Translations under genes and position numbers: made by a program | Part shown: in pieces, positions 1 through 64,000 of the stretch | Position numbering within the stretch: position 1 is the stretch's first letter | Layout: each line of letters opens with the position of its first letter | Source: Pseudomonas chlororaphis subsp. aurantiaca | GTDB lineage: Bacteria > Pseudomonadota > Gammaproteobacteria > Pseudomonadales > Pseudomonadaceae | Assembly: GCF_013466605.1 (NCBI RefSeq) | Contig: NZ_CP059162.1 | Location: 4,278,001 to 4,342,000, forward strand | Direction of reading: 5' to 3' | DNA: 64,000 nucleotides | Notes under the pieces: model-generated | Database searches by the model: none | Told to the model about the DNA's origin: nothing | What the model saw: only the letters and a program-made list of their open reading frames with translations

Positions 1-1
1 T

Positions 2-238
2 TCCACCTATCAGCTGTTCCAGGCGATTCACGAAGGCTTCTGCTGCTCGATCATGCCGCTGTCCAGCGGCCTGGAAAACCCGATCGAAAACCTGGCGTTC
101 ATCAACCTGCCGGATGCCAGCGTGCTGGCGCCCCTGGGCCTGGTGATGCGCAAGACCGAACCGCGCTCGGCCATCGCCGAAAAGTGCTTTGCCGAAGCCA
201 GGAAACTGTTTGCCGCACCAGAACCAACGGCCGACTAA
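2..238 (+). CDS. LysR-type transcriptional regulator, C-terminal end (partial)
   Basis: Only the last 78 codons lie in the window; the start is cut off by the left edge. The frame is open from base 2 and ends at TAA. The residues resemble the end of a LysR substrate-binding domain: a stretch GFCCSIMPLSSG followed by a strand-like LAFINLPDASVLAPLGLVMR and a final amphipathic helix, typical of the last part of the effector domain. It converges on moaE. It may be the regulator of the neighbouring moa/fdhF genes, because two LysR-like T-N11-A sites lie between moaA and fdhF; that link is inference. The DNA-binding half cannot be seen. Confidence 0.7.
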   Translation, partial: STYQLFQAIHEGFCCSIMPLSSGLENPIENLAFINLPDASVLAPLGLVMRKTEPRSAIAEKCFAEARKLFAAPEPTAD

Positions 239-268
239 AGCTGCTGCGCCGCAGGGCGCATCCCTGCC

Positions 269-715
269 CTACCAGCGACTGGCGGCCAGTTGGTCGCTCT
301 CCCTGCCCTCTACCCAACGCTCGCCGGACGAAGTCTGTTCGCGCTTCCAGAACGGCGCGCGGGTTTTCAGGTAGTCCATCAGGAAGGCGCAGGCCTCGAA
401 GGCCGCCTGCCGATGGGCGCTGGCTACGCCGACAAACACGATCGGCTCAGCCACCTGCAACAGTCCCACCCGATGCACGACCCTGACCCGTTGCAGCGGC
501 CAGCGCTCATTGGCCTCATCGACGATGCGCTGCAACGCGCGCTCGGTCATGCCCGGGTAATGTTCGAGGAACAGGCTGCCGACCTGTTCCCCCAGGTTCA
601 GGTCGCGCACATAGCCGACGAAAGTCACCACCGCGCCAACGCTCGGGTCCCCGCCGTGCACCTCGCGGTGCAGTCGATCGAGGTCGAGGGCCTCGGCCTG
701 GACATGCACGGTCAT
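269..715 (-). CDS. moaE: Molybdopterin synthase catalytic subunit MoaE
   Basis: 148 residues, the usual MoaE length. MoaE binds precursor Z (cPMP) and receives sulphur from the thiocarboxylated tail of MoaD to form the molybdopterin dithiolene, in the cytoplasm. The conserved block EACAFLMDYLKTRAPFWKRE near the C-terminus carries the two lysines (KT and WKRE) expected in the active site. The early GAVVTFVGYVRD block is also typical. It is the last gene of the leftward operon moaA, bestrophin-like gene, moaC, moaD, moaE, and its start lies three bases after the moaD stop. No independent promoter is evident. The assignment is secure by motif. Confidence 0.95.
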   Translation of the reverse strand: MTVHVQAEALDLDRLHREVHGGDPSVGAVVTFVGYVRDLNLGEQVGSLFLEHYPGMTERALQRIVDEANERWPLQRVRVVHRVGLLQVAEPIVFVGVASAHRQAAFEACAFLMDYLKTRAPFWKREQTSSGERWVEGRESDQLAASRW

Positions 716-718
716 GGC

Positions 719-970
719 TCAGCCCCCGGTGACTTGCGGAAAAAACGCGATCTCGTCGAAGTCCTCGATGGACGCGTCGAGGTTGCACAGGTCCTGGTTC
801 AGCGCGCACATCAGGCTGTTTTCGCCAAGTACCGCCTGCCAGGTCTCGCCCCTGGCCATCAGCAACTTCCTGACATCGCCGACGCTGCGCAACGAATCAT
901 CCAGCGCGATCTTCTCGCCGCCGATACCGAGCTGCTCGCGATAACGGGCAAAGTAGTTGATCAGAATCAT
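719..970 (-). CDS. moaD: Molybdopterin synthase sulphur-carrier subunit MoaD
   Basis: 83 residues with a ubiquitin-like fold pattern and the essential C-terminal Gly-Gly (FFPQVTGG). MoeB activates that tail by adenylation so that it can carry a thiocarboxylate to MoaE. The start codon overlaps the moaC stop by four bases (ATGA), so translation of the two is probably coupled. It is followed almost directly by moaE, which fits the 2:2 MoaD-MoaE complex. Length and terminal glycines make the call firm. Confidence 0.95.
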
Positions 971-1461
971 GCTGTGGCTCCCGCGTCAAAGGTGCCTGAT
1001 CGTCCGCCCTGTTTCTTCAACAGCTGGATGCTGTCGATGACCATGCCGCGGTCGACCGCCTTGCACATGTCGTAGATGGTCAGCGCAGCCACACTGGCCG
1101 CGGTGAGGGCTTCCAGCTCGACCCCGGTGCGGCCGTTCAGCCGGCAGGTGGCGACTATCCTGACGCTGTCGGGCTCGACGGCCCTCAGCTCGAGGTGAAT
1201 CGAGCCGAGCATCAGCGGGTGGCAGAGCGGGATGAGTTCATGGGTTTTCTTCGCCGCCATGATGCCCGCGATGCGCGCGACCGCGAACACGTCGCCCTTG
1301 GGGTGGCCGTTCTGCTGGATCAGTTGCAAGGTGGCGGGCCGCATGCGCACCCAGGCCTGGGCCTGGGCTTCGCGGTCGGTGGACTGCTTGTCGCTGACAT
1401 CGACCATATTGGCGCGGCCTTCGGCGTCCAGATGAGTCAGGGTGGTGGAGTCGTGGGGCAT
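967..1461 (-). CDS. moaC: Cyclic pyranopterin monophosphate synthase MoaC
   Basis: 164 residues. MoaC acts after MoaA, turning 3',8-cyclo-dihydro-GTP into cPMP. The family signatures are clear: ANMVDVSDK near the N-terminus, [15 protein letters not shown], the LIPLCHPL metal/substrate loop, and [11 protein letters not shown] with the expected Asp and Lys of the active site. The [12 protein letters not shown] start is slightly longer than the Escherichia coli form, which begins near the THLD motif. It overlaps moaD by four bases and lies downstream of the bestrophin-like gene in the same direction. Confidence 0.95.
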
Positions 1462-1539
1462 GGTTATCCTCGCAGCCGGCTGGCTGGGTTGAGTACTTGA
1501 TGTTGCCCGGGGGAACCGGGGCGAACGCGTGGGCGCCGA

Positions 1540-2439
1540 TCAGCTCAGCACGAAGTCCACCGGTTGCAGCACCGGCGGCAGTTGGGTCGCCCCCAGGGCA
1601 TCCAGTACCTCGCGCTCGATGGTGCGTACCAGGGCGTTGGTCGGCAGGTCGTTCTCGTCCCGGCCGAAAGGGTCTTCCAGCTCGTCGCCAATGGCATCCA
1701 GGCCGAAGAACGTATAACTGACGATGGCCGTGAAGATCGGCGTCAGCCAGCCCAGGGGCTCGGCCATGGCAAAGGGCAGCAGGATGCAGAAGATGTAGCT
1801 GGTGCGGTGCAGCAACAGCGTGTAGGGAAAAGGCAATGGCGTGCTCTTGATCCGTTCGCAGATGGTCTGGGCGTTGGTCAGGCTGCTCAGGTGATTGGCC
1901 AGCAGCGTGTAGCGCCATTCGCTGATCGCCCCGGATTCGGCCAGGGTCGAGCACTGTTGGCCGACGTGGCGCAGGATGCTGTCCGGCACGTTGGGCGCCT
2001 GGGCCACCGGCAACCGGCTCAACCAGGTGCCCGCCGCGCTCGACTCGTCTTCCTGGCGCAGCCTGGCGTTGAGCGCATGGGCAAAGCCGCAGAGGTCGCG
2101 CAGGATCTGGCCGCGCTGCCGCGAATCCTTGACCACCTGGGTTTCGCGGATCATCGAACGCACCTCCGTCACCAGTGTACCCAGGGACTTGCGCGCTTCA
2201 TACCAGCGGTCGTAGCAGGCATTGTTGCGAAAGCTCATGAAGATCGACAGCGACAGGCCCAACAGGGTGAACGGCGTGGCATTGACCCTGGAGAAATAGG
2301 CCGGGTACAGGGTCTCGATAAACACGATCGCCGAGGCCAGCAGGGTCACCAGCAGGCTGCGCAGGGCGATGCGCTTGGCAATCGAGCCCTTGAGGGAGAT
2401 CAGCACATTGATCAGGTTGGGTTTGGATCTGACGATCAT
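1540..2439 (-). CDS. Bestrophin/UPF0187-family membrane channel
   Basis: 299 residues. The N-terminal third has two hydrophobic helices (about residues 23-45 and 52-70), then SFRNNACYDRWYEARKSLG, a pattern characteristic of bacterial bestrophin-like proteins (YneE type). Two more hydrophobic segments lie near residues 205-240, ending in YTFFGLDAIGDELEDPFG, the conserved post-TM acidic motif. Bacterial bestrophins form pentameric ion channels in the inner membrane; the ion carried here is unknown. The gene sits inside the moa operon, 40 bases after moaA and about 78 before moaC, an odd place for a channel. A link to molybdate or to the FdhF-like enzyme would be guesswork. Confidence 0.85.
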   Translation of the reverse strand: MIVRSKPNLINVLISLKGSIAKRIALRSLLVTLLASAIVFIETLYPAYFSRVNATPFTLLGLSLSIFMSFRNNACYDRWYEARKSLGTLVTEVRSMIRETQVVKDSRQRGQILRDLCGFAHALNARLRQEDESSAAGTWLSRLPVAQAPNVPDSILRHVGQQCSTLAESGAISEWRYTLLANHLSSLTNAQTICERIKSTPLPFPYTLLLHRTSYIFCILLPFAMAEPLGWLTPIFTAIVSYTFFGLDAIGDELEDPFGRDENDLPTNALVRTIEREVLDALGATQLPPVLQPVDFVLS

Positions 2440-2478
2440 CGCAAGACAGCCTTTTTGCAGAGGAGAAAACCGCGCGGG

Positions 2479-3477
2479 TTAGCCGCCGGTCATGTTCATG
2501 AACCGCACCACTTGCACCTCGTCATTGAGTTCGAAGTTGTGGCGGTACGGCTTGATTTTCATCGCCTCGATGATTGCCCGCTCCAGGCGCTCCGGCTCGC
2601 CCGGATGGCTGCGCAGCACCTGCTTCAGGTCGACCGAATGCTCGTTGCCCAGGCACAGCAGCAGCCGGCCCTCGACGGTCAGCCGCACCCGGTTGCAGGT
2701 GGCGCAGAAGTTGTGGCTGTGGGGCGAGATGAACCCCAGGCGAATCTCCGGCGCCTCGGCCAGGCGCCAGTAACGCGACGGCCCCTGGGTCGATTCGGTG
2801 GAGTCGATCAGGGTGTAGCGCTCGGCGATGCGCTCGCGCACCTGGGCGCTGGAAAAGAACGCATCGGCGCGGCTGTGTTCGCTGATCACCCCCAGGGGCA
2901 TCTCTTCGATAAAAGAGATGTCCAGCCCACGGTCGATGGCAAACCCCACCAGGTCGTTGATCTCGTGATCGTTGCGCCCTTTCATCACCACGCAGTTGAG
3001 CTTGGTGTGCTGGAAACCGGCGGCGTTCGCCGCATCGATGCCGGCAATGACCTGGGCCAGGTCGCCGGTGCGGGTCAGCTCGCGAAAGCGCGTGGCATCG
3101 AGGCTGTCGATACTGATGTTCAGGCGCTTGAGCCCGGCATCGAACAGGGGCGCCGCCAGTTTGCCCAACTGCGAGCCATTGGTGGTCATGCACAGCTCGC
3201 GCAGCCCCGGCAGCGCGGCAATGCGCCGGCACAGCTCGACGACGCCCTGGCGGATCAGGGGTTCGCCCCCGGTCAGGCGGATTTTCCGGGTGCCCAGGGC
3301 GACGAAACTGTGCGCCAGCTGATAGAGCTCCTCCAGGGTCAGGATGCGTTGCCGCGGCAGGAACTGCATGTCTTCGGCCATGCAATACACACAGCGAAAG
3401 TCGCAGCGATCGGTCACCGACATCCGCAGATAGTCGACTCGCCGGGAAAAACCATCCTGCAGGATTCGATCTGACAT
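2479..3477 (-). CDS. moaA: GTP 3',8-cyclase MoaA (radical SAM)
   Basis: 332 residues from the ATG at 3477, chosen because a GGAGG ribosome site lies just upstream; an in-frame GTG 18 bases earlier lacks one. MoaA opens molybdenum-cofactor synthesis by cyclising GTP. The radical-SAM cluster CDFRCVYC (Cys25, 29, 32) is followed by TGGEPL. A second iron-sulphur motif ([18 protein letters not shown]) occurs in the C-terminal domain. The protein ends in Gly-Gly (NMTGG), which MoaA needs for activity. It is the first gene of the leftward moa operon and faces the FdhF-like gene across a 443-base regulatory region. Confidence 0.97.
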
Positions 3478-3608
3478 TACCGCCTCCATCAACACTTCAG
3501 GCGCATTGACCAGAAGGCTGTTATTGGAAGGCCGCCGTTATAGAGGGGCCTTGTTGCGGCAAGACTAAGTTCAATTAAAAGCGCCGTCTAATCGCTATTA
3601 ACAACCGG

Positions 3609-3629
3609 TTGATCAATAGGATCTATCAA
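3609..3629. promoter_or_regulatory. Candidate operator TTGAT-N11-ATCAA (left copy)
   Basis: A 21-base dyad with TTGAT and ATCAA half-sites separated by exactly 11 bases, i.e. the T-N11-A spacing typical of LysR-type regulators. The spacing is too wide for an Anr/FNR box (TTGAT-N4-ATCAA). A LysR-type gene ends at the left edge of the window, but no direct evidence ties it to this site. Confidence 0.5.
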
Positions 3630-3694
3630 GCAAAAAGCACCTGAAATGACCCCGCCTTAAATTAATAATTTATTGATTTATTTTGATTTTTTCA

Positions 3695-3715
3695 TTGATA
3701 GAGGATCTCGATCAA
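3695..3715. promoter_or_regulatory. Candidate operator TTGAT-N11-ATCAA (right copy)
   Basis: Second copy of the same dyad with the same 11-base spacing, in the opposite arm of the inverted repeat. The two copies lie 86 bases apart, close to eight helical turns, so two bound dimers could interact by looping. Confidence 0.5.
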
Positions 3716-3920
3716 CTGGTCATTAATAGCGATTAGACAGGCACTTCACGGCCAACATAGGCTTGTTCCCGTAGTACTTGAGCGGCACCCGTGAAGTGAA
3801 TAAATGCGCATGCCTTGTAACTGGCTGCAAATAAAAGCGCATTTAACCGCACAACAAAACAGTCATGAACAATGACTTGGCATTAGGCACAGCCTACGTG
3901 CGATGTCCTGGAGAAGAACC

Positions 3921-6245
3921 ATGAGCGAAGTTGAACGCTACAAACCATACAAGGGGGCGGCCGCCGGTTGGGGCGCGCTGATTGCCGTGACCAGGAACTG
4001 GTTGGGCAGCGAAAACGCCTTCAAGAACATTCGCACCATGCTCAAGACCAACCAGAACGGCGGTTTCGACTGCCCGGGCTGCGCCTGGGGCGAATCGCCG
4101 GAAAACGGCATGGTCAAGTTCTGCGAGAACGGCGCCAAGGCGGTCAACTGGGAAGCCACCGGGCGCCTGGTCAACCCGGCCTTCTTCAATAAATACACGG
4201 TGTCGGCGCTGGCGGCGCAAAGCGACTACTGGCTCGAATACCAGGGCCGCCTGACCCACCCGATGCGTTACGACGCCAGCACTGACCGCTATGTCGAAAC
4301 CAGTTGGGACGATGCCTTCGCCCTGATCGCCGAGCACCTGAACGCTCTGGAGTCGCCCGACCAGGCCGAGTTCTACACCTCGGGCCGGGCCAGCAACGAG
4401 GCCGCCTACCTCTACCAGCTGTTCGTGCGTGCCTACGGCACCAACAACTTCCCGGACTGCTCGAACATGTGCCACGAGGCCAGCGGCCTGGGCATGGACG
4501 ACAGCGTTGGCGTGGGCAAAGGCACGGTGACCTTCGATGACCTGGAGGAAGCCGACGCCATTTTCGTCATCGGCCAGAACCCCGGCACCAACCATCCGCG
4601 GATGCTCGAACCGCTGCGCGAAGCGGTGAAGCGTGGAGCCCAGGTGATCTGTTTCAACCCGCTGAAAGAGCGTGGCCTGGAACGCTTCCAGCACCCGCAG
4701 CACCCGTTGGAAATGCTCACCAACGGCTCGGAACCCACCTCCTCCGCCTACTTCCGCCCGGCCCTGGGCGGCGACATGGCGGCCATGCGCGGCATCGCCA
4801 AGTTCCTCTGGCAGTGGGAACGCGAAGCCCTGGCGAACAATGGCGAGGCGGTGTTCGACCGCGCCTTCATCGCCGAACACACCTCGGGCCTGGACGCCTA
4901 CCTGGCCGAGGTCGACGCCACCAGCTGGGAGCACATCCTCGAACAGTCCGGGCTGTCCCTGCAGGACATCGAGCTGGCCGCGCGCATGTACCGCAAGGCC
5001 AAGCGGGTGATCATGTGCTGGGCCATGGGCGTGACCCAGCACACCCACTCGGTGCTGACCGTGCAGGAAGTGGTCAACGTGCAATTGCTGCGCGGCAATA
5101 TCGGCCGGCCGGGCGCCGGGCTGTCGCCGGTGCGCGGCCACAGTAACGTGCAGGGCGACCGCACCATGGGCATCAATGAACTGGCCCCTACCGAATTGCT
5201 CGATGCCCTGGAGGCGCGTTTTGCCTTCAAGGCGCCGCGCAAGCACGGGCACAACACGGTGATGGCGATCGCCGCCATGGAAGAAGGTCGCGCCAAGGTG
5301 TTCATCGGCCTGGGAGGCAACTTCGCCCAGGCCACCCCCGACAGCCCGCGCACCCACGCCGCCCTGCGCAACTGCGAGCTGACCGTGCACATCGCCACCA
5401 AGCTCAATCGCAGCCACCTGGTCACCGGCCGCGAGGCGCTGATTCTGCCGTGCCTGGGGCGCACCGATATCGACCTGCAAGCCCAGGGCCCGCAAGGCGT
5501 CACCGTGGAAGACACCTTCAGCATGGTGCATATTTCCCACGGCCAGCTGAAACCCAAGTCGCCGCTGATGCGCTCGGAGCCGGCGATCATCGCCGGGATC
5601 GCCAACGCCACCCTGGGCAGCCACCCCATCGACTGGCTCTGGGTGATCGAGGATTACAGCCGGATCCGCAACCTGATCGCCGACACCATTCCCGGCTTCA
5701 AGGACTTCAACAAGAAGCTGCTGCACCCCGGTGGTTTCCACCTGGGTAACGACGCCGCCCAGCGCATCTGGAAAACCGCCACCGGCAAGGCTCAGTTCAC
5801 CCCCGGCGTGTTGCCGGAACACCTGGTAAGCAAGGGCGTGCGCGACCTGGGAGTGAAGCCGGAGCTGATCCTGCAGACCATGCGCTCCCACGATCAGTAC
5901 AACACCACCCTGTATGGCCTGGACGATCGTTATCGCGGGGTCTACGGCATGCGCGACGTGGTGTTCGTCAACGAGCGGGACATTCGCAAGCTGGGCTACG
6001 AGCCAGGGCAGAAGGTCGACATGATCTCGCTGTGGGGCGACGGTCGCGAGCGCCGGGTGAGCGGCTTCACCCTGATCGCCTATGACATTCCACCCGGCCA
6101 GGCCGCTGCCTACTACCCGGAAACCAACCCTCTGGTGCCACTGGAAAGCTACGGCGACCGCACCTTCACCCCGACCTCGAAGTTCATCGCGATTCGCCTT
6201 GAGCCGGCGCCGGCCAGCAACCTGATCCAGTCCTCCGTCGATTGA
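3921..6245 (+). CDS. FdhF/YdeP-family molybdopterin oxidoreductase
   Basis: 774 residues from the ATG at 3921, preceded by GGAGAAG; an upstream in-frame ATG at 3903 has no such site. The N-terminal FDCPGCAWG with a later Cys (Cys51, 54, 68) could bind an iron-sulphur cluster. YGTNNFPDCSNMCHEASGLG places Cys184-His185 where formate dehydrogenase H has Sec140-His141, so a Cys-ligated Mo/W site is likely. The rest follows the molybdopterin-dinucleotide fold (FVIGQNPGTNHPRML; a C-terminal domain after residue 640). Family members are called YdeP or formate-dehydrogenase alpha-like; the substrate is often unproven. Its position between moa genes and a bd oxidase suggests a quinone-linked dehydrogenase, which is inference. 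Confidence 0.85.
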   Translation: MSEVERYKPYKGAAAGWGALIAVTRNWLGSENAFKNIRTMLKTNQNGGFDCPGCAWGESPENGMVKFCENGAKAVNWEATGRLVNPAFFNKYTVSALAAQSDYWLEYQGRLTHPMRYDASTDRYVETSWDDAFALIAEHLNALESPDQAEFYTSGRASNEAAYLYQLFVRAYGTNNFPDCSNMCHEASGLGMDDSVGVGKGTVTFDDLEEADAIFVIGQNPGTNHPRMLEPLREAVKRGAQVICFNPLKERGLERFQHPQHPLEMLTNGSEPTSSAYFRPALGGDMAAMRGIAKFLWQWEREALANNGEAVFDRAFIAEHTSGLDAYLAEVDATSWEHILEQSGLSLQDIELAARMYRKAKRVIMCWAMGVTQHTHSVLTVQEVVNVQLLRGNIGRPGAGLSPVRGHSNVQGDRTMGINELAPTELLDALEARFAFKAPRKHGHNTVMAIAAMEEGRAKVFIGLGGNFAQATPDSPRTHAALRNCELTVHIATKLNRSHLVTGREALILPCLGRTDIDLQAQGPQGVTVEDTFSMVHISHGQLKPKSPLMRSEPAIIAGIANATLGSHPIDWLWVIEDYSRIRNLIADTIPGFKDFNKKLLHPGGFHLGNDAAQRIWKTATGKAQFTPGVLPEHLVSKGVRDLGVKPELILQTMRSHDQYNTTLYGLDDRYRGVYGMRDVVFVNERDIRKLGYEPGQKVDMISLWGDGRERRVSGFTLIAYDIPPGQAAAYYPETNPLVPLESYGDRTFTPTSKFIAIRLEPAPASNLIQSSVD

Positions 6246-6251
6246 ACCTGC

Positions 6252-6275
6252 CCGGGGCGGCGCGCGTCGCCCCGG
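6252..6275 (+). terminator. GC-rich hairpin after the FdhF-like gene
   Basis: CCGGGGCG and CGCCCCGG form a perfect 8-base stem with an 8-base loop just after the stop codon, followed by only a short T stretch (CCCTTTCG). It may be a weak or partial terminator before cioA. Confidence 0.4.
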
Positions 6276-6372
6276 CCCTTTCGAAACCTGCATTGCCGTT
6301 GACCGCGAGCCGCAAGGCTCACGCGGTCGGCCGGGCCGTGCACACGTATCGAGCCACTCTGAGGGTATCGTC

Positions 6373-7794
6373 ATGCCAAACCTGGAAGCGCTCGACCTGG
6401 CGCGAATTCAATTCGCGTTCACGGTCTCGTTCCACATCATATTTCCCGCCATCACCATCGGGCTGGCCAGCTTCCTGGCAGTGCTCGAAGGCCTCTGGCT
6501 GAAGAGCAATAATCCGGTCTACAAGGACCTGTACCATTTCTGGTCGAAAATCTTTGCCGTCAACTTCGGCATGGGGGTGGTCTCCGGGCTGGTCATGGCC
6601 TACGAGTTCGGCACCAACTGGAGCCGTTTCTCGGACTTCGCCGGGAGCATTACCGGGCCCCTGCTGACCTATGAAGTGCTGACCGCGTTTTTCCTCGAGG
6701 CTGGTTTCCTCGGGGTGATGCTGTTCGGCTGGAACCGGGTCGGCCGTGGGTTGCACTTCTTCTCCACGGTCATGGTGGCGATCGGCACGCTGATCTCGAC
6801 CTTCTGGATCCTCGCCTCCAACAGCTGGATGCAGACGCCACAGGGCTTCTCCATCGTCGATGGGCGGATCGTGCCGATGGACTGGCTGGCCATCGTGTTC
6901 AACCCGTCGTTCCCGTTCCGCCTGGCGCACATGGCGATCGCCGCGTTCGTCGCCACGGCGTTTTTTGTCGGCTCGTCCGCGGCCTGGCACCTGCTGCGCA
7001 AGAACGACACGCCGCAGGTGCGCAAGATGCTGTCGATGGCGATGTGGATGGCCCTGATCGTCGCGCCGATCCAGGCGGTGGTCGGGGATGCCCACGGCCT
7101 GAACACCCTGGAACATCAGCCGGCGAAAATCGCCGCCATCGAAGGCCACTGGGAAAACATCGACAACCAACCGACGCCGCTGGTGCTGTTCGGCATCCCC
7201 GACATGGACGCCGAGAAAACCGGTTATGCGATCGAGGTGCCTTACCTGGGCAGCCTGATCCTGACCCACAGCCTGGACAAGCAGATCCCGGCGCTCAAGA
7301 GCTTCCCGAAAGAGGACCGGCCGAACGCGACCATCATCTTCTTCAGCTTCCGGATCATGGCCGGGCTGGGCATGTTGATGATCCTCACCGGCCTGCTCGG
7401 CCTGGCCCTGCGCCGCAACGGCGCGCTGTACCGCAACCGGCTGTTCCTGCGCCTGGTGCTGTTCATGGGCCCGACCGGGCTGATCGCCATGCTCGCCGGC
7501 TGGATCACCACCGAGGTCGGCCGCCAGCCGTGGGTGGTGTACGGCTTGCAGCGCACCGCCGACGCGGCATCCAACCACTCGGTCAGTCAACTGAGCATCT
7601 CGCTGGCGCTGTTCGTGCTGATCTACTTCTCGGTGTTCACCGTGGGCATTGCCTACATGATGAAGCTGGTCCGCAAGGGCCCGCAGCCCCATCACGATCA
7701 TCCGCCACAAGGCGGCCCCGGCCAGGACCGCACGCCGCGCCGGCCGCTGTCCGCAGTCCCCGAGACCTTCGCGTCCGGCAACCCCGCCAACTGA
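6373..7794 (+). CDS. cioA: Cyanide-insensitive bd-type quinol oxidase subunit I
   Basis: 473 residues, inner-membrane haem-bearing subunit of a cytochrome bd oxidase that oxidises quinol and reduces oxygen to water. The start follows GAGGG. Multiple hydrophobic helices are evident. The early VSFHIIFP gives the conserved haem His, and GWITTEVGRQPW is the family hallmark near the quinol site. The Q loop is short, which is the cyanide-insensitive (CIO) pattern of Pseudomonas rather than the long-loop Escherichia coli CydA. cioB follows 15 bases later. Its nearness to the FdhF-like gene suggests shared use of the quinone pool. Confidence 0.93.
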   Translation: MPNLEALDLARIQFAFTVSFHIIFPAITIGLASFLAVLEGLWLKSNNPVYKDLYHFWSKIFAVNFGMGVVSGLVMAYEFGTNWSRFSDFAGSITGPLLTYEVLTAFFLEAGFLGVMLFGWNRVGRGLHFFSTVMVAIGTLISTFWILASNSWMQTPQGFSIVDGRIVPMDWLAIVFNPSFPFRLAHMAIAAFVATAFFVGSSAAWHLLRKNDTPQVRKMLSMAMWMALIVAPIQAVVGDAHGLNTLEHQPAKIAAIEGHWENIDNQPTPLVLFGIPDMDAEKTGYAIEVPYLGSLILTHSLDKQIPALKSFPKEDRPNATIIFFSFRIMAGLGMLMILTGLLGLALRRNGALYRNRLFLRLVLFMGPTGLIAMLAGWITTEVGRQPWVVYGLQRTADAASNHSVSQLSISLALFVLIYFSVFTVGIAYMMKLVRKGPQPHHDHPPQGGPGQDRTPRRPLSAVPETFASGNPAN

Positions 7795-7809
7795 ACAAGG
7801 AGCTTGCCC

Positions 7810-8826
7810 ATGGGCATTCAAGGTATAGACCTGTCGTTGATCTGGGGCGTGATCATCGCCTTCGGGGTGATGATGTACGTCATCATGGATGGCTTCGACC
7901 TGGGACTGGGGATCCTCTTCCCGCTCATCCCGGACGCGCAGGAGCGCGACGTGATGATGAACACCGTGGCACCGGTCTGGGACGGTAACGAGACCTGGCT
8001 GATCCTCGGCGGCGCGGCGCTGTACGGGGCCTTCCCGCTGGCCTATTCGGTGATTCTGGAGGCCTTGTACCTGCCGCTGATTTTCATGCTGGCCGGCTTG
8101 ATCTTCCGCGGCGTGGCCTTTGAGTTCCGCTTCAAGGCCAGCCCGGAAAAACGCCATGTCTGGGATATGGCGTTCATTGGCGGCTCGCTGCTGGCGACCT
8201 TCTGCCAGGGCATCGTGATCGGCAGTTACATCGCCGGGATCCCGGTGGTCAATCGCCAGTTCGCTGGCGGCAACCTCGACTGGCTGGCGCCGTTCCCGCT
8301 GTTCTGCGGCCTGGGCCTGATCGTCGCCTATGCATTGCTGGGCAGCACCTGGCTGCTGGTCAAGACCGAAGGCATGCTGGAATCGCGGATGCGCCACTAC
8401 AGCCGGCCGCTGGCATTCGTGCTGATGGCGGTGGTCGCGGTGCTCTGCGTGTGGACGCCCTTGCTGCATCCGGAGATCGCCAGCCGCTGGTTCACCCACG
8501 CGCATATCGTGGTCTTCGGCGCCCTGGTGGTCCTCGCGTTGCTGGCGCTGTTCGGGCTGCTGCGCACCTTGCGCCAGCATCACTCGCACTGGCCGTTCGT
8601 GTTCACCCTGGCGCTGGTGTTCCTCGGCTATATCGGCCTGGCCTTCAGCATCTGGCCGAATATCGTGCCGCCTTCCATCAGCCTGTGGCAGGCGGCATCG
8701 CCCCCGTCCAGCCAGCTGTTCATCCTGATCGGCACCCTGTTCATCCTGCCGATCATCCTGATGTACACCTGCTGGAGCTACTACGTGTTCCGCGGCAAAG
8801 TGAGGATCGGCGATGGTTACCATTGA
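7810..8826 (+). CDS. cioB: Cyanide-insensitive bd-type quinol oxidase subunit II
   Basis: 338 residues from the ATG at 7810, seven bases after AAGGAG; a TTG six bases upstream is less likely. The opening DLSLIWGVIIAFGVMMYVIM and following GFDLGLGILFP match the CydB family, and PVWDGNETWLILGGAALYG is the conserved loop. About eight to nine membrane helices are predicted by eye. It forms the oxidase heterodimer with CioA. Its last 14 bases overlap the next small gene in another frame. Confidence 0.93.
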   Translation: MGIQGIDLSLIWGVIIAFGVMMYVIMDGFDLGLGILFPLIPDAQERDVMMNTVAPVWDGNETWLILGGAALYGAFPLAYSVILEALYLPLIFMLAGLIFRGVAFEFRFKASPEKRHVWDMAFIGGSLLATFCQGIVIGSYIAGIPVVNRQFAGGNLDWLAPFPLFCGLGLIVAYALLGSTWLLVKTEGMLESRMRHYSRPLAFVLMAVVAVLCVWTPLLHPEIASRWFTHAHIVVFGALVVLALLALFGLLRTLRQHHSHWPFVFTLALVFLGYIGLAFSIWPNIVPPSISLWQAASPPSSQLFILIGTLFILPIILMYTCWSYYVFRGKVRIGDGYH

Positions 8827-8968
8827 CAGCGAAACCCTTCGAACCCCTGCCAGGCTGAGGCCTTTCTACAAGCAGGTGGCGCAGTTGAGCCTGCTGTTCC
8901 TCGGCGGGCTGCTCATGCTGGCAGCCGCCACCGCACTGATGATGGAGTTGGCTTATGGAACGCTCTGA
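8813..8968 (+). CDS. Small single-helix membrane protein of the cio operon
   Basis: A 51-codon reading frame starting at the ATG at 8813, inside the end of cioB, and ending at TGA 8966-8968. The product has a polar N-terminus (about 22 residues) and one hydrophobic helix (SLLFLGGLLMLAAATALMM). It overlaps both the gene before and the gene after by 14 bases, a pattern of coupled translation. Small accessory subunits (CydX, CioZ-type) are common in bd oxidase operons, so a structural role in the oxidase is reasonable, but I do not recognise the sequence family. Confidence 0.6.
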   Translation: MVTIDSETLRTPARLRPFYKQVAQLSLLFLGGLLMLAAATALMMELAYGTL

Positions 8969-9116
8969 GGTATCGAGCACTGAAGGTCCGGCCGCCCCCT
9001 GGTATCGGCGGCTGGCATGGCTGGTGGGTATCTGGTTTGGCAGTGTGCTGGCCCTGGGTGCGGTGGCCAGCCTGCTGCGGCTGATGATGCAGATGGCCGG
9101 GATGAGCAGTCACTGA
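8955..9116 (+). CDS. DUF2474-like small membrane protein (bd oxidase accessory candidate)
   Basis: 53 codons from the ATG at 8955, overlapping the previous small gene by 14 bases. The product has a short acidic start, then WYRRLAWLVGIWFGSVLALG, one membrane helix, and a Met-rich tail (LRLMMQMAGM). The pattern WxRRLxWLVxIW followed by one helix matches my recollection of DUF2474, a family found after cydB-like genes. It is the last gene of the cio unit, before a strong terminator. It is probably an assembly or stability subunit of the oxidase; no experimental role is known to me. Confidence 0.7.
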   Translation: MERSEVSSTEGPAAPWYRRLAWLVGIWFGSVLALGAVASLLRLMMQMAGMSSH

Positions 9117-9193
9117 TTGCTGGCTGCACCGGTAAGGCCCGGCACATTTTTAGGCACCGGCACCTTTCTCGGTTTGTGGTTTCAATCAGCCAG

Positions 9194-9237
9194 ATGCAAA
9201 GAGCCCGCGAGGCCCTTACCTCGCGGGCTCTTTGCAT
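9194..9237. terminator. Bidirectional terminator, 19-bp perfect stem
   Basis: Bases 9194-9212 pair perfectly with 9219-9237 around a six-base loop. It lies between the converging cio unit and the DyP peroxidase gene. T-rich ends on both strands (CTTTGCAT) make it usable in both directions. Confidence 0.85.
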
Positions 9238-9242
9238 CCGGA

Positions 9243-10196
9243 TCAGGGCTGGCGTTCGGCCAACGCTTCCAGCAGATCGGCCGAAGGCACGAAGAACAGG
9301 CCGCCGGTCACCGCCGTGCTGAAATCCAGCAAACGGTCATAGTTGCCCGCCGGCCGGCCGACAAACATGTTCTCGAGCATCTGCTCCATGGGCTCCGGCG
9401 AACGCGCGTAGCCGATGAAATAGGTGCCGAACTCCCCCGCCCCGGGCCGGCCGAACGGCATGTTGTCGCGCAGGATCTTCACCTCTTCGCCGTCCTTGGT
9501 GATGGTGGTCAAGGCACTGTGGGAAGAGGTCGGCTTGACGGCATCGTCGAGTTCGATATCGGACAGTTTCTTGCGCCCGATAATGCGTTCCTGGGCCTCG
9601 ACCGACAGCTCGTTCCAGGCGTTCATGTTATGCAGATACTTCTGCACCAGCACATAACTGCCGCCACTGAACGCCGGATCTTCATCGCCGACCAGGGTGA
9701 ACTCGATGGCCTTGCGCCCGACCGGGTTTTCCGTGCCATCGACAAAACCGATGATGCTGCGCATGTCGAAATAGCGGAAACCCTGCACCTCATCGACCAC
9801 CGAGATCGCATCGCCCAGTGCCGCGATCAGTTGCGTCGCCAGTTCGAAACACAGGTCCATCTGGTCCGCGCGAATGTGCAGCAGGATGTCGCCCGGGGTC
9901 GCCACGGCCCGGCGCTCGTGCGGGCCGAACTCGCGAAAGGCGTGCAGGGACGCCGGGCGCGGGCCGCCAAACAGCCGGTCCCAGGCCGCCGAAGCAAAAC
10001 CGCAGACACACGACAGGTTACCCGCGGGCACCCGCTTGCCAACCGAACGGGTGAGGCCCGCCACATCTTCGCACCAGCCCCGTACCTTGGCGGCGGCGTC
10101 ACTGCCAGGGGCCAGGGTGGCGACGATAAAGATCGCGCTGCTGGTAATCGGGTCGCAGACGGATTGCGGTTCAGGACTGGTGTCGGATATTGGCAT
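9243..10196 (-). CDS. DyP-type haem peroxidase (YfeX-like)
   Basis: 317 residues from the ATG at 10196 (MPISDTSPEPQ); an earlier in-frame start gives only extra residues of no family likeness. The hallmark GFVDGTENP carries the catalytic Asp153. TSSHSALT supplies the probable proximal haem ligand His226, and LRDNMPFG the distal Arg243. These proteins oxidise dyes and phenolics with hydrogen peroxide; bacterial YfeX forms may instead handle porphyrins. No signal peptide is seen, so it is cytoplasmic unless loaded into an encapsulin, and no encapsulin gene is present here. It stands alone, convergent with the cio unit. Confidence 0.92.
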   Translation of the reverse strand: MPISDTSPEPQSVCDPITSSAIFIVATLAPGSDAAAKVRGWCEDVAGLTRSVGKRVPAGNLSCVCGFASAAWDRLFGGPRPASLHAFREFGPHERRAVATPGDILLHIRADQMDLCFELATQLIAALGDAISVVDEVQGFRYFDMRSIIGFVDGTENPVGRKAIEFTLVGDEDPAFSGGSYVLVQKYLHNMNAWNELSVEAQERIIGRKKLSDIELDDAVKPTSSHSALTTITKDGEEVKILRDNMPFGRPGAGEFGTYFIGYARSPEPMEQMLENMFVGRPAGNYDRLLDFSTAVTGGLFFVPSADLLEALAERQP

Positions 10197-10280
10197 GTTC
10201 TGTACTCGGCGGAACGGGATAGAAGGACCGCAGAGTAGCAAACAATCGCCCAGTCACAGCGCCTGAGTGGACCGCGGCGC

Positions 10281-11177
10281 TTACTGCGCCGCCACCCGAC
10301 GACGCAAGCCCAGGCTCCAGCCCTGCTGCATGCCGGCCGCCGCCAGCAGGATGGCGATCACGCCGATCCATTGCAGTAACTCCAGGCGATGGCCGAAAGC
10401 GAACCAGTCGACGAAGATCGCCGCGATCGGATAGATGAACGACAGCGCGCCTGTCAGCGCGGTCGGCAGTTTCTGGATCGCGCCGTACAACAGCACGTAC
10501 ATTACCCCGGTGTGCACGATGCCCAGGGTCAGCAGGCTGGCCCAGGCCCCCGGCGCCGTAGGCAGCGCGGAAAGATTGGCCCAGGGCGCCAGCAGCAACA
10601 CCCCGGTGCAGACCTGGATCAGCGCGATCAGGTGCGGCGGCGTGCCGGTCAGGCGCTTGATCAACAGCGCGGCGAAGGCATACAGCAGGGCCGCCCCCAG
10701 CGCCAGGGCGATCCCCAGCAGATAGTCATTGCCCCCCGCTCCCTGCTCGCCATGGGCACTGACGATGGCGAGCATCCCGGCAAAGGAAATGCTCAGCCAG
10801 AACAGTTTCTGCGCGGTGATTTTCTCGCCGAGGAACAGCGCCGCCAGCCCCACCAGCATGAACGGCTGGACGTTATAGACCGCGGTTCCGATGGCGATCG
10901 AGGCCCGGGAATAGGAGGCGAACAGCAGCACCCAGTTGCCAACGATGGCGACACCACTGAGCACGGCGAGGAGAAAGGTGGTGCGCGTCAGGATGCCAGG
11001 GCGCAGAAAGCCGAAGCCGGCGCAGATCAGCAGCAGGGTCGCGGCACCGAACACGCAGCGCCAGAACACCACGTCCAGCACCGGCTGCCCGGACACCAGC
11101 ACGAACCAGCCGATGGTCCCGGAAATCAACATGGCGGCGGTCATTTCCAGTGAGCCGCGGCGTAACAATTTGTCCAT
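10281..11177 (-). CDS. EamA/DMT-superfamily exporter
   Basis: 298 residues from the ATG at 11177, preceded by GAGGAG; upstream codons are non-conserved. About ten hydrophobic helices form two EamA repeats, the second beginning near residue 150 (LLGIALALGAALLYAFAALL). Such carriers export amino acids or other metabolites across the inner membrane. The gene is divergent from an Lrp-type regulator 132 bases away, an arrangement typical of an amino-acid exporter controlled by its neighbour. The substrate cannot be read from the sequence. Confidence 0.88.
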   Translation of the reverse strand: MDKLLRRGSLEMTAAMLISGTIGWFVLVSGQPVLDVVFWRCVFGAATLLLICAGFGFLRPGILTRTTFLLAVLSGVAIVGNWVLLFASYSRASIAIGTAVYNVQPFMLVGLAALFLGEKITAQKLFWLSISFAGMLAIVSAHGEQGAGGNDYLLGIALALGAALLYAFAALLIKRLTGTPPHLIALIQVCTGVLLLAPWANLSALPTAPGAWASLLTLGIVHTGVMYVLLYGAIQKLPTALTGALSFIYPIAAIFVDWFAFGHRLELLQWIGVIAILLAAAGMQQGWSLGLRRRVAAQ

Positions 11178-11309
11178 GATCACTCTCCTCAACAAGAGCC
11201 AAAAGTATGACAATCGACTCCTGCCCCGCTCAAGACTCAACGGCAGGCTAAAATCGGCTTACACCTTTTTTATAAAGGTATTTCTTAGGTTTTACCTAAT
11301 GAGGCTGAC

Positions 11310-11747
11310 ATGATCGACGAGATTGACCAGGCGCTGATCAGCGCCCTGATGGAAGACTCACGCCGTTCGCTCAAGGCGCTGGCGCAGATCAGCGGGCTGT
11401 CCTCGCCCAGCGTCGCCGAACGACTGCGACGCCTGGAAGAGCGCGGCGTGCTCAAGGCCTATACCGTCGAAATCGACCCCAGGTTCTTCGGCTATCAGTT
11501 GCAGGCCATCGTGCGTATCCGGCCGCTGCCCGGGAAACTCCAGGAAGTCGAACGACAGATCCTGGCCATCCCCGAGTTCACCGAATGCGACAAGGTCACA
11601 GGCGAAGACTGCTTTATCGCCCGCCTGCATGTGCGCGACATGGAGCAACTGGACAACCTGCTCGACCACCTCAACAGCTGCGCGGAAACCAACACCGCGA
11701 TCGTCAAGAAAAGCCCGGTGAAACGGCGATTGCCGCCGATGGCGTAA
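11310..11747 (+). CDS. Lrp/AsnC-family transcriptional regulator
   Basis: 145 residues. It has an N-terminal winged helix-turn-helix (DEIDQALISALMEDSRRSLK, then GLSSPSVAERLRRLEERGV) and a C-terminal RAM ligand-binding domain (VRIRPLPGKLQEVE through CDKVTGEDCFIARLHV). Family members bind amino acids and often control a divergent transporter, here the DMT exporter. The shared 132-base intergenic region is AT-richer than its flanks and is the likely operator. The effector is unknown. Confidence 0.92.
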   Translation: MIDEIDQALISALMEDSRRSLKALAQISGLSSPSVAERLRRLEERGVLKAYTVEIDPRFFGYQLQAIVRIRPLPGKLQEVERQILAIPEFTECDKVTGEDCFIARLHVRDMEQLDNLLDHLNSCAETNTAIVKKSPVKRRLPPMA

Positions 11748-11829
11748 CGCACGAGCTCACACACGGCGCTTGTCCCTGGCGCCTAAAAACTGGCTAGACT
11801 CAGGGCCTCATCGACGAAGGATTCGCCCC

Positions 11830-12159
11830 GTGAAGACCTCTTTTCTGTTGCTGGCGGCATTGATGCTCTCAGGTTGTGGAACCATCGATACCGTCTTCAG
11901 GGAGGATGCGGTGGCCAGCCAGAAACTCAAGGAGCGAAAATCGTACTGCGGTGGAGTCCCGCGCATCTACAGTGGCGTGACTTATGACTTCTGCAGCATG
12001 CACGCCCCTGTGCCAGAAAACGGAAGAATTCCCACCGGCCCTGCCTCGACCCAAGCCATCCTGCTCGACATGGCCGTTTCAGGCGTGCTCGACACCTTGC
12101 TGCTGCCCTACACCATCTATCAGCAACAAACCGACGGCAGCCTGATCATTGCCGAATAA
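11830..12159 (+). CDS. YceK/YidQ-like lipoprotein
   Basis: 109 residues from the GTG at 11830, which gives an ideal lipoprotein signal: KTSFLLLAALMLSGC with the lipobox LSGC. A longer frame from 11770 would bury this signal. The mature part contains YSGVTYDFC and ends in VLDTLLLPYTIYQQQ, the pattern of the DUF1375/YceK family. Function is unknown; it should be anchored in the outer or inner membrane facing the periplasm. It converges with yccA, with a terminator between them. Confidence 0.8.
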   Translation: MKTSFLLLAALMLSGCGTIDTVFREDAVASQKLKERKSYCGGVPRIYSGVTYDFCSMHAPVPENGRIPTGPASTQAILLDMAVSGVLDTLLLPYTIYQQQTDGSLIIAE

Positions 12160-12240
12160 TCTCCCCTTACAGCAACAAATGCTGCCCGTGCGCCACAATT
12201 CGTGCCGGCCTCTGGCCGAACGACCAGATCGCAGACAACA

Positions 12241-12264
12241 AAAAGCCCGCCGAAGCGGGCTTTT
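12241..12264. terminator. Bidirectional terminator
   Basis: AAAAGCCCGC and GCGGGCTTTT pair perfectly around a CGAA tetraloop, between the converging lipoprotein gene and yccA. A-rich and T-rich flanks serve both strands. Confidence 0.9.
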
Positions 12265-12282
12265 CTGTTTCAGGGCTGGCGA

Positions 12283-12954
12283 TCAGTCGTCGCGACCCAT
12301 GATGCCGAACAGCTGCAACAGGCTGACGAACAGGTTGTAGATCGATACATACAGGCTGATGGTCGCCATGATGTAGTTCCGCTCGCCGCCATGGATGATG
12401 GCGCTGGTCTGGTACAGGATGCACACCGAGGAGAACAGCACGAAGCCCGCGCTGATCGCCAGTTGCAGGCCGCTGATCTGGAAGAACAGGCTGGCCAGCG
12501 TCGCGCCCAACAGGACGAAGAAACCGGCGGTGATGAAACCACCGAGGAAGCTCATGTCCTTGCGGCTGATCAGCACATAGGCCGACAGGCCACCGAACAC
12601 CAGCGCGGTCATCGCAAAGGCCGAGCTGACCACTTCCGCGCCGCCCTGCATGCCCAGGTAACGGTTGAGGATCGGGCCGAGCAGAAAGCCCATGAAACCG
12701 GTCAAGGCAAACGCCGACACCAGGCCCCAGGCCGAATCACGGAGTTTGTTGGTGAGGAAGAACAGACCGTAGAAACCGATCAGCACCACGAAAATATTCG
12801 GATAACCGACCCGCATCTGCTGGGCCACGTAAGCCATCACGCCACTGAAGGCGAGAGTGAGAGCGAGTAGGCCGTAGGTGTTGCGCAGGACGCGGCTAAC
12901 TTCTAGCTGCTCGGCCTGCACGCTGTTATTAACTGCGTAATCCTGTTCGCGCAT
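12283..12954 (-). CDS. yccA: Bax-inhibitor-1/YccA-family membrane protein
   Basis: 223 residues with seven hydrophobic helices and the family-typical end YVSIYNLFVSLLQLFGI. It begins MREQDYAV and reaches its first helix at residue 27. In Escherichia coli YccA is a substrate and modulator of the FtsH protease in the inner membrane. Here it lies beside tRNA-Ser, in an order that from memory is also found in other Pseudomonas genomes. It reads away from the tRNA. Confidence 0.92.
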   Translation of the reverse strand: MREQDYAVNNSVQAEQLEVSRVLRNTYGLLALTLAFSGVMAYVAQQMRVGYPNIFVVLIGFYGLFFLTNKLRDSAWGLVSAFALTGFMGFLLGPILNRYLGMQGGAEVVSSAFAMTALVFGGLSAYVLISRKDMSFLGGFITAGFFVLLGATLASLFFQISGLQLAISAGFVLFSSVCILYQTSAIIHGGERNYIMATISLYVSIYNLFVSLLQLFGIMGRDD

Positions 12955-13031
12955 GGCGACACTCCTGTTGGTTTGAAACGTTCAGTGGCAAAGATCATAA
13001 CAGACGCTCTGCAACAAGCTATGCACAGAGT

Positions 13032-13059
13032 TTGACAGTGTGTTTCATTCAGGTATTAT
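13032..13059 (+). promoter_or_regulatory. Sigma-70 promoter of tRNA-Ser
   Basis: TTGACA at 13032-13037, a 16-base spacer and TATTAT at 13054-13059, followed 18 bases later by the tRNA 5' end. The bases after the -10 (GCGCCCGC) resemble a GC-rich discriminator of stringently controlled stable-RNA promoters. Confidence 0.8.
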
Positions 13060-13077
13060 GGCGCCCGCAACAAAAAC

Positions 13078-13165
13078 GGAGGTGTGGCCGAGTGGTTTAA
13101 GGCAACGGTCTTGAAAACCGTCGACTGTAACAGGTCCATGAGTTCGAATCCCATCGCCTCCGCCA
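13078..13165 (+). tRNA. tRNA-Ser(UGA)
   Basis: An 88-base class II tRNA. The acceptor stem GGAGGTG pairs with CGCCTCC (one G-T pair). The anticodon loop CTTGAAA reads UCA codons. A long variable arm (CGACTGTAACAGGTCC region) and the T arm GTTCGAATCC are visible. The discriminator is G and CCA is encoded. The tRNA-Ser identity follows from the variable arm and anticodon. Confidence 0.97.
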
Positions 13166-13178
13166 TATTCGTCACGCT

Positions 13179-13206
13179 AAAGCCCCGATTATTCGGGGCT
13201 TTTTCG
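13179..13206 (+). terminator. Terminator after tRNA-Ser
   Basis: AAGCCCCGA and TCGGGGCTT pair around a short loop and are followed by TTTTCG, 14 bases after the tRNA CCA end. Confidence 0.9.
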
Positions 13207-13257
13207 TTTCTGGCGGACAGAATCCAGAGCACCTCAACAAGCCGCCATCTCCTTCTA

Positions 13258-13277
13258 TTTTAGGACGCGTCCTAAAA
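13258..13277. promoter_or_regulatory. Perfect 20-base palindrome
   Basis: TTTTAGGACGCGTCCTAAAA is its own reverse complement. It has no loop, so it is more likely a protein-binding site than a terminator. No adjacent gene obviously uses it. Confidence 0.5.
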
Positions 13278-13862
13278 CTATGTGCTTGCGATTGAATTCT
13301 GTACGCATCACCACATCCCCCGACCAAATCGGCGTTATCCCAATGACGCATACTTCGACTCCCCTCCTTTGGCATCCTGCCGACCGAACACAACCCTCTC
13401 AAACACAAGACGTCTTCACAACTGATCAAGCCTGGAGGTTCAGTTCTGGCTCATCATCCCCCAGAGAAAGGACTATCCTACCGCTCGTCTTATCCCTCAG
13501 GCTTGACCAGCCGGCGTATGCGTGTAATCGCTAAGGAACTGAATACGGCCACCTTCCACAACCAGTCGAGCCAGATGGTCATCATCTCGCATGGCATCCT
13601 CACTCCGAATTTGTCAGCACGCAGGCAGACAGAAACGCCCCACTACGGTCATTGATCGGATCCAGAACATCCGCTTTGTCAACGCGCAGCTATAAACAAA
13701 TGGTGACGTAGCAAGGCAGATTATTGAAAACAACCACTAATCTGAACTGTATTTTTTTACTAAGACTGAATCTTGACTTTATAAAAACCATTAAATAAAG
13801 CAGGAAAAACACTTACTCATCTCATACTGAGCAACCGCTCATCCACTGCCCGCAAACACTAT

Positions 13863-13890
13863 TTGACCCCCCACTTCCTGGGCCTATAGT
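13863..13890 (+). promoter_or_regulatory. Candidate promoter of the PixA/AidA-like gene
   Basis: TTGACC, 16-base spacer, TATAGT. It would give a 5' leader of about 75 bases before the ATG at 13972, which is preceded by GAAGGAGAG. Confidence 0.6.
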
Positions 13891-13971
13891 CAATTTGCAA
13901 ACCGCTTAACAAGAAGTAATTCACTGTTCGTTGAGATCATCACCCTCTAGCCCAGACGAAGGAGAGTCATA

Positions 13972-14508
13972 ATGGGAATTATCGTTGATGTGCTAACCGT
14001 TGTAGACGTAGACACCATCATTCAATATTACAGCGAGAAAGGACACCCAGACATCAGTACTAACCGCAAACAGCCGACGATGCTTAGTTATGAACTGGCC
14101 CAAAAAACAATCCATATGCTTGCCAAGTTCAGCAACGGACTCCAACACCAGGGAACCGGTAACTTATATCTCCCGGTAGACGCTGGTGACGTCATTCGAT
14201 GGCGCGCAACAGACATCGCAAAGAACCTAGGCAATGCAGTGATACTCGATCGTTTCAAAATTATTGCCTCTCACCCTCAGGGCATCATTGCTCAACCTAA
14301 ACTACGGCCAGTCACTGACAATGTGTCATCGCTCAACCCCAACGATCCAGACGGACCACCGACTCCGCAGATGATTACTACCAATGCATGGGAGGCTACT
14401 GCAGAGGCCAGAGGCACCGTAACATACACATGGTCTTTTGTTATCGTCGACAGGCATAACAAAGTCATTGGGTGCTGCGAGTGGGATCCGACACTCAACA
14501 TCGATTAA
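13972..14508 (+). CDS. PixA/AidA-family protein (inclusion-body protein family)
   Basis: 178 residues; the start follows AAGGAGAG. It opens with IVDVLTVVDVDTIIQYY, matching the N-terminus of AidA and PixA proteins, and has GTGNLYLPVDAGDVIRWRAT and a final VTYTWSFVIVDRHNKVIGCCEWDPTL, also family-like. PixA forms crystalline inclusions in Xenorhabdus; AidA is quorum-sensing-controlled in Burkholderia and Ralstonia and affects host interaction. The biochemical role is unknown. No signal peptide is present. The base composition is richer in A+T than neighbouring genes, which fits acquisition by transfer beside the tRNA. It has its own promoter and a very strong terminator, so it is a one-gene unit. 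Confidence 0.8.
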   Translation: MGIIVDVLTVVDVDTIIQYYSEKGHPDISTNRKQPTMLSYELAQKTIHMLAKFSNGLQHQGTGNLYLPVDAGDVIRWRATDIAKNLGNAVILDRFKIIASHPQGIIAQPKLRPVTDNVSSLNPNDPDGPPTPQMITTNAWEATAEARGTVTYTWSFVIVDRHNKVIGCCEWDPTLNID

Positions 14509-14528
14509 CCTGGACGACCATTAGTTAG

Positions 14529-14566
14529 CAAGACTCTCGCCCGACATAAATCGGGCGAGAGTCTTG
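14529..14566 (+). terminator. Terminator after the PixA/AidA-like gene
   Basis: A perfect 16-base stem (14529-14544 with 14551-14566) around the loop CATAAA. It lacks a long T run but is very stable. Confidence 0.75.
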
Positions 14567-15062
14567 ATACTGCTCATCCCTTACAAAAGCCGATCTTTTA
14601 CATACTCCCTACTTGCAGTACCAAGTTGCCTACTCTGAGCGCTGAAACTCCAAGTACTCGATACGTGTCAGAAAAACCAGCTTGCAGAAACGTCCATTGC
14701 ATACGCTTGACACGCAACCAGCGCGATCAGTCCTTGGTCACCGTCGCCGGTACAGGCTTAGCCAGTGCACACGGTTGCGGATGATCAGCGTGCCGTCGTC
14801 GCCATGCTCGCTCCCAGTGCTGCCAAGCATACCGCCGCCATCGGGCGAACACGGGACCTGCGTGCGCCCTCCCTTCAAGCACAAGGCTGAAGCTGCCAGT
14901 TACGCGGTACTCACCAACACCGAGCCGCTCGACGCTCAAACCGCGCGCTTCGTTACCAGCCTCCCTGCCAGTTCTCATCAATGAAGATTGTGACAGCATC
15001 TCCCTGCAAGAGCGGAAACAGGCTCCAGATACAAAGAGCCCAGCACTCGGGCTGGGCTTCGA
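14567..15062. other. Region with no intact gene between the PixA-like gene and a small phage-like gene
   Basis: About 500 bases. The only coding signal is a broken minus-strand fragment at 14727-14999 (listed separately). I see no RNA gene. Confidence 0.6.
14727..14999 (-). pseudogene. Possible decayed phage tail-fibre fragment
   Basis: A minus-strand open stretch contains ARGLSVERLGVGEYRVTGSF, which by eye resembles the repeat near the end of Pseudomonas phage and pyocin tail-fibre proteins (GLSVRRLGxGxYxxSG type). After residue about 45 that frame loses any likeness, while the alternative frame over about 14740-14835 reads GDDGTLIIRNRVHW, similar to the next conserved part (DGSLLIRTYHR type). 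This points to a frameshifted remnant. No ribosome site or proper start is present. The likeness is from memory and weak. Confidence 0.35.
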
Positions 15063-15254
15063 TTATTTTCTGCATGCCATCATTTTGTCGGCGAGCGTCT
15101 TGGCTCTTTCGACCAACAGGTTCTGCCGGTCTGCGTGAGTGGTCTCTCCTACAATCGGTGCCGTCAGATGGCTTTCCGCAATCAGCGCAGCACAGAAGTA
15201 TTGATCCCAGACCCTTTGCTCCGACGCTTGCTTGCCCACTTGGTCAGCGATCAT
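15063..15254 (-). CDS. Small hypothetical protein, phage-region type
   Basis: 63 residues from the ATG at 15254, directly after AAAAGGAG. The sequence has a central WDQYFCAALIAE and a helical end (LLVERAKTLADKMMA). Short proteins with a WDxYFxAAL core are, in my recollection, common in Pseudomonas prophage and pyocin clusters, but no function is known. It lies beside the possible tail-fibre remnant, in the same direction, which supports a phage origin. Confidence 0.6.
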   Translation of the reverse strand: MIADQVGKQASEQRVWDQYFCAALIAESHLTAPIVGETTHADRQNLLVERAKTLADKMMACRK

Positions 15255-15405
15255 ATGCGGCTCCTTTTGACGAGGTAGCCCCACCATTTTACGCCTCAAC
15301 CAAGGGTAGCCTCCGTTGTAACGGATAGTCGGCAAGTGGTGTGGTCCGGCCGCTGCTCAGGTTACCAGCGTGATTGCGTTGTGTTCAGCGTCGAGGCATC
15401 ACCGG

Positions 15406-15642
15406 TCATTGAACCTTCTGCCCGTTACCAATCTTCTTGGCCCTGTCGATCCCCCACTCAAACGCATCCTCCATATCCAGGCCATCCGGGGCCAGGTCAT
15501 TGTCTTCGACAATAACGCTGCCATCCGGCTTGTAGATGCCGATGAACATCTTGAGCGAGCCATCTCTGAGGATCTCTGATCGCACCTTGATCTTGCACCC
15601 ATTGGAAAGGGTTTCACTGTGGTTCAAATGACGCTCAGTCAT
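15406..15642 (-). CDS. Small hypothetical protein
   Basis: 78 residues from the ATG at 15642 (MTERHLNHSETL), preceded by GAGGG. A mostly beta pattern (CKIKVRSEILRDGSLKMFIGIY) is followed by PDGSVIVEDND and an acidic helix. There is no signal peptide or membrane helix. I do not recognise the family. It may be a single-gene unit; about 150 bases separate it from the next minus-strand gene. Confidence 0.55.
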   Translation of the reverse strand: MTERHLNHSETLSNGCKIKVRSEILRDGSLKMFIGIYKPDGSVIVEDNDLAPDGLDMEDAFEWGIDRAKKIGNGQKVQ

Positions 15643-15802
15643 GGCTGCATCCCTCAGTAAATGAAGTTCGAGTAAGGCACAGCCCATTGATTCATGCCAG
15701 TCGATAGGCCCCCATCAAGGGTTAGAGACGACAGGTCAGATTTTCCGAAGGCAATAAAAAGCCCCGCACAGTGGCGAGGCCGTTTTTGTATCTGTCAGCG
15801 CT

Positions 15803-16156
15803 TCAGCCGGCAGGTTTCAGTGGCGCCGGGGCGGCCATGACATAACGGGACATCAGGTAGGCGACCAGGCCGCCCAGCGCCGCGCCCGCCGCATCGGCCA
15901 GAAACAGCGCCAGTTGTGAGGCCGAATGCTGGTAGACCCTGCACATCGCCACCCAGGCGTTTTCCATGAAGCCGGAAGCCCAGTCCCACCCACAGGGGTA
16001 CACCATCAAGAAGACCAGCCCGGCGAGAGTGATCCATCCGGACAACCTGGACGGGGTCTGAGAAAAGACGAACCGGGCCAGCTGGCAGATACCAACAAAG
16101 AGCCAGGCTGCCAGCAGACTTCTCATGAATTGATCGAATAACTCAAAAAAGGCCAT
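15803..16156 (-). CDS. Small multi-pass membrane protein, unknown
   Basis: 117 residues with about three hydrophobic segments: near residues 12-30, 38-55 and 78-105. The middle has YPCGWDWASGFMENAWVAMC, rich in Trp and Cys. It resembles small inner-membrane proteins without a named family. It reads leftward as an apparently isolated gene. A weak hairpin after its end (GCCCCGC...GGCGAGGC, about 15761-15780, then TTTTT) may terminate it. Confidence 0.6.
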   Translation of the reverse strand: MAFFELFDQFMRSLLAAWLFVGICQLARFVFSQTPSRLSGWITLAGLVFLMVYPCGWDWASGFMENAWVAMCRVYQHSASQLALFLADAAGAALGGLVAYLMSRYVMAAPAPLKPAG

Positions 16157-16210
16157 AGCGCCCTACGCTGAAAAATCACCGAACGATGATAGCCATTCGC
16201 GTTGCCATAA

Positions 16211-16236
16211 AAAACCCGACGCAATAGCCGGGTTTT
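16211..16236 (-). terminator. Hairpin after the coiled-coil gene
   Basis: AAAACCCG and CGGGTTTT pair around a 10-base loop; the A-rich left flank gives a U run on the minus strand, downstream of the gene ending at 16298. Confidence 0.7.
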
Positions 16237-16297
16237 CATCAATCGCGTAGCGGTGCCCACGGGTGGAGCCGCGAATCCGGGCCTGCGCCGAGCCCCT

Positions 16298-16570
16298 TTA
16301 TCGGCCAGCGGCCTGGCAGGCTCCTGCGCCCTCTTCCCCCACTCCACCTGCGACCTGGACCAGGGCTTCCAACAGGGCCTCGGTGTGGTTGATCGACTCC
16401 CGGATCTCATCGAAGGCATCCTCCAGATCGCGCACCTTCGCTGTCGCCGAAGCGCCGCACAGGGCTTGCTGGATCTGGAATTCATCCTGCTTGAATTGCA
16501 GGACATTGGCCCGCAGGCCTTCGATACGAAGGGACAGCTGCGAGACGTGGTGGCGGCGACGCTGAACCAT
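16298..16570 (-). CDS. Small helical hypothetical protein
   Basis: 90 residues, beginning MVQRRRHHVSQLSLRIEGLR and preceded on the minus strand by AAAGGAGA. Nearly all of it reads as amphipathic helix (VRDLEDAFDEIRESINHTEALLEALVQV), so a coiled coil or helical bundle is likely. The last 12 residues are low-complexity Gly/Ala. There is no membrane segment or signal. Function unknown; it is followed by a terminator, so it is probably its own unit. Confidence 0.6.
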   Translation of the reverse strand: MVQRRRHHVSQLSLRIEGLRANVLQFKQDEFQIQQALCGASATAKVRDLEDAFDEIRESINHTEALLEALVQVAGGVGEEGAGACQAAGR

Positions 16571-16678
16571 TTCGGTTCTCCTTTTATGGCCCTCTTACTT
16601 ATTCAGATCGTCGCGCGCCGGCGGATGTTCAGCAGTTCCTGACCAAAGGCACAGCGCCCCATGCCCATGGCCAGCCCC

Positions 16679-18277
16679 TCAAAGCTTGCTGTCCAGCGCC
16701 ACCAGCAAGGCTGCGTCCCGCCCGTAGATATCCGGGGCATAGGACAGCTGGCCATGGCTGTCGGCTTGCGCCGTCCAGTACGCGAGCAGGATCGGTATCG
16801 GCGTCGACAACCTGAACTCATGGGTGAGCCCGGTGCTCAGCAACTCGTCGGTACGCACCCGTTCCGCCGGACTCACCAGCAGATCGCGCAGCTGCAACGC
16901 ATGCTCGACCCGTACGCAGCCCGAACTGAAGGCCCTCGGCCCCTTGTTGAACAGCGCCTGGCTGGGCGTGTCGTGCAGGTACACCGAGAACGGGTTGGGG
17001 AACCGGATCGCCATCTGCCCCAGCGGGTTTCTCGGCCCGGCGTCCTGGCGCAGGAGGATATTGCCGGGGTTGTCCCAGTCGATATCCTCCACCGCCAGGG
17101 GATGACCCTCGCTATCGAGCACCTGCAGGTTCTGCCGATTGAGGAAGGACTGGTCACGGCGAATTTCCGGCAGTTTGTCTTCGCGAAAAATGGTCGGCGG
17201 CACCGTCCAGGTCGGGTTCAGGGTCAGGCGCGTGACCTGGGATTTCAGCAAGGGCGTCTGGCGCTCGGCACGCCCTACCTGGGTCCGGGTCTGCCAGACC
17301 GGCACTCCGTCCTGATAGACGATCAACTGCGCCGCGGCCAGGTTGACCAGCAGGCTGTCGGGCTCCATGTCTTGCGCCAGCCAGCGAAAGCGTTCGAGGT
17401 TGATGCGCAGCTGTTCGCGGCGCATCTGCGGGCTGACGTTCAGTTCATTCAAGGTCCCCGCGCCGATCACCCCGTCGGCTTGCAGCGAATGGCTGAGCTG
17501 GAAGCTTTTCACCGCGCTCACCAGGTCGCCGCTGTAAAGGGTATCGCCCTCGTTGGCGAGGGCGCTCAGATACCCCTCCTTGAACAGCCGTTGCGCCAAC
17601 TCCGGCACCCGCGCGTCCCGCATCTGCGGACGCAGCAGCGGCCCGCTGGGCAGCGGCTGCCAATGGGGCAACTCCAGCTGGCGCTGCTGGGCATACAGCT
17701 GGCGCAGGTTCTGATATTGCTCGAGGCTCGGCCGCGCCAGCGCGAAGGCCGCCGGGATGTCCTGCAGGCCGGGCCCGGCGATGGCGAGCACCTGCGCCTG
17801 GCGATCCAGCGGCAAGGGATGGGCGTGCCACATCGGCTCGAAGCGGGCTTGCGACAGACGGCCGTAATGCAGGTCATGCAAGGCTTGCAGGTAATGCTGG
17901 CTGAAGCTCAGGTCGGCGCACAGCGCGTCGCCCGCAAGCGCACTGGCTGGTGACCGGTAGTCGGCCGGGTCCAGGCCATCGTCGGCCAGTTGCTGCAATT
18001 GTGCCTGCAACGCCTCCAAACGTGCGCTGGACGACCAGATCGGCTGGTCACCCTGCTGTTGGTAAAAGGCCTGCAGCAGGCTCTGGGCGGGAATGTCCAG
18101 GTGCGCGGCCACCCCCGGACAGGCATCGGACAATCGAATGAATACCCGTTGCACAGGGTTCTCATGATCGACCGGTACATCCTGAGCAGTCGCGACCAAC
18201 GGCGCAGCGAGCAGGAAAAGGCTCAAGTAACATGCGTGTTTTTTGAACAACTGCTTTACTCCAATCATGGCCATCAT
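16679..18277 (-). CDS. Periplasmic L,D-transpeptidase, YcbB/LdtD-like
   Basis: About 532 residues from the ATG at 18277; an ATG at 18268 is also possible because no clear ribosome site fixes the start. A signal peptide follows (YLSLFLLAAPLVATAQ). A scaffold domain comes next, then a peptidoglycan-binding domain (GDTLYSGDLVSAVKSFQLSH, ADGVIGAGTLNELN), then the YkuD catalytic domain ending in FSSGCVRVEHA with the nucleophilic Cys. YcbB-type enzymes make 3-3 crosslinks in peptidoglycan and can bypass beta-lactam-sensitive enzymes. It is divergent from a second, unrelated-family L,D-transpeptidase. Confidence 0.92.
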   Translation of the reverse strand: MMAMIGVKQLFKKHACYLSLFLLAAPLVATAQDVPVDHENPVQRVFIRLSDACPGVAAHLDIPAQSLLQAFYQQQGDQPIWSSSARLEALQAQLQQLADDGLDPADYRSPASALAGDALCADLSFSQHYLQALHDLHYGRLSQARFEPMWHAHPLPLDRQAQVLAIAGPGLQDIPAAFALARPSLEQYQNLRQLYAQQRQLELPHWQPLPSGPLLRPQMRDARVPELAQRLFKEGYLSALANEGDTLYSGDLVSAVKSFQLSHSLQADGVIGAGTLNELNVSPQMRREQLRINLERFRWLAQDMEPDSLLVNLAAAQLIVYQDGVPVWQTRTQVGRAERQTPLLKSQVTRLTLNPTWTVPPTIFREDKLPEIRRDQSFLNRQNLQVLDSEGHPLAVEDIDWDNPGNILLRQDAGPRNPLGQMAIRFPNPFSVYLHDTPSQALFNKGPRAFSSGCVRVEHALQLRDLLVSPAERVRTDELLSTGLTHEFRLSTPIPILLAYWTAQADSHGQLSYAPDIYGRDAALLVALDSKL

Positions 18278-18391
18278 GGTGATGGTCAACCTCGGCAGTG
18301 GCTGCGAAAAATCGTCCAACCACCTGTAACCAGAACTGCCAGAAGAGCGACAGGACGTCAGGAGCCAAAGTGACTGTGGGGACACTCTAGA

Positions 18392-19105
18392 ATGCTGACC
18401 TTCCTGCGCCGGCTCTGCCTGGCAATGACCACCCTAGGCGCGATCTGCAGCCCTGCGCTCGCCGCCAACAACACGACTCCGCTGCTTTACAACAGCCTCG
18501 CCCACGCCGCTCCAGAACTCAATCCCCAAGTGCTGAAAAGTGCCTTGAGCGCCATGCAGTGCGCCGTCAACAGCGGCGCCAGGCAGGCCCGACACCTGGC
18601 GGTCATCGACTACTCGCAACCCTCCACCGCCCGCCGCCTGTGGATCTTCGACCTGAATAAAAGAACCCTGGTGCTGCGCGACCTGGTCGCCCACGGGCAG
18701 AAATCCGGGGAAAACTTCGCCACCCAGTTTTCCAATCGCATGGGCAGCTTCCAGTCCAGCCTCGGCCTGTTTCGCACCCAGGAAAGTTATGAAGGCAGCC
18801 ACGGTTATTCGCTGCGCATGGACGGCCTGGAGCCGGGCTTCAACGACCTCGCCCGCGATCGGGACATCGTGATTCACGCGGCCGACTATGTGAGCCCCCT
18901 GTGGAGCCGACGCCAAGGGCGCATCGGCCGCAGCCTGGGTTGCCCGGCCGTGCGGCCACAGGTGGCGCGCCAGGTGATCGACCGCCTCAAGGACGGTCAG
19001 TTCATGTTTTCCTGGTACCCCGACCAGCAATGGCTGAAGTCCTCGCCCTATCTCAACTGCCAGCCACGCCAGGTGGCCAGCATTGTCGCCGCCAGCGGCG
19101 GGTAA
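18392..19105 (+). CDS. Murein L,D-transpeptidase-like protein, YkuD_2 family
   Basis: 237 residues with a signal peptide (LCLAMTTLGAICSPALA). The conserved parts LWIFDLNKRTLVLRDLVAHG, RMGSFQSSLGLFRT, DIVIHAADYVS and GRSLGCPAVRP give the His and Cys of the YkuD_2 active site. This family differs from the classical YkuD domain of the neighbour and lacks a peptidoglycan-binding domain. Presumed to act on peptidoglycan in the periplasm, perhaps as a transpeptidase or lipoprotein-release enzyme; its exact reaction is unproven. It converges on the response-regulator gene, with only 13 bases between them. Confidence 0.88.
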   Translation: MLTFLRRLCLAMTTLGAICSPALAANNTTPLLYNSLAHAAPELNPQVLKSALSAMQCAVNSGARQARHLAVIDYSQPSTARRLWIFDLNKRTLVLRDLVAHGQKSGENFATQFSNRMGSFQSSLGLFRTQESYEGSHGYSLRMDGLEPGFNDLARDRDIVIHAADYVSPLWSRRQGRIGRSLGCPAVRPQVARQVIDRLKDGQFMFSWYPDQQWLKSSPYLNCQPRQVASIVAASGG

Positions 19106-19118
19106 CCCCGTTCGCCCC

Positions 19119-20477
19119 TCAACCGGCGGCTGAGGCCGCCGTTTCCGCCTCTTCGGGTATTTTGACGAAGATGCTGTATTTGGCCCCTTCCATCGCTTCG
19201 AAGGCGATGAGCTTGTCCACCAGCGGACCGCTCAGCACCTTGCCGGCATTGAGCAGCAGCATGCCGTTGTCGGCATTGAGGTTGCGCGCCAGGGTCATGC
19301 CGGCAGCCAGGTCCCGAGTGGTCAGGACCCGGACCGTCGGATCGGCCAGGGTGACATCGTTCTGATAGGCCGCGCAGACGCCAACGAAGTCCTCCACCAG
19401 GTCCGGGTCGTAGAGTTTGCCGGCATATTTGCGAATGAACAGCAGCGCCTCATCGCTGTTCATCTGCCGTTCGAGTATCAACCCACGCTGCAGCTCGATG
19501 AAATCCACGGCCAGCTTGAGCCAGCGCGAGCCCAGTGGAATGGCCTCGCCCTTGAGATGATCGGGAAAACCGCTGCCATCCCAGCGTTCCTGGTGATGCA
19601 GGATGATGCGCGCCGCGTCCTTCATCGGCTCCAGGGTCATCAGCAGCGACTCGCTCTGTTTCGGGTAGGCGCGGTACAGGTCGCGCTCGGTGTGGTGCAG
19701 CAAATCCGCCGGCGCGGTCATCATGCTGTCGGTCCAGCTCAGCTTGCCGATGTTGTACAACGCAGCGGCCATGGTCATGTCGCGGCTTTCGCTTTCATCC
19801 AGGCCATGGGTGATGCAGTAGACACGAATCAGTTCGATGATCTGCCGGTTGGTCTGCTTGGCCTTGGGCAAGCGCAGGTTCGCCAGCAGCGAAAACACCT
19901 CGGTGCCGGTCACGTAGCTGCGCTTGAGCTCTTCATAGGCCAGGTCGAGCATGTCGGCGGTCTGTTGCAGCTCGGCGGTGCGCGCCGCAACGCGTTTTTC
20001 CAGGGTCGAGTTGAGTCTCTTCAGTTGCTCGTTCTGCTGCCGGGTCAGCGCTTCCAGACGCTGGCGCTCGCTTTCGGAATGGTGATGGGCCAGAGCCTGG
20101 CGCAGCGTCACCAGCATGTCCTCGTCGTTCCAGGGCTTGCTGATATAGCGATGGATCTGCCCTTCGTTGATGGCCTTGGCGATCAACGTCATATCGGCAT
20201 AACCGGTGAGCAGGATGCGCAGCGTCGATGGATAACGCTGATGGATCTGGGCCAGCAAGGTCGCGCCGTCCATGCCCGGCATCCGGGCGTCGCTCATGAC
20301 CACGTCGACCGGCCGCTGTTCGAGGATTTCCAGGGCCTTGGTACCGCTGTCGGCCAGCAGGATGTCGTAAGGCTGGCCGCGTAACAGCCGGCGAAGGCTA
20401 TTGAGAATCGCTTCCTCATCGTCGACCAGCAGTACCGTCGATCTGTTCTGGGCTGCGCCCGCTGTATGTTCTTCCAT
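19119..20477 (-). CDS. Response regulator with degenerate HD-GYP domain (YN type)
   Basis: 452 residues; the start follows GGGAGGGGGAG. An N-terminal receiver domain (residues about 14-128) has the acidic pair Asp19-Asp20, phospho-acceptor Asp63 (VVMSDARMPGMDG), TGYAD and Lys114. A coiled coil covers residues 132-185. The C-terminal domain follows HD-GYP layout, but the HD pair is replaced by Tyr241-Asn242 (AAALYNIGKL), and the GYP loop reads GSGFP. So c-di-GMP hydrolysis is unlikely. A YN-GYP protein of this design (PA2572) is known from Pseudomonas aeruginosa as a regulator. It faces the c-di-GMP operon across 213 bases, which suggests it belongs to that pathway. Confidence 0.92.
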   Translation of the reverse strand: MEEHTAGAAQNRSTVLLVDDEEAILNSLRRLLRGQPYDILLADSGTKALEILEQRPVDVVMSDARMPGMDGATLLAQIHQRYPSTLRILLTGYADMTLIAKAINEGQIHRYISKPWNDEDMLVTLRQALAHHHSESERQRLEALTRQQNEQLKRLNSTLEKRVAARTAELQQTADMLDLAYEELKRSYVTGTEVFSLLANLRLPKAKQTNRQIIELIRVYCITHGLDESESRDMTMAAALYNIGKLSWTDSMMTAPADLLHHTERDLYRAYPKQSESLLMTLEPMKDAARIILHHQERWDGSGFPDHLKGEAIPLGSRWLKLAVDFIELQRGLILERQMNSDEALLFIRKYAGKLYDPDLVEDFVGVCAAYQNDVTLADPTVRVLTTRDLAAGMTLARNLNADNGMLLLNAGKVLSGPLVDKLIAFEAMEGAKYSIFVKIPEEAETAASAAG

Positions 20478-20690
20478 GTCTCCCCCTCCCCTTTGACTTC
20501 GATCAGACCTGCCTTCTGGGACAGGCTAGATGACTTGTAGCGTTTCGGCATGAATTTGACGCCGGCCGATTAGCGCATACAGGGGAGCCTGACTATGCTC
20601 AAGGCAAAAATGGATTGCATGTCCAGGAAGCAGGAAGGGAAGCCCGATGAGCTTATATACAAGGTCCCCGCTCTGGGTTGGAGCACGACG

Positions 20691-22967
20691 ATGATGGCGT
20701 CGGCAGACCGGACCAACCGGCGAATTCTGATCGTCGACGACACAGTGTCGATCCACGAGGACTTTCGCAAGATCCTCGCCGCCACGGATGCCCCCGAGGA
20801 CAGCCTCAGCGACGCCGAGGCCGCCCTGTTCGGTATGCACCCGAGTGCCACGCTGGAGCATTTTTTCCTCGACTCGGCATTCCAGGGCCGCGAAGCGCTG
20901 AACATGGTGCAAGCGGCGCTGGAACGCAATGCGCCCTATGCCATGGCCTTCATCGACATGCGCATGCCGCCCGGCTGGGACGGCCTGGAGACCATCGAGC
21001 GGCTATGGCAGGTCGACCCCAAGCTGCAAATCGCCCTGTGCACCGCCTATTCCGACTACTCGTGGGAAGACATCGCCGAGCGCCTGCAACTGGGCGACCG
21101 CCTGCTGATCCTGAAAAAACCCTTCGATGCCATCGAGATCCGCCAGATGGCCAGCGCCCTGACCGTCAAATGGCAGATGACCGAAGACGCCGCGCTGAAA
21201 ATGGACCAGCTGGAACAGGCGGTCGAGGAACGCACCCGCGAGCTGGCCGATGCCAACATCATCGTGCAGAACAGCCCCACCATCCTCTATCGCCTGCGCG
21301 GCGAGCCGTCGTTCAAATTAATGTACATCTCCCATAACATCACCAAGTTCGGCCATGTGGCGGCGCAACTGGTGGCCTCGGACGACTGGGCCCAGACGCT
21401 GATCCACCCCGACGACCAGGCCAAGGTCGAGAGCGCCATGCTCCGGGTCCTCGACCGGGATGTGGCGGGAGCGTCCATCGAGTTCCGCATGCGCACCGGC
21501 GACGGTGCCTTCCGCTGGGTGGAAAACCGCTACATCCCGGTGCGCAACGACCAGGGCCAATTGGTCGAAGTGGAAGGGATCATCCTCGACATCACCGAAC
21601 GCAAACTGGCCGAAGAAAAGATGGCCCTGATGGCCCGCACCGACAGCCTGACCGGGCTGGCCAACCGCGCCACCCTGATCGAGCGCCTGCACCAGGCATT
21701 CGCCGCGGCCCGGCGGGGAGCCTCACCCTTCGCGATGTTTTACCTGGACCTGGACCACTTCAAGCGCATCAACGACACCCTCGGCCACCCCATCGGCGAC
21801 CTGTTGCTGCAGGAAGTGTCCCGACGCATCAAGGCCTGCACCCGGGAAAACGATGTGGTGGCGCGCCTGGGCGGCGACGAGTTCGCAATCCTGCAACTGG
21901 ACGTCGACGAGGCCACGCACTGCGCCGCGCTGGCGACGAAAATCCGCGACACCCTGGTGCTGCCCTACTCGCTGGAAGGCAACGAGGTGCGCATCTCGGT
22001 GAGCATCGGCATCAGCCTCTACAGCCCGCAGACCCTGAGCGCCGACAGCCTGATGGCGCAGTCGGACATGGCGCTGTATCGCTCCAAGGACCAGGGCCGC
22101 AACCAGTTCCATTTCCACAGCGAGGAAATCAACCGGGAAGTCACGGAGCGGGTGACCCTGGCCAACGACCTGAAGCTGGCCCTGGAACGCGACGAACTGC
22201 ACCTGCATTACCTGCCGGAAGTCGATCTCGGTACCGGCAGGATCCTCGGCATGGCGGCTCAGATTCGTTGGCTCCACCCCCGGCGCGGCTGGCTCGAGGC
22301 CAAGGATTTCATGCCCGCGGCCGAGAAGACCGGCATTGTCATCGCTCTCGGCCATTGGCAGCTGGACCAGGCTTGCCGGCAGATGAGTGCCTGGCGCGAC
22401 CAGAACGTGGCGCCGCCGTTGATTGCGATCCATTTATCCCTGGTCCAGCTCAAGACCGGATCGGAATTGATCTACGACGTGCTGCGCACCACCACGCGCT
22501 GGGGCATGTGCCCGTGGGACCTGAGATTCGACGTTACCGAGGGCACCCTGGCCCAGACCAAGTGGACCCACAACGACATCCTGCCGAGGTTGTGCGAGCT
22601 GGGCGTGAAGATCGCCATCGACGATTTCGGCACCGAGTATTCCTCGTTCGACTACCTCAAGACCTACAGGGTCAACCACCTCAAGCTTGCCCAGCGCTTT
22701 CTCGACAGCGCCAGCAGCGACCCGGACAACGCCATGACCCTGCGGGCCATCCTCAACTTCGCCCGCGAGGTGGGGATCGGGGTCACCGCTGAAGGGGTGG
22801 AAACCCAGGAGCAGCGCACGACCCTGATATCCAGCGGCACGCCACTGGGGCACTCACCCGCTACGGCAGTCGACAGCGACCAGGCTGGCGAACTGCTCAA
22901 GGCCAGGTCTGTCGCTATGGATGGCAGTGCCTGGTCGGCGGATCCTACGTCGGAGAATTTCAGGTGA
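20691..22967 (+). CDS. Response regulator REC-PAS-GGDEF-degenerate EAL
   Basis: 758 residues from the ATG at 20691, seven bases after GGAG; a longer frame from 20595 adds an unlike N-terminus. The REC domain (about 10-150) has Asp89 in FIDMRMPPGWDG, Thr118 and the KKPF lysine. A PAS domain follows (about 205-315), ending in DITERK. GGDEF (about 325-485) is intact (GGDEF at about 394) with an upstream RxxD inhibitory site (REND). The EAL domain (about 495-755) is badly altered: EAL becomes AAQ, the metal-binding Asn becomes His (AIHLS), KID becomes KLA and the final motif is lost. So it should make c-di-GMP but not degrade it. It is the first gene of the signalling operon and overlaps the next by four bases. 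Confidence 0.92.
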   Translation: MMASADRTNRRILIVDDTVSIHEDFRKILAATDAPEDSLSDAEAALFGMHPSATLEHFFLDSAFQGREALNMVQAALERNAPYAMAFIDMRMPPGWDGLETIERLWQVDPKLQIALCTAYSDYSWEDIAERLQLGDRLLILKKPFDAIEIRQMASALTVKWQMTEDAALKMDQLEQAVEERTRELADANIIVQNSPTILYRLRGEPSFKLMYISHNITKFGHVAAQLVASDDWAQTLIHPDDQAKVESAMLRVLDRDVAGASIEFRMRTGDGAFRWVENRYIPVRNDQGQLVEVEGIILDITERKLAEEKMALMARTDSLTGLANRATLIERLHQAFAAARRGASPFAMFYLDLDHFKRINDTLGHPIGDLLLQEVSRRIKACTRENDVVARLGGDEFAILQLDVDEATHCAALATKIRDTLVLPYSLEGNEVRISVSIGISLYSPQTLSADSLMAQSDMALYRSKDQGRNQFHFHSEEINREVTERVTLANDLKLALERDELHLHYLPEVDLGTGRILGMAAQIRWLHPRRGWLEAKDFMPAAEKTGIVIALGHWQLDQACRQMSAWRDQNVAPPLIAIHLSLVQLKTGSELIYDVLRTTTRWGMCPWDLRFDVTEGTLAQTKWTHNDILPRLCELGVKIAIDDFGTEYSSFDYLKTYRVNHLKLAQRFLDSASSDPDNAMTLRAILNFAREVGIGVTAEGVETQEQRTTLISSGTPLGHSPATAVDSDQAGELLKARSVAMDGSAWSADPTSENFR

Positions 22968-24832
22968 GCCCTTTATCCGTGGCGCCCAATCGGCGGATTC
23001 TGATCATCGACGACACACCGGCGATCCATCAGGACTTTCGCAAGATTCTCAGCCCCGAAGACGAAGGACTGTTGGGCAGCACCGAAGCCTTGCTGTTCGG
23101 CGTCAACAGCAGGCCTCACCAGCACTTCCAGATCGACTCCGCCTACCAGGGCGAAGAAGCCGTGGAACTGGTCAAACGCGCCCAGGCCGAAGGCCGGCCT
23201 TATGCCCTGGCCTTCATCGACATGCGCATGCCACCAGGCTGGGATGGCCTGCAGACCATCGAGCATCTGTGGAAAACCGACCCGCAGTTGCAGATCGCCC
23301 TATGCACCGCGTTCTCCGATTACTCATGGGAAGCCATGGCCGAACGCATCGAGTTCGGCGACCAGCTGTTGATCCTGAAAAAGCCGTTCGACAGCCTGGA
23401 GATCCGCCAGATGGCCAGTGCCCTGACCTGGAAGTGGCAACTGGCGCAGGACGTGGCGAGCAAGATGCGCAACCTGGAACAGACCATCGAGGAACGGGTC
23501 CAGGAACTGCTGAGCGTGTCGCACCTGCTGCATTACGATGTGCTCACCGGGCTGCCCAACAGCACCTTGCTGGGCGACCGCCTGACCCAGCATCTGTCCC
23601 AGTCGCGCCGTCATGACCGCAAGCTGGCGGTAATGTTCATCGGTCTGGACCGTTTCAAACGCATCAACAATGCCCTCGGGCACCCGGCGGGAGACGAAAT
23701 GCTCAAGCTCGTCGCCCAGAGCCTGGCAGCTGCAGTGCGCGAGTCCGACTCGGTGTTTCGCTACGGTTCGGACGAGTTCGTGGTGATTCTTGGCGACATC
23801 CTGCATCCGCAGCAGACCCGGGGGGTGGCCGAAAAACTCCTGGCTGCCGTCAACACCCCTCATTCCGTGGCGGGCCACGACCTGACGGTCACCGCCAGCC
23901 TGGGCATCAGCATCTACCCCGACGACGGCGCCGATGCCGTAACGCTGATCAAGAAGGCCGAGACCGCCATGCGTAACGTCAAGGATTGCGGTCCCAACGA
24001 CTTCAGCTTTTTCATCGACGACATGAACCTGCGCGCACGCCAGCAGCAGACCCTGGAAACCGGCCTGCGCCTGGCATTGCAGCGCGAAGAGTTCGTCCTG
24101 CACTACCAGCCCAAGCTGGACCTGGCCCGGGGCACGGTGGTCGGCGCCGAGGCACTGGTGCGCTGGAACCGGCCCGACCATGGCTGGGTGTTCCCCTCGG
24201 ACTTCATCCCGGTGGCCGAAGACAGCGGATTGATCGTCGCCCTCAGCCAATGGGTATTGCGCCAAGCCTGCCTGCAATCCCAGGCCTGGCAAAAGCAGGG
24301 CCTGCCCCCCATCTGCATGTCGGTGAACGTGTCGGCCATCGATTTTCGCCAGCGCGACTACGTCGAGCGTCTCACCCGCACGCTGACCGAGACCGGGCTC
24401 GACCCGAAGCTGCTGGAGCTGGAAATCACCGAAAGCGTGCTGATGCAGAACGTCGACGCCACCATCGCCACACTCCGCGCCATCAAGCAGCTGGGAGTGC
24501 GCCTGGCCATCGACGACTTTGGTACCGGCTACTCGAGCTTGAGTTACCTGCAGAAATTCCCGGTCGACGTGCTGAAGATCGACCAGTCGTTCGTGCGTGA
24601 CCTGGGTACCGACAGCAACGACGCAAAACTGGTCAGCAGCATCATCGACCTGGGCAAGAGCCTGAACCTGAGCATCATCGCCGAAGGGGTCGAGACCCTC
24701 GAACAGCTGGACTTCCTCAAGCGCCACCACTGCGAGGAAGGCCAGGGCTTCTACTTCAGCAAAGCCGTGGAACCCGAGGTATTCGCCCGCTTTCTGACCG
24801 ACTCCCTGCAACCTCACCTGCCCCATCCATGA
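22964..24832 (+). CDS. Response regulator REC-GGDEF(degenerate)-EAL phosphodiesterase
   Basis: 622 residues from a GTG that overlaps the previous stop (GTGA), preceded by CGGAGAA. The REC domain is closely similar to that of the previous gene (phospho-acceptor Asp86). There is no PAS domain. The GGDEF motif reads GSDEF (about residue 268), with an RxxD (RESD) before it, so cyclase activity is doubtful; it may sense GTP or c-di-GMP. The EAL domain is complete: AEALVRW (Glu396), VNVS, ITES, IDDFGTGYSS, LKID and AEGVET. It is therefore a likely c-di-GMP phosphodiesterase. Together with the previous gene it forms a cyclase/phosphodiesterase pair under shared control. Confidence 0.93.
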   Translation: MSPLSVAPNRRILIIDDTPAIHQDFRKILSPEDEGLLGSTEALLFGVNSRPHQHFQIDSAYQGEEAVELVKRAQAEGRPYALAFIDMRMPPGWDGLQTIEHLWKTDPQLQIALCTAFSDYSWEAMAERIEFGDQLLILKKPFDSLEIRQMASALTWKWQLAQDVASKMRNLEQTIEERVQELLSVSHLLHYDVLTGLPNSTLLGDRLTQHLSQSRRHDRKLAVMFIGLDRFKRINNALGHPAGDEMLKLVAQSLAAAVRESDSVFRYGSDEFVVILGDILHPQQTRGVAEKLLAAVNTPHSVAGHDLTVTASLGISIYPDDGADAVTLIKKAETAMRNVKDCGPNDFSFFIDDMNLRARQQQTLETGLRLALQREEFVLHYQPKLDLARGTVVGAEALVRWNRPDHGWVFPSDFIPVAEDSGLIVALSQWVLRQACLQSQAWQKQGLPPICMSVNVSAIDFRQRDYVERLTRTLTETGLDPKLLELEITESVLMQNVDATIATLRAIKQLGVRLAIDDFGTGYSSLSYLQKFPVDVLKIDQSFVRDLGTDSNDAKLVSSIIDLGKSLNLSIIAEGVETLEQLDFLKRHHCEEGQGFYFSKAVEPEVFARFLTDSLQPHLPHP

Positions 24833-24857
24833 AGTTGTGTCTGGTAAGGAAACCTCC

Positions 24858-25811
24858 ATGTCGTCACTCGCATTACTCCTTTCAACTGGCTTGCTGTTCG
24901 CTCCAGGCGCCGCGGCTGCGCCATTGGAAGGACCGCTCAAACCCCTCCCCGCAGTACCGGCGCTGGACAGCAAACGGGTCGAACTGGGACGACGATTGTT
25001 CAACGACCCACGCCTGTCGGTGAACAACAGCCTGTCGTGCGCCAGTTGCCATCGCCTCGACCAAGGCGGTGCCGACACCGTCCCGCACTCCCTGGGCTTC
25101 GATGGCAAGCCGGTGGCGGTCAATACCCCGAGCGTGTTCAACGCCAGCCTGAACTTCCATCAGTTCTGGGACGGTCGGGCCGACACCCTGGAAGACCAGG
25201 TGCATATCGTGGTGCAGAGCCCCAGTGAAATGGGCAGTGACTGGAAAGTCGTGGTGCAGCGCATCGCCGACGACCCGACCTATCGCACCGCCTTTGCCGA
25301 CGCCTACCCAGACGCCGTGACCCAGAGCAATATCCAGGGCGCCCTGGCCGACTACGAGCGCACCCTGCTCAGTGCCAACTCGCGCTTCGACCAGTACCTG
25401 GCGGGCAACACCGAGATCCTCGACATCGAGGAAAAATACGGCTACCAGCGCTTCCAGGAATACGGCTGCATCGCCTGTCACCAGGGGGTGAATATCGGCG
25501 GCAACATGTTCCAGAAATTCGGCGTGCTCGGCGACTACTTCGCGGCCCGGGGCAATCCGACCGAGGCCGACCTGGGGCGGTTCAACGTCACGGGCGAAGA
25601 AGAAGACCGCAATGTGTTCAAGGTGCCGAGCCTGCGTAACGTCGCGGTTACCGCGCCGTACTTCCACGATGGTTCGCAAGCCACCCTCGAAGGCGCCGTG
25701 GCAGTGATGTTCAAGTACCAGTTGGGGCGTACGCCGTCCGAGGAAGACAAACGCCTGATCGTCAAGTTTCTCAAGACCCTGACCGGCGAATGGGAAGGCA
25801 AGCCCCTATGA
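24858..25811 (+). CDS. Di-haem cytochrome c peroxidase (CcpA/MauG family)
   Basis: 317 residues from the ATG at 24858, seven bases after AAGGA. A signal peptide (ALLLSTGLLFAPGAAAA) leads to a periplasmic protein with two haem-c motifs, CASCH (Cys61) and CIACH (Cys204). The family motif VNTPSVFNASLNFHQFWDGRA is present, with VPSLRNVAVTAPYFHDGS near the end. Such enzymes reduce hydrogen peroxide with electrons from cytochrome c. Its stop overlaps the start of the sensor kinase (ATGA), so it is made with the signalling proteins. A sensor or signal-modifying role is possible, but that is inference. Confidence 0.93.
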   Translation: MSSLALLLSTGLLFAPGAAAAPLEGPLKPLPAVPALDSKRVELGRRLFNDPRLSVNNSLSCASCHRLDQGGADTVPHSLGFDGKPVAVNTPSVFNASLNFHQFWDGRADTLEDQVHIVVQSPSEMGSDWKVVVQRIADDPTYRTAFADAYPDAVTQSNIQGALADYERTLLSANSRFDQYLAGNTEILDIEEKYGYQRFQEYGCIACHQGVNIGGNMFQKFGVLGDYFAARGNPTEADLGRFNVTGEEEDRNVFKVPSLRNVAVTAPYFHDGSQATLEGAVAVMFKYQLGRTPSEEDKRLIVKFLKTLTGEWEGKPL

Positions 25812-27619
25812 AAGTATCTCGTCGCGTGAGCATACTGTTGCTGTCCGCCCTCGCGGTCCTGCTGGCTTCGATCCTGTTGTTTCTCTACCTCAAGTCCAGG
25901 TCCGACCAGACCGTGGCCTACACCGAATCCCGCGACCTGATCCGCCAGATCAAGCAGCAGGATTCGCTGTGGGAGAACGAAATACTCAAGGCCAGGGTGG
26001 CCATCACCCACAACTACGACCCGCTGGTTTCACCGCTGGGCGAGATGACGCGCCTATGGCAGAAGTTCGACTCGATGGAGGCGCAGAACCAGCGCAACGA
26101 TTCGCAGCTGTGGCGCAACGCCCACGACGGCTACCTGAGCGCAATAAAGGAAAAGACCCGGCTGGTGGAACAGTTCAAGTCGCACAACTCTGTGTTGCGC
26201 AACTCCCTGGCCTTCCTGCCGACCGCCGAGGACGACATCCAAGAGCAATTGGCCCAACTGCACGACGCGGACAAATTGCAGCTGCAGAACATCGCCACCG
26301 ATACCTACGACCTGTTGCTCAGCAGCCTGGAGTTCGCCCAGGTCACCTCCGCCGACAGGGCCGCGGACATTCTGGTGGGCCTGAACAAGCTGGCGGTCAA
26401 CAAGGAGCGCTTGCCCACGGAGTTCCATGAGCCGATCGATACCCTCAGCAACCACGTCGGGCTGATCCTGCGCGAGCAACCCAAGGTCAACCGCCTGCTC
26501 GAGGAAATAGAAGGGGTAGCGGTCGACGAACGCCTGGACGACATCACCATCCTGCTCAACCGTGACCAGCAGCAGGCCGAGGTCGTTGACCAGCAGTACC
26601 ATTTCTACCTGCTGCTGTTTTCCGCGCTGCTGGTGCTGCTGCTGATCTGGCTGGGCATCCGCCTGATTCGCAGTTTTGCCGAGATCAACCAGATGAACCG
26701 GGCCCTGGTGGCCGCCAACGACGAACTCGAGCAAAGGGTCGAAGAGCGCACGCGCCAACTCAAGGACACCCAGAGCGAGCTGCTCGACACCGCCCGCCAG
26801 GCCGGCATGGCGGAAATCGCCACCAACGTCCTGCACAACGTCGGCAACGTGCTCAACAGCGTGAACATCTCCGCCGACCTGGTCAGCCGCAAACTGCGCA
26901 ACAGCAAGGCCCAGGGGCTGGGCAAGGCGATGCAACTGATCAACGAGCACAAAGAGGACCTGGGCAGCTTTCTCACCGAGGACGCAAAGGGCAAGTTGCT
27001 GCCCGGCTACCTGAACCAGCTGGTCGAGGCCATCGACCTGGAACAGCAAGGCATGACCGAGGAACTGACGCAACTGAGCAAAAGCATCGATCACATCAAG
27101 GACATCGTCGCCACCCAGCAATCCTATGCGGGTGCCAGCAGCCTGCTGGAACCCCTGTCGGTCAGCGAACTGCTCGAAGACGCGCTGCGCATGAATTCCG
27201 GCGCCCTCACCCGCCACCATGTGACCGTGCTCAAGGATTACGCCGATGTGCCACGCATCATGGGCGACAAGCACCGCCTGCTGCTGATCCTGATCAACCT
27301 GATCAGCAACGCCAAGTACGCCATGTCCGACCTGACCAACCAGACGCGCAACATGACCCTGGCGGCAGCGGTGGTCGACGGCGAAACCTTGCAGATCAGC
27401 GTGCGCGACGAAGGCGAAGGCATCGCCCCGGAAAACATGACCCGCATCTTCGCCCACGGTTTCACCACCCGTAAGGAGGGCCATGGGTTCGGCCTGCACA
27501 GTTGCGCACTGGCGGCCATCGAGATGAATGGCCACCTGACCGCCCACAGCGACGGTCCGGGCAAAGGCGCGCTGTTCGTCCTGCAGATCCCCCTGATCCT
27601 CGCCGAAGGTGAGTCATGA
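25808..27619 (+). CDS. Membrane sensor histidine kinase with DAHL-type periplasmic domain
   Basis: 603 residues from the ATG that overlaps the peroxidase stop. An N-terminal membrane helix (ILLLSALAVLLASILLFLYL), a helical periplasmic domain (about 35-255) like the DAHL sensor domain, and a second membrane helix (FYLLLFSALLVLLLIWLGIRL) are visible. A coiled coil leads to the kinase: the probable phospho-acceptor is His343 in NVLHNVGNVLNSV, the N box is NLISNAKYAM, and the G boxes are DEGEGI and GHGFGLHS. The periplasmic domain could sense the adjacent peroxidase or its products. It lacks a receiver domain, so it must phosphorylate the REC proteins encoded nearby. Confidence 0.92.
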   Translation: MKVSRRVSILLLSALAVLLASILLFLYLKSRSDQTVAYTESRDLIRQIKQQDSLWENEILKARVAITHNYDPLVSPLGEMTRLWQKFDSMEAQNQRNDSQLWRNAHDGYLSAIKEKTRLVEQFKSHNSVLRNSLAFLPTAEDDIQEQLAQLHDADKLQLQNIATDTYDLLLSSLEFAQVTSADRAADILVGLNKLAVNKERLPTEFHEPIDTLSNHVGLILREQPKVNRLLEEIEGVAVDERLDDITILLNRDQQQAEVVDQQYHFYLLLFSALLVLLLIWLGIRLIRSFAEINQMNRALVAANDELEQRVEERTRQLKDTQSELLDTARQAGMAEIATNVLHNVGNVLNSVNISADLVSRKLRNSKAQGLGKAMQLINEHKEDLGSFLTEDAKGKLLPGYLNQLVEAIDLEQQGMTEELTQLSKSIDHIKDIVATQQSYAGASSLLEPLSVSELLEDALRMNSGALTRHHVTVLKDYADVPRIMGDKHRLLLILINLISNAKYAMSDLTNQTRNMTLAAAVVDGETLQISVRDEGEGIAPENMTRIFAHGFTTRKEGHGFGLHSCALAAIEMNGHLTAHSDGPGKGALFVLQIPLILAEGES

Positions 27620-29022
27620 ACAACTCGATAAACCGGCGCGTCCTGCTGATCGACGACACCCCTGCGATCCACGACGACTTCCGCAAGATCCTCACCCCCA
27701 AGACCGGCGACAGCGCCGACCTCGATGCGATGGAAAGCGCGCTGTTCGGCAGTGCGCCGAAAACCGCCGCCACAGTGTTCGAACTGGACTCCGCCTACGG
27801 TGGCCAGGAGGGCCTGGGCAAACTGCTGGAGGCAGCAAGCAAGGGCCAGCCCTACGCCCTGGCCTTCGTCGACATGCGTATGCCCGATGGCTGGGATGGC
27901 GCGCAAACCATCGAAGAGTTGTGGAAACACGACCCACTGCTGCAGGTGGTGGTGTGCACCGCCTATTCCGACTACTCCTGGGACGAGTTGCTCGATCGCC
28001 TGAACGGCCATGACCGCCTGCTGATCCTGAAAAAGCCCTTCGACAATATCGAAGTCCAGCAGATGGCCAACACCCTCACCACCAAGTGGGAAATGACCTT
28101 GCGGGCGCAACTGCAGATGAGCGAGCTGGAAGAACGGGTGGAGCAACGCACCCTGGCGTTCAAGCAGGCCAGCGCCGCGCTGCAGCGGGAAATCGACGAG
28201 CGCAAGCTGCTGGAAAGCCAGCTGGTGCAATCGGAAAAGCTCGCCTCCCTGGGTCAGTTGGCCGCCGGGGTCGCCCATGAAATCAATAACCCGATCGGCT
28301 TCATTTCCTCCAACCTCGGCGCCCTGGACAATTACTTCAAGCGCCTGCAGGAGATGCTCGAGGCTTACGGCAATGCCGAAACCGGGATCGGTGCCAGTGA
28401 GCTGCGCGATCAGTTGAAACAGCTGCGCACGGACATCGAGCTGGATTTCCTCCTCGAGGACATTCCGCTGCTGATCAAGGAGTCCAAGGACGGCATCGGC
28501 CGGGTCAGCCAGATCGTCAAGGACCTCAAGGACTTTTCCCGGGTCGATTCGACCCAGGAATGGCAATGGGCGAACCTGCAACAGGGCATCGACTCGACCC
28601 TGAACATCGTCGCCGCCGAGATCAAGTACAAGGCCGACGTGATCAAGGAGTACGCCGAGCTGCCGGAGGTCGAGTGCCTGCCTTCGCAGATCAACCAGGT
28701 GGTGATGAACCTGATCGTCAACGCCGCCCAGGCCATGGGCAACGAACGGGGCACCATTACCCTGCGCAATGGCGTCGAGGGCGAGAACGTGTGGATCGAA
28801 GTGGCCGACAACGGCTCGGGCATCCCGCCGGACAGCCTGCAGAAGATCTTCGACCCGTTTTTCACCACCAAGCCCGTGGGCCAGGGCACGGGGCTTGGGC
28901 TGTCGCTGTCCTACGGCATCGTCAAGAAGCACCGCGGCGACATCTCGGTGCGCAGCGAGGTCGGTGTCGGCACCACCTTCCGCGTCGAGCTTCCCGTGCA
29001 CCAGAGCAGAAAGGCCGGCTGA
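27616..29022 (+). CDS. REC-histidine kinase hybrid (N-terminal receiver)
   Basis: 468 residues; the start overlaps the previous stop (ATGA). The N-terminal REC domain (Asp86 in [12 protein letters not shown]) is of the same subtype as in the two c-di-GMP proteins (shared PAIHxDFRKIL start and KKPFD end). A coiled coil follows, then HisKA with His221 ([11 protein letters not shown]), and a complete ATPase domain ([28 protein letters not shown]). No membrane segment is present, so it is cytoplasmic. It may receive a phosphate from the DAHL-type kinase and act further along the relay. It is the last gene of the operon; a repeated palindromic element follows. Confidence 0.92.
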
Positions 29023-29045
29023 ACGACCCCGCGCGCGACCGCCTC

Positions 29046-29126
29046 TGTAGGAGCCAGGCTTGCCGGCGATCCAGGCAGCGCGATGGGTCAGGCAGTCCGC
29101 TATCGCGGACAAGCCTCGCTTCTACA
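29046..29126. repeat. Paired REP elements (BIME)
   Basis: Two inverted copies starting TGTAGGAGC and ending GCTTCTACA frame a spacer. This is the common extragenic palindrome of fluorescent pseudomonads. It closes the signalling operon. Confidence 0.75.
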
Positions 29127-29350
29127 GGGACCGTGCATGCCACGGGCCCGATCTCTTGTATGATGGCGCGCTTCAAGAATGGGTAGCGGATTTCGTCTTG
29201 CCAATGACCACCGGAGCAAATCCGGCCTGACGCCTCCAGGGCACACAGCGCTTCCCCTGTCTTAAACAGCACGATGCTTTCCCGAGCGCGCCTGGGCCTC
29301 CGTGCCTGGTATTCGCCGGGGCCGGGATCGCCATCGTCGAGGAGCTTTTC
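29127..29350 (+). other. Leader region of the TonB receptor
   Basis: No gene is seen. A short dyad (CGGATTT at about 29187 and AAATCCG at about 29218) could fold in the leader. I find no Fur box and no match to the cobalamin riboswitch core. GAGGAG lies six bases before the receptor ATG. Confidence 0.5.
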
Positions 29351-31534
29351 ATGGATATGCTTTACCGGGCCTCCCGCCAGGGGCTGCCCGCCCCGCGGTT
29401 CGCGCGCAATCTGCTGAGCCTGCTGCTGGCCGGCGCTGCCCCCCTGACCCAGGCCGCCGAAACCGAATTGCCGGCGCTGACCGTGACCGGCGAAGACCGC
29501 TCCGGTTATCAGGCCAGCAGCGCCGCGGTCGGCGGTTTCGAGGCGGCTCCCCTGCTCGACACGCCAGCCTCGATTGCAGTGATCAACGAAGCCTTGATCA
29601 AGGACCAGCAGGCCCGCCTGCTCAGCGAGGTGCTGAAAAACGACGCCTCGGTCGGCGAAAGCTACGCGCCGGTCGGCTACTACGAGAACTTCACGGTGCG
29701 CGGTTTCTCCCTGAACGCCGCCAGCAGCTACCGGATCAATGGTCGCAGCATCACCGGCGAGCAGAATGTCGGCCTGGAAAACAAGCAGCAGGTGGAGTTG
29801 CTCAAGGGGCTGAACGGCCTGCAGAGCGGCGTCAGCGAGCCCGGCGGGCTAATCAACTACGTGACCAAGCGCCCCACCGACGTGCGCTCGGTCACGATCT
29901 CTACCGACGATCGCGGCAGCGGCTATGTGGCCACCGATGTCGGCGGCTGGTTCGGCAGCGAGCAGCAGTTCGGGCTGCGCGCCAACCTGGCCCACGAGGA
30001 CATCCACTCCTACGTCGAACACACCAATGGCCAGCGCGACTTCGCGTCCCTGGCCTTCGACTGGAACATCAGCCCGGATGCCCTGCTGCAACTGGACGTC
30101 GAGTACCAGACCAAGGAGCAGCGTTCGGCCCCGGGTTATCAGTTGCTCGGTGGCTCCAGCCTGCCGCACCACGCCTCGCCGAAAAAACTGCTGGCGCACC
30201 AGAGCGGTTCGAAGCCGGTCAGCACCGACGCGCTGAACCTCAACGGCAATTTCGAATACCGCTTCAACGATCAGTGGAAAGGCAACCTCAGCGCCTCGCG
30301 CAGCCGGGTGGTGATCGACGACTACAGCTCGTTCGCCTGGGGCTGCTACGGCGCCGCCAGTTGCGCCGGCACAGCGGTGCCCAATCACTTCAGCCTCGAG
30401 GGCGACTACGACATCTACGACTTCCGCAGCCCCGACGATACCCGGCGCAACGATGAGGTGCAGGCCGTCCTCAGCGGCAACTTCGACACCGGCGGCCTGG
30501 GTCACGAACTCAGCGTCGGGACCAGCGCGTTCCGCCGCGTGGTAGACAAGCGCGACCCGATCAACCAGATGATCGGCAGCGCCAATATCAACGGTGAGCC
30601 CTCGGATTTCGCCCGCTACGACGGACCGCTCAACGACTCCTATCGCCGTCTGGACAGCCGCCAGTACGGGTTGTTCTTCAACGACCGCATCAGCTTCAAC
30701 GAACACTGGCAGACCGTGCTCGGCGGACGCGAGGTACGCCTGGACGAGGAAACCTTCGACAGCCAGGGCGACACCACCCGCCACACCCAGCGCTATGTGT
30801 TCCTGCCCCAGGCCGCGCTGATCTACAAGCCGGTGCAGAACCTGGCGCTGTACACCCGCTACAGCAAGGGCCTGTCCCTGGGTGGCGAAGCGCCGTGGTT
30901 CGCCAGCAATGCCTTCGAGATCCTCGCGCCCACCGTGTCGCGGCAGATCGAGGCCGGCATCAAATACGACTGGCGGCGCATCAGCCTGGCCGCGGCGCTG
31001 TTCCAGATCCGCCAGGCCTACCAGTATTCCCGGCCGAATGGCGACGGCACCTTCACCTTCACCCAGCAAGGCGAGCAGAAGAACACCGGGCTGGAGCTCT
31101 CGGCCAATGGCTGGGCCACCCAACGCCTGCAAGTCTCGGCCAGTGTCGCGGCGATCCGCGCGCGGGTCACCGGCAGCGACACTCCAGAGTATGAGGGTCA
31201 CCAGGCGCTCAACGTGCCGACCCTGCGCGCCAGCCTCTATGGCGACTACGCCCTGCCCTGGTTCGACGGTTTGGCGTTGCTCGGCGGGGTGCAGTACAGC
31301 GGTCGCAAATACGCCAACCGCGAGGGCGAAGTGCAGACCGGCAGCTACGCCGTGTTCAACATCGGCGGTCGCTACAGCACCCGGATCGACGGTTACGACA
31401 CCGTGTTCCGGCTGACCGTGGACAACCTGTTCGACAAGCGCTACTGGCGTGACGCCGGTGAATACATGGGCGATGGCTACCTGTTCCAGGGCGCGCCCCT
31501 GACCGCGCGGCTGAGCGCCTCGATCAACTTCTGA
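29351..31534 (+). CDS. TonB-dependent siderophore receptor
   Basis: 727 residues with a signal peptide ending QAAE, then a TonB-box-like ALTVTGED. The plug domain has YYENFTVRGF and VELLKGLNGLQSGVSEPGGLINYVTKRP, typical of FpvA/FecA-like receptors. A long beta-barrel follows, with a C-terminal aromatic residue (SASINF). It imports a ferric siderophore or another metal chelate across the outer membrane, powered by TonB. No STN signalling extension precedes the plug, and no sigma/anti-sigma pair is adjacent. The ligand cannot be told from the sequence. Confidence 0.92.
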   Translation: MDMLYRASRQGLPAPRFARNLLSLLLAGAAPLTQAAETELPALTVTGEDRSGYQASSAAVGGFEAAPLLDTPASIAVINEALIKDQQARLLSEVLKNDASVGESYAPVGYYENFTVRGFSLNAASSYRINGRSITGEQNVGLENKQQVELLKGLNGLQSGVSEPGGLINYVTKRPTDVRSVTISTDDRGSGYVATDVGGWFGSEQQFGLRANLAHEDIHSYVEHTNGQRDFASLAFDWNISPDALLQLDVEYQTKEQRSAPGYQLLGGSSLPHHASPKKLLAHQSGSKPVSTDALNLNGNFEYRFNDQWKGNLSASRSRVVIDDYSSFAWGCYGAASCAGTAVPNHFSLEGDYDIYDFRSPDDTRRNDEVQAVLSGNFDTGGLGHELSVGTSAFRRVVDKRDPINQMIGSANINGEPSDFARYDGPLNDSYRRLDSRQYGLFFNDRISFNEHWQTVLGGREVRLDEETFDSQGDTTRHTQRYVFLPQAALIYKPVQNLALYTRYSKGLSLGGEAPWFASNAFEILAPTVSRQIEAGIKYDWRRISLAAALFQIRQAYQYSRPNGDGTFTFTQQGEQKNTGLELSANGWATQRLQVSASVAAIRARVTGSDTPEYEGHQALNVPTLRASLYGDYALPWFDGLALLGGVQYSGRKYANREGEVQTGSYAVFNIGGRYSTRIDGYDTVFRLTVDNLFDKRYWRDAGEYMGDGYLFQGAPLTARLSASINF

Positions 31535-31546
31535 TCAGGGCCAGGC

Positions 31547-31945
31547 CTACTGGAAGGCGTCGACCAGGACGTCGAAGATCATCTGGTTCGAGGTCCTGAC
31601 CAGCAGCAGATCGGAACCCGCGCGCCACCATTGGTAGCCGTCGTAACGCGGCAACTGCTGGACCAGCCTGGGGTTCAAGCGTCGCGATTGCTGCGCGGGC
31701 AACGTCCTGCCCCGGCGGAGTTTCTGCCTGACGTCCGCCGGCAGGGCCGCGGTCGGGTTCCAGTCCCGCTTCGAAGCCTGCAACAGCGTTTTCACCTGGT
31801 AGTAGTTGACCACGGGAAGACGCTCCCAATTCGCATGATCGTTGGAGTACCGGGCGTTCGCCTGCGCGCCAGGCGCGGCGCCGGCATCCAGCGGGATCGA
31901 TAGCAGAATCGAGACGATCGAGATTAAAGAACCAGCTCTGAACAT
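31547..31945 (-). CDS. RcnB/CigR-like periplasmic protein
   Basis: 132 residues with a signal peptide (LISIVSILLSIPLDAGAAPG). The C-terminal part, LPRYDGYQWWRAGSDLLLVRTSNQMIFDVLVDAF, matches the RcnB/CigR layout (a YxGYxWxRxGxDLLLV strand pair and a hydrophobic end). RcnB is a periplasmic protein linked to nickel and cobalt balance; CigR is an anti-virulence regulator in Salmonella. Here it converges on the TonB receptor. The role is undetermined. Confidence 0.7.
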   Translation of the reverse strand: MFRAGSLISIVSILLSIPLDAGAAPGAQANARYSNDHANWERLPVVNYYQVKTLLQASKRDWNPTAALPADVRQKLRRGRTLPAQQSRRLNPRLVQQLPRYDGYQWWRAGSDLLLVRTSNQMIFDVLVDAFQ

Positions 31946-32109
31946 CGCCTTCTCCAGGCATCATTGCGTCGAGCTTATGGAAAGGGATTCCCCGGCAATA
32001 GTTCCCGGGCAGGCGGACCTGGATGTTTCGGTTAGAAACACGCCGTGGGCGCAAGGCAGGATTGGAGGACGCGAGGGTAAAGGCCCTTGAGCGCTCCGCA
32101 CAAACAAAA

Positions 32110-32137
32110 ACGCCGCTCCTGGGAGCGGCGTTTTTTT
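32110..32137. terminator. Terminator after mqo
   Basis: ACGCCGCTC and GAGCGGCGT pair around a short loop. The minus strand (mqo side) has a T-rich end; the plus strand has a T7 run. Confidence 0.9.
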
Positions 32138-32202
32138 AACCTGGAACGAACAGCGGGTTCCGGGTATTGGCTGCATCCAACGGTGTTGGACGCAGCCGGG
32201 TA

Positions 32203-33849
32203 TTACAGAGCCATGTCAGCCGACGGGTTGCTCTCTTGCGCTTTCGGCTTGTCGCCAGCCGGTTGCTGAGGAGCAGCGGTCTGGCCGATGGCCGGTGGCG
32301 GAGTCAATTGCAGCACTTCGCTGGTGTAGGCCCACTCTTGAGCGACACGCTCAGGACTGCCGTTGAGCTGGGTACCGTAGCTCGGCACGATCTGGTGCAG
32401 CTTCGCCTGCCAGGCAGGAGTCGCGACCTTGTCCTTGAAGACCTTCTCCAGCACGCTGAGCATGATCGGCGCGGCGGTCGAAGCACCTGGCGAGGCACCC
32501 AGCAGGCCGGCAATGCTGCCGTCCTTGGCGCTGACGATCTCGGTGCCCAGTTTCAGCACGCCACCCAGTTGCTCGTCGCGCTTGATGATCTGCACGCGCT
32601 GGCCGGCCTGCCACAGACGCCAGTCTTCAGCCTTGGCATTAGGGAAGTACTCTTTCAGGGCATTCAGGCGGTCTTCATCCGACAGCATCAGTTGGCCGGC
32701 GAGGTACTCGACCAGCGGGTACTCCTTGATGCCGACCTTGGTCATAGGCCAGATGTTGTGAGTGGTGGTAGTGGTCAGCAGGTCGAGGTACGAACCTTCC
32801 TTGAGGAACTTGGTGGAGAAGGTCGCGAACGGGCCAAACAGGATCACGCGCTTGCCATCCAGCACGCGGGTGTCCAGGTGCGGCACCGACATCGGTGGAG
32901 CGCCGACCGACGCCTTGCCATAGGCCTTCGCCAGGTGCTGCTCGGCGATCGCCGGGTTCTCGGTCACCAGGAACGAGCCGCCCACAGGGAAACCGGCATA
33001 TTCCTGAGCTTCAGGAATGCCCGACTTCTGCAGCAGGTGCAGGGCACCGCCGCCCGCGCCGATGAACACGAACTTGGCGTCGGTCTGGGTTTCAGTACCG
33101 TCCTTCAGGTTCTTGTACACCACGCGCCAGGAGCCATCTTCGTTACGCTTGATATCTTCCACTTCGCTCGACAGCTTGAGCGAGAAGTTCGGCTGGGCTT
33201 TCAGGTGGCCGACGAACTGGCGGGTGATCTCGCCGAAGTTCACGTCGGTGCCGAGCGGCGACCAGGTGGCGGCGATCTTCTGCTTCGGATCGCGCCCTTC
33301 CATCATCAGCGGGACCCACTTCTTGATCTGCTCCGGGTCTTCGGAGTACTGCATGCCGGCGAACAACGGGCTCGCCTGAAGCGCCTCGTAGCGTTTCTTC
33401 AGGAACTTGATGTTGTCATCGCCCCACACGAAGCTCATGTGCGGAGTGGAGTTGATGAACGAACGCGGGTCCTTCAGGACATTGTTCTTGACTTGCCACG
33501 ACCAGAACTGGCGGGAAATCTGGAACGCTTCGTTGATCTCGATGGCCTTGGCGATCTCGACCTTGCCGTCCTTGTTTTCCGGGGTGTAGTTCAGTTCCGC
33601 CAGGGCAGAGTGACCGGTACCGGCGTTGTTCCAGCCGTTCGAGCTTTCTTCGGCAACGCCGTCGAGACGCTCGACCATTTCCATCGACCAGCCCGGCTCC
33701 AGCTCATTGAGCCAGACACCCAGGGTCGAACTCATGATGCCGCCACCGATGAGCAGCACATCCACTTTCTTGGTCTCGGCGGCGTACGCGGAGCTGAGCC
33801 CCATCGTCATCGCCAAGCCCAGCAGGGCCGTGTTCACTTTTTTCAACAT
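32203..33849 (-). CDS. mqo: Malate:quinone oxidoreductase with signal peptide
   Basis: 548 residues from the ATG at 33849, with AGGA about 11 bases upstream. It oxidises malate to oxaloacetate and passes electrons to quinone, bypassing NAD-malate dehydrogenase. The FAD-binding motif is [27 protein letters not shown] and [11 protein letters not shown] are typical of Mqo. The oddity is the N-terminus: [23 protein letters not shown] ahead of the FAD motif is a standard signal peptide. This implies export, whereas classical Mqo is a cytoplasmic peripheral protein. The C-terminus has a Pro/Ala-rich tail of about 35 residues. It is a single-gene unit with its own terminator. Confidence 0.93.
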
Positions 33850-34560
33850 ACAGTAGTTCCTACGATAGAACGCCATCCGCCCCCCATTCTCGATCATCAG
33901 TCGCCCCGGCACCGCCATGGGTTCCCGCACTCAGAAGAACTGAAGGGTGGGCACACAAGGCCGACATGACACTATCGACCTCAGTTTATATGTCGCTCCT
34001 GCGCTGACTTCTTATTCGCTATTGGCTTCAGCTACTTGAGTGACACTATTTTGTTGGGACGCCTTCGGACAGCATCGATCGACGGTCCGAAACGCCCGCT
34101 AAAACCACATTCCCACAGAGAGACTAGTCGGGTGTAACCCAAGGAGTGAGTCAACAACACCCGGTATCACGATCGGCCTGCTGCCGATGCCCTCGATCAC
34201 CGCCTGACAGCGGCAAGGCCATGGGTATCGCAACAGGGATCGCCCCCAACCCTGGCAGCCCTCCTGCTGAAAACGGACATAATGGCCATCATGGGTGGTG
34301 GCTAACGCGCCATTGTCTACTGGACGGATAAAGCCGTCAAAAAAACTGTCAGATTTATCCTGTTTTTATGCAGAAAAGCACCTTGATGATTCAAGAACTT
34401 GCCTGGATTCGAGCAGAGTGAGCCCTCCGGACAAGACCCCGCGAATACCAGGCACAAAAAAGCCCTGAACGGTCAGGGCTTTCTTGTGGGTGGGATCCGG
34501 CGGTTCCACGGCAGCGGGCTGTCACTTCGACAGGCCCTTCACGCAGGGCATGAAGCGGCC
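33850..34560. other. Intergenic region upstream of mqo, no intact gene
   Basis: About 710 bases. It should hold the mqo promoter. A weak frame near 34146-34331 is low-complexity, and its AAGGAG site abuts the GTG too closely to be used, so I do not call a gene. A terminator-like hairpin at 34456-34484 belongs to the lipoprotein gene to its right. Confidence 0.6.
34456..34484 (-). terminator. Terminator after the small lipoprotein gene
   Basis: AGCCCTGA and TCAGGGCT pair around ACGG; the A run at 34456-34460 gives a U run on the minus strand. Confidence 0.85.
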
Positions 34561-34896
34561 TTACAGGCAATCGTGCACGGCCTTTTTCAGCACCGCGGAC
34601 TTGGCCCAGGGTGTTCCCTGGTAGAGCGAGACCAGGCTGCCGTTCTTCGACTTCACCACTTCCACGACCTCATCCGATGCCAGGCTGCCAGGAGCGGTGA
34701 TTCGATAGCCGTTGGAGATATCGGCCTGGGTGCTCCTGGGCGTCTCACGCTGCCAGGCCGGCAGAACACACTGCGCATAGTCTTTTGGCGTTTTGCCAGT
34801 CAGCTCACTGACATTCGGTTTGCCCGGTGCCAAAGCCGTGGGTAACGAACACCCGGCCAACAGTCCCATCAGCGACGCCCCTAGCCAAACTCGCAT
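34561..34896 (-). CDS. Small lipoprotein, unknown function
   Basis: 111 residues with a lipoprotein signal (WLGASLMGLLAGC, lipobox LAGC at Cys16). The mature part, VSELTGKTPKDYAQCVLPAW, then SNGYRITAPGS and a final AKSAVLKKAVHDC, looks like a small beta-rich domain with two or three cysteines. I do not recognise a named family, though similar proteins seem common in Pseudomonas. It would be sorted to the outer membrane, as no Asp follows the lipid Cys. Single-gene unit. Confidence 0.75.
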   Translation of the reverse strand: MRVWLGASLMGLLAGCSLPTALAPGKPNVSELTGKTPKDYAQCVLPAWQRETPRSTQADISNGYRITAPGSLASDEVVEVVKSKNGSLVSLYQGTPWAKSAVLKKAVHDCL

Positions 34897-35042
34897 ATGT
34901 CTTCCTCATCCCTAAAAAATCGAGAAATGTATCATTTGCCCGCACCGACCGTTAGCAACACCTGCCTCTTTCGCCGAACGCTCCCCTGCCCGGCGATCAT
35001 CACCTGACAGCTGTCAAAAAACCGTTAACCCCATCACGTCCC

Positions 35043-35213
35043 CGAACAGGCAAATGGTTCACCCGCTTTGATGCCGACCCAAACGTACTCGGATTCCCCC
35101 TGGGGACCCTGGACAGCGATCCTCGGGTCAGCGCGAGCCGCCATGTCTTTGTCGGGAGCAAGGCGCCCTGGTTCACCATCACCGATGACCTGGCGCAACA
35201 TGACACCTATTGA
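35043..35213 (+). pseudogene. C-terminal remnant of a GFA/CENP-V-family gene
   Basis: The plus frame ending at TGA 35211-35213 reads TGKWFTRFDADPNVLGFPLG, then TLDSDPRVSASRHVFVGSKA and PWFTITDDLAQHD. This is the C-terminal part of a glutathione-dependent formaldehyde-activating-type protein (the LGTLD and KAPWFxITDDL motifs). The zinc-binding Cys motifs of the N-terminal half are missing: an in-frame stop lies about 100 bases upstream and no start with a ribosome site is present. It is a dead fragment. Confidence 0.75.
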
Positions 35214-35333
35214 AGGCATTTGAGGAACGAACCGCGACTGTTCATAGAGTTCGGATGAGTGGTGCACGCCAACACGTCCTTTTGGGAATATCTTGAATCG
35301 CCAACACCCAAATACAGCCCAAAGGACGCGGCG

Positions 35334-35570
35334 ATGAACAGCATCAAGACTTTCGAAATCCGCTACTGTTTCGCAGGTTCACAAAGGACCTTCACTTACC
35401 AGGGCGCGCGATTGAGCGACAGCGATACCTGGTATCTGGCCTTTCTGCATTCCGGGTGCCTGATTACCCACGACACCCCCTGCGGCGGGACCTACCGCAC
35501 GATGCAGACATTCGCCGAGCGCAGTGGCGTCACGCTGGCGAACTGGAGAGAGCTGTCTGAAAAGAACTAG
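35334..35570 (+). CDS. Small hypothetical protein
   Basis: 78 residues from the ATG at 35334, preceded by AAAGGA. It starts MNSIKTFEIRYCFAGSQRTF, then has YLAFLHSGCLITHD. Such short proteins with an alternating strand pattern and Trp-Tyr/His core are found in Pseudomonas; it may belong to DUF6555, but I am not sure. No signal or membrane part. Alone in its strand between the GFA remnant and the DUF1652 gene. Confidence 0.55.
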   Translation: MNSIKTFEIRYCFAGSQRTFTYQGARLSDSDTWYLAFLHSGCLITHDTPCGGTYRTMQTFAERSGVTLANWRELSEKN

Positions 35571-35659
35571 CCCTGCCTCCCCGCAACCGTTCAGACGTCA
35601 CCTGCTACATTCGCGCAAGGAAGCGCGCTAACCTGCCCAATGCTCAACGTGCACAACCA

Positions 35660-35908
35660 CTAGAAACCGCCGGCAAATGCCCGACGCCCTGCCCTGATTT
35701 CAGTCCGCAACTCACCGACAAAATTGGCCGCCGCGCGGACACTGGTGAGATGCTCGGTCGATACCCCGGTAATGAACAGATCGATCCGTCCGCTTTGCGG
35801 CTCGAAAACCTTGATCGCCAGGGAGCCGTCGGGGTTGACGGTGCAGGTGCAGGAAAGCGGCAGGAAACCGGACTCCAGGATCTGGCAAAGCTCATCCATC
35901 GAGAGCAT
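35660..35908 (-). CDS. DUF1652-family small protein
   Basis: 82 residues from the ATG at 35908, which follows GGAGG; a longer frame to 35980 has no ribosome site. MLSMDELCQILESGFLPLSC, VNPDGSLAIKVFEPQSGRID and the helical end match the DUF1652 pattern, which is largely restricted to Pseudomonas. The function is unknown. It is a small, soluble, cytoplasmic protein. Confidence 0.8.
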   Translation of the reverse strand: MLSMDELCQILESGFLPLSCTCTVNPDGSLAIKVFEPQSGRIDLFITGVSTEHLTSVRAAANFVGELRTEIRAGRRAFAGGF

Positions 35909-36190
35909 GAGAAATTCCTCCTTCGCGGCGCCACTTGGAGAGAGTGCCCGTTGAGAATAGGTCACAAGAACGGGGCTCATACCAAGGCATTCACTGGAAA
36001 GTGTTATCCAGCGCGCATTTTTGCCTGGCCAATCCGCTCAGTGGCATGGTGCGCACAGGGCTCCGACCGTCCGTCGCGGCAACTCCGCCCGGGAGCATTT
36101 TGACGCTGGACCGGCCAGGCGTTATGGTCGCTGGGCTTTCGCACAGCCCCAACCCGAAACGACTTCCTCCAACCCCATCCAGGATCGCCG

Positions 36191-36523
36191 ATGGCCGCCC
36201 CCGAATACCCGCATGAAGTGGCCCTGCAGAAGTTTCTCGCGGCGCGCCCGGAGCTTCGTGAAGCACTGGATCACCTCAACCCCCTGGCTGCCCAGGCCAG
36301 GGGCGAAACCCAGGAGCAATACCGCACGGAGCGACTTCACGAAGCCTTCGAGGCCGAGGCGGAACGTCAGGGCCTGTTTGCCTGGGAACTGAGCCTGCAA
36401 CTGACCGCACAGAGCGCGGAGGAATTTGCCGCGCGGCGGCTCGAAGTGCACCGGGAAGTGGCGGAGATGGCCGGCATGCCCTGGAGCGAGTATTGCGAGC
36501 TACATGGCCTGCCACGCGATTGA
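36191..36523 (+). CDS. DUF6388-like hypothetical protein
   Basis: 110 residues, mainly helical and acidic. HEVALQKFLAARPELREALD, LNPLAAQARGETQEQYRTER and the final MPWSEYCELHGL fit a family I recall as DUF6388 in Pseudomonas. There is no signal peptide, membrane helix or metal motif. Function unknown. It precedes the DUF1275 gene by 51 bases in the same direction, so the two may be cotranscribed. Confidence 0.65.
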   Translation: MAAPEYPHEVALQKFLAARPELREALDHLNPLAAQARGETQEQYRTERLHEAFEAEAERQGLFAWELSLQLTAQSAEEFAARRLEVHREVAEMAGMPWSEYCELHGLPRD

Positions 36524-36574
36524 GCGCCGCTCGGGCCTTCGATAAAGGATCACTGTCACCATGAGTCAACGCTG

Positions 36575-37279
36575 ATGCTGCCCTCTTCCACCAGCCTTCG
36601 TAGTAACCCGGAGCTGCTGCGGCGCCAGAAATGGCGCGGCCGCATAGGCCTGTGCCTGGTCGCCAGCCTATCGGTCCTGGCCGGCATGACCGACGCCATC
36701 GGCTTCATGGCCACCGGCGATTTCGTCTCCTTCATGAGCGGCAACACCACGCGCCTGGCCGTCGCCATCAGCGATGCCGACCTGGCCCTGACCCTACATC
36801 TGATGCTGCTGGTCGCCACCTTCATCGCCGGCAACGCCCTGGGCATAGTCGTCAGCCGCTTTGGCGGACGCCGCGCCCTGCCACTGCTGCTGTGCATTGC
36901 CACGCTGCTGTGCGCGGCAGCCGCCTGGCCGTTTGAACAACGGCTACCGGCCGTGCTGGCCGCGATCATCTCCATGGGCATGCTCAACGCCGCCGTCGAG
37001 GAAGTGAACGGGCTTCCCGTGGGCCTGACCTATGTCACCGGCGCCCTGTCGCGCTTTGGCCGCGGCCTGGGCCGCTGGATGCTCGGCGAGCGGCGCAATG
37101 GCTGGCGCGTGCAGCTGGTGCCCTGGAGCGGCATGTTCGCCGGGGCCGTGCTGGGCGCCGTTCTGGAGCAGCATCTCGGCCTCGCGGCCCTGTTCGTCAG
37201 TGGCCTGCTGTCGGCGCTGCTGGGGCTGCTGTCGCTGAAGATCCCCCATCGCTGGCAACTGGGCTATATGCCGCGCTAA
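36575..37279 (+). CDS. DUF1275 (YoaK-like) membrane protein
   Basis: 234 residues with six predicted membrane helices. The opening helix with AGMTDAIGFMATGDFVSFMS, followed by GNTTRLAVA, is the DUF1275 hallmark, and GLPVGLTYVTGALSRFG is the second conserved loop. These inner-membrane proteins are suspected transporters; none of the substrates is known to me. Confidence 0.85.
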   Translation: MLPSSTSLRSNPELLRRQKWRGRIGLCLVASLSVLAGMTDAIGFMATGDFVSFMSGNTTRLAVAISDADLALTLHLMLLVATFIAGNALGIVVSRFGGRRALPLLLCIATLLCAAAAWPFEQRLPAVLAAIISMGMLNAAVEEVNGLPVGLTYVTGALSRFGRGLGRWMLGERRNGWRVQLVPWSGMFAGAVLGAVLEQHLGLAALFVSGLLSALLGLLSLKIPHRWQLGYMPR

Positions 37280-37343
37280 AGCCACTTCGCCGGGCCTGGC
37301 ATAAAGCTTTATCATGGCCCCAGGTTTGCAGACAGAGTTCTTC

Positions 37344-37736
37344 ATGAAGTTCGCCATTGCCCTTTTTTCCGCCGCTCACGCGCCCTCCTCGCGCCGCGCC
37401 CTGGCATTCGCCCAGGCAGCGCTGGACGGTGGCCACGAGATCGTGCGGCTGTTTTTCTATCAGGATGGCGTGCACAGCGCATCGGACAACATTGTCACCC
37501 CGCAGGACGAGCTGGACCTGCCCGCGCAATGGCGGACCTTCGTCAGCGAGCACCAGCTCGATGGCGTGGTGTGCATTGCCGCGGCCCTGCGCCGCGGGGT
37601 GCTGAACCAGGAGGAGGCCGCGCGCTACCGGCGCCCGGCCGTCAACCTGAGCGCGCCCTGGGAGCTTTCCGGGCTCGGCCAGTTGCACGACGCCGTACAG
37701 GCGGCCGATCGCCTGATCTGTTTCGGAGGGCCATGA
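37344..37736 (+). CDS. tusD: tRNA 2-thiouridine sulphur relay protein TusD
   Basis: 130 residues from the ATG at 37344 (MKFAIALFSAAHAPSS). The relay Cys lies in GVVCIAAALRRGV. TusD accepts sulphur from TusA within the TusBCD hexamer and passes it to TusE, for 2-thiouridine formation at tRNA position 34 by MnmA, which is encoded later in this window (59516). It is the first gene of a tight cluster; tusC starts one base after its stop. Confidence 0.93.
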   Translation: MKFAIALFSAAHAPSSRRALAFAQAALDGGHEIVRLFFYQDGVHSASDNIVTPQDELDLPAQWRTFVSEHQLDGVVCIAAALRRGVLNQEEAARYRRPAVNLSAPWELSGLGQLHDAVQAADRLICFGGP

Positions 37737-37737
37737 A

Positions 37738-38100
37738 ATGGCGCAATCCCTGTTGATTATCAGCCGCCAGGCGCCCTGGTCCGGCCCCGGCGCACGCGAG
37801 GCACTGGATATCGTGCTGGCCGGCGGCGCCTTCGACTTGCCGATCGGCCTGCTGTTTCTCGACGACGGCGTGTTTCAGCTGGCCCCCGGGCAAAAAGCCG
37901 CCGCCGTGCAGCAAAAGGACCTCAGCGCCAATCTGCAGGCCCTGTCGTTGTTCGGTGTGGAGCAGTTGTTCGCCTGTGGCGCCAGCGTGGCGGAACGTGG
38001 CCTCGACCCGGCCGCGCTGAACCTGGACGAGGTGCAGGTCCTGGCCCCGGCCGAACTCGGCGCGCTTATTGACCGTTTTGACCAGGTGATCACCCTCTGA
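37738..38100 (+). CDS. tusC: Sulphur relay protein TusC
   Basis: 120 residues of the DsrF/TusC type: SLLIISRQAPWSGPGAREAL start and LFGVEQLFACGASVAERGL with the conserved cysteine near residue 80. TusC holds the TusBCD complex together. Its last base is the first base of the tusB start. Confidence 0.92.
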   Translation: MAQSLLIISRQAPWSGPGAREALDIVLAGGAFDLPIGLLFLDDGVFQLAPGQKAAAVQQKDLSANLQALSLFGVEQLFACGASVAERGLDPAALNLDEVQVLAPAELGALIDRFDQVITL

Positions 38101-38399
38101 TGTCGACCTTGCACGTGCTGTCCCACTCGCCCTTCACCGATTCCCGGCTGACCAGTTGCCTGCGCCTGCTCGGCCCGCAGGATGCCCTTCTCCTGTGTGG
38201 CGACGCGGTGTACGCCCTGCAGCCTGGCAGCGCGCCGCTGGCGGCCCTGCAGGCACGCGGGGAGGCGCTGGCGCTCTACGTCCTGGCCGAAGACCACCAA
38301 GCCCGAGGCCTGGAAGTTCCGGCCTGGGCCACCAGTGTCGATTACCCGGCGTTCGTCGCGCTGTCGATCCACTACGACAAGGTCAACAGCTGGTTATGA
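38100..38399 (+). CDS. tusB: Sulphur relay protein TusB
   Basis: 99 residues, DsrH/TusB type, starting MSTLHVLSHSPFTDS. The family pattern DALLLCGDAVYAL is visible, and the end includes DYPAFVALSIHYDKVNSWL. It overlaps tusC by one base and tusE by four, so the complex subunits are translated together. Confidence 0.92.
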   Translation: MSTLHVLSHSPFTDSRLTSCLRLLGPQDALLLCGDAVYALQPGSAPLAALQARGEALALYVLAEDHQARGLEVPAWATSVDYPAFVALSIHYDKVNSWL

Positions 38400-38731
38400 A
38401 TGCACTGACTGTCGGCGAACGCGCCATCGCCCTGGACAAGGATGGCTACCTGGTGGAACTGGGCGACTGGTCCAGCGAGGTGGCCGATGCCCTGGCCGCG
38501 GCGGAACAGATCGAACTGACGCCCGAGCACTGGGAAATCCTCGAGCTGCTGCGCGGCTTCTATCAAGAGTTCCAGCTGTCGCCCGCGACCCGCCCGCTGA
38601 TCAAATACACCGCTTTGAAGCTGGGCCCGGACAAGGGCAACAGCCTGCACCTGAACCGACTGTTCAAAGGCACTCCCGCCAAACTTGCCGCCAAGCTGGC
38701 GGGCCTGCCCAAGCCGACCAATTGCCTATGA
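38396..38731 (+). CDS. tusE: Sulphur relay protein TusE
   Basis: 111 residues from the ATG at 38396 (ATGA overlap with tusB). DsrC-like: the end has LKLGPDKGNSLHLNRLFKGTPAKLAA and the penultimate conserved Cys (TNCL), which carries sulphur to MnmA. The start MNALTVGERAIALDKDGYL fits the family. It overlaps the next gene by four bases. Confidence 0.93.
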   Translation: MNALTVGERAIALDKDGYLVELGDWSSEVADALAAAEQIELTPEHWEILELLRGFYQEFQLSPATRPLIKYTALKLGPDKGNSLHLNRLFKGTPAKLAAKLAGLPKPTNCL

Positions 38732-39729
38732 CCGATTTCGCCCCGCTGACCACCGAAACGCCCGCCGAGCACCCTTTCGCGCAGTTCGTGCGCATTCTCG
38801 GCAAAGGCAAACGCGGCGCCCGCAGCCTCACCCGTGAAGAAGCCCGCGAAGCCATGGGCATGCTGCTCGACGACAAGGTCGAGGACACCCAGCTCGGCGC
38901 CTTCCTGATGCTGTTGCGGCACAAGGAAGAAAGCCCCGAGGAACTGGCCGGCTTTACCGAAGCCCTGCGCGAGCGACTGCAGGCGCCACCGATCAAGGTC
39001 GACCTGGACTGGCCCAGCTACGCCGGCAAAAAGCGCCACCTGCCCTGGTTCCTGCTGGCCGCCAAGTGCCTGGCGCAAAACGGTGTGCGCATCCTGCTGC
39101 ACGGCGGTGGCGCCCACACCGCTGGCCGGCTGTACACCGAGCAATTGCTGGAACAACTGCACATCCCGCTGTGCCGCGACTGGCAGGCGGTAGGCAAGGC
39201 GCTGGACCTGGGCAACCTGGCCTTTATCCCCCTGGGCGACTGGGCGCCCCAGCTGCAGCGCATGATCGACCTGCGCAACACCCTGGGCCTGCGCTCGCCG
39301 ATCCACTCCCTGGCGCGCATCCTCAACCCGTTGGGCGCGCGCTGCGGCCTGCAAAGCATCTTCCACCCCGGCTATCAGGCTGTGCACCGTGATGCCAGCG
39401 GCCTGCTGGGGGACAACGTCATTGTGATCAAGGGCGACGGCGGCGAAATCGAGATCAACCCGGACAGCGCCAGCCATCTGTACGGCAGCACCGGCGGCGT
39501 CAGCTGGGATGAGGAATGGCCGGCGCTGTCCGAACAGCGTCATGTCAAACCGGCCGCCCTCGACCCCGAGCACCTGAAAGCCGTCTGGCGCGGCGAAGTG
39601 CAGGACAGCTACCCGCAACTGGCGCTGATCGCCACCATGGCCCTGGCCCTGCGCGGGCTCGGCATGCCCCGGGAACAGGCGTTCGAGCAGGCTCAACAAT
39701 ACTGGGACGCTCGCAACAGATCGATTTAA
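38728..39729 (+). CDS. YbiB/TrpD2-type glycosyltransferase-fold protein
   Basis: 333 residues from the ATG at 38728, which overlaps the tusE stop (ATGA). The fold is that of anthranilate phosphoribosyltransferase: an N-terminal helical domain (GARSLTREEAREAMGMLLDD) and HGGGAHTAGRLYTE in place of the usual PRPP loop. In this YbiB/TrpD2 group the protein binds nucleic acid rather than making tryptophan intermediates. Coupling to tusE suggests an RNA-related job, which is inference. Other trp genes are absent here. Confidence 0.85.
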   Translation: MTDFAPLTTETPAEHPFAQFVRILGKGKRGARSLTREEAREAMGMLLDDKVEDTQLGAFLMLLRHKEESPEELAGFTEALRERLQAPPIKVDLDWPSYAGKKRHLPWFLLAAKCLAQNGVRILLHGGGAHTAGRLYTEQLLEQLHIPLCRDWQAVGKALDLGNLAFIPLGDWAPQLQRMIDLRNTLGLRSPIHSLARILNPLGARCGLQSIFHPGYQAVHRDASGLLGDNVIVIKGDGGEIEINPDSASHLYGSTGGVSWDEEWPALSEQRHVKPAALDPEHLKAVWRGEVQDSYPQLALIATMALALRGLGMPREQAFEQAQQYWDARNRSI

Positions 39730-39766
39730 CCGATCATAACCGCCCGACTTTTGCGTAATTCGTTCG

Positions 39767-39813
39767 AACTCCTCGGATTAGACTGCACTCCAATGCACAC
39801 TGACCGAGGAGTT
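39767..39813 (+). promoter_or_regulatory. Hairpin covering the ribosome site of the next gene
   Basis: AACTCCTCGG at 39767-39776 pairs perfectly with CCGAGGAGTT at 39804-39813, which contains the GAGGAG ribosome site for the ATG at 39819. The T7 run after the stem means it can also act as a terminator just before the start codon. The loop (27 bases) has a small TGCA dyad. It may be a translational or transcriptional attenuator, or simply the terminator of the tus operon reused as a leader. Confidence 0.6.
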
Positions 39814-39818
39814 TTTTT

Positions 39819-40820
39819 ATGGGCCTGCTGATTGAAGGACGCTGGCACGACCAGTGGTACGAAAGCAGCAAAGACGGCGCCTTCCAGCGCGAACAGGCGC
39901 AACGCCGCAACTGGGTGACCGCCGACGGCAAACCCGGCCCTAGCGGCGAAGGCGGCTTTCGCGCGGAAGCCGGCCGTTATCATCTGTATGTCTCCCTGGC
40001 CTGCCCCTGGGCGCACCGCACCCTGATCCTGCGCAAGCTCAAGGGCCTGGAAAGCCTGGTCGACGTGTCTGTGGTCAGCTGGCTGATGCTGGAACAGGGC
40101 TGGACTTTCGACCGGGCCCAGGGCTCCAGCGGTGACAAGCTGGATCACCTGGATTTCCTCCACCAGCGCTACACCGCCGATACCCGCGACTACACCGGCC
40201 GCGTCACCGTGCCCGTGCTCTGGGACACCCAGCAGAAACGTATCGTCAGCAACGAATCGGCGGAAATCATCCGCATGTTCAACAGCGCCTTCGATGACCT
40301 GAGCGGCAACGGCCTGGACTTCTACCCGGAACCGCTACGCCGCGAAATCGACGAGCTGAACGCGCGCATCTATCCCACGGTGAACAACGGCGTATATCGC
40401 GCCGGCTTCGCCACTTCGCAGCAAGCCTACGAAGCGGCCTTCGACGATCTGTTCGCCGAACTCGACTGGCTGGAACAGTGCCTGGGCGGCCAACGCTACC
40501 TGGCCGGCGAATACCTGACGGAAGCGGACATCCGCCTGTTCACCACGCTGATTCGCTTCGACGCGGTGTATTACGGTCACTTCAAGTGCAACCTGCGGCG
40601 GATCGCCGACTATCCGAACCTGTCGAACTGGCTGCGAGAGCTGTATCAGTGGCCGGGGATCGCCGAAACCGTGGATTTCACCCATATCAAGGGGCACTAC
40701 TACGCCAGCCACCGCACCATCAACCCGACCGGCATCGTGCCGAAAGGGCCGGCGCAGGACTTCGATGCGACGCATGATCGCGAGCGTTTGGGCGGGCGGG
40801 GGGTTTGGCGGAAGAATTGA
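39819..40820 (+). CDS. Glutathionyl-hydroquinone reductase (YqjG/Ecm4 type)
   Basis: 333 residues. The active-site motif ACPWAHR has Cys62 and matches the Xi-class glutathione transferase family; KLDHLDFLHQRY, GRVTVPVLWD and VSNESAEIIRMF are also family-typical. It reduces glutathionyl-hydroquinones (or S-glutathionylated substrates) with glutathione in the cytoplasm. The start codon lies right after a hairpin that hides its ribosome site, so expression may be regulated at that step. It is separated from cysG by a BIME. Confidence 0.9.
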   Translation: MGLLIEGRWHDQWYESSKDGAFQREQAQRRNWVTADGKPGPSGEGGFRAEAGRYHLYVSLACPWAHRTLILRKLKGLESLVDVSVVSWLMLEQGWTFDRAQGSSGDKLDHLDFLHQRYTADTRDYTGRVTVPVLWDTQQKRIVSNESAEIIRMFNSAFDDLSGNGLDFYPEPLRREIDELNARIYPTVNNGVYRAGFATSQQAYEAAFDDLFAELDWLEQCLGGQRYLAGEYLTEADIRLFTTLIRFDAVYYGHFKCNLRRIADYPNLSNWLRELYQWPGIAETVDFTHIKGHYYASHRTINPTGIVPKGPAQDFDATHDRERLGGRGVWRKN

Positions 40821-40830
40821 GGTAGGGGGT

Positions 40831-40916
40831 CAGTCGCTATCGCGGGCAAGGCTCACTCCTACAGAAGAAGCGTCTTCTGTAGGAGCGGCCGGTCGACGCT
40901 CGATTGCCCGCGATGC
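40831..40916. repeat. Paired REP elements (BIME)
   Basis: Two inverted copies around a centre CTCCTACAGAAGA-AGCG-TCTTCTGTAGGAG. It sits between the converging YqjG-like gene and cysG and may serve as a transcription stop. Confidence 0.8.
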
Positions 40917-40919
40917 TGT

Positions 40920-42314
40920 TCAGACCTGCGACTGCGCGCCTTCGAACCAGGCGAGCTTCTCGCGAAGCTGCACCACTTCGCCGACGATCACCAGGGTTGG
41001 CGCATGCACTTCATGCTCCGCCACCAGCTTCGGCAGGTCCGCCAGGGTGCCGGTGAACACCCGCTGGTTGGAGGTCGTGCCCTGCTGGATCAAGGCGGCC
41101 GGCGTATCCGCCGAACGGCCATGCTGGATCAGTTGTTCGCAGATCACCGGCAAGCCCACCAGGCCCATGTAGAACACCAGGGTCTGTGCAGGCGCGACCA
41201 GGTCGGCCCAAGGCAGATCGGTGGTACCGTCCTTCAGATGCCCGGTGACGAAACGCACGGACTGCGCATAGTCACGGTGGGTCAGCGGAATCCCGGCATA
41301 GGCCGCGCAGCCGCTGGCCGCGGTAATCCCCGGCACCACCTGGAACGGAATGCCCTGGGCCGCCAGCTCTTCGATCTCTTCGCCGCCACGGCCGAAGATA
41401 AACGGATCGCCCCCCTTCAGACGCAGCACGCGCTTGCCCTGCTTGGCCAGGTCCACCAGTTGCTGGTTGATCTGCTCCTGGGGCAAGGCATGATCGGCGC
41501 GGCGCTTGCCGACATACACCCGCTCGGCATCGCGCCGGCACAGCTCGAGAATCGCCGGTGCCACCAGGCGATCGTAGAGCACCACATCGGCTTGCTGCAT
41601 CAGGCGCAAGGCGCGGAAGGTCAGCAGGTCCGGATCGCCCGGCCCCGCCCCCACCAGATACACCTCGCCCGGCGCATGAGGCGCTTCGCCGGCGATCTTG
41701 GCCTGTAGCAAGCGCTCGGCCTCTTCGCCCTGCCCAGCCAACTGCCGGTCGGCGATCGGTCCCTGGAACACGTCTTCCCAGAAGGCACGACGCTGTTGCA
41801 CGTCCGGAAACAGGCCTTTGACCTGATTGCGAAAACGCGCGGCCAGGCCGGCCAGCTGACCGTAAGTCGAGGGAATCCAGGTTTCCAGCTTGGCCCGGAT
41901 CAGGCGCGCCAGCACCGGCGCATCGCCGCCGCTGGAGACGGCAATGACCAGCGGCGAACGGTCGACGATCGCCGGGAAGATCACGCTGCACAGGGCCGGC
42001 GCGTCCGCCACATTGACCGGCACGCAGCGCCGATGAGCGTCGGCGGAGACCTGGGCGTTGAGCGGTTCGTCGTCGGTGGCGGCGATGATCAGCACGCAGC
42101 CGTCCAGGTCCGCCTCGACATAACCGCGCAACCGGCATTCGCCGCCGCTGGCCGTGACCAGCTCACGCAATTGGGGTTCCACTTCAGGCGCAACTACCCG
42201 CAGCAGCGCACCGGCGTCGGCCAGCAGGCGGGATTTGCGCAAGGCAATCTCCCCGCCGCCGACCACCAACACACGACTGCCGCGCAGGTTATGAAACAGC
42301 GGCAGAAATTCCAT
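40920..42314 (-). CDS. cysG: Siroheme synthase CysG
   Basis: 464 residues, full length. The N-terminal domain ([17 protein letters not shown]) is the dehydrogenase/ferrochelatase part; the C-terminal part ([52 protein letters not shown]) is the uroporphyrinogen-III methyltransferase. Siroheme is the cofactor of sulphite and nitrite reductases. The start lies directly after the serS stop (one base away) and it is the last gene of the leftward ftsK-cysG run. Confidence 0.96.
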
Positions 42315-43982
<1,668 letters not shown>

Positions 43983-43986
<4 letters not shown>

Positions 43987-45308
43987 GGTTTTCTCCGCTG
44001 CTTGGGGCTGGTCCGATCAAGCTCCGCCAGATGCTTGAGCTTCTCGCCGATCTTCAGTTCCAGGCCACGGGGCACGGGCTGATAGAACGGCTGCGGCTCC
44101 AGCGCCTCGGGAAAGTAGTCTTCACCGGCCGCGTAGGCATCCGGCTCATCGTGGGCATAGCGATATTCGTCGCCGTAGCCCAACTGCTTCATCAGTTTGG
44201 TTGGCGCATTGCGCAGGTGCAGCGGCACTTCCAGCGAACCATGTTCGGCGGCGCTGCGCATGGCGGCCTTGAAGCCCATGTACACGGCATTGCTTTTCGG
44301 CGCGCAGGCCAGGTAGGTGATGGCCTGGGCCACCGCCAGCTCGCCTTCGGGACTGCCCAGGCGCTCCTGCACGTCCCAGGCGGCCAGGCACAGGCTCAGC
44401 GCCCGCGGATCGGCGTTGCCGATGTCTTCGCTGGCCATGCGCACCACGCGCCGCGCCAGGTACAACGGGTCGCAACCACCGTCGAGCATCCGCGCGAACC
44501 AGTACAGGGCGCCGTCCGGGTTGGAACCACGGACCGACTTGTGCAGCGCCGAAATCTGGTCGTAGAAGGCTTCGCCGCCCTTGTCGAAACGCCGACGGGT
44601 ATCGCCCAGCAGGCTTTGCAGCAGCTCGACACCGATTTCCGTACCGTCTTCGGCGAGATCGGAGGCGTTCTCCAGCAGGTTGAGCAGCCGCCGGCCATCG
44701 CCGTCCGCTGCCGCCAGGAGCATCTGGAAGCCTTCGTCACTGAGGCTCAGCTGGCGTTTTCCCAGCCCGCGTTCTTCGCTCAACGCGCGCTGTACCAGCT
44801 TGTGCAGCGCCGCCTCGTCGAGGCTCTTGAGCACATACACCCGGGCCCGGGACAACAGTGCGTTGTTCAGCTCGAAGGATGGGTTCTCGGTGGTCGCGCC
44901 GATGAAAATCAGGGTGCCGTCTTCGACGTAAGGCAGGAAGGCATCCTGCTGGGACTTGTTGAAACGGTGCACTTCGTCGACGAACAGGATGGTCCGGCGC
45001 CCGTACTGGGCCGCCTGCTGCTTGGCGATTTCCACCGCCTGGCGGATCTCCTTGACCCCGGCCAACACCGCCGAGACCGTTTCGAAGTGCGCATCCGAGA
45101 CTTTCGCCAGGAGCCGCGCCAAGGTGGTCTTGCCCACCCCCGGCGGCCCCCAGAAGATCATCGAGTGCAAGGCCCCCTGCTCCAGCGCTTCGCGCAGAGG
45201 CTTGCCGCGGGCGAGCACATGCTCCTGACCGACGTACTCGTCCAGGTTGGCCGGGCGCAAGCGCGCGGCCAGGGGTTGGGCGATCGGGTCACTGCGAAAC
45301 AGATCCAT
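43983..45308 (-). CDS. rarA: Replication-associated recombination protein RarA (MgsA)
   Basis: 441 residues, AAA+ ATPase related to clamp loaders. It shows Walker [12 protein letters not shown], Walker [20 protein letters not shown], sensor 1 GATTENPSF and a C-terminal oligomerisation domain ([12 protein letters not shown], then [10 protein letters not shown]). It acts at stalled replication forks. It is followed by crcB with a four-base overlap and preceded by lolA. Confidence 0.96.
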
Positions 45309-45338
45309 GGCGGACGATTGAAACCTCTTGGCGTCGAC

Positions 45339-45962
45339 TTATTCTTGAATCACGTCGGCACCCTTGGGGATGTCGAACTTGAACTTGGAAGCGGCGATTG
45401 GCTCGTTGGCCTTGACCCCGGTGAACAGGATATTGGTGCGCTGGCCAACGCTGTCAATCAGCTGCATGTCATTCACCAGGCCGTTGCGGAACGACAGTCG
45501 CAGGCTGTCGAACAGGGTGTCCTTGGTTTTCGGCTTGAGGATGAAGTCGACCACACCACCGGCTTCCTTGGCGCTGATGTCGAAGCTTTCGCTGATTTTC
45601 GACACATCACCCGACAGTAACAGGGCCGGAGTCTGGGTCAGGCGCTGGTCCAGGGTCTTGATGGTGACCTGCTCCAGGTCCGGGTCCCACAGGGAAACCT
45701 TCTTGCCATCGGAGACCATCAGTTGCTCCTGCGGCGCATCGGTGTGCCAGTAGAACAGACCCGGGCGCTTGAGTGCCATGTCGCCAGCGGTTTCCTGCAA
45801 CTGGGTGCCGCTGCCGTCGAGGGTCAGCTGCGAGAAACGCGCGGTCAGGGTCTGGGACTTTTCGAGCAACTGGGTCAGGCGCGCCACGTCTTTCTGATCG
45901 GCATGGGCCGACAGCGTCGTTAAAGCCAGTACCGGTACCAACAACATGCGGATAAGACGCAT
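45339..45962 (-). CDS. lolA: Outer-membrane lipoprotein carrier LolA
   Basis: 207 residues from the ATG at 45962, preceded by GAGGA; a longer frame adds an unlike N-terminus. The signal peptide ([16 protein letters not shown]) leads to [40 protein letters not shown] and [12 protein letters not shown], all LolA-like. It shuttles lipoproteins from LolCDE across the periplasm to LolB. It lies between ftsK and rarA, the normal Pseudomonas order. Confidence 0.96.
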
Positions 45963-46031
45963 GGGAGTCCTCATTAGATTCGTGGAAAAAACCGGCGGCG
46001 CTGGGTCGCGCCGCCTGTATCGGGTCATTGT

Positions 46032-48440
46032 TCAGTCGCGCATCGGACCCGGCGCTATCACTTCGCGGGAGCCGTTGGTGTTCATGGCGGTCACCACCCC
46101 GGCCATTTCCATGGCTTCGATCATGCGGGCCGCGCGGTTGTAGCCGATCTTGAGCTTGCGCTGAACCGCGGAGATCGACGCCCGGCGGCTCTCGAGGACG
46201 AACTGCACCGCTTCGTCGTACAGCGCATCGGTCTCGGCGTCGTCACCGTCGCCACCGCCGCCGCCACCGTCGAAGCCGCTACCGGCCTCTTCGACACCGT
46301 TGAGGATGTCGTCGTTGTACTCCGGCGCGCCACGCAGTTTCCAGGCCTCCACCACCCGGTGCACCTCATCGTCGGAGACGAAGGCGCCATGGACACGGAT
46401 CGGCAGGCTGGTGCCCGGCGGCATGTAGAGCATGTCACCGTGACCCAGCAACTGCTCGGCGCCACCCTGGTCAATGATGGTCCTGGAGTCGATCTTGCTC
46501 GATACCTGGAACGCCATGCGGGTCGGGATATTGGCCTTGATCAGGCCGGTGATCACGTCCACCGACGGCCGCTGGGTCGCCAGGATCAGGTGGATCCCCG
46601 CGGCCCGGGCTTTCTGGGCGATCCGCGCGATCAGTTCTTCGACCTTTTTGCCGACAATCATCATCATGTCGGCGAATTCGTCGACCACCACGACGATGGT
46701 CGGTAGTTTGGTCAGCAGCGGCGCTTCGTCGTGGATGCTTTCGCGGTTGTACAGCGGGTCGGTCAGCGGCGTACCGGCTTCGATCGCCTCTTTAACCTTG
46801 GCGTTGAAGCCCGACAGGTTACGCACACCCATCTTCGCCATCAGTTTGTAGCGCCGCTCCATCTCAGCCACGCTCCAGCGCAGGGCGTTGGCGGCGTCCT
46901 TCATGTCGGTCACCACCGGGCACAGCAGGTGCGGGATGCCTTCGTAGATCGACAGCTCGAGCATTTTCGGGTCGATCATGATCAGCTTGGCGTCTTCCGG
47001 GCCGGACTTGAACAGGATCGACAGGATCATCGCGTTCACACCCACCGACTTACCGGAACCGGTGGTACCGGCCACTAGCAGGTGAGGCATTTTCGCCAGG
47101 TCGGTAATGATCGGCTTGCCACCGATATCGTGGCCCAGGGCCAGAGTGACCGGGGATTTGAAGTTGTCGTATTCCGGGGTCGACAGCACTTCGGAGAAGC
47201 GCACGATCTGCCGGTCTTCGTTGGGAATCTCGATACCCACGGTGGTCTTGCCGGGAATCACTTCCACCACACGCACGCTGGTCACCGCCAGCGAACGCGC
47301 CAGGTCCTTGGCCAGGTTGGCGATACGGCTGACTTTCACACCGGCGGCCGGCTGGATTTCGTAACGGGTAATCACCGGGCCCGGGTGGATGGAGTCCACC
47401 GATACCTCGACCCCGAACTCCTTGAGTTTGATTTCCAGCAGATGGCCGACGGCGGCCAGCGACTCGGGGGAATAGTTGAGCTGTTTCTTTTCCGCCGGAT
47501 CGAGAATCGAGATAGGCGGCAAGGTGCCTTCGACCGCGCTGTCGATGAACAGCGGGACCTGTTTCTCTTTCTGCACGCGCTTGCTTGGCTCGGGCGCTTT
47601 TACCGGGGCCGGGGCGATCACCGGCGGGACCTGCTTCTCGCGATCGGACATGTGCTTGCTCAGGGCCTGCTCGCGCTCGATCAGGCGCTCCTTGACCTTG
47701 GCCTGCTCACGCTTGTCGGTGACGGTCGGAGCGACCACCTCGTCGACCCGGGCATCCACTTCACGCAATTGGGCGACCAGTTGCTTGCGCTCGGTACGGG
47801 CTGCCCACCAGCGGTTGGCGGCGCCCTGGAACAGTTCGAACAGGTCGAGGGTGATCTTGCCGGTCACATCCATGACCTTGAACCAGGAAAGATCGGTAAA
47901 CACGGTCAGGCCGAACAGGAACAGCGCGATAAACATCAGGGTACTGCCCTGGATGTTCAGTGCGTTCTTGGCCAGGTCGCCCAGGCTTTCGCCCAGCGCC
48001 CCGCCCGCGCCGGCCGGCAGGCCAGTCGCCGCATGAAAATGGATATGCGCCAACGCGGCACCGGACAGCACCAGGAACACCAGGCCGATCAGACGCCAGG
48101 AAAACAGCCAGCCGCTCCACTGCCATGGCTCATGGCGTTGACGGAAGATCTGATAAGTCTTGATCGCCAATAACAACGGGAAGATATAGGCGAAGTAACC
48201 CAAGACCATAAACAGGATATCGGCGCTGTAAGAACCGGCAGGACCACCGAAGTTCTGTACATCTTCGATCTTGCTGTTATGGCTCCAGCCCGGATCGTCT
48301 TTGCCATATGTCAGCAATGCCATCATCAGGAACAGGCACAAGGCCCCAATGGCGATCAACGCACCTTCCTTGAGGCGGTAGTGCAATTGCTGGCGCCAGA
48401 GTGGGACTACTGTTTTAGGTGCTGCGGTGGATTTCTTCAA
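46032..48440 (-). CDS. ftsK: DNA translocase FtsK
   Basis: 802 residues. Four membrane helices occupy the first 180 residues; a moderate linker follows, shorter than in Escherichia coli. The motor domain has Walker [15 protein letters not shown] and Walker [13 protein letters not shown]. The C-terminal gamma winged helix ([21 protein letters not shown]) reads KOPS sites. It pumps the chromosome ends to the septum and activates XerCD. It heads the leftward group with lolA, rarA, crcB, serS and cysG. Confidence 0.97.
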
Positions 48441-49708
<1,268 letters not shown>

Positions 49709-49727
49709 CCTCCCGACCTACGCTTGC

Positions 49728-49748
49728 GGCGGGCCTTGCAGGCCCGCC
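49728..49748 (+). terminator. Weak hairpin after trxB
   Basis: GGCGGGCC and GGCCCGCC pair perfectly around TTGCA, but no T run follows, so termination may be partial. Confidence 0.35.
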
Positions 49749-49779
49749 ACCGCCCTCCCCTTCCGCAAGTCTGAATGCC

Positions 49780-50460
49780 ATGCTGACCTGGTTACAACGC
49801 AACACCTTCGACTTTCCCCCACTGGAAAAGGCCCTGCGCGCCCCCGACGGCCTGTTGGCCGCCGGCGGCGACCTGTCGGCCGACCGGCTGATCCAGGCCT
49901 ATCGCCATGGCTGCTTTCCCTGGTTTTCCGAAGGCCAGCCCATCCTCTGGTGGTCGCCCGACCCGCGCACAGTGTTATTTCCAGACGAACTGCATGTATC
50001 CCGCAGCCTCGGCAAGCTGCTGCGCCAGCAACGCTACCAGGTCACCTTCGATCAGGATTTTGCCGCGGTCATCAGCGCCTGCGCGGCGCCACGCCCTTAT
50101 GCCGACGGCACCTGGATCACCGAATCGATGCAGAATGCCTATCTTGAATTGCACAGGCGCGGCCATGCACATTCGGTCGAAGTCTGGGATCAGGGCGGGC
50201 TGGTGGGCGGGCTGTACGGACTGGCAATAGGCCAGCTGTTTTTCGGTGAGTCGATGTTCAGCCGGGCTGACAATGCGTCGAAATTCGGCTTCGCCACGTT
50301 GGTCCAACACTTACAGGCATGGGGCTTCGCCCTGATCGACTGCCAGATGCCCACCGACCACCTGCACAGCCTGGGCGCCCGCACCATCCCGCGCCAGGAG
50401 TTTGCCGGCTATCTGCAGCGCCATCTGGACCAGCCCAGCCGCGCCATATGGGTTTCCTAG
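49780..50460 (+). CDS. aat: Leucyl/phenylalanyl-tRNA-protein transferase Aat
   Basis: 226 residues. [44 protein letters not shown] and [19 protein letters not shown] are hallmark stretches. It adds Leu or Phe to N-terminal Lys or Arg, creating N-degrons read by ClpS and delivered to ClpAP, whose genes are nearby (51650-54312). Confidence 0.96.
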
Positions 50461-50517
50461 GCGGGTTTTGCCGGTGTGGCTTACACTTAATTCAAAGCTA
50501 ATCCCGAGGGTTGATTC

Positions 50518-51225
50518 ATGACCGAGTTGGCGCGTTTGAAGTTTTATGCCACTCAACCCCACTCTTGCAGCTACCTGCCCGAAGAACAGGCGACCACGCT
50601 GTTCCTCGATCCTAGTCAGCCCATGGATGTGCATGTCTACGCAGATCTGTCGGAAATGGGCTTTCGTCGCAGTGGCGACCATCTGTACCGGCCGCATTGC
50701 CAGAACTGCAATGCCTGTGTTCCGGCACGTATTCCTGCCGCGCAGTTTTTACCCAATCGTCAGCAAAAACGCATTCTCAAACGCAATGCCGACCTGAAGG
50801 TCCAGCCTGTCAAACCGGGGTTCAGCGAAGAGTATTTCGACCTTTACCAGCGTTATATCGAGCAACGCCACGCCGATGGCGACATGTACCCACCCAGCCG
50901 CGATCAGTTCTCGACCTTTCTGGTTCGCGACCTGCCTTTCTCCAGGTTCTACGAGTTCCGCCTCGATGGACGCCTGCTCGCCGTGGCCGTCACCGACCTG
51001 CTGCCCAATGGCCTTTCCGCGGTCTACACCTTCTACGAACCCGATGAAGAGCGTCGCAGCCTCGGTCGCTACGCCATTCTGTGGCAAATCGGCGAAGCCT
51101 TGCGCCTGGGCCTGGACGCGGTCTACCTCGGATACTGGATCAAGAACTGCAAAAAGATGAACTACAAGACCCAATATCGGCCCATCGAGCTGCTGATCAA
51201 CCAGAGATGGGTCATCCTGAACTAG
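50518..51225 (+). CDS. bpt: Aspartate/glutamate leucyltransferase Bpt
   Basis: 235 residues of the Ate1-like family. The N-terminal [16 protein letters not shown] and [18 protein letters not shown] carry the conserved cysteines; [21 protein letters not shown] is the C-terminal hallmark. It is named arginyltransferase in older annotation, but the bacterial enzyme transfers Leu to N-terminal Asp or Glu. It follows aat by 57 bases, so both branches of the N-degron pathway are side by side. Confidence 0.95.
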
Positions 51226-51325
51226 AAGCCCTTGGCTTGAACCCTACTTTTCGGGCACAATGCACGCCGCTTTTGCCTGGCGCAGTTGCACCGGGCCATT
51301 CACTGGACACCGAGGGCTTTACTGC

Positions 51326-51544
51326 ATGTCGAAAGAAGACAGCTTCGAAATGGAAGGCACTGTCGTCGACACCCTGCCCAACACCATGTTTCGTGTGGAG
51401 TTGGAAAATGGGCACGTCGTAACCGCGCATATCTCCGGCAAGATGCGCAAGAACTACATTCGTATTCTTACCGGTGACAAAGTGCGCGTCGAACTGACGC
51501 CCTATGACTTGAGCAAAGGGCGCATCACTTACCGCGCTCGCTAA
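51326..51544 (+). CDS. infA: Translation initiation factor IF-1
   Basis: 72 residues from the ATG at 51326 ([19 protein letters not shown]). The OB-fold sequence [20 protein letters not shown], then [22 protein letters not shown], is essentially invariant. It binds the ribosomal A site during initiation. A strong terminator follows. Confidence 0.98.
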
Positions 51545-51559
51545 GCAAGTCAAGACAAG

Positions 51560-51586
51560 ACGCCCGGCTCATGCCGGGCGTTTTTG
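51560..51586 (+). terminator. Terminator after infA
   Basis: ACGCCCGGC and GCCGGGCGT pair around TCAT, followed by TTTTG. Confidence 0.92.
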
Positions 51587-51610
51587 TTTGCCTGCCTACA
51601 GAACAGATAT

Positions 51611-51640
51611 AAAAAAGGCGCCTTGCGGCGCCCTTTTCAT
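51611..51640 (-). terminator. Terminator after clpA
   Basis: A-rich run, then GGCGCC and GGCGCC with a short loop, then CTTTT. On the minus strand it gives a GC stem and a U run just after the clpA stop. Confidence 0.75.
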
Positions 51641-51649
51641 TGCGGCCTG

Positions 51650-53920
51650 TCAGGCCATTTCTGCGGTGGTCTCGAACTCGAAGGTCAGCTCGCCATCCTT
51701 GATGTCGATGTGCACCACACCGCCATGCTCGGCCAGTTCGCCAAAGAGTATCTCTTCCGCCAGCGGACGCTTGATCTTGTCCTGGATCAGGCGCGCCATA
51801 GGACGAGCGCCCATGGTCACATCGTAACCACCTGCCGCCAGCCAGCTGCGGGCCGCATCGGTGACTTCCAGCTGAACGCGCTTGTCCTCCAGCTGCGCTT
51901 GCAGTTCGGTAAGGAACTTGTCCACCACGCTCTTGATGACCTCATGACTGAGGCGACCAAACTGGATAATGGTGTCCAGACGGTTACGGAATTCCGGCGT
52001 GAAGCTCTTCTTGATCACTTCCATGGCGTCGGAAGAGTGATCCTGATGAGTGAATCCGATGGAAGCCCGCGCCGCCGTTTCGGCACCTGCGTTGGTGGTC
52101 ATGATCACGATCACGTTGCGGAAATCCGCCTTGCGCCCGTTATTGTCGGTCAAGGTACCGTGGTCCATCACCTGCAGCAGCAGGTTGAAGACTTCCGGGT
52201 GGGCCTTTTCGATTTCATCGAGCAGCAATACGCAGTGAGGCTGTTTGGTAATCGCTTCGGTCAGCAAACCACCCTGGTCGAAACCGACATAGCCTGGAGG
52301 CGCACCGATCAGACGCGATACGGTGTGACGCTCCATGTACTCGGACATGTCGAAACGCACCAGCTCGATGCCCAGCGCCTTGGCCAACTGCCGCGCGGCC
52401 TCGGTCTTACCGACACCGGTAGGCCCGGCGAACAGGAACGAACCGACAGGCTTGTCTGGCGATTTCAGGCCGGCACGGGACAGCTTGATCGCGGTCGACA
52501 GCGAGTCGATCGCCGCATCCTGGCCGAATACTGTCAGCTTCAGGTCGCGCTCGAGATTACGCAGCAGCTCCTTGTCGGAACTGGTGACGTGTTTCGGCGG
52601 AATCCGCGCGATTTTCGCCACGATATCCTCGACCTGAGCCACCTCGATGCGTTTGACGCGCTTGTCGGACGGCTGCAGACGCTGATAGGCGCCTGCCTCG
52701 TCGATCACATCGATCGCCTTGTCGGGCATATGCCGATCATTGATATAACGCGACGCCAGTTCGGCGGCGGCGCGCAATGCCTCATCGCTATACTCAATAC
52801 TGTGGTGCAGCTCGAAACGCCCCTTGAGGCCGCGCAGAATGCCAATGGTGTCCTCTACCGAAGGCTCGGACACGTCGACCTTCTGGAAACGGCGAGCCAA
52901 GGCCCGGTCCTTCTCGAAAATTCCACGGAATTCCTGGAAGGTGGTCGAACCGATGCAACGGATGTCGCCCGAGGAAAGCAGCGGCTTGAGCAGGTTCGAG
53001 GCGTCCATCACCCCACCGGACGCCGCGCCGGCGCCAATGATGGTGTGAATCTCGTCGATGAACAGGATCGCCTGCGGACGTTTCTTCAACTCGCCCAGCA
53101 ACGCCTTGAAGCGCTTCTCGAAATCGCCGCGGTATTTGGTACCCGCCAGCAACGCACCGAGATCCAGGGAATACACCACGCTGTTGGCCAACAGGTCAGG
53201 CACCTGGCTATCGACGATGCGCTTGGCCAGACCTTCGGCGATGGCGGTTTTACCGACACCGGCTTCGCCCACCAGCAGCGGATTGTTCTTGCGCCGACGC
53301 GCAAGAATCTGCGCTACACGCTCGACTTCCTGCTCACGACCGACCAATGGGTCGATACGCCCCTGGCGCGCCAGCTCATTGAGATTGCTGGCATAAGCAT
53401 CCAGCGGATTACCTGAAGAGGAAGACTCACCGCCTTCATCGTCCTGCATATCCTGCTCACCTTCGGAATGATCGCCATGCCCCGGCACCTTGGAGATGCC
53501 ATGGGCGATGTAGTTGACGACATCGATGCGGGCAACGCTCTGCTGTTTCAGCAGGAACACTGCCTGACTCTCTTGCTCACTGAAGATAGCAACCAGCACA
53601 TTGGCGCCGGTCACTTCGCGCTTGCCCGAGCTCTGCACATGGAAGACAGCACGCTGCAGTACACGCTGGAAGCCCAGGGTTGGCTGGGTTTCGCGATCCT
53701 CGTCATGCACGGGAATCAGCGGCGTGGTGGAGTCGATGAACTCCTGCAGGTCGTGCTTGAGTTTGTCGAGGTTTGCTCCGCAGGCACGCAAAACGGTGGC
53801 GGCGGCCTCATTATCCAAAAGAGCCAACAAGAGGTGCTCGACGGTCATGAACTCATGACGCTTCGAACGAGCCTCTTTGAAGGCGAGATTGAGGGTGACT
53901 TCGAGCTCGCGGTTTAACAT
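51650..53920 (-). CDS. clpA: ClpAP protease ATPase subunit ClpA
   Basis: 756 residues. It has an N-terminal repeat domain (LNLAFKEARSKRHEFMTVEH), a first AAA+ module with GEAGVGKTAIAEGLA and ILFIDEIHTIIGAG, and a second with FAGPTGVGKTEAARQLA and VLLLDEIEKAHPEV. The ClpP-binding loop lies in the second module. It unfolds substrates for ClpP. clpS precedes it by 29 bases in the same direction. Confidence 0.97.
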   Translation of the reverse strand: MLNRELEVTLNLAFKEARSKRHEFMTVEHLLLALLDNEAAATVLRACGANLDKLKHDLQEFIDSTTPLIPVHDEDRETQPTLGFQRVLQRAVFHVQSSGKREVTGANVLVAIFSEQESQAVFLLKQQSVARIDVVNYIAHGISKVPGHGDHSEGEQDMQDDEGGESSSSGNPLDAYASNLNELARQGRIDPLVGREQEVERVAQILARRRKNNPLLVGEAGVGKTAIAEGLAKRIVDSQVPDLLANSVVYSLDLGALLAGTKYRGDFEKRFKALLGELKKRPQAILFIDEIHTIIGAGAASGGVMDASNLLKPLLSSGDIRCIGSTTFQEFRGIFEKDRALARRFQKVDVSEPSVEDTIGILRGLKGRFELHHSIEYSDEALRAAAELASRYINDRHMPDKAIDVIDEAGAYQRLQPSDKRVKRIEVAQVEDIVAKIARIPPKHVTSSDKELLRNLERDLKLTVFGQDAAIDSLSTAIKLSRAGLKSPDKPVGSFLFAGPTGVGKTEAARQLAKALGIELVRFDMSEYMERHTVSRLIGAPPGYVGFDQGGLLTEAITKQPHCVLLLDEIEKAHPEVFNLLLQVMDHGTLTDNNGRKADFRNVIVIMTTNAGAETAARASIGFTHQDHSSDAMEVIKKSFTPEFRNRLDTIIQFGRLSHEVIKSVVDKFLTELQAQLEDKRVQLEVTDAARSWLAAGGYDVTMGARPMARLIQDKIKRPLAEEILFGELAEHGGVVHIDIKDGELTFEFETTAEMA

Positions 53921-53949
53921 AGCTTCACCTCATACCCAAGTGGTCGGCG

Positions 53950-54312
53950 TTAACCGTCCTTCTCGATTTCACAGAGTAGCGGATGCTGGCTTTCCCTGGC
54001 GTACTGGTTGACCTGCATGGCCTTGGTCTCGGCGATGTCGCGGGTAAACAATCCACATACTGCCCGTCCTTCTGTATGAACGGCCAGCATTACCTTGGTC
54101 GCCAGCTCGCGATTCAGGTTAAAAAACACCTCGAGCACTTCGACGACGAAATCCATCGGTGTGTAGTCATCATTGAACAAAATCACCTTGTACATCGGCG
54201 GAGCCTGCAACGTCGGCTTAGCTTCCTGTACAGCCAAGCCAGCGGAATCGTCGTCTTGGAAATCCGGGCGATCCTGATTGAATGTTAGTCGAATCTGGCT
54301 GATTGCATGCAT
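53950..54312 (-). CDS. clpS: ClpA adaptor ClpS
   Basis: 120 residues. The family core is [34 protein letters not shown] ([22 protein letters not shown]). It binds N-degrons made by Aat and Bpt and hands them to ClpA. It is divergent from cspD. Confidence 0.97.
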
Positions 54313-54538
54313 GGAAAGAAAGGTTCGTTAGTTGAGCAAATACAGTGGTGGGGGCGCTCCGGGGGGATTTCAACTCCGACCGCCGGGTCACCTTGACTAT
54401 CGGCAAAACGGTGTTACAACCAATAGAGCCCACGTTGGGTAATAAAGGTCCGTACCGTCAATCCTATATTTTCGGATTCCGGTACGGATGAACTGGATGA
54501 TACTCCAGTGATGGAGTCTGTTGCAGAGGGATATGAGC

Positions 54539-54796
54539 ATGGCAAGCGGCAAGGTCAAGTGGTTCAATAACGCCAAGGGTTATGGCTTCATTAATGAGGA
54601 GGGCAAGAGCGACGACCTTTTCGCCCACTACTCGGCCATCGAGATGGAAGGCTACAAAACCTTGAAAGCCGGTCAGGCCGTGAGCTTTGAGATCACTCAA
54701 GGACCCAAGGGCCTGCACGCTGTGAAAATCCATTCCATCAAGACCCAGAACGCCCCCGTCACAGCCTCTTCCTACCAGGAAACGGCCCTGAGCTGA
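54539..54796 (+). CDS. cspD: Cold-shock-domain protein CspD
   Basis: 85 residues from the ATG at 54539 ([18 protein letters not shown]), eight bases after AGAGGG; an ATG six bases upstream is too close to that site. RNP1 (KGYGFI) and RNP2 (DLFAHY) are present. The extended C-terminus and neighbouring clpS-clpA fit CspD, which blocks replication in stationary phase in Escherichia coli, rather than a generic CspA. A terminator follows. Confidence 0.92.
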
Positions 54797-54834
54797 AAAT
54801 CTTCAGCATCCAGTCATAAAAAACAGTCATAAAA

Positions 54835-54868
54835 AAACGGCCGGCTCAATCAATTGAGCCGGCCGTTT
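54835..54868. terminator. Bidirectional terminator between cspD and icd
   Basis: CGGCCGGCTCAAT and ATTGAGCCGGCCG pair perfectly; flanked by A7 on the left and TTTCATTT on the right. Confidence 0.92.
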
Positions 54869-54886
54869 CATTTACTGCGTGTCAAT

Positions 54887-56143
54887 TCACATATGGGAGA
54901 TCAGCGCATCGCCGAATGCCGATGACGACAACAACGTGGCGCCTTCCATCAGGCGTTCGAAGTCGTAGGTCACGGTCTTGGCACCAATGGCGCCGTTGGT
55001 ACCCTTGATGATCAGGTCGGCCGCTTCGGTCCAGCCCATGTGACGCAGCATCATTTCCGCGGAGAGGATCAGCGAGCCCGGGTTCACCTGGTCCTTGCCC
55101 GCGTACTTTGGCGCCGTACCGTGGGTCGCCTCGAACATGGCCACGGTGTCGGACAGGTTGGCGCCCGGAGCGATACCGATCCCGCCTACTTCAGCCGCCA
55201 GTGCATCAGACAGGTAGTCGCCGTTCAGGTTGAGGGTCGCGATCACGTCATATTCGGCCGGACGCAGCAGGATCTGCTGGAGCATCGCATCGGCAATGGC
55301 GTCCTTGACTATCACGTTCTTGCCGGTTTTCGGGTTCTTGAACTGCATCCACGGGCCACCATCGAGCAGCGTCGCGCCGAACTCCTCCGCCGCCACTTCA
55401 TAAGCCCACTCTTTGAAGGCACCTTCGGTGAACTTCATGATGTTGCCTTTATGCACGATGGTCAGCGAATCGCGATCGTTGTCGACCACATATTGCAGCG
55501 CTTTGCGCGCCAGACGTTTGGTGCCCTGCAGGGAAACCGGCTTGACGCCGATACCGCAGTTTTCGTCGAAACGGATCTTGGTGACGCCCATTTCTTCTTT
55601 GAGGAACTTGATGACCTTGGTGGCTTCGGCGGAGCCGGCCTTCCATTCGATACCGGCGTAAATGTCTTCCGAGTTCTCACGGAAAATGGTCATGTCGACA
55701 TCGCCAGGCTTCTTCACCGGGCTCGGCACGCCTTCGAACCAGCGCACCGGGCGCAGGCACACATACAGGTCAAGCTGCTGACGCAGGGCCACATTCAGGG
55801 AACGGATACCGCCACCTACCGGAGTGGTCAGCGGGCCCTTGATGGAAACCACGTAATCCTTGACTGCATCCAGGGTTTCCTGAGGGAGCCAGGTGTCCTG
55901 GTCATACACTTGAGTTGCTTTCTCGCCGGCATAGACTTCCATCCAGGAGATTTTGCGCTCGCCGCCGTAGGCCTTTTTAACAGCAGCATCGACAACCTTG
56001 ATCATGACCGGGCTGATATCAACGCCAATACCATCGCCTTCGATGAAAGGGATGATCGGGTTGTTAGGAACATTGAGAGAATGGTCTGCGTTGACGGTGA
56101 TTTTGTCGCCGACTGCTGGAACCTGAATCTTCTTGTATCCCAT
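54887..56143 (-). CDS. icd: NADP-dependent isocitrate dehydrogenase (dimeric)
   Basis: 418 residues. [15 protein letters not shown] start, [19 protein letters not shown] (phosphorylatable Ser region), [14 protein letters not shown] and the NADP-binding end [20 protein letters not shown] are diagnostic. It makes 2-oxoglutarate in the TCA cycle. The Ser in RSLNVALR is the site used by AceK kinase in related enzymes. It is divergent from the monomeric idh. Confidence 0.97.
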
Positions 56144-58873
<2,730 letters not shown>

Positions 58874-58890
58874 GCAACACCGCTGTAATA

Positions 58891-58925
58891 CAAACCCCGG
58901 CCAGGTGCCGGGGTTTGTGCTTTTT
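58891..58925 (+). terminator. Terminator after idh
   Basis: CAAACCCCGGC and GCCGGGGTTTG pair around CAGGT, followed by TGCTTTTTT. Confidence 0.92.
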
Positions 58926-58997
58926 GCAGCATGCTCGCTCCTACAAGCACCAGTGTTCACCTTATGATGACCACCCACTCAAGACAGAGCTTTATAT

Positions 58998-59444
58998 ATG
59001 GAATGGCAACCCCACATCACCGTCGCCACCATCGTTGAGGACCAGGGACGTTTTCTGTTCGTCGAGGAGCTCCAGGGCGACCAGGCGGTGTTCAACCAGC
59101 CCGCCGGGCACCTGGATCCGGACGAAAGCCTGCTCCAGGCCGCCATTCGCGAAACCCTGGAAGAAACCGGCTGGGACATCGAGCTGACCGGCGTGGTCGG
59201 CATCTACCTGTACACCGCCCCCAGCAATGGCGTGACCTACCAGCGCGTCTGCTTTGCCGGTAAACCGCTCAGGCACCACCCCGATTACCGATTGGACGAC
59301 GGTATCATCGGCCCACGCTGGCTGAGCCGCGACGAACTGCTGGCCTTGCGCCCGCAATGGCGCAGCGAGCTGATCATCCGCTGCGTCGACGACTATCTGG
59401 CCGGGCAACTGCACAGCCTTGAGCTGATCCGTCCGTCGCTTTAA
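58998..59444 (+). CDS. nudJ: NUDIX hydrolase, NudJ-like
   Basis: 148 residues. The Nudix box GHLDPDESLLQAAIRETLEE-TGW is complete. NudJ-type enzymes dephosphorylate the thiamine precursor HMP-PP and nucleoside di- and triphosphates. It starts the run nudJ, mnmA, hflD, purB. Start MEWQPHITVATIVE fits the family. Confidence 0.88.
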   Translation: MEWQPHITVATIVEDQGRFLFVEELQGDQAVFNQPAGHLDPDESLLQAAIRETLEETGWDIELTGVVGIYLYTAPSNGVTYQRVCFAGKPLRHHPDYRLDDGIIGPRWLSRDELLALRPQWRSELIIRCVDDYLAGQLHSLELIRPSL

Positions 59445-59515
59445 CCGCAGTTTTAGCCTTGCAGGCCTCAGCCTGTTAGAATCGCGTCCTTTTTCAAGAC
59501 ACCCGTTGAATTCCT

Positions 59516-60640
59516 ATGCGTGATCCAGCCCCTTCTGACACCCAAAAGAAGCGCGTCATCGTCGGCATGTCCGGCGGCGTGGACTCTTCCGTTTCCGCCC
59601 TCCTGCTGATGGAGCAGGGTTACCAGGTGGAAGGCCTGTTCATGAAGAACTGGGAAGAAGACGACGGAACCGAGTACTGCACCGCCATGGACGACCTCGC
59701 GGATGCCCAGGCCGTGTGCGACAAGATCGGTATCAAGCTGCACACCGCCAACTTCGCCGCGGAGTACTGGGACAACGTGTTCGAGCACTTCCTGGCCGAA
59801 TACAAGGCCGGCCGCACGCCGAACCCGGACATCCTGTGCAACCGTGAAATCAAGTTCAAGGCGTTCCTCGACTACGCCATGATGCTCGGCGCCGACCTGA
59901 TCGCCACCGGCCACTATGTGCGCCGCCGCGACATCGACGGGCGCACCGAGCTGCTCAAGGGCCTGGACCCGAACAAGGACCAGAGTTACTTCCTGCACGC
60001 CGTCGGCGGAGAGCAGATCGCCAAGACCCTGTTCCCGGTCGGTGAGCTGGAAAAACCCGAAGTCCGTGCGATCGCCGAGAAACACGACCTGGCCACCGCC
60101 AAGAAGAAGGATTCCACTGGCATCTGCTTTATCGGCGAACGGCGTTTCAGCGACTTTCTCAAGCAGTACCTGCCGGCCCAGCCCGGCGAGATCAAGACCA
60201 CCGAAGGTGAAGTGATCGGCCGCCACCATGGCCTGATGTACCACACCATCGGCCAGCGCCAGGGCCTGGGCATCGGCGGCCTCAAGGACGCCGGCGATGA
60301 GCCGTGGTACGTGCTGATCAAGGACCTGGAACACAACGAGCTGATCGTTGGCCAGGGCAACGATCACCCGTGGCTGTTCTCCCGCGCCCTGCTCGCCTCC
60401 GACATCTACTGGGTCAACCCGATCGACTTGAGCGAACCGCGCCGCCTTACCGCAAAAGTGCGCTATCGCCAGAGCGACCAGCCTTGCACCCTGGAAAAGA
60501 CCGCCAACGGCTACCGCGCCACCTTCGATGACCCGCAACGCGCGGTCACCCCCGGCCAATCCGTAGTCTTCTATGACGGCGAAATCTGCCTGGGCGGCGG
60601 CGTGATCGAAGTCGCAGAGCCCTGGAGCAGCAAGGCATGA
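59516..60640 (+). CDS. mnmA: tRNA-specific 2-thiouridylase MnmA
   Basis: 374 residues. PP-loop [13 protein letters not shown], the catalytic Cys pair in [12 protein letters not shown] and [12 protein letters not shown]. It receives sulphur from TusE (encoded at 38396) to thiolate U34 of tRNA-Lys, -Glu and -Gln. Its stop overlaps the hflD start (ATGA). Confidence 0.97.
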
Positions 60641-61260
60641 GCCCGACCCAGGAACAACTGACGGCATTGGGCGGCGTGTTTCTCGCCGCCGTCCTGGTGG
60701 ACAAGATCGCCAAGACCGGCCAGGTCACCGAAGCGGCCTTGAGCTGCATGCTCGGCAGCCTGCTGATCCGCGACCCGAAAGACACCCTGGAAGTCTACGG
60801 TGGCGACGACATCAACCTGCGTGAGGGGTATCGTGCCCTGATCGGCGCCCTGGAACGCGACCCCAGCACCCTGCAGCGCGAGCCGTTGCGCTACGCCCTG
60901 TCGATGCTCGGGCTCGAGCGCCAGCTGGCCAAGCGCGATGACCTGCTGGAAATCATCGGCAAGCGCCTGCCGCAGATTCAGTCCCAGGTCGAACATTTCG
61001 GCCCGGCCCACGAAAACGTGATTGCCGCCTGCGGCTCGCTGTATCAGGACACCCTGAGCACCCTGCGCCAGCGGATCCAGGTGCATGGCGACATGCGCAA
61101 CCTGCAGCAGCCGAGCAACGCCTCGAAGATCCGCGCCCTGCTGTTGGCCGGCATCCGTTCGGCGCGCCTGTGGCGCCAGTTGGGTGGCCATCGCTGGCAG
61201 CTGGTGATCAGCCGCCGCAAATTGCTCAAAGAGCTTTATCCGCTGATGCGCAGCAGCTGA
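60637..61260 (+). CDS. hflD: High-frequency lysogenisation protein HflD homologue
   Basis: 207 residues, mostly helical. [20 protein letters not shown] and [20 protein letters not shown] fit the HflD/YcfC family. In Escherichia coli it binds lambda CII at the inner membrane; its cellular role is unclear. It overlaps mnmA and precedes purB, an order conserved in gamma-proteobacteria. Confidence 0.93.
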
Positions 61261-61299
61261 ACTGCGCCCGCAAGACCTTTTGTAGTCAGTAACGCGTAA

Positions 61300-62757
<1,458 letters not shown>

Positions 62758-62775
62758 TCGATGGCAAGACCTTTG

Positions 62776-62800
62776 ACGCCCGGCAGCGCCGGGCGTTTTT
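62776..62800 (+). terminator. Terminator after purB
   Basis: ACGCCCGGC and GCCGGGCGT pair around AGC, followed by TTTT. Confidence 0.9.
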
Positions 62801-62839
62801 ATTCCCGTATGAAAAGTGCATTTTTTCAATAGGTTACAC

Positions 62840-64000
62840 ATGAATCCTGACATTCCTCTTCAACTTCTGGGCGGCATCAGCGCACGGGAATTCCTGCGTG
62901 ACTACTGGCAGAAAAAGCCCCTGCTGATCCGTCAGGCCCTGCCCGACTTCGAAAGCCCGATCGACGCCGACGAACTGGCCGGCCTGGCGCTGGAAGAAGA
63001 GGTCGAGTCGCGCCTGGTCATCGAGCACGGCGAACGCCCCTGGGAACTGCGCCGCGGCCCGTTCGCCGAAGACGAGTTCAGCAAGCTGCCGGAGCGTGAC
63101 TGGACCCTGCTGGTCCAGGCTGTCGACCAGTTCGTGCCGGAAGTCGCCGAACTGCTGGAGCATTTCCGCTTCCTGCCGAGCTGGCGCATCGACGACGTGA
63201 TGATCAGCTTTGCCGCCCCCGGCGGTAATGTCGGTCCGCACTTCGATAACTACGATGTGTTCCTGCTGCAAGGCCACGGCAAGCGCAACTGGAAGATCGG
63301 CCAGATGTGCGACGCCGAAAGCCCGCTGCTGCAACACGCGGACCTGCGCATCCTCGCCGAGTTCGAAGAAACCGAAAGCTGGGTCCTGGAACCCGGCGAC
63401 ATGCTCTACCTGCCACCGCGCCTGGCCCACTACGGCGTCGCGGTGAACGACTGCATGACCTACTCGGTGGGCTTCCGCGCCCCGAGCGCCGCCGAAGTGC
63501 TGACCCACTTCACCGACTTCCTCAGCCAGTTCCTGCCTGACGAAGAGCGCTACACCGACGCCGACGCCCAGCCGGTCAGCGATCCGCACCAGATCCAGCA
63601 CGACGCCCTCGACCGTCTCAAGGGCCTGCTGGCCGAACATATGAGTGACGAGCGCCTGCTGCTGACCTGGTTCGGCCAGTTCATGACCGAGCCGCGCTAC
63701 CCGGAACTGGTGGTTGGCCCCGAGCTGGAAGAAGAAGACCTGCTCGGCAGCCTCGAACAGGGCGCCATACTGATCCGCAACCCGAGCGCGCGCCTGGCCT
63801 GGTCCGAAGTCGACGACGACCTGCTGCTGTTCGCCAGCGGCCAGAGCCGCTACCTGCCGGGCAAGCTGCGCGAACTGCTGAAGATGATTTGCGCCGCCGA
63901 CGCACTGCACCTCGACAACCTCGGCCCATGGCTGGCGGACGAGGATGGACGCGGCCTGCTGTGCGAACTGGTCAAGCAAGGAAGCCTGGGATTTGCCGAT
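62840..64000 (+). CDS. roxA: Ribosomal L16 arginine hydroxylase RoxA/YcfD (partial at right edge)
   Basis: The ATG at 62840 begins MNPDIPLQLLGGISAREFLR and the frame stays open to the last base, giving 387 residues; the family is about this length, so only the last few codons are missing. It is a JmjC/cupin 2-oxoglutarate- and Fe(II)-dependent oxygenase: NVGPHFDNYDVFLLQGHGKR has the HxD metal motif, and LPPRLAHYGVA supplies the distal His. In Escherichia coli YcfD hydroxylates Arg81 of ribosomal protein L16. Confidence 0.93.
   Translation, partial: MNPDIPLQLLGGISAREFLRDYWQKKPLLIRQALPDFESPIDADELAGLALEEEVESRLVIEHGERPWELRRGPFAEDEFSKLPERDWTLLVQAVDQFVPEVAELLEHFRFLPSWRIDDVMISFAAPGGNVGPHFDNYDVFLLQGHGKRNWKIGQMCDAESPLLQHADLRILAEFEETESWVLEPGDMLYLPPRLAHYGVAVNDCMTYSVGFRAPSAAEVLTHFTDFLSQFLPDEERYTDADAQPVSDPHQIQHDALDRLKGLLAEHMSDERLLLTWFGQFMTEPRYPELVVGPELEEEDLLGSLEQGAILIRNPSARLAWSEVDDDLLLFASGQSRYLPGKLRELLKMICAADALHLDNLGPWLADEDGRGLLCELVKQGSLGFAD

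Follow-up and report, generated by a model that had tools for sequence, protein, structure and literature searches.

A Pseudomonas c-di-GMP locus that may encode a branched phosphorelay fed from the periplasm by a di-haem peroxidase-family protein

The signals that govern most c-di-GMP enzymes are unknown, and a locus of Pseudomonas chlororaphis subsp. aurantiaca in which two such enzymes stand beside a haem peroxidase and two histidine kinases raises the question of what a peroxidase-family protein does in a signalling operon. The locus lies within a window of 64,000 nucleotides (the whole stretch of DNA analysed) of a source genome that forms a single contig of 6.95 Mb, and the counts given below for REC subtype, PF03150 and PF08495 matches cover that entire genome. 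Five genes run on the plus strand. Gene 1 (20691-22967; an in-frame ATG also lies upstream at 20595) encodes REC (Asp89)-PAS-GGDEF-EAL, in which GGDEF is intact but EAL is dead, and gene 2 (22964-24832), whose start overlaps the end of gene 1 as GTGA, encodes REC (Asp86) followed by an altered GGDEF, GSDEF, and an intact EAL. The ATG of a periplasmic di-haem cytochrome c peroxidase-family protein (24858-25811) is found 25 bases past the gene 2 stop, with a further in-frame GTG at 24837. It is followed by a DAHL membrane histidine kinase (25808-27619; DAHL plus HATPase_c, His343) and by a REC-kinase (27616-29022; REC with Asp86, HisKA, HATPase_c, motif HEINNP), each overlapping its predecessor as ATGA. 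Facing these genes on the minus strand, across a divergent intergenic region (20478-20690), is a response regulator (19119-20477) that joins a REC domain (Asp63) to a degenerate HD-GYP domain (Pfam HD_5) with HD changed to YN. Re-called genes, Pfam and aligned motif rows agree with the original prediction on the five genes, their overlaps, the motif states, the acceptors Asp89 and Asp86, and the REC subtype common to three of the proteins. That subtype has three copies in the source genome, all at the locus. A search of the class found it in other families too, and the related solved structures are generic REC domains at E 0.002 or worse.

Is the peroxidase a regular member of this locus? In a first sample of 59 Pseudomonas genomes, the source genome included, the REC subtype was present in 26; all 26 carried the facing regulator and the REC-kinase, and 25 carried the peroxidase and the DAHL kinase. 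The arrangement described in the original prediction therefore recurs with the peroxidase included. Across 398 genomes of the genus, the peroxidase clade was found in 152, the REC-kinase or its kinase core in 154, and the DAHL-kinase core in 151, a count that takes in kinase-core paralogues (G411, G422 and G453 match without a peroxidase). Peroxidase and REC-kinase core occur together in 146 genomes, the peroxidase alone in 6, the core alone in 8 (one of which, G546, is probably explained by a contig edge) and neither in 238; the corresponding Fisher p of 5e-90 overstates the evidence because the genomes are related. Among the 152 peroxidase genomes, 146 also match the DAHL-kinase core, at whatever genomic position, and 6 have a fusion, described below. 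We mapped 72 loci of the genus, of which 26 were unselected (25 from the REC-bearing genomes and the second locus of G005), while the others were picked for unusual or divergent search rows or are named loci from the best 80 of at least 584 relatives; reading frames are incomplete or broken in L111, L222, L224, L227 and L248, and gene 1 of L066 is split. In this mixed set, as distinct from all 152 peroxidase genomes, each of the 58 mapped loci with a peroxidase (window not counted) has the DAHL kinase directly 3' of it, and by mechanical reading frames the two genes overlap in 57. By comparison, none of ten mapped DAHL paralogues of a second clade, located at other sites, adjoins a peroxidase; their neighbours include a porin, a permease, a Band-7 and a DUF4337 protein (four neighbours checked in Pfam). 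Beyond the genus, the DAHL kinase matched 5 of 349 genomes of the phylum at E 1e-60, four of them Pseudomonas and the fifth by its kinase core only, and a REC search of 274 genomes of the class gave 19 matches, the source genome included; 26 places were mapped in the remaining 18 genomes, none of them with a peroxidase. Since no peroxidase-DAHL pair was found outside Pseudomonas in these searches, the assignment of a sensor rests on one genus.

The partner of the peroxidase has the layout of a transmembrane sensor kinase. Its DAHL domain scores 168.5 bits against a Pfam cut-off of 38, and a pair of hydrophobic helices, at about residues 3-32 and 262-293, encloses a putatively periplasmic sensor domain (25895-26599). 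The full-length model of the kinase is informative on the kinase core only; the sensor domain, folded alone, is predicted to adopt a TorS/McpS-like helical fold, at 7-9% identity to TorS and McpS and with the reservation that helical bundles score high by chance. TorS is a kinase sensor that is worked by a periplasmic partner. Relative to TorT-TorS, which senses TMAO, the DAHL kinase differs in that its candidate partner is a c-type di-haem protein and not a binding protein, and identity over the aligned residues is 7%. The closest named sequences to the DAHL kinase come from Pseudomonas chlororaphis itself, at 97% identity.

We then consider where the two kinases would send phosphate. The facing regulator passes the NCBIfam model NF053512 (NosR) with 596.3 bits against a cut-off of 400, and its degenerate HD-GYP domain behind a REC matches what is reported for NosR of Burkholderia (PMC12570481). 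In all 26 aligned NosR rows, the window row counted, the HD pair reads YN or HN and the REC Asp is kept. The kinase core of the REC-kinase is NosK-type, as judged by comparison with kinases from Sideroxydans L116 and from L113 and L117: it is 55% identical to the FIST-linked kinase of L116 and 57% and 58% identical to NosR-linked kinases in L113 and L117. In 58 genomes searched for NosR, with REC-kinase cores called at E 1e-110, NosR was present in 32, namely in all 27 with the REC-kinase core, in four as an orphan and in G008, where an intact NosR adjoins a diverged kinase that falls below the threshold. The four orphans, with no kinase of either core nearby, show Asp63 changed to Ala and one residue of the acidic pair lost. 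These decayed orphans form one clade. Three genomes hold a bare kinase core and NosR only, the same shape that is reported for NosK from Burkholderia (PMC12570481). Where the REC-kinase occurs without the DAHL kinase, its REC is damaged in two of three cases, both from sister genomes; in the third, G583, it is intact, the protein being a chimera with a gene-1-like REC, which argues against a strict rule that the REC decays once the DAHL kinase is gone. As far as these sequence patterns go, the REC-kinase is more plausibly an intermediate of the relay that hands phosphate on to the facing NosR.

The cyclase/phosphodiesterase pair behaves differently. Its motif states are stable, in rows that count the window and take in one paralogue from L057: gene 1 has an intact GGDEF and lacks the Asp of the EAL KxD motif in 19 of 19, and gene 2 reads G[S/A]DEF in 22 of 24 (GGDEF and RSDEF once each) with an intact EAL. 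The genes themselves are less constant: among the 26 genomes of the first sample that carry the REC subtype, 17 have an intact gene 1 and 23 an intact gene 2. Both are absent from 12 of the 58 mapped peroxidase loci, six of which are fusions and six non-fused loci with NosR and the REC-kinase (L065, L068, L215, L228, L229 and L234), and all 12 retain NosR and the kinase core of the REC-kinase. No mapped peroxidase locus (0 of 58) lacks both branches. By gene content, then, genes 1 and 2 form an optional branch, and not the core of the system.

Three kinds of natural variant bear on how the parts are connected. In the first, six genomes (G369, G418, G436, G641, G663 and G057) join the DAHL sensor to the kinase core of the REC-kinase in one protein; they have neither the first kinase core nor the REC nor genes 1 and 2, but they do have peroxidase and NosR. 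The junction lies in a shared LEQRVEERT-like linker in the five genomes inspected, and the peroxidase stays with the DAHL part. The fusions are derived, since they are nested within the full-locus clade of the DAHL tree; because G369, a fusion genome, falls with G007, which has no fusion, in the NosR tree, against the DAHL tree, a single fusion event and exchange are indistinguishable. In the second, six peroxidase genomes lack the REC-kinase (G366, G380, G474, G501, G523 and G542), and NosR is unmatched genome-wide in five of them and broken by a stop in G501; gene 2, the peroxidase and the DAHL kinase are retained. These co-losses occupy three to five separate places in the DAHL tree, three of the genomes falling within one unresolved group. 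In the third, a FIST protein and a kinase are inserted between the DAHL kinase and the REC-kinase in three species (G355, G497 and G495, among them P. borbori, the one in which the FIST and FIST_C identity was checked in Pfam), with NosR lying elsewhere in the genome. The inserted kinase of P. borbori is 67% identical to the DAHL-kinase core, and G495, an assembly 78% complete, keeps the NosP-kinase pair but has no peroxidase and only a truncated DAHL kinase. Each variant stands for one or a few evolutionary events, as opposed to independent trials; with that reserve, the variants support the wiring that we propose.

The locus recalls two characterised relays. In Burkholderia, NosK is reported to be under the control of NosP and to pass phosphate to the degenerate HD-GYP protein NosR (PMC12570481); in Legionella, NO-bound NosP is described as activating NahK, which phosphorylates NarR and lowers cyclase activity (PMC11237717, PMC8846402, PMC8738867). 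With the former, the Pseudomonas locus shares a NosR-family degenerate HD-GYP protein and a HEINN-type kinase, and in Sideroxydans L116 genes for a NosR-like protein, a FIST protein and the kinase compared above lie in a row, the NosR being 40% identical to that of the window. With the latter, it shares the kinase core type and a REC-GGDEF-EAL target; two genomes of the class have FIST, kinase and then a REC-GGDEF-EAL protein of this REC subtype, which is the order of the Legionella nosP operon, with kinases 45% and 40% identical to the DAHL-kinase core, and a kinase of this core type clusters with the REC subtype in 15 of 26 distant loci. No FIST (PF08495) match was found in the source genome, and because NosP is missing the locus is not itself a NosP system. 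Compared with NosP-NosK-NosR, its kinase bears a REC and would act downstream of a membrane kinase, and the input position is taken by a periplasmic di-haem protein; compared with NosP-NahK-NarR, the input is that protein plus a DAHL domain, cyclase and phosphodiesterase are divided between two proteins, and there is an extra branch to NosR. The Pseudomonas arrangement thus resembles the two relays placed in series under a different head. Judged by titles and abstract openings, in a search that left subscription journals mostly outside, no comparable operon was described, and we do not claim that none is in print; a 2022 review with a census of c-di-GMP stimuli (PMC8846402) does not use the word "peroxidase" in its main text.

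We think it probable, with some reserve, that the locus encodes a branched phosphorelay fed from the periplasm by the di-haem protein, that is, a NosP-type relay with a replaced sensor. Peroxide, NO or the redox state would be detected at the haems of the secreted protein and signalled from there to the TorS-like DAHL domain. We infer that the DAHL kinase would then phosphorylate the RECs of genes 1 and 2, tuning cyclase and phosphodiesterase and so presumably c-di-GMP, and would also phosphorylate the REC of the REC-kinase (Asp86), which in turn would phosphorylate NosR. By analogy, the periplasmic di-haem protein and the transmembrane kinase would stand in place of NosP, a cytosolic haem sensor.

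What kind of protein, then, is at the input? The peroxidase scores 191.2 bits against CCP_MauG (PF03150; cut-off 25.6), has relatives in the PDB up to E 1.6e-75, carries a plausible signal peptide and is the sole PF03150 match of the source genome. Motif inspection places its two CxxCH haem motifs at 25038-25052 and 25467-25481, a PSEMG catalytic loop at 25221-25235 and a conserved Met at 25707-25709, all on the plus strand; by sequence, its family score, the pair of haem c sites, the loop with the catalytic Glu and the C-terminal Met mark it as a cytochrome c peroxidase (CCP). It thus shares with the di-haem CCPs (PDB 1iqc, 3o5c, 9qdt and others) the family, both CxxCH motifs, a Trp, the xEMG loop and the Met of the C-terminal motif, and it differs from them in being the operon partner of a kinase and in that one clade without the catalytic loop keeps the protein. 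The window protein has an intact loop, as do 53 of 59 peroxidase rows, and catalysis may therefore be important for the majority of species. In five peroxidases, from five of the fusion genomes, xEMG is lost while both haem motifs are retained; these proteins are under purifying selection (dN/dS 0.105-0.221), and no second PF03150 match was found in the genomes of this clade. That purifying selection maintains the protein in a clade without the loop makes peroxide catalysis an unlikely candidate for its universally conserved role, and the peroxidase is, on this sequence evidence, more likely a sensor than a peroxide-consuming source of the signal. The fuller proposal, that a CCP has turned into a dedicated periplasmic sensor (a pseudo-peroxidase in one clade) that drives a TorS-like kinase and heads a c-di-GMP phosphorelay in place of NosP, seems to us about evenly poised between right and wrong.

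The same protein could instead be an output or a bystander, an ordinary detoxifier of periplasmic peroxide that is co-transcribed with a kinase sensing something else. Its catalytic residues, intact in the window and in those 53 rows, would suit this role, and as the only CCP_MauG match of the genome it could be the periplasmic peroxidase of the cell. Against it, the protein stays with the DAHL sensor even in the genomes with an exchanged kinase core, and purifying selection keeps it without its loop in genomes where no other PF03150 match was found; we regard this explanation as unlikely.

Still less probable, in our view, is the circuit of the original prediction, in which peroxide or respiratory state is sensed catalytically and passed chiefly to the opposed cyclase/phosphodiesterase pair, with the HD-GYP protein at the edge. 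The prevalence of the intact loop and of gene 2 in the first sample fits it. Periplasmic input and a phosphorelay indeed survive as the best reading of the locus, but the opposed pair does not hold as its core, as both genes are missing at 12 of 58 loci that keep NosR and the second kinase core; nor is the HD-GYP protein likely to be peripheral, as it passes the NosR model and accompanies the REC-kinase core in 27 of 27 genomes that have this core among the 58. Catalytic sensing of peroxide agrees with the intact loops, but the five genomes that lost the loop and kept the protein speak against it. Least probable is a MauG-like reaction in which the di-haem protein oxidatively modifies the DAHL domain, so that modification and not ligand binding sets kinase activity: the family does include MauG, which oxidises a protein partner, and the adjacency to one sensor domain is strict, but the curated NCBIfam models for MauG and MbnH, both rejected as identities, are not reached (148 bits against 443.85 and 185 against 362.85), the C-terminal motif has the Met of CCPs and not the Tyr typical of MauG, and the loop-less clade should be incapable of such modification.

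If the branched relay headed by the di-haem protein is correct, a c-di-GMP relay with a haem-based periplasmic input would be at work in soil-dwelling Pseudomonas, and the DAHL domain, which a single paper among those searched names, would gain a function. The genus would moreover offer a natural series for the study of relay wiring, comprising the full relay, a short-circuit fusion, a sensor swap and a catalytically dead sensor, and the annotation "cytochrome c peroxidase" may in places mean a sensor.

Concerning expression of the locus, control by Anr/FNR was considered and rejected: an Anr-like site at 20493-20506 lacks conservation, and of 55 intergenic regions only 4 score at least 8/10 for such a site, where 100 Markov resamplings gave 6.1 on average. 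No RNA element reached the Rfam gathering score between 18000 and 30000. The divergent intergenic region does contain two conserved, unassigned elements, GGCTAGATGA and GACTATGCTC, whose 8-mers recur in 13-15 and 14-17 of 29 intergenic regions, respectively.

The intergenic region between gene 1, which encodes the REC-PAS-GGDEF-EAL protein, and the facing gene for NosR, a regulator with a REC and a degenerate HD-GYP domain, (20478–20690) contains two short elements, GGCTAGATGA and GACTATGCTC, which are kept in about half of 29 NosR–gene 1 regions and look like parts of a promoter. Matches to an Anr/FNR-like palindrome (≤2 mismatches) occur 33 times across the window (1–64000), compared with 13 matches expected from shuffled sequences and a shuffle maximum of 26. 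NosR is adjoined by two YkuD L,D-transpeptidase genes (16679–19105), and the same pair also flanks three loci that bear FIST, the domain of the nitric-oxide sensor NosP (L230, L231, and L232), as well as the partial locus L224; at these four loci, NosR is not adjacent to the operon.

A gene-1-type REC was observed outside its usual place in two other genomes of the genus. G005 carries an extra, solitary copy of gene 1 away from the locus (L057:4945-7338), in whose REC the acceptor Asp is changed to Asn. In G583, it is the core of the REC-kinase that carries a gene-1-type REC (L217:7907-9421), a chimera that looks as if homologous RECs had recombined by deletion, with loss of the intervening genes.

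We also observed kinases outside the standard arrangement. A second clade of DAHL kinases has unrelated neighbours at ten loci (L197, L198, L199, L200, L201, L202, L203, L205, L206, and L208), which, where checked, were OprD, Band_7, DUF4337, and a permease; the queries used recognised no response regulator near these kinases. An additional kinase with a related core lies 5′ of gene 1 in G366 (L210:15218-16999), and Pfam recognised no sensor domain in it.

Finally, the counterpart in Pseudomonas sp. TH41 of the window's periplasmic di-haem peroxidase (L160:6090-7196) has its second CxxCH haem motif replaced by FIACH, a change found once among 59 peroxidase rows.
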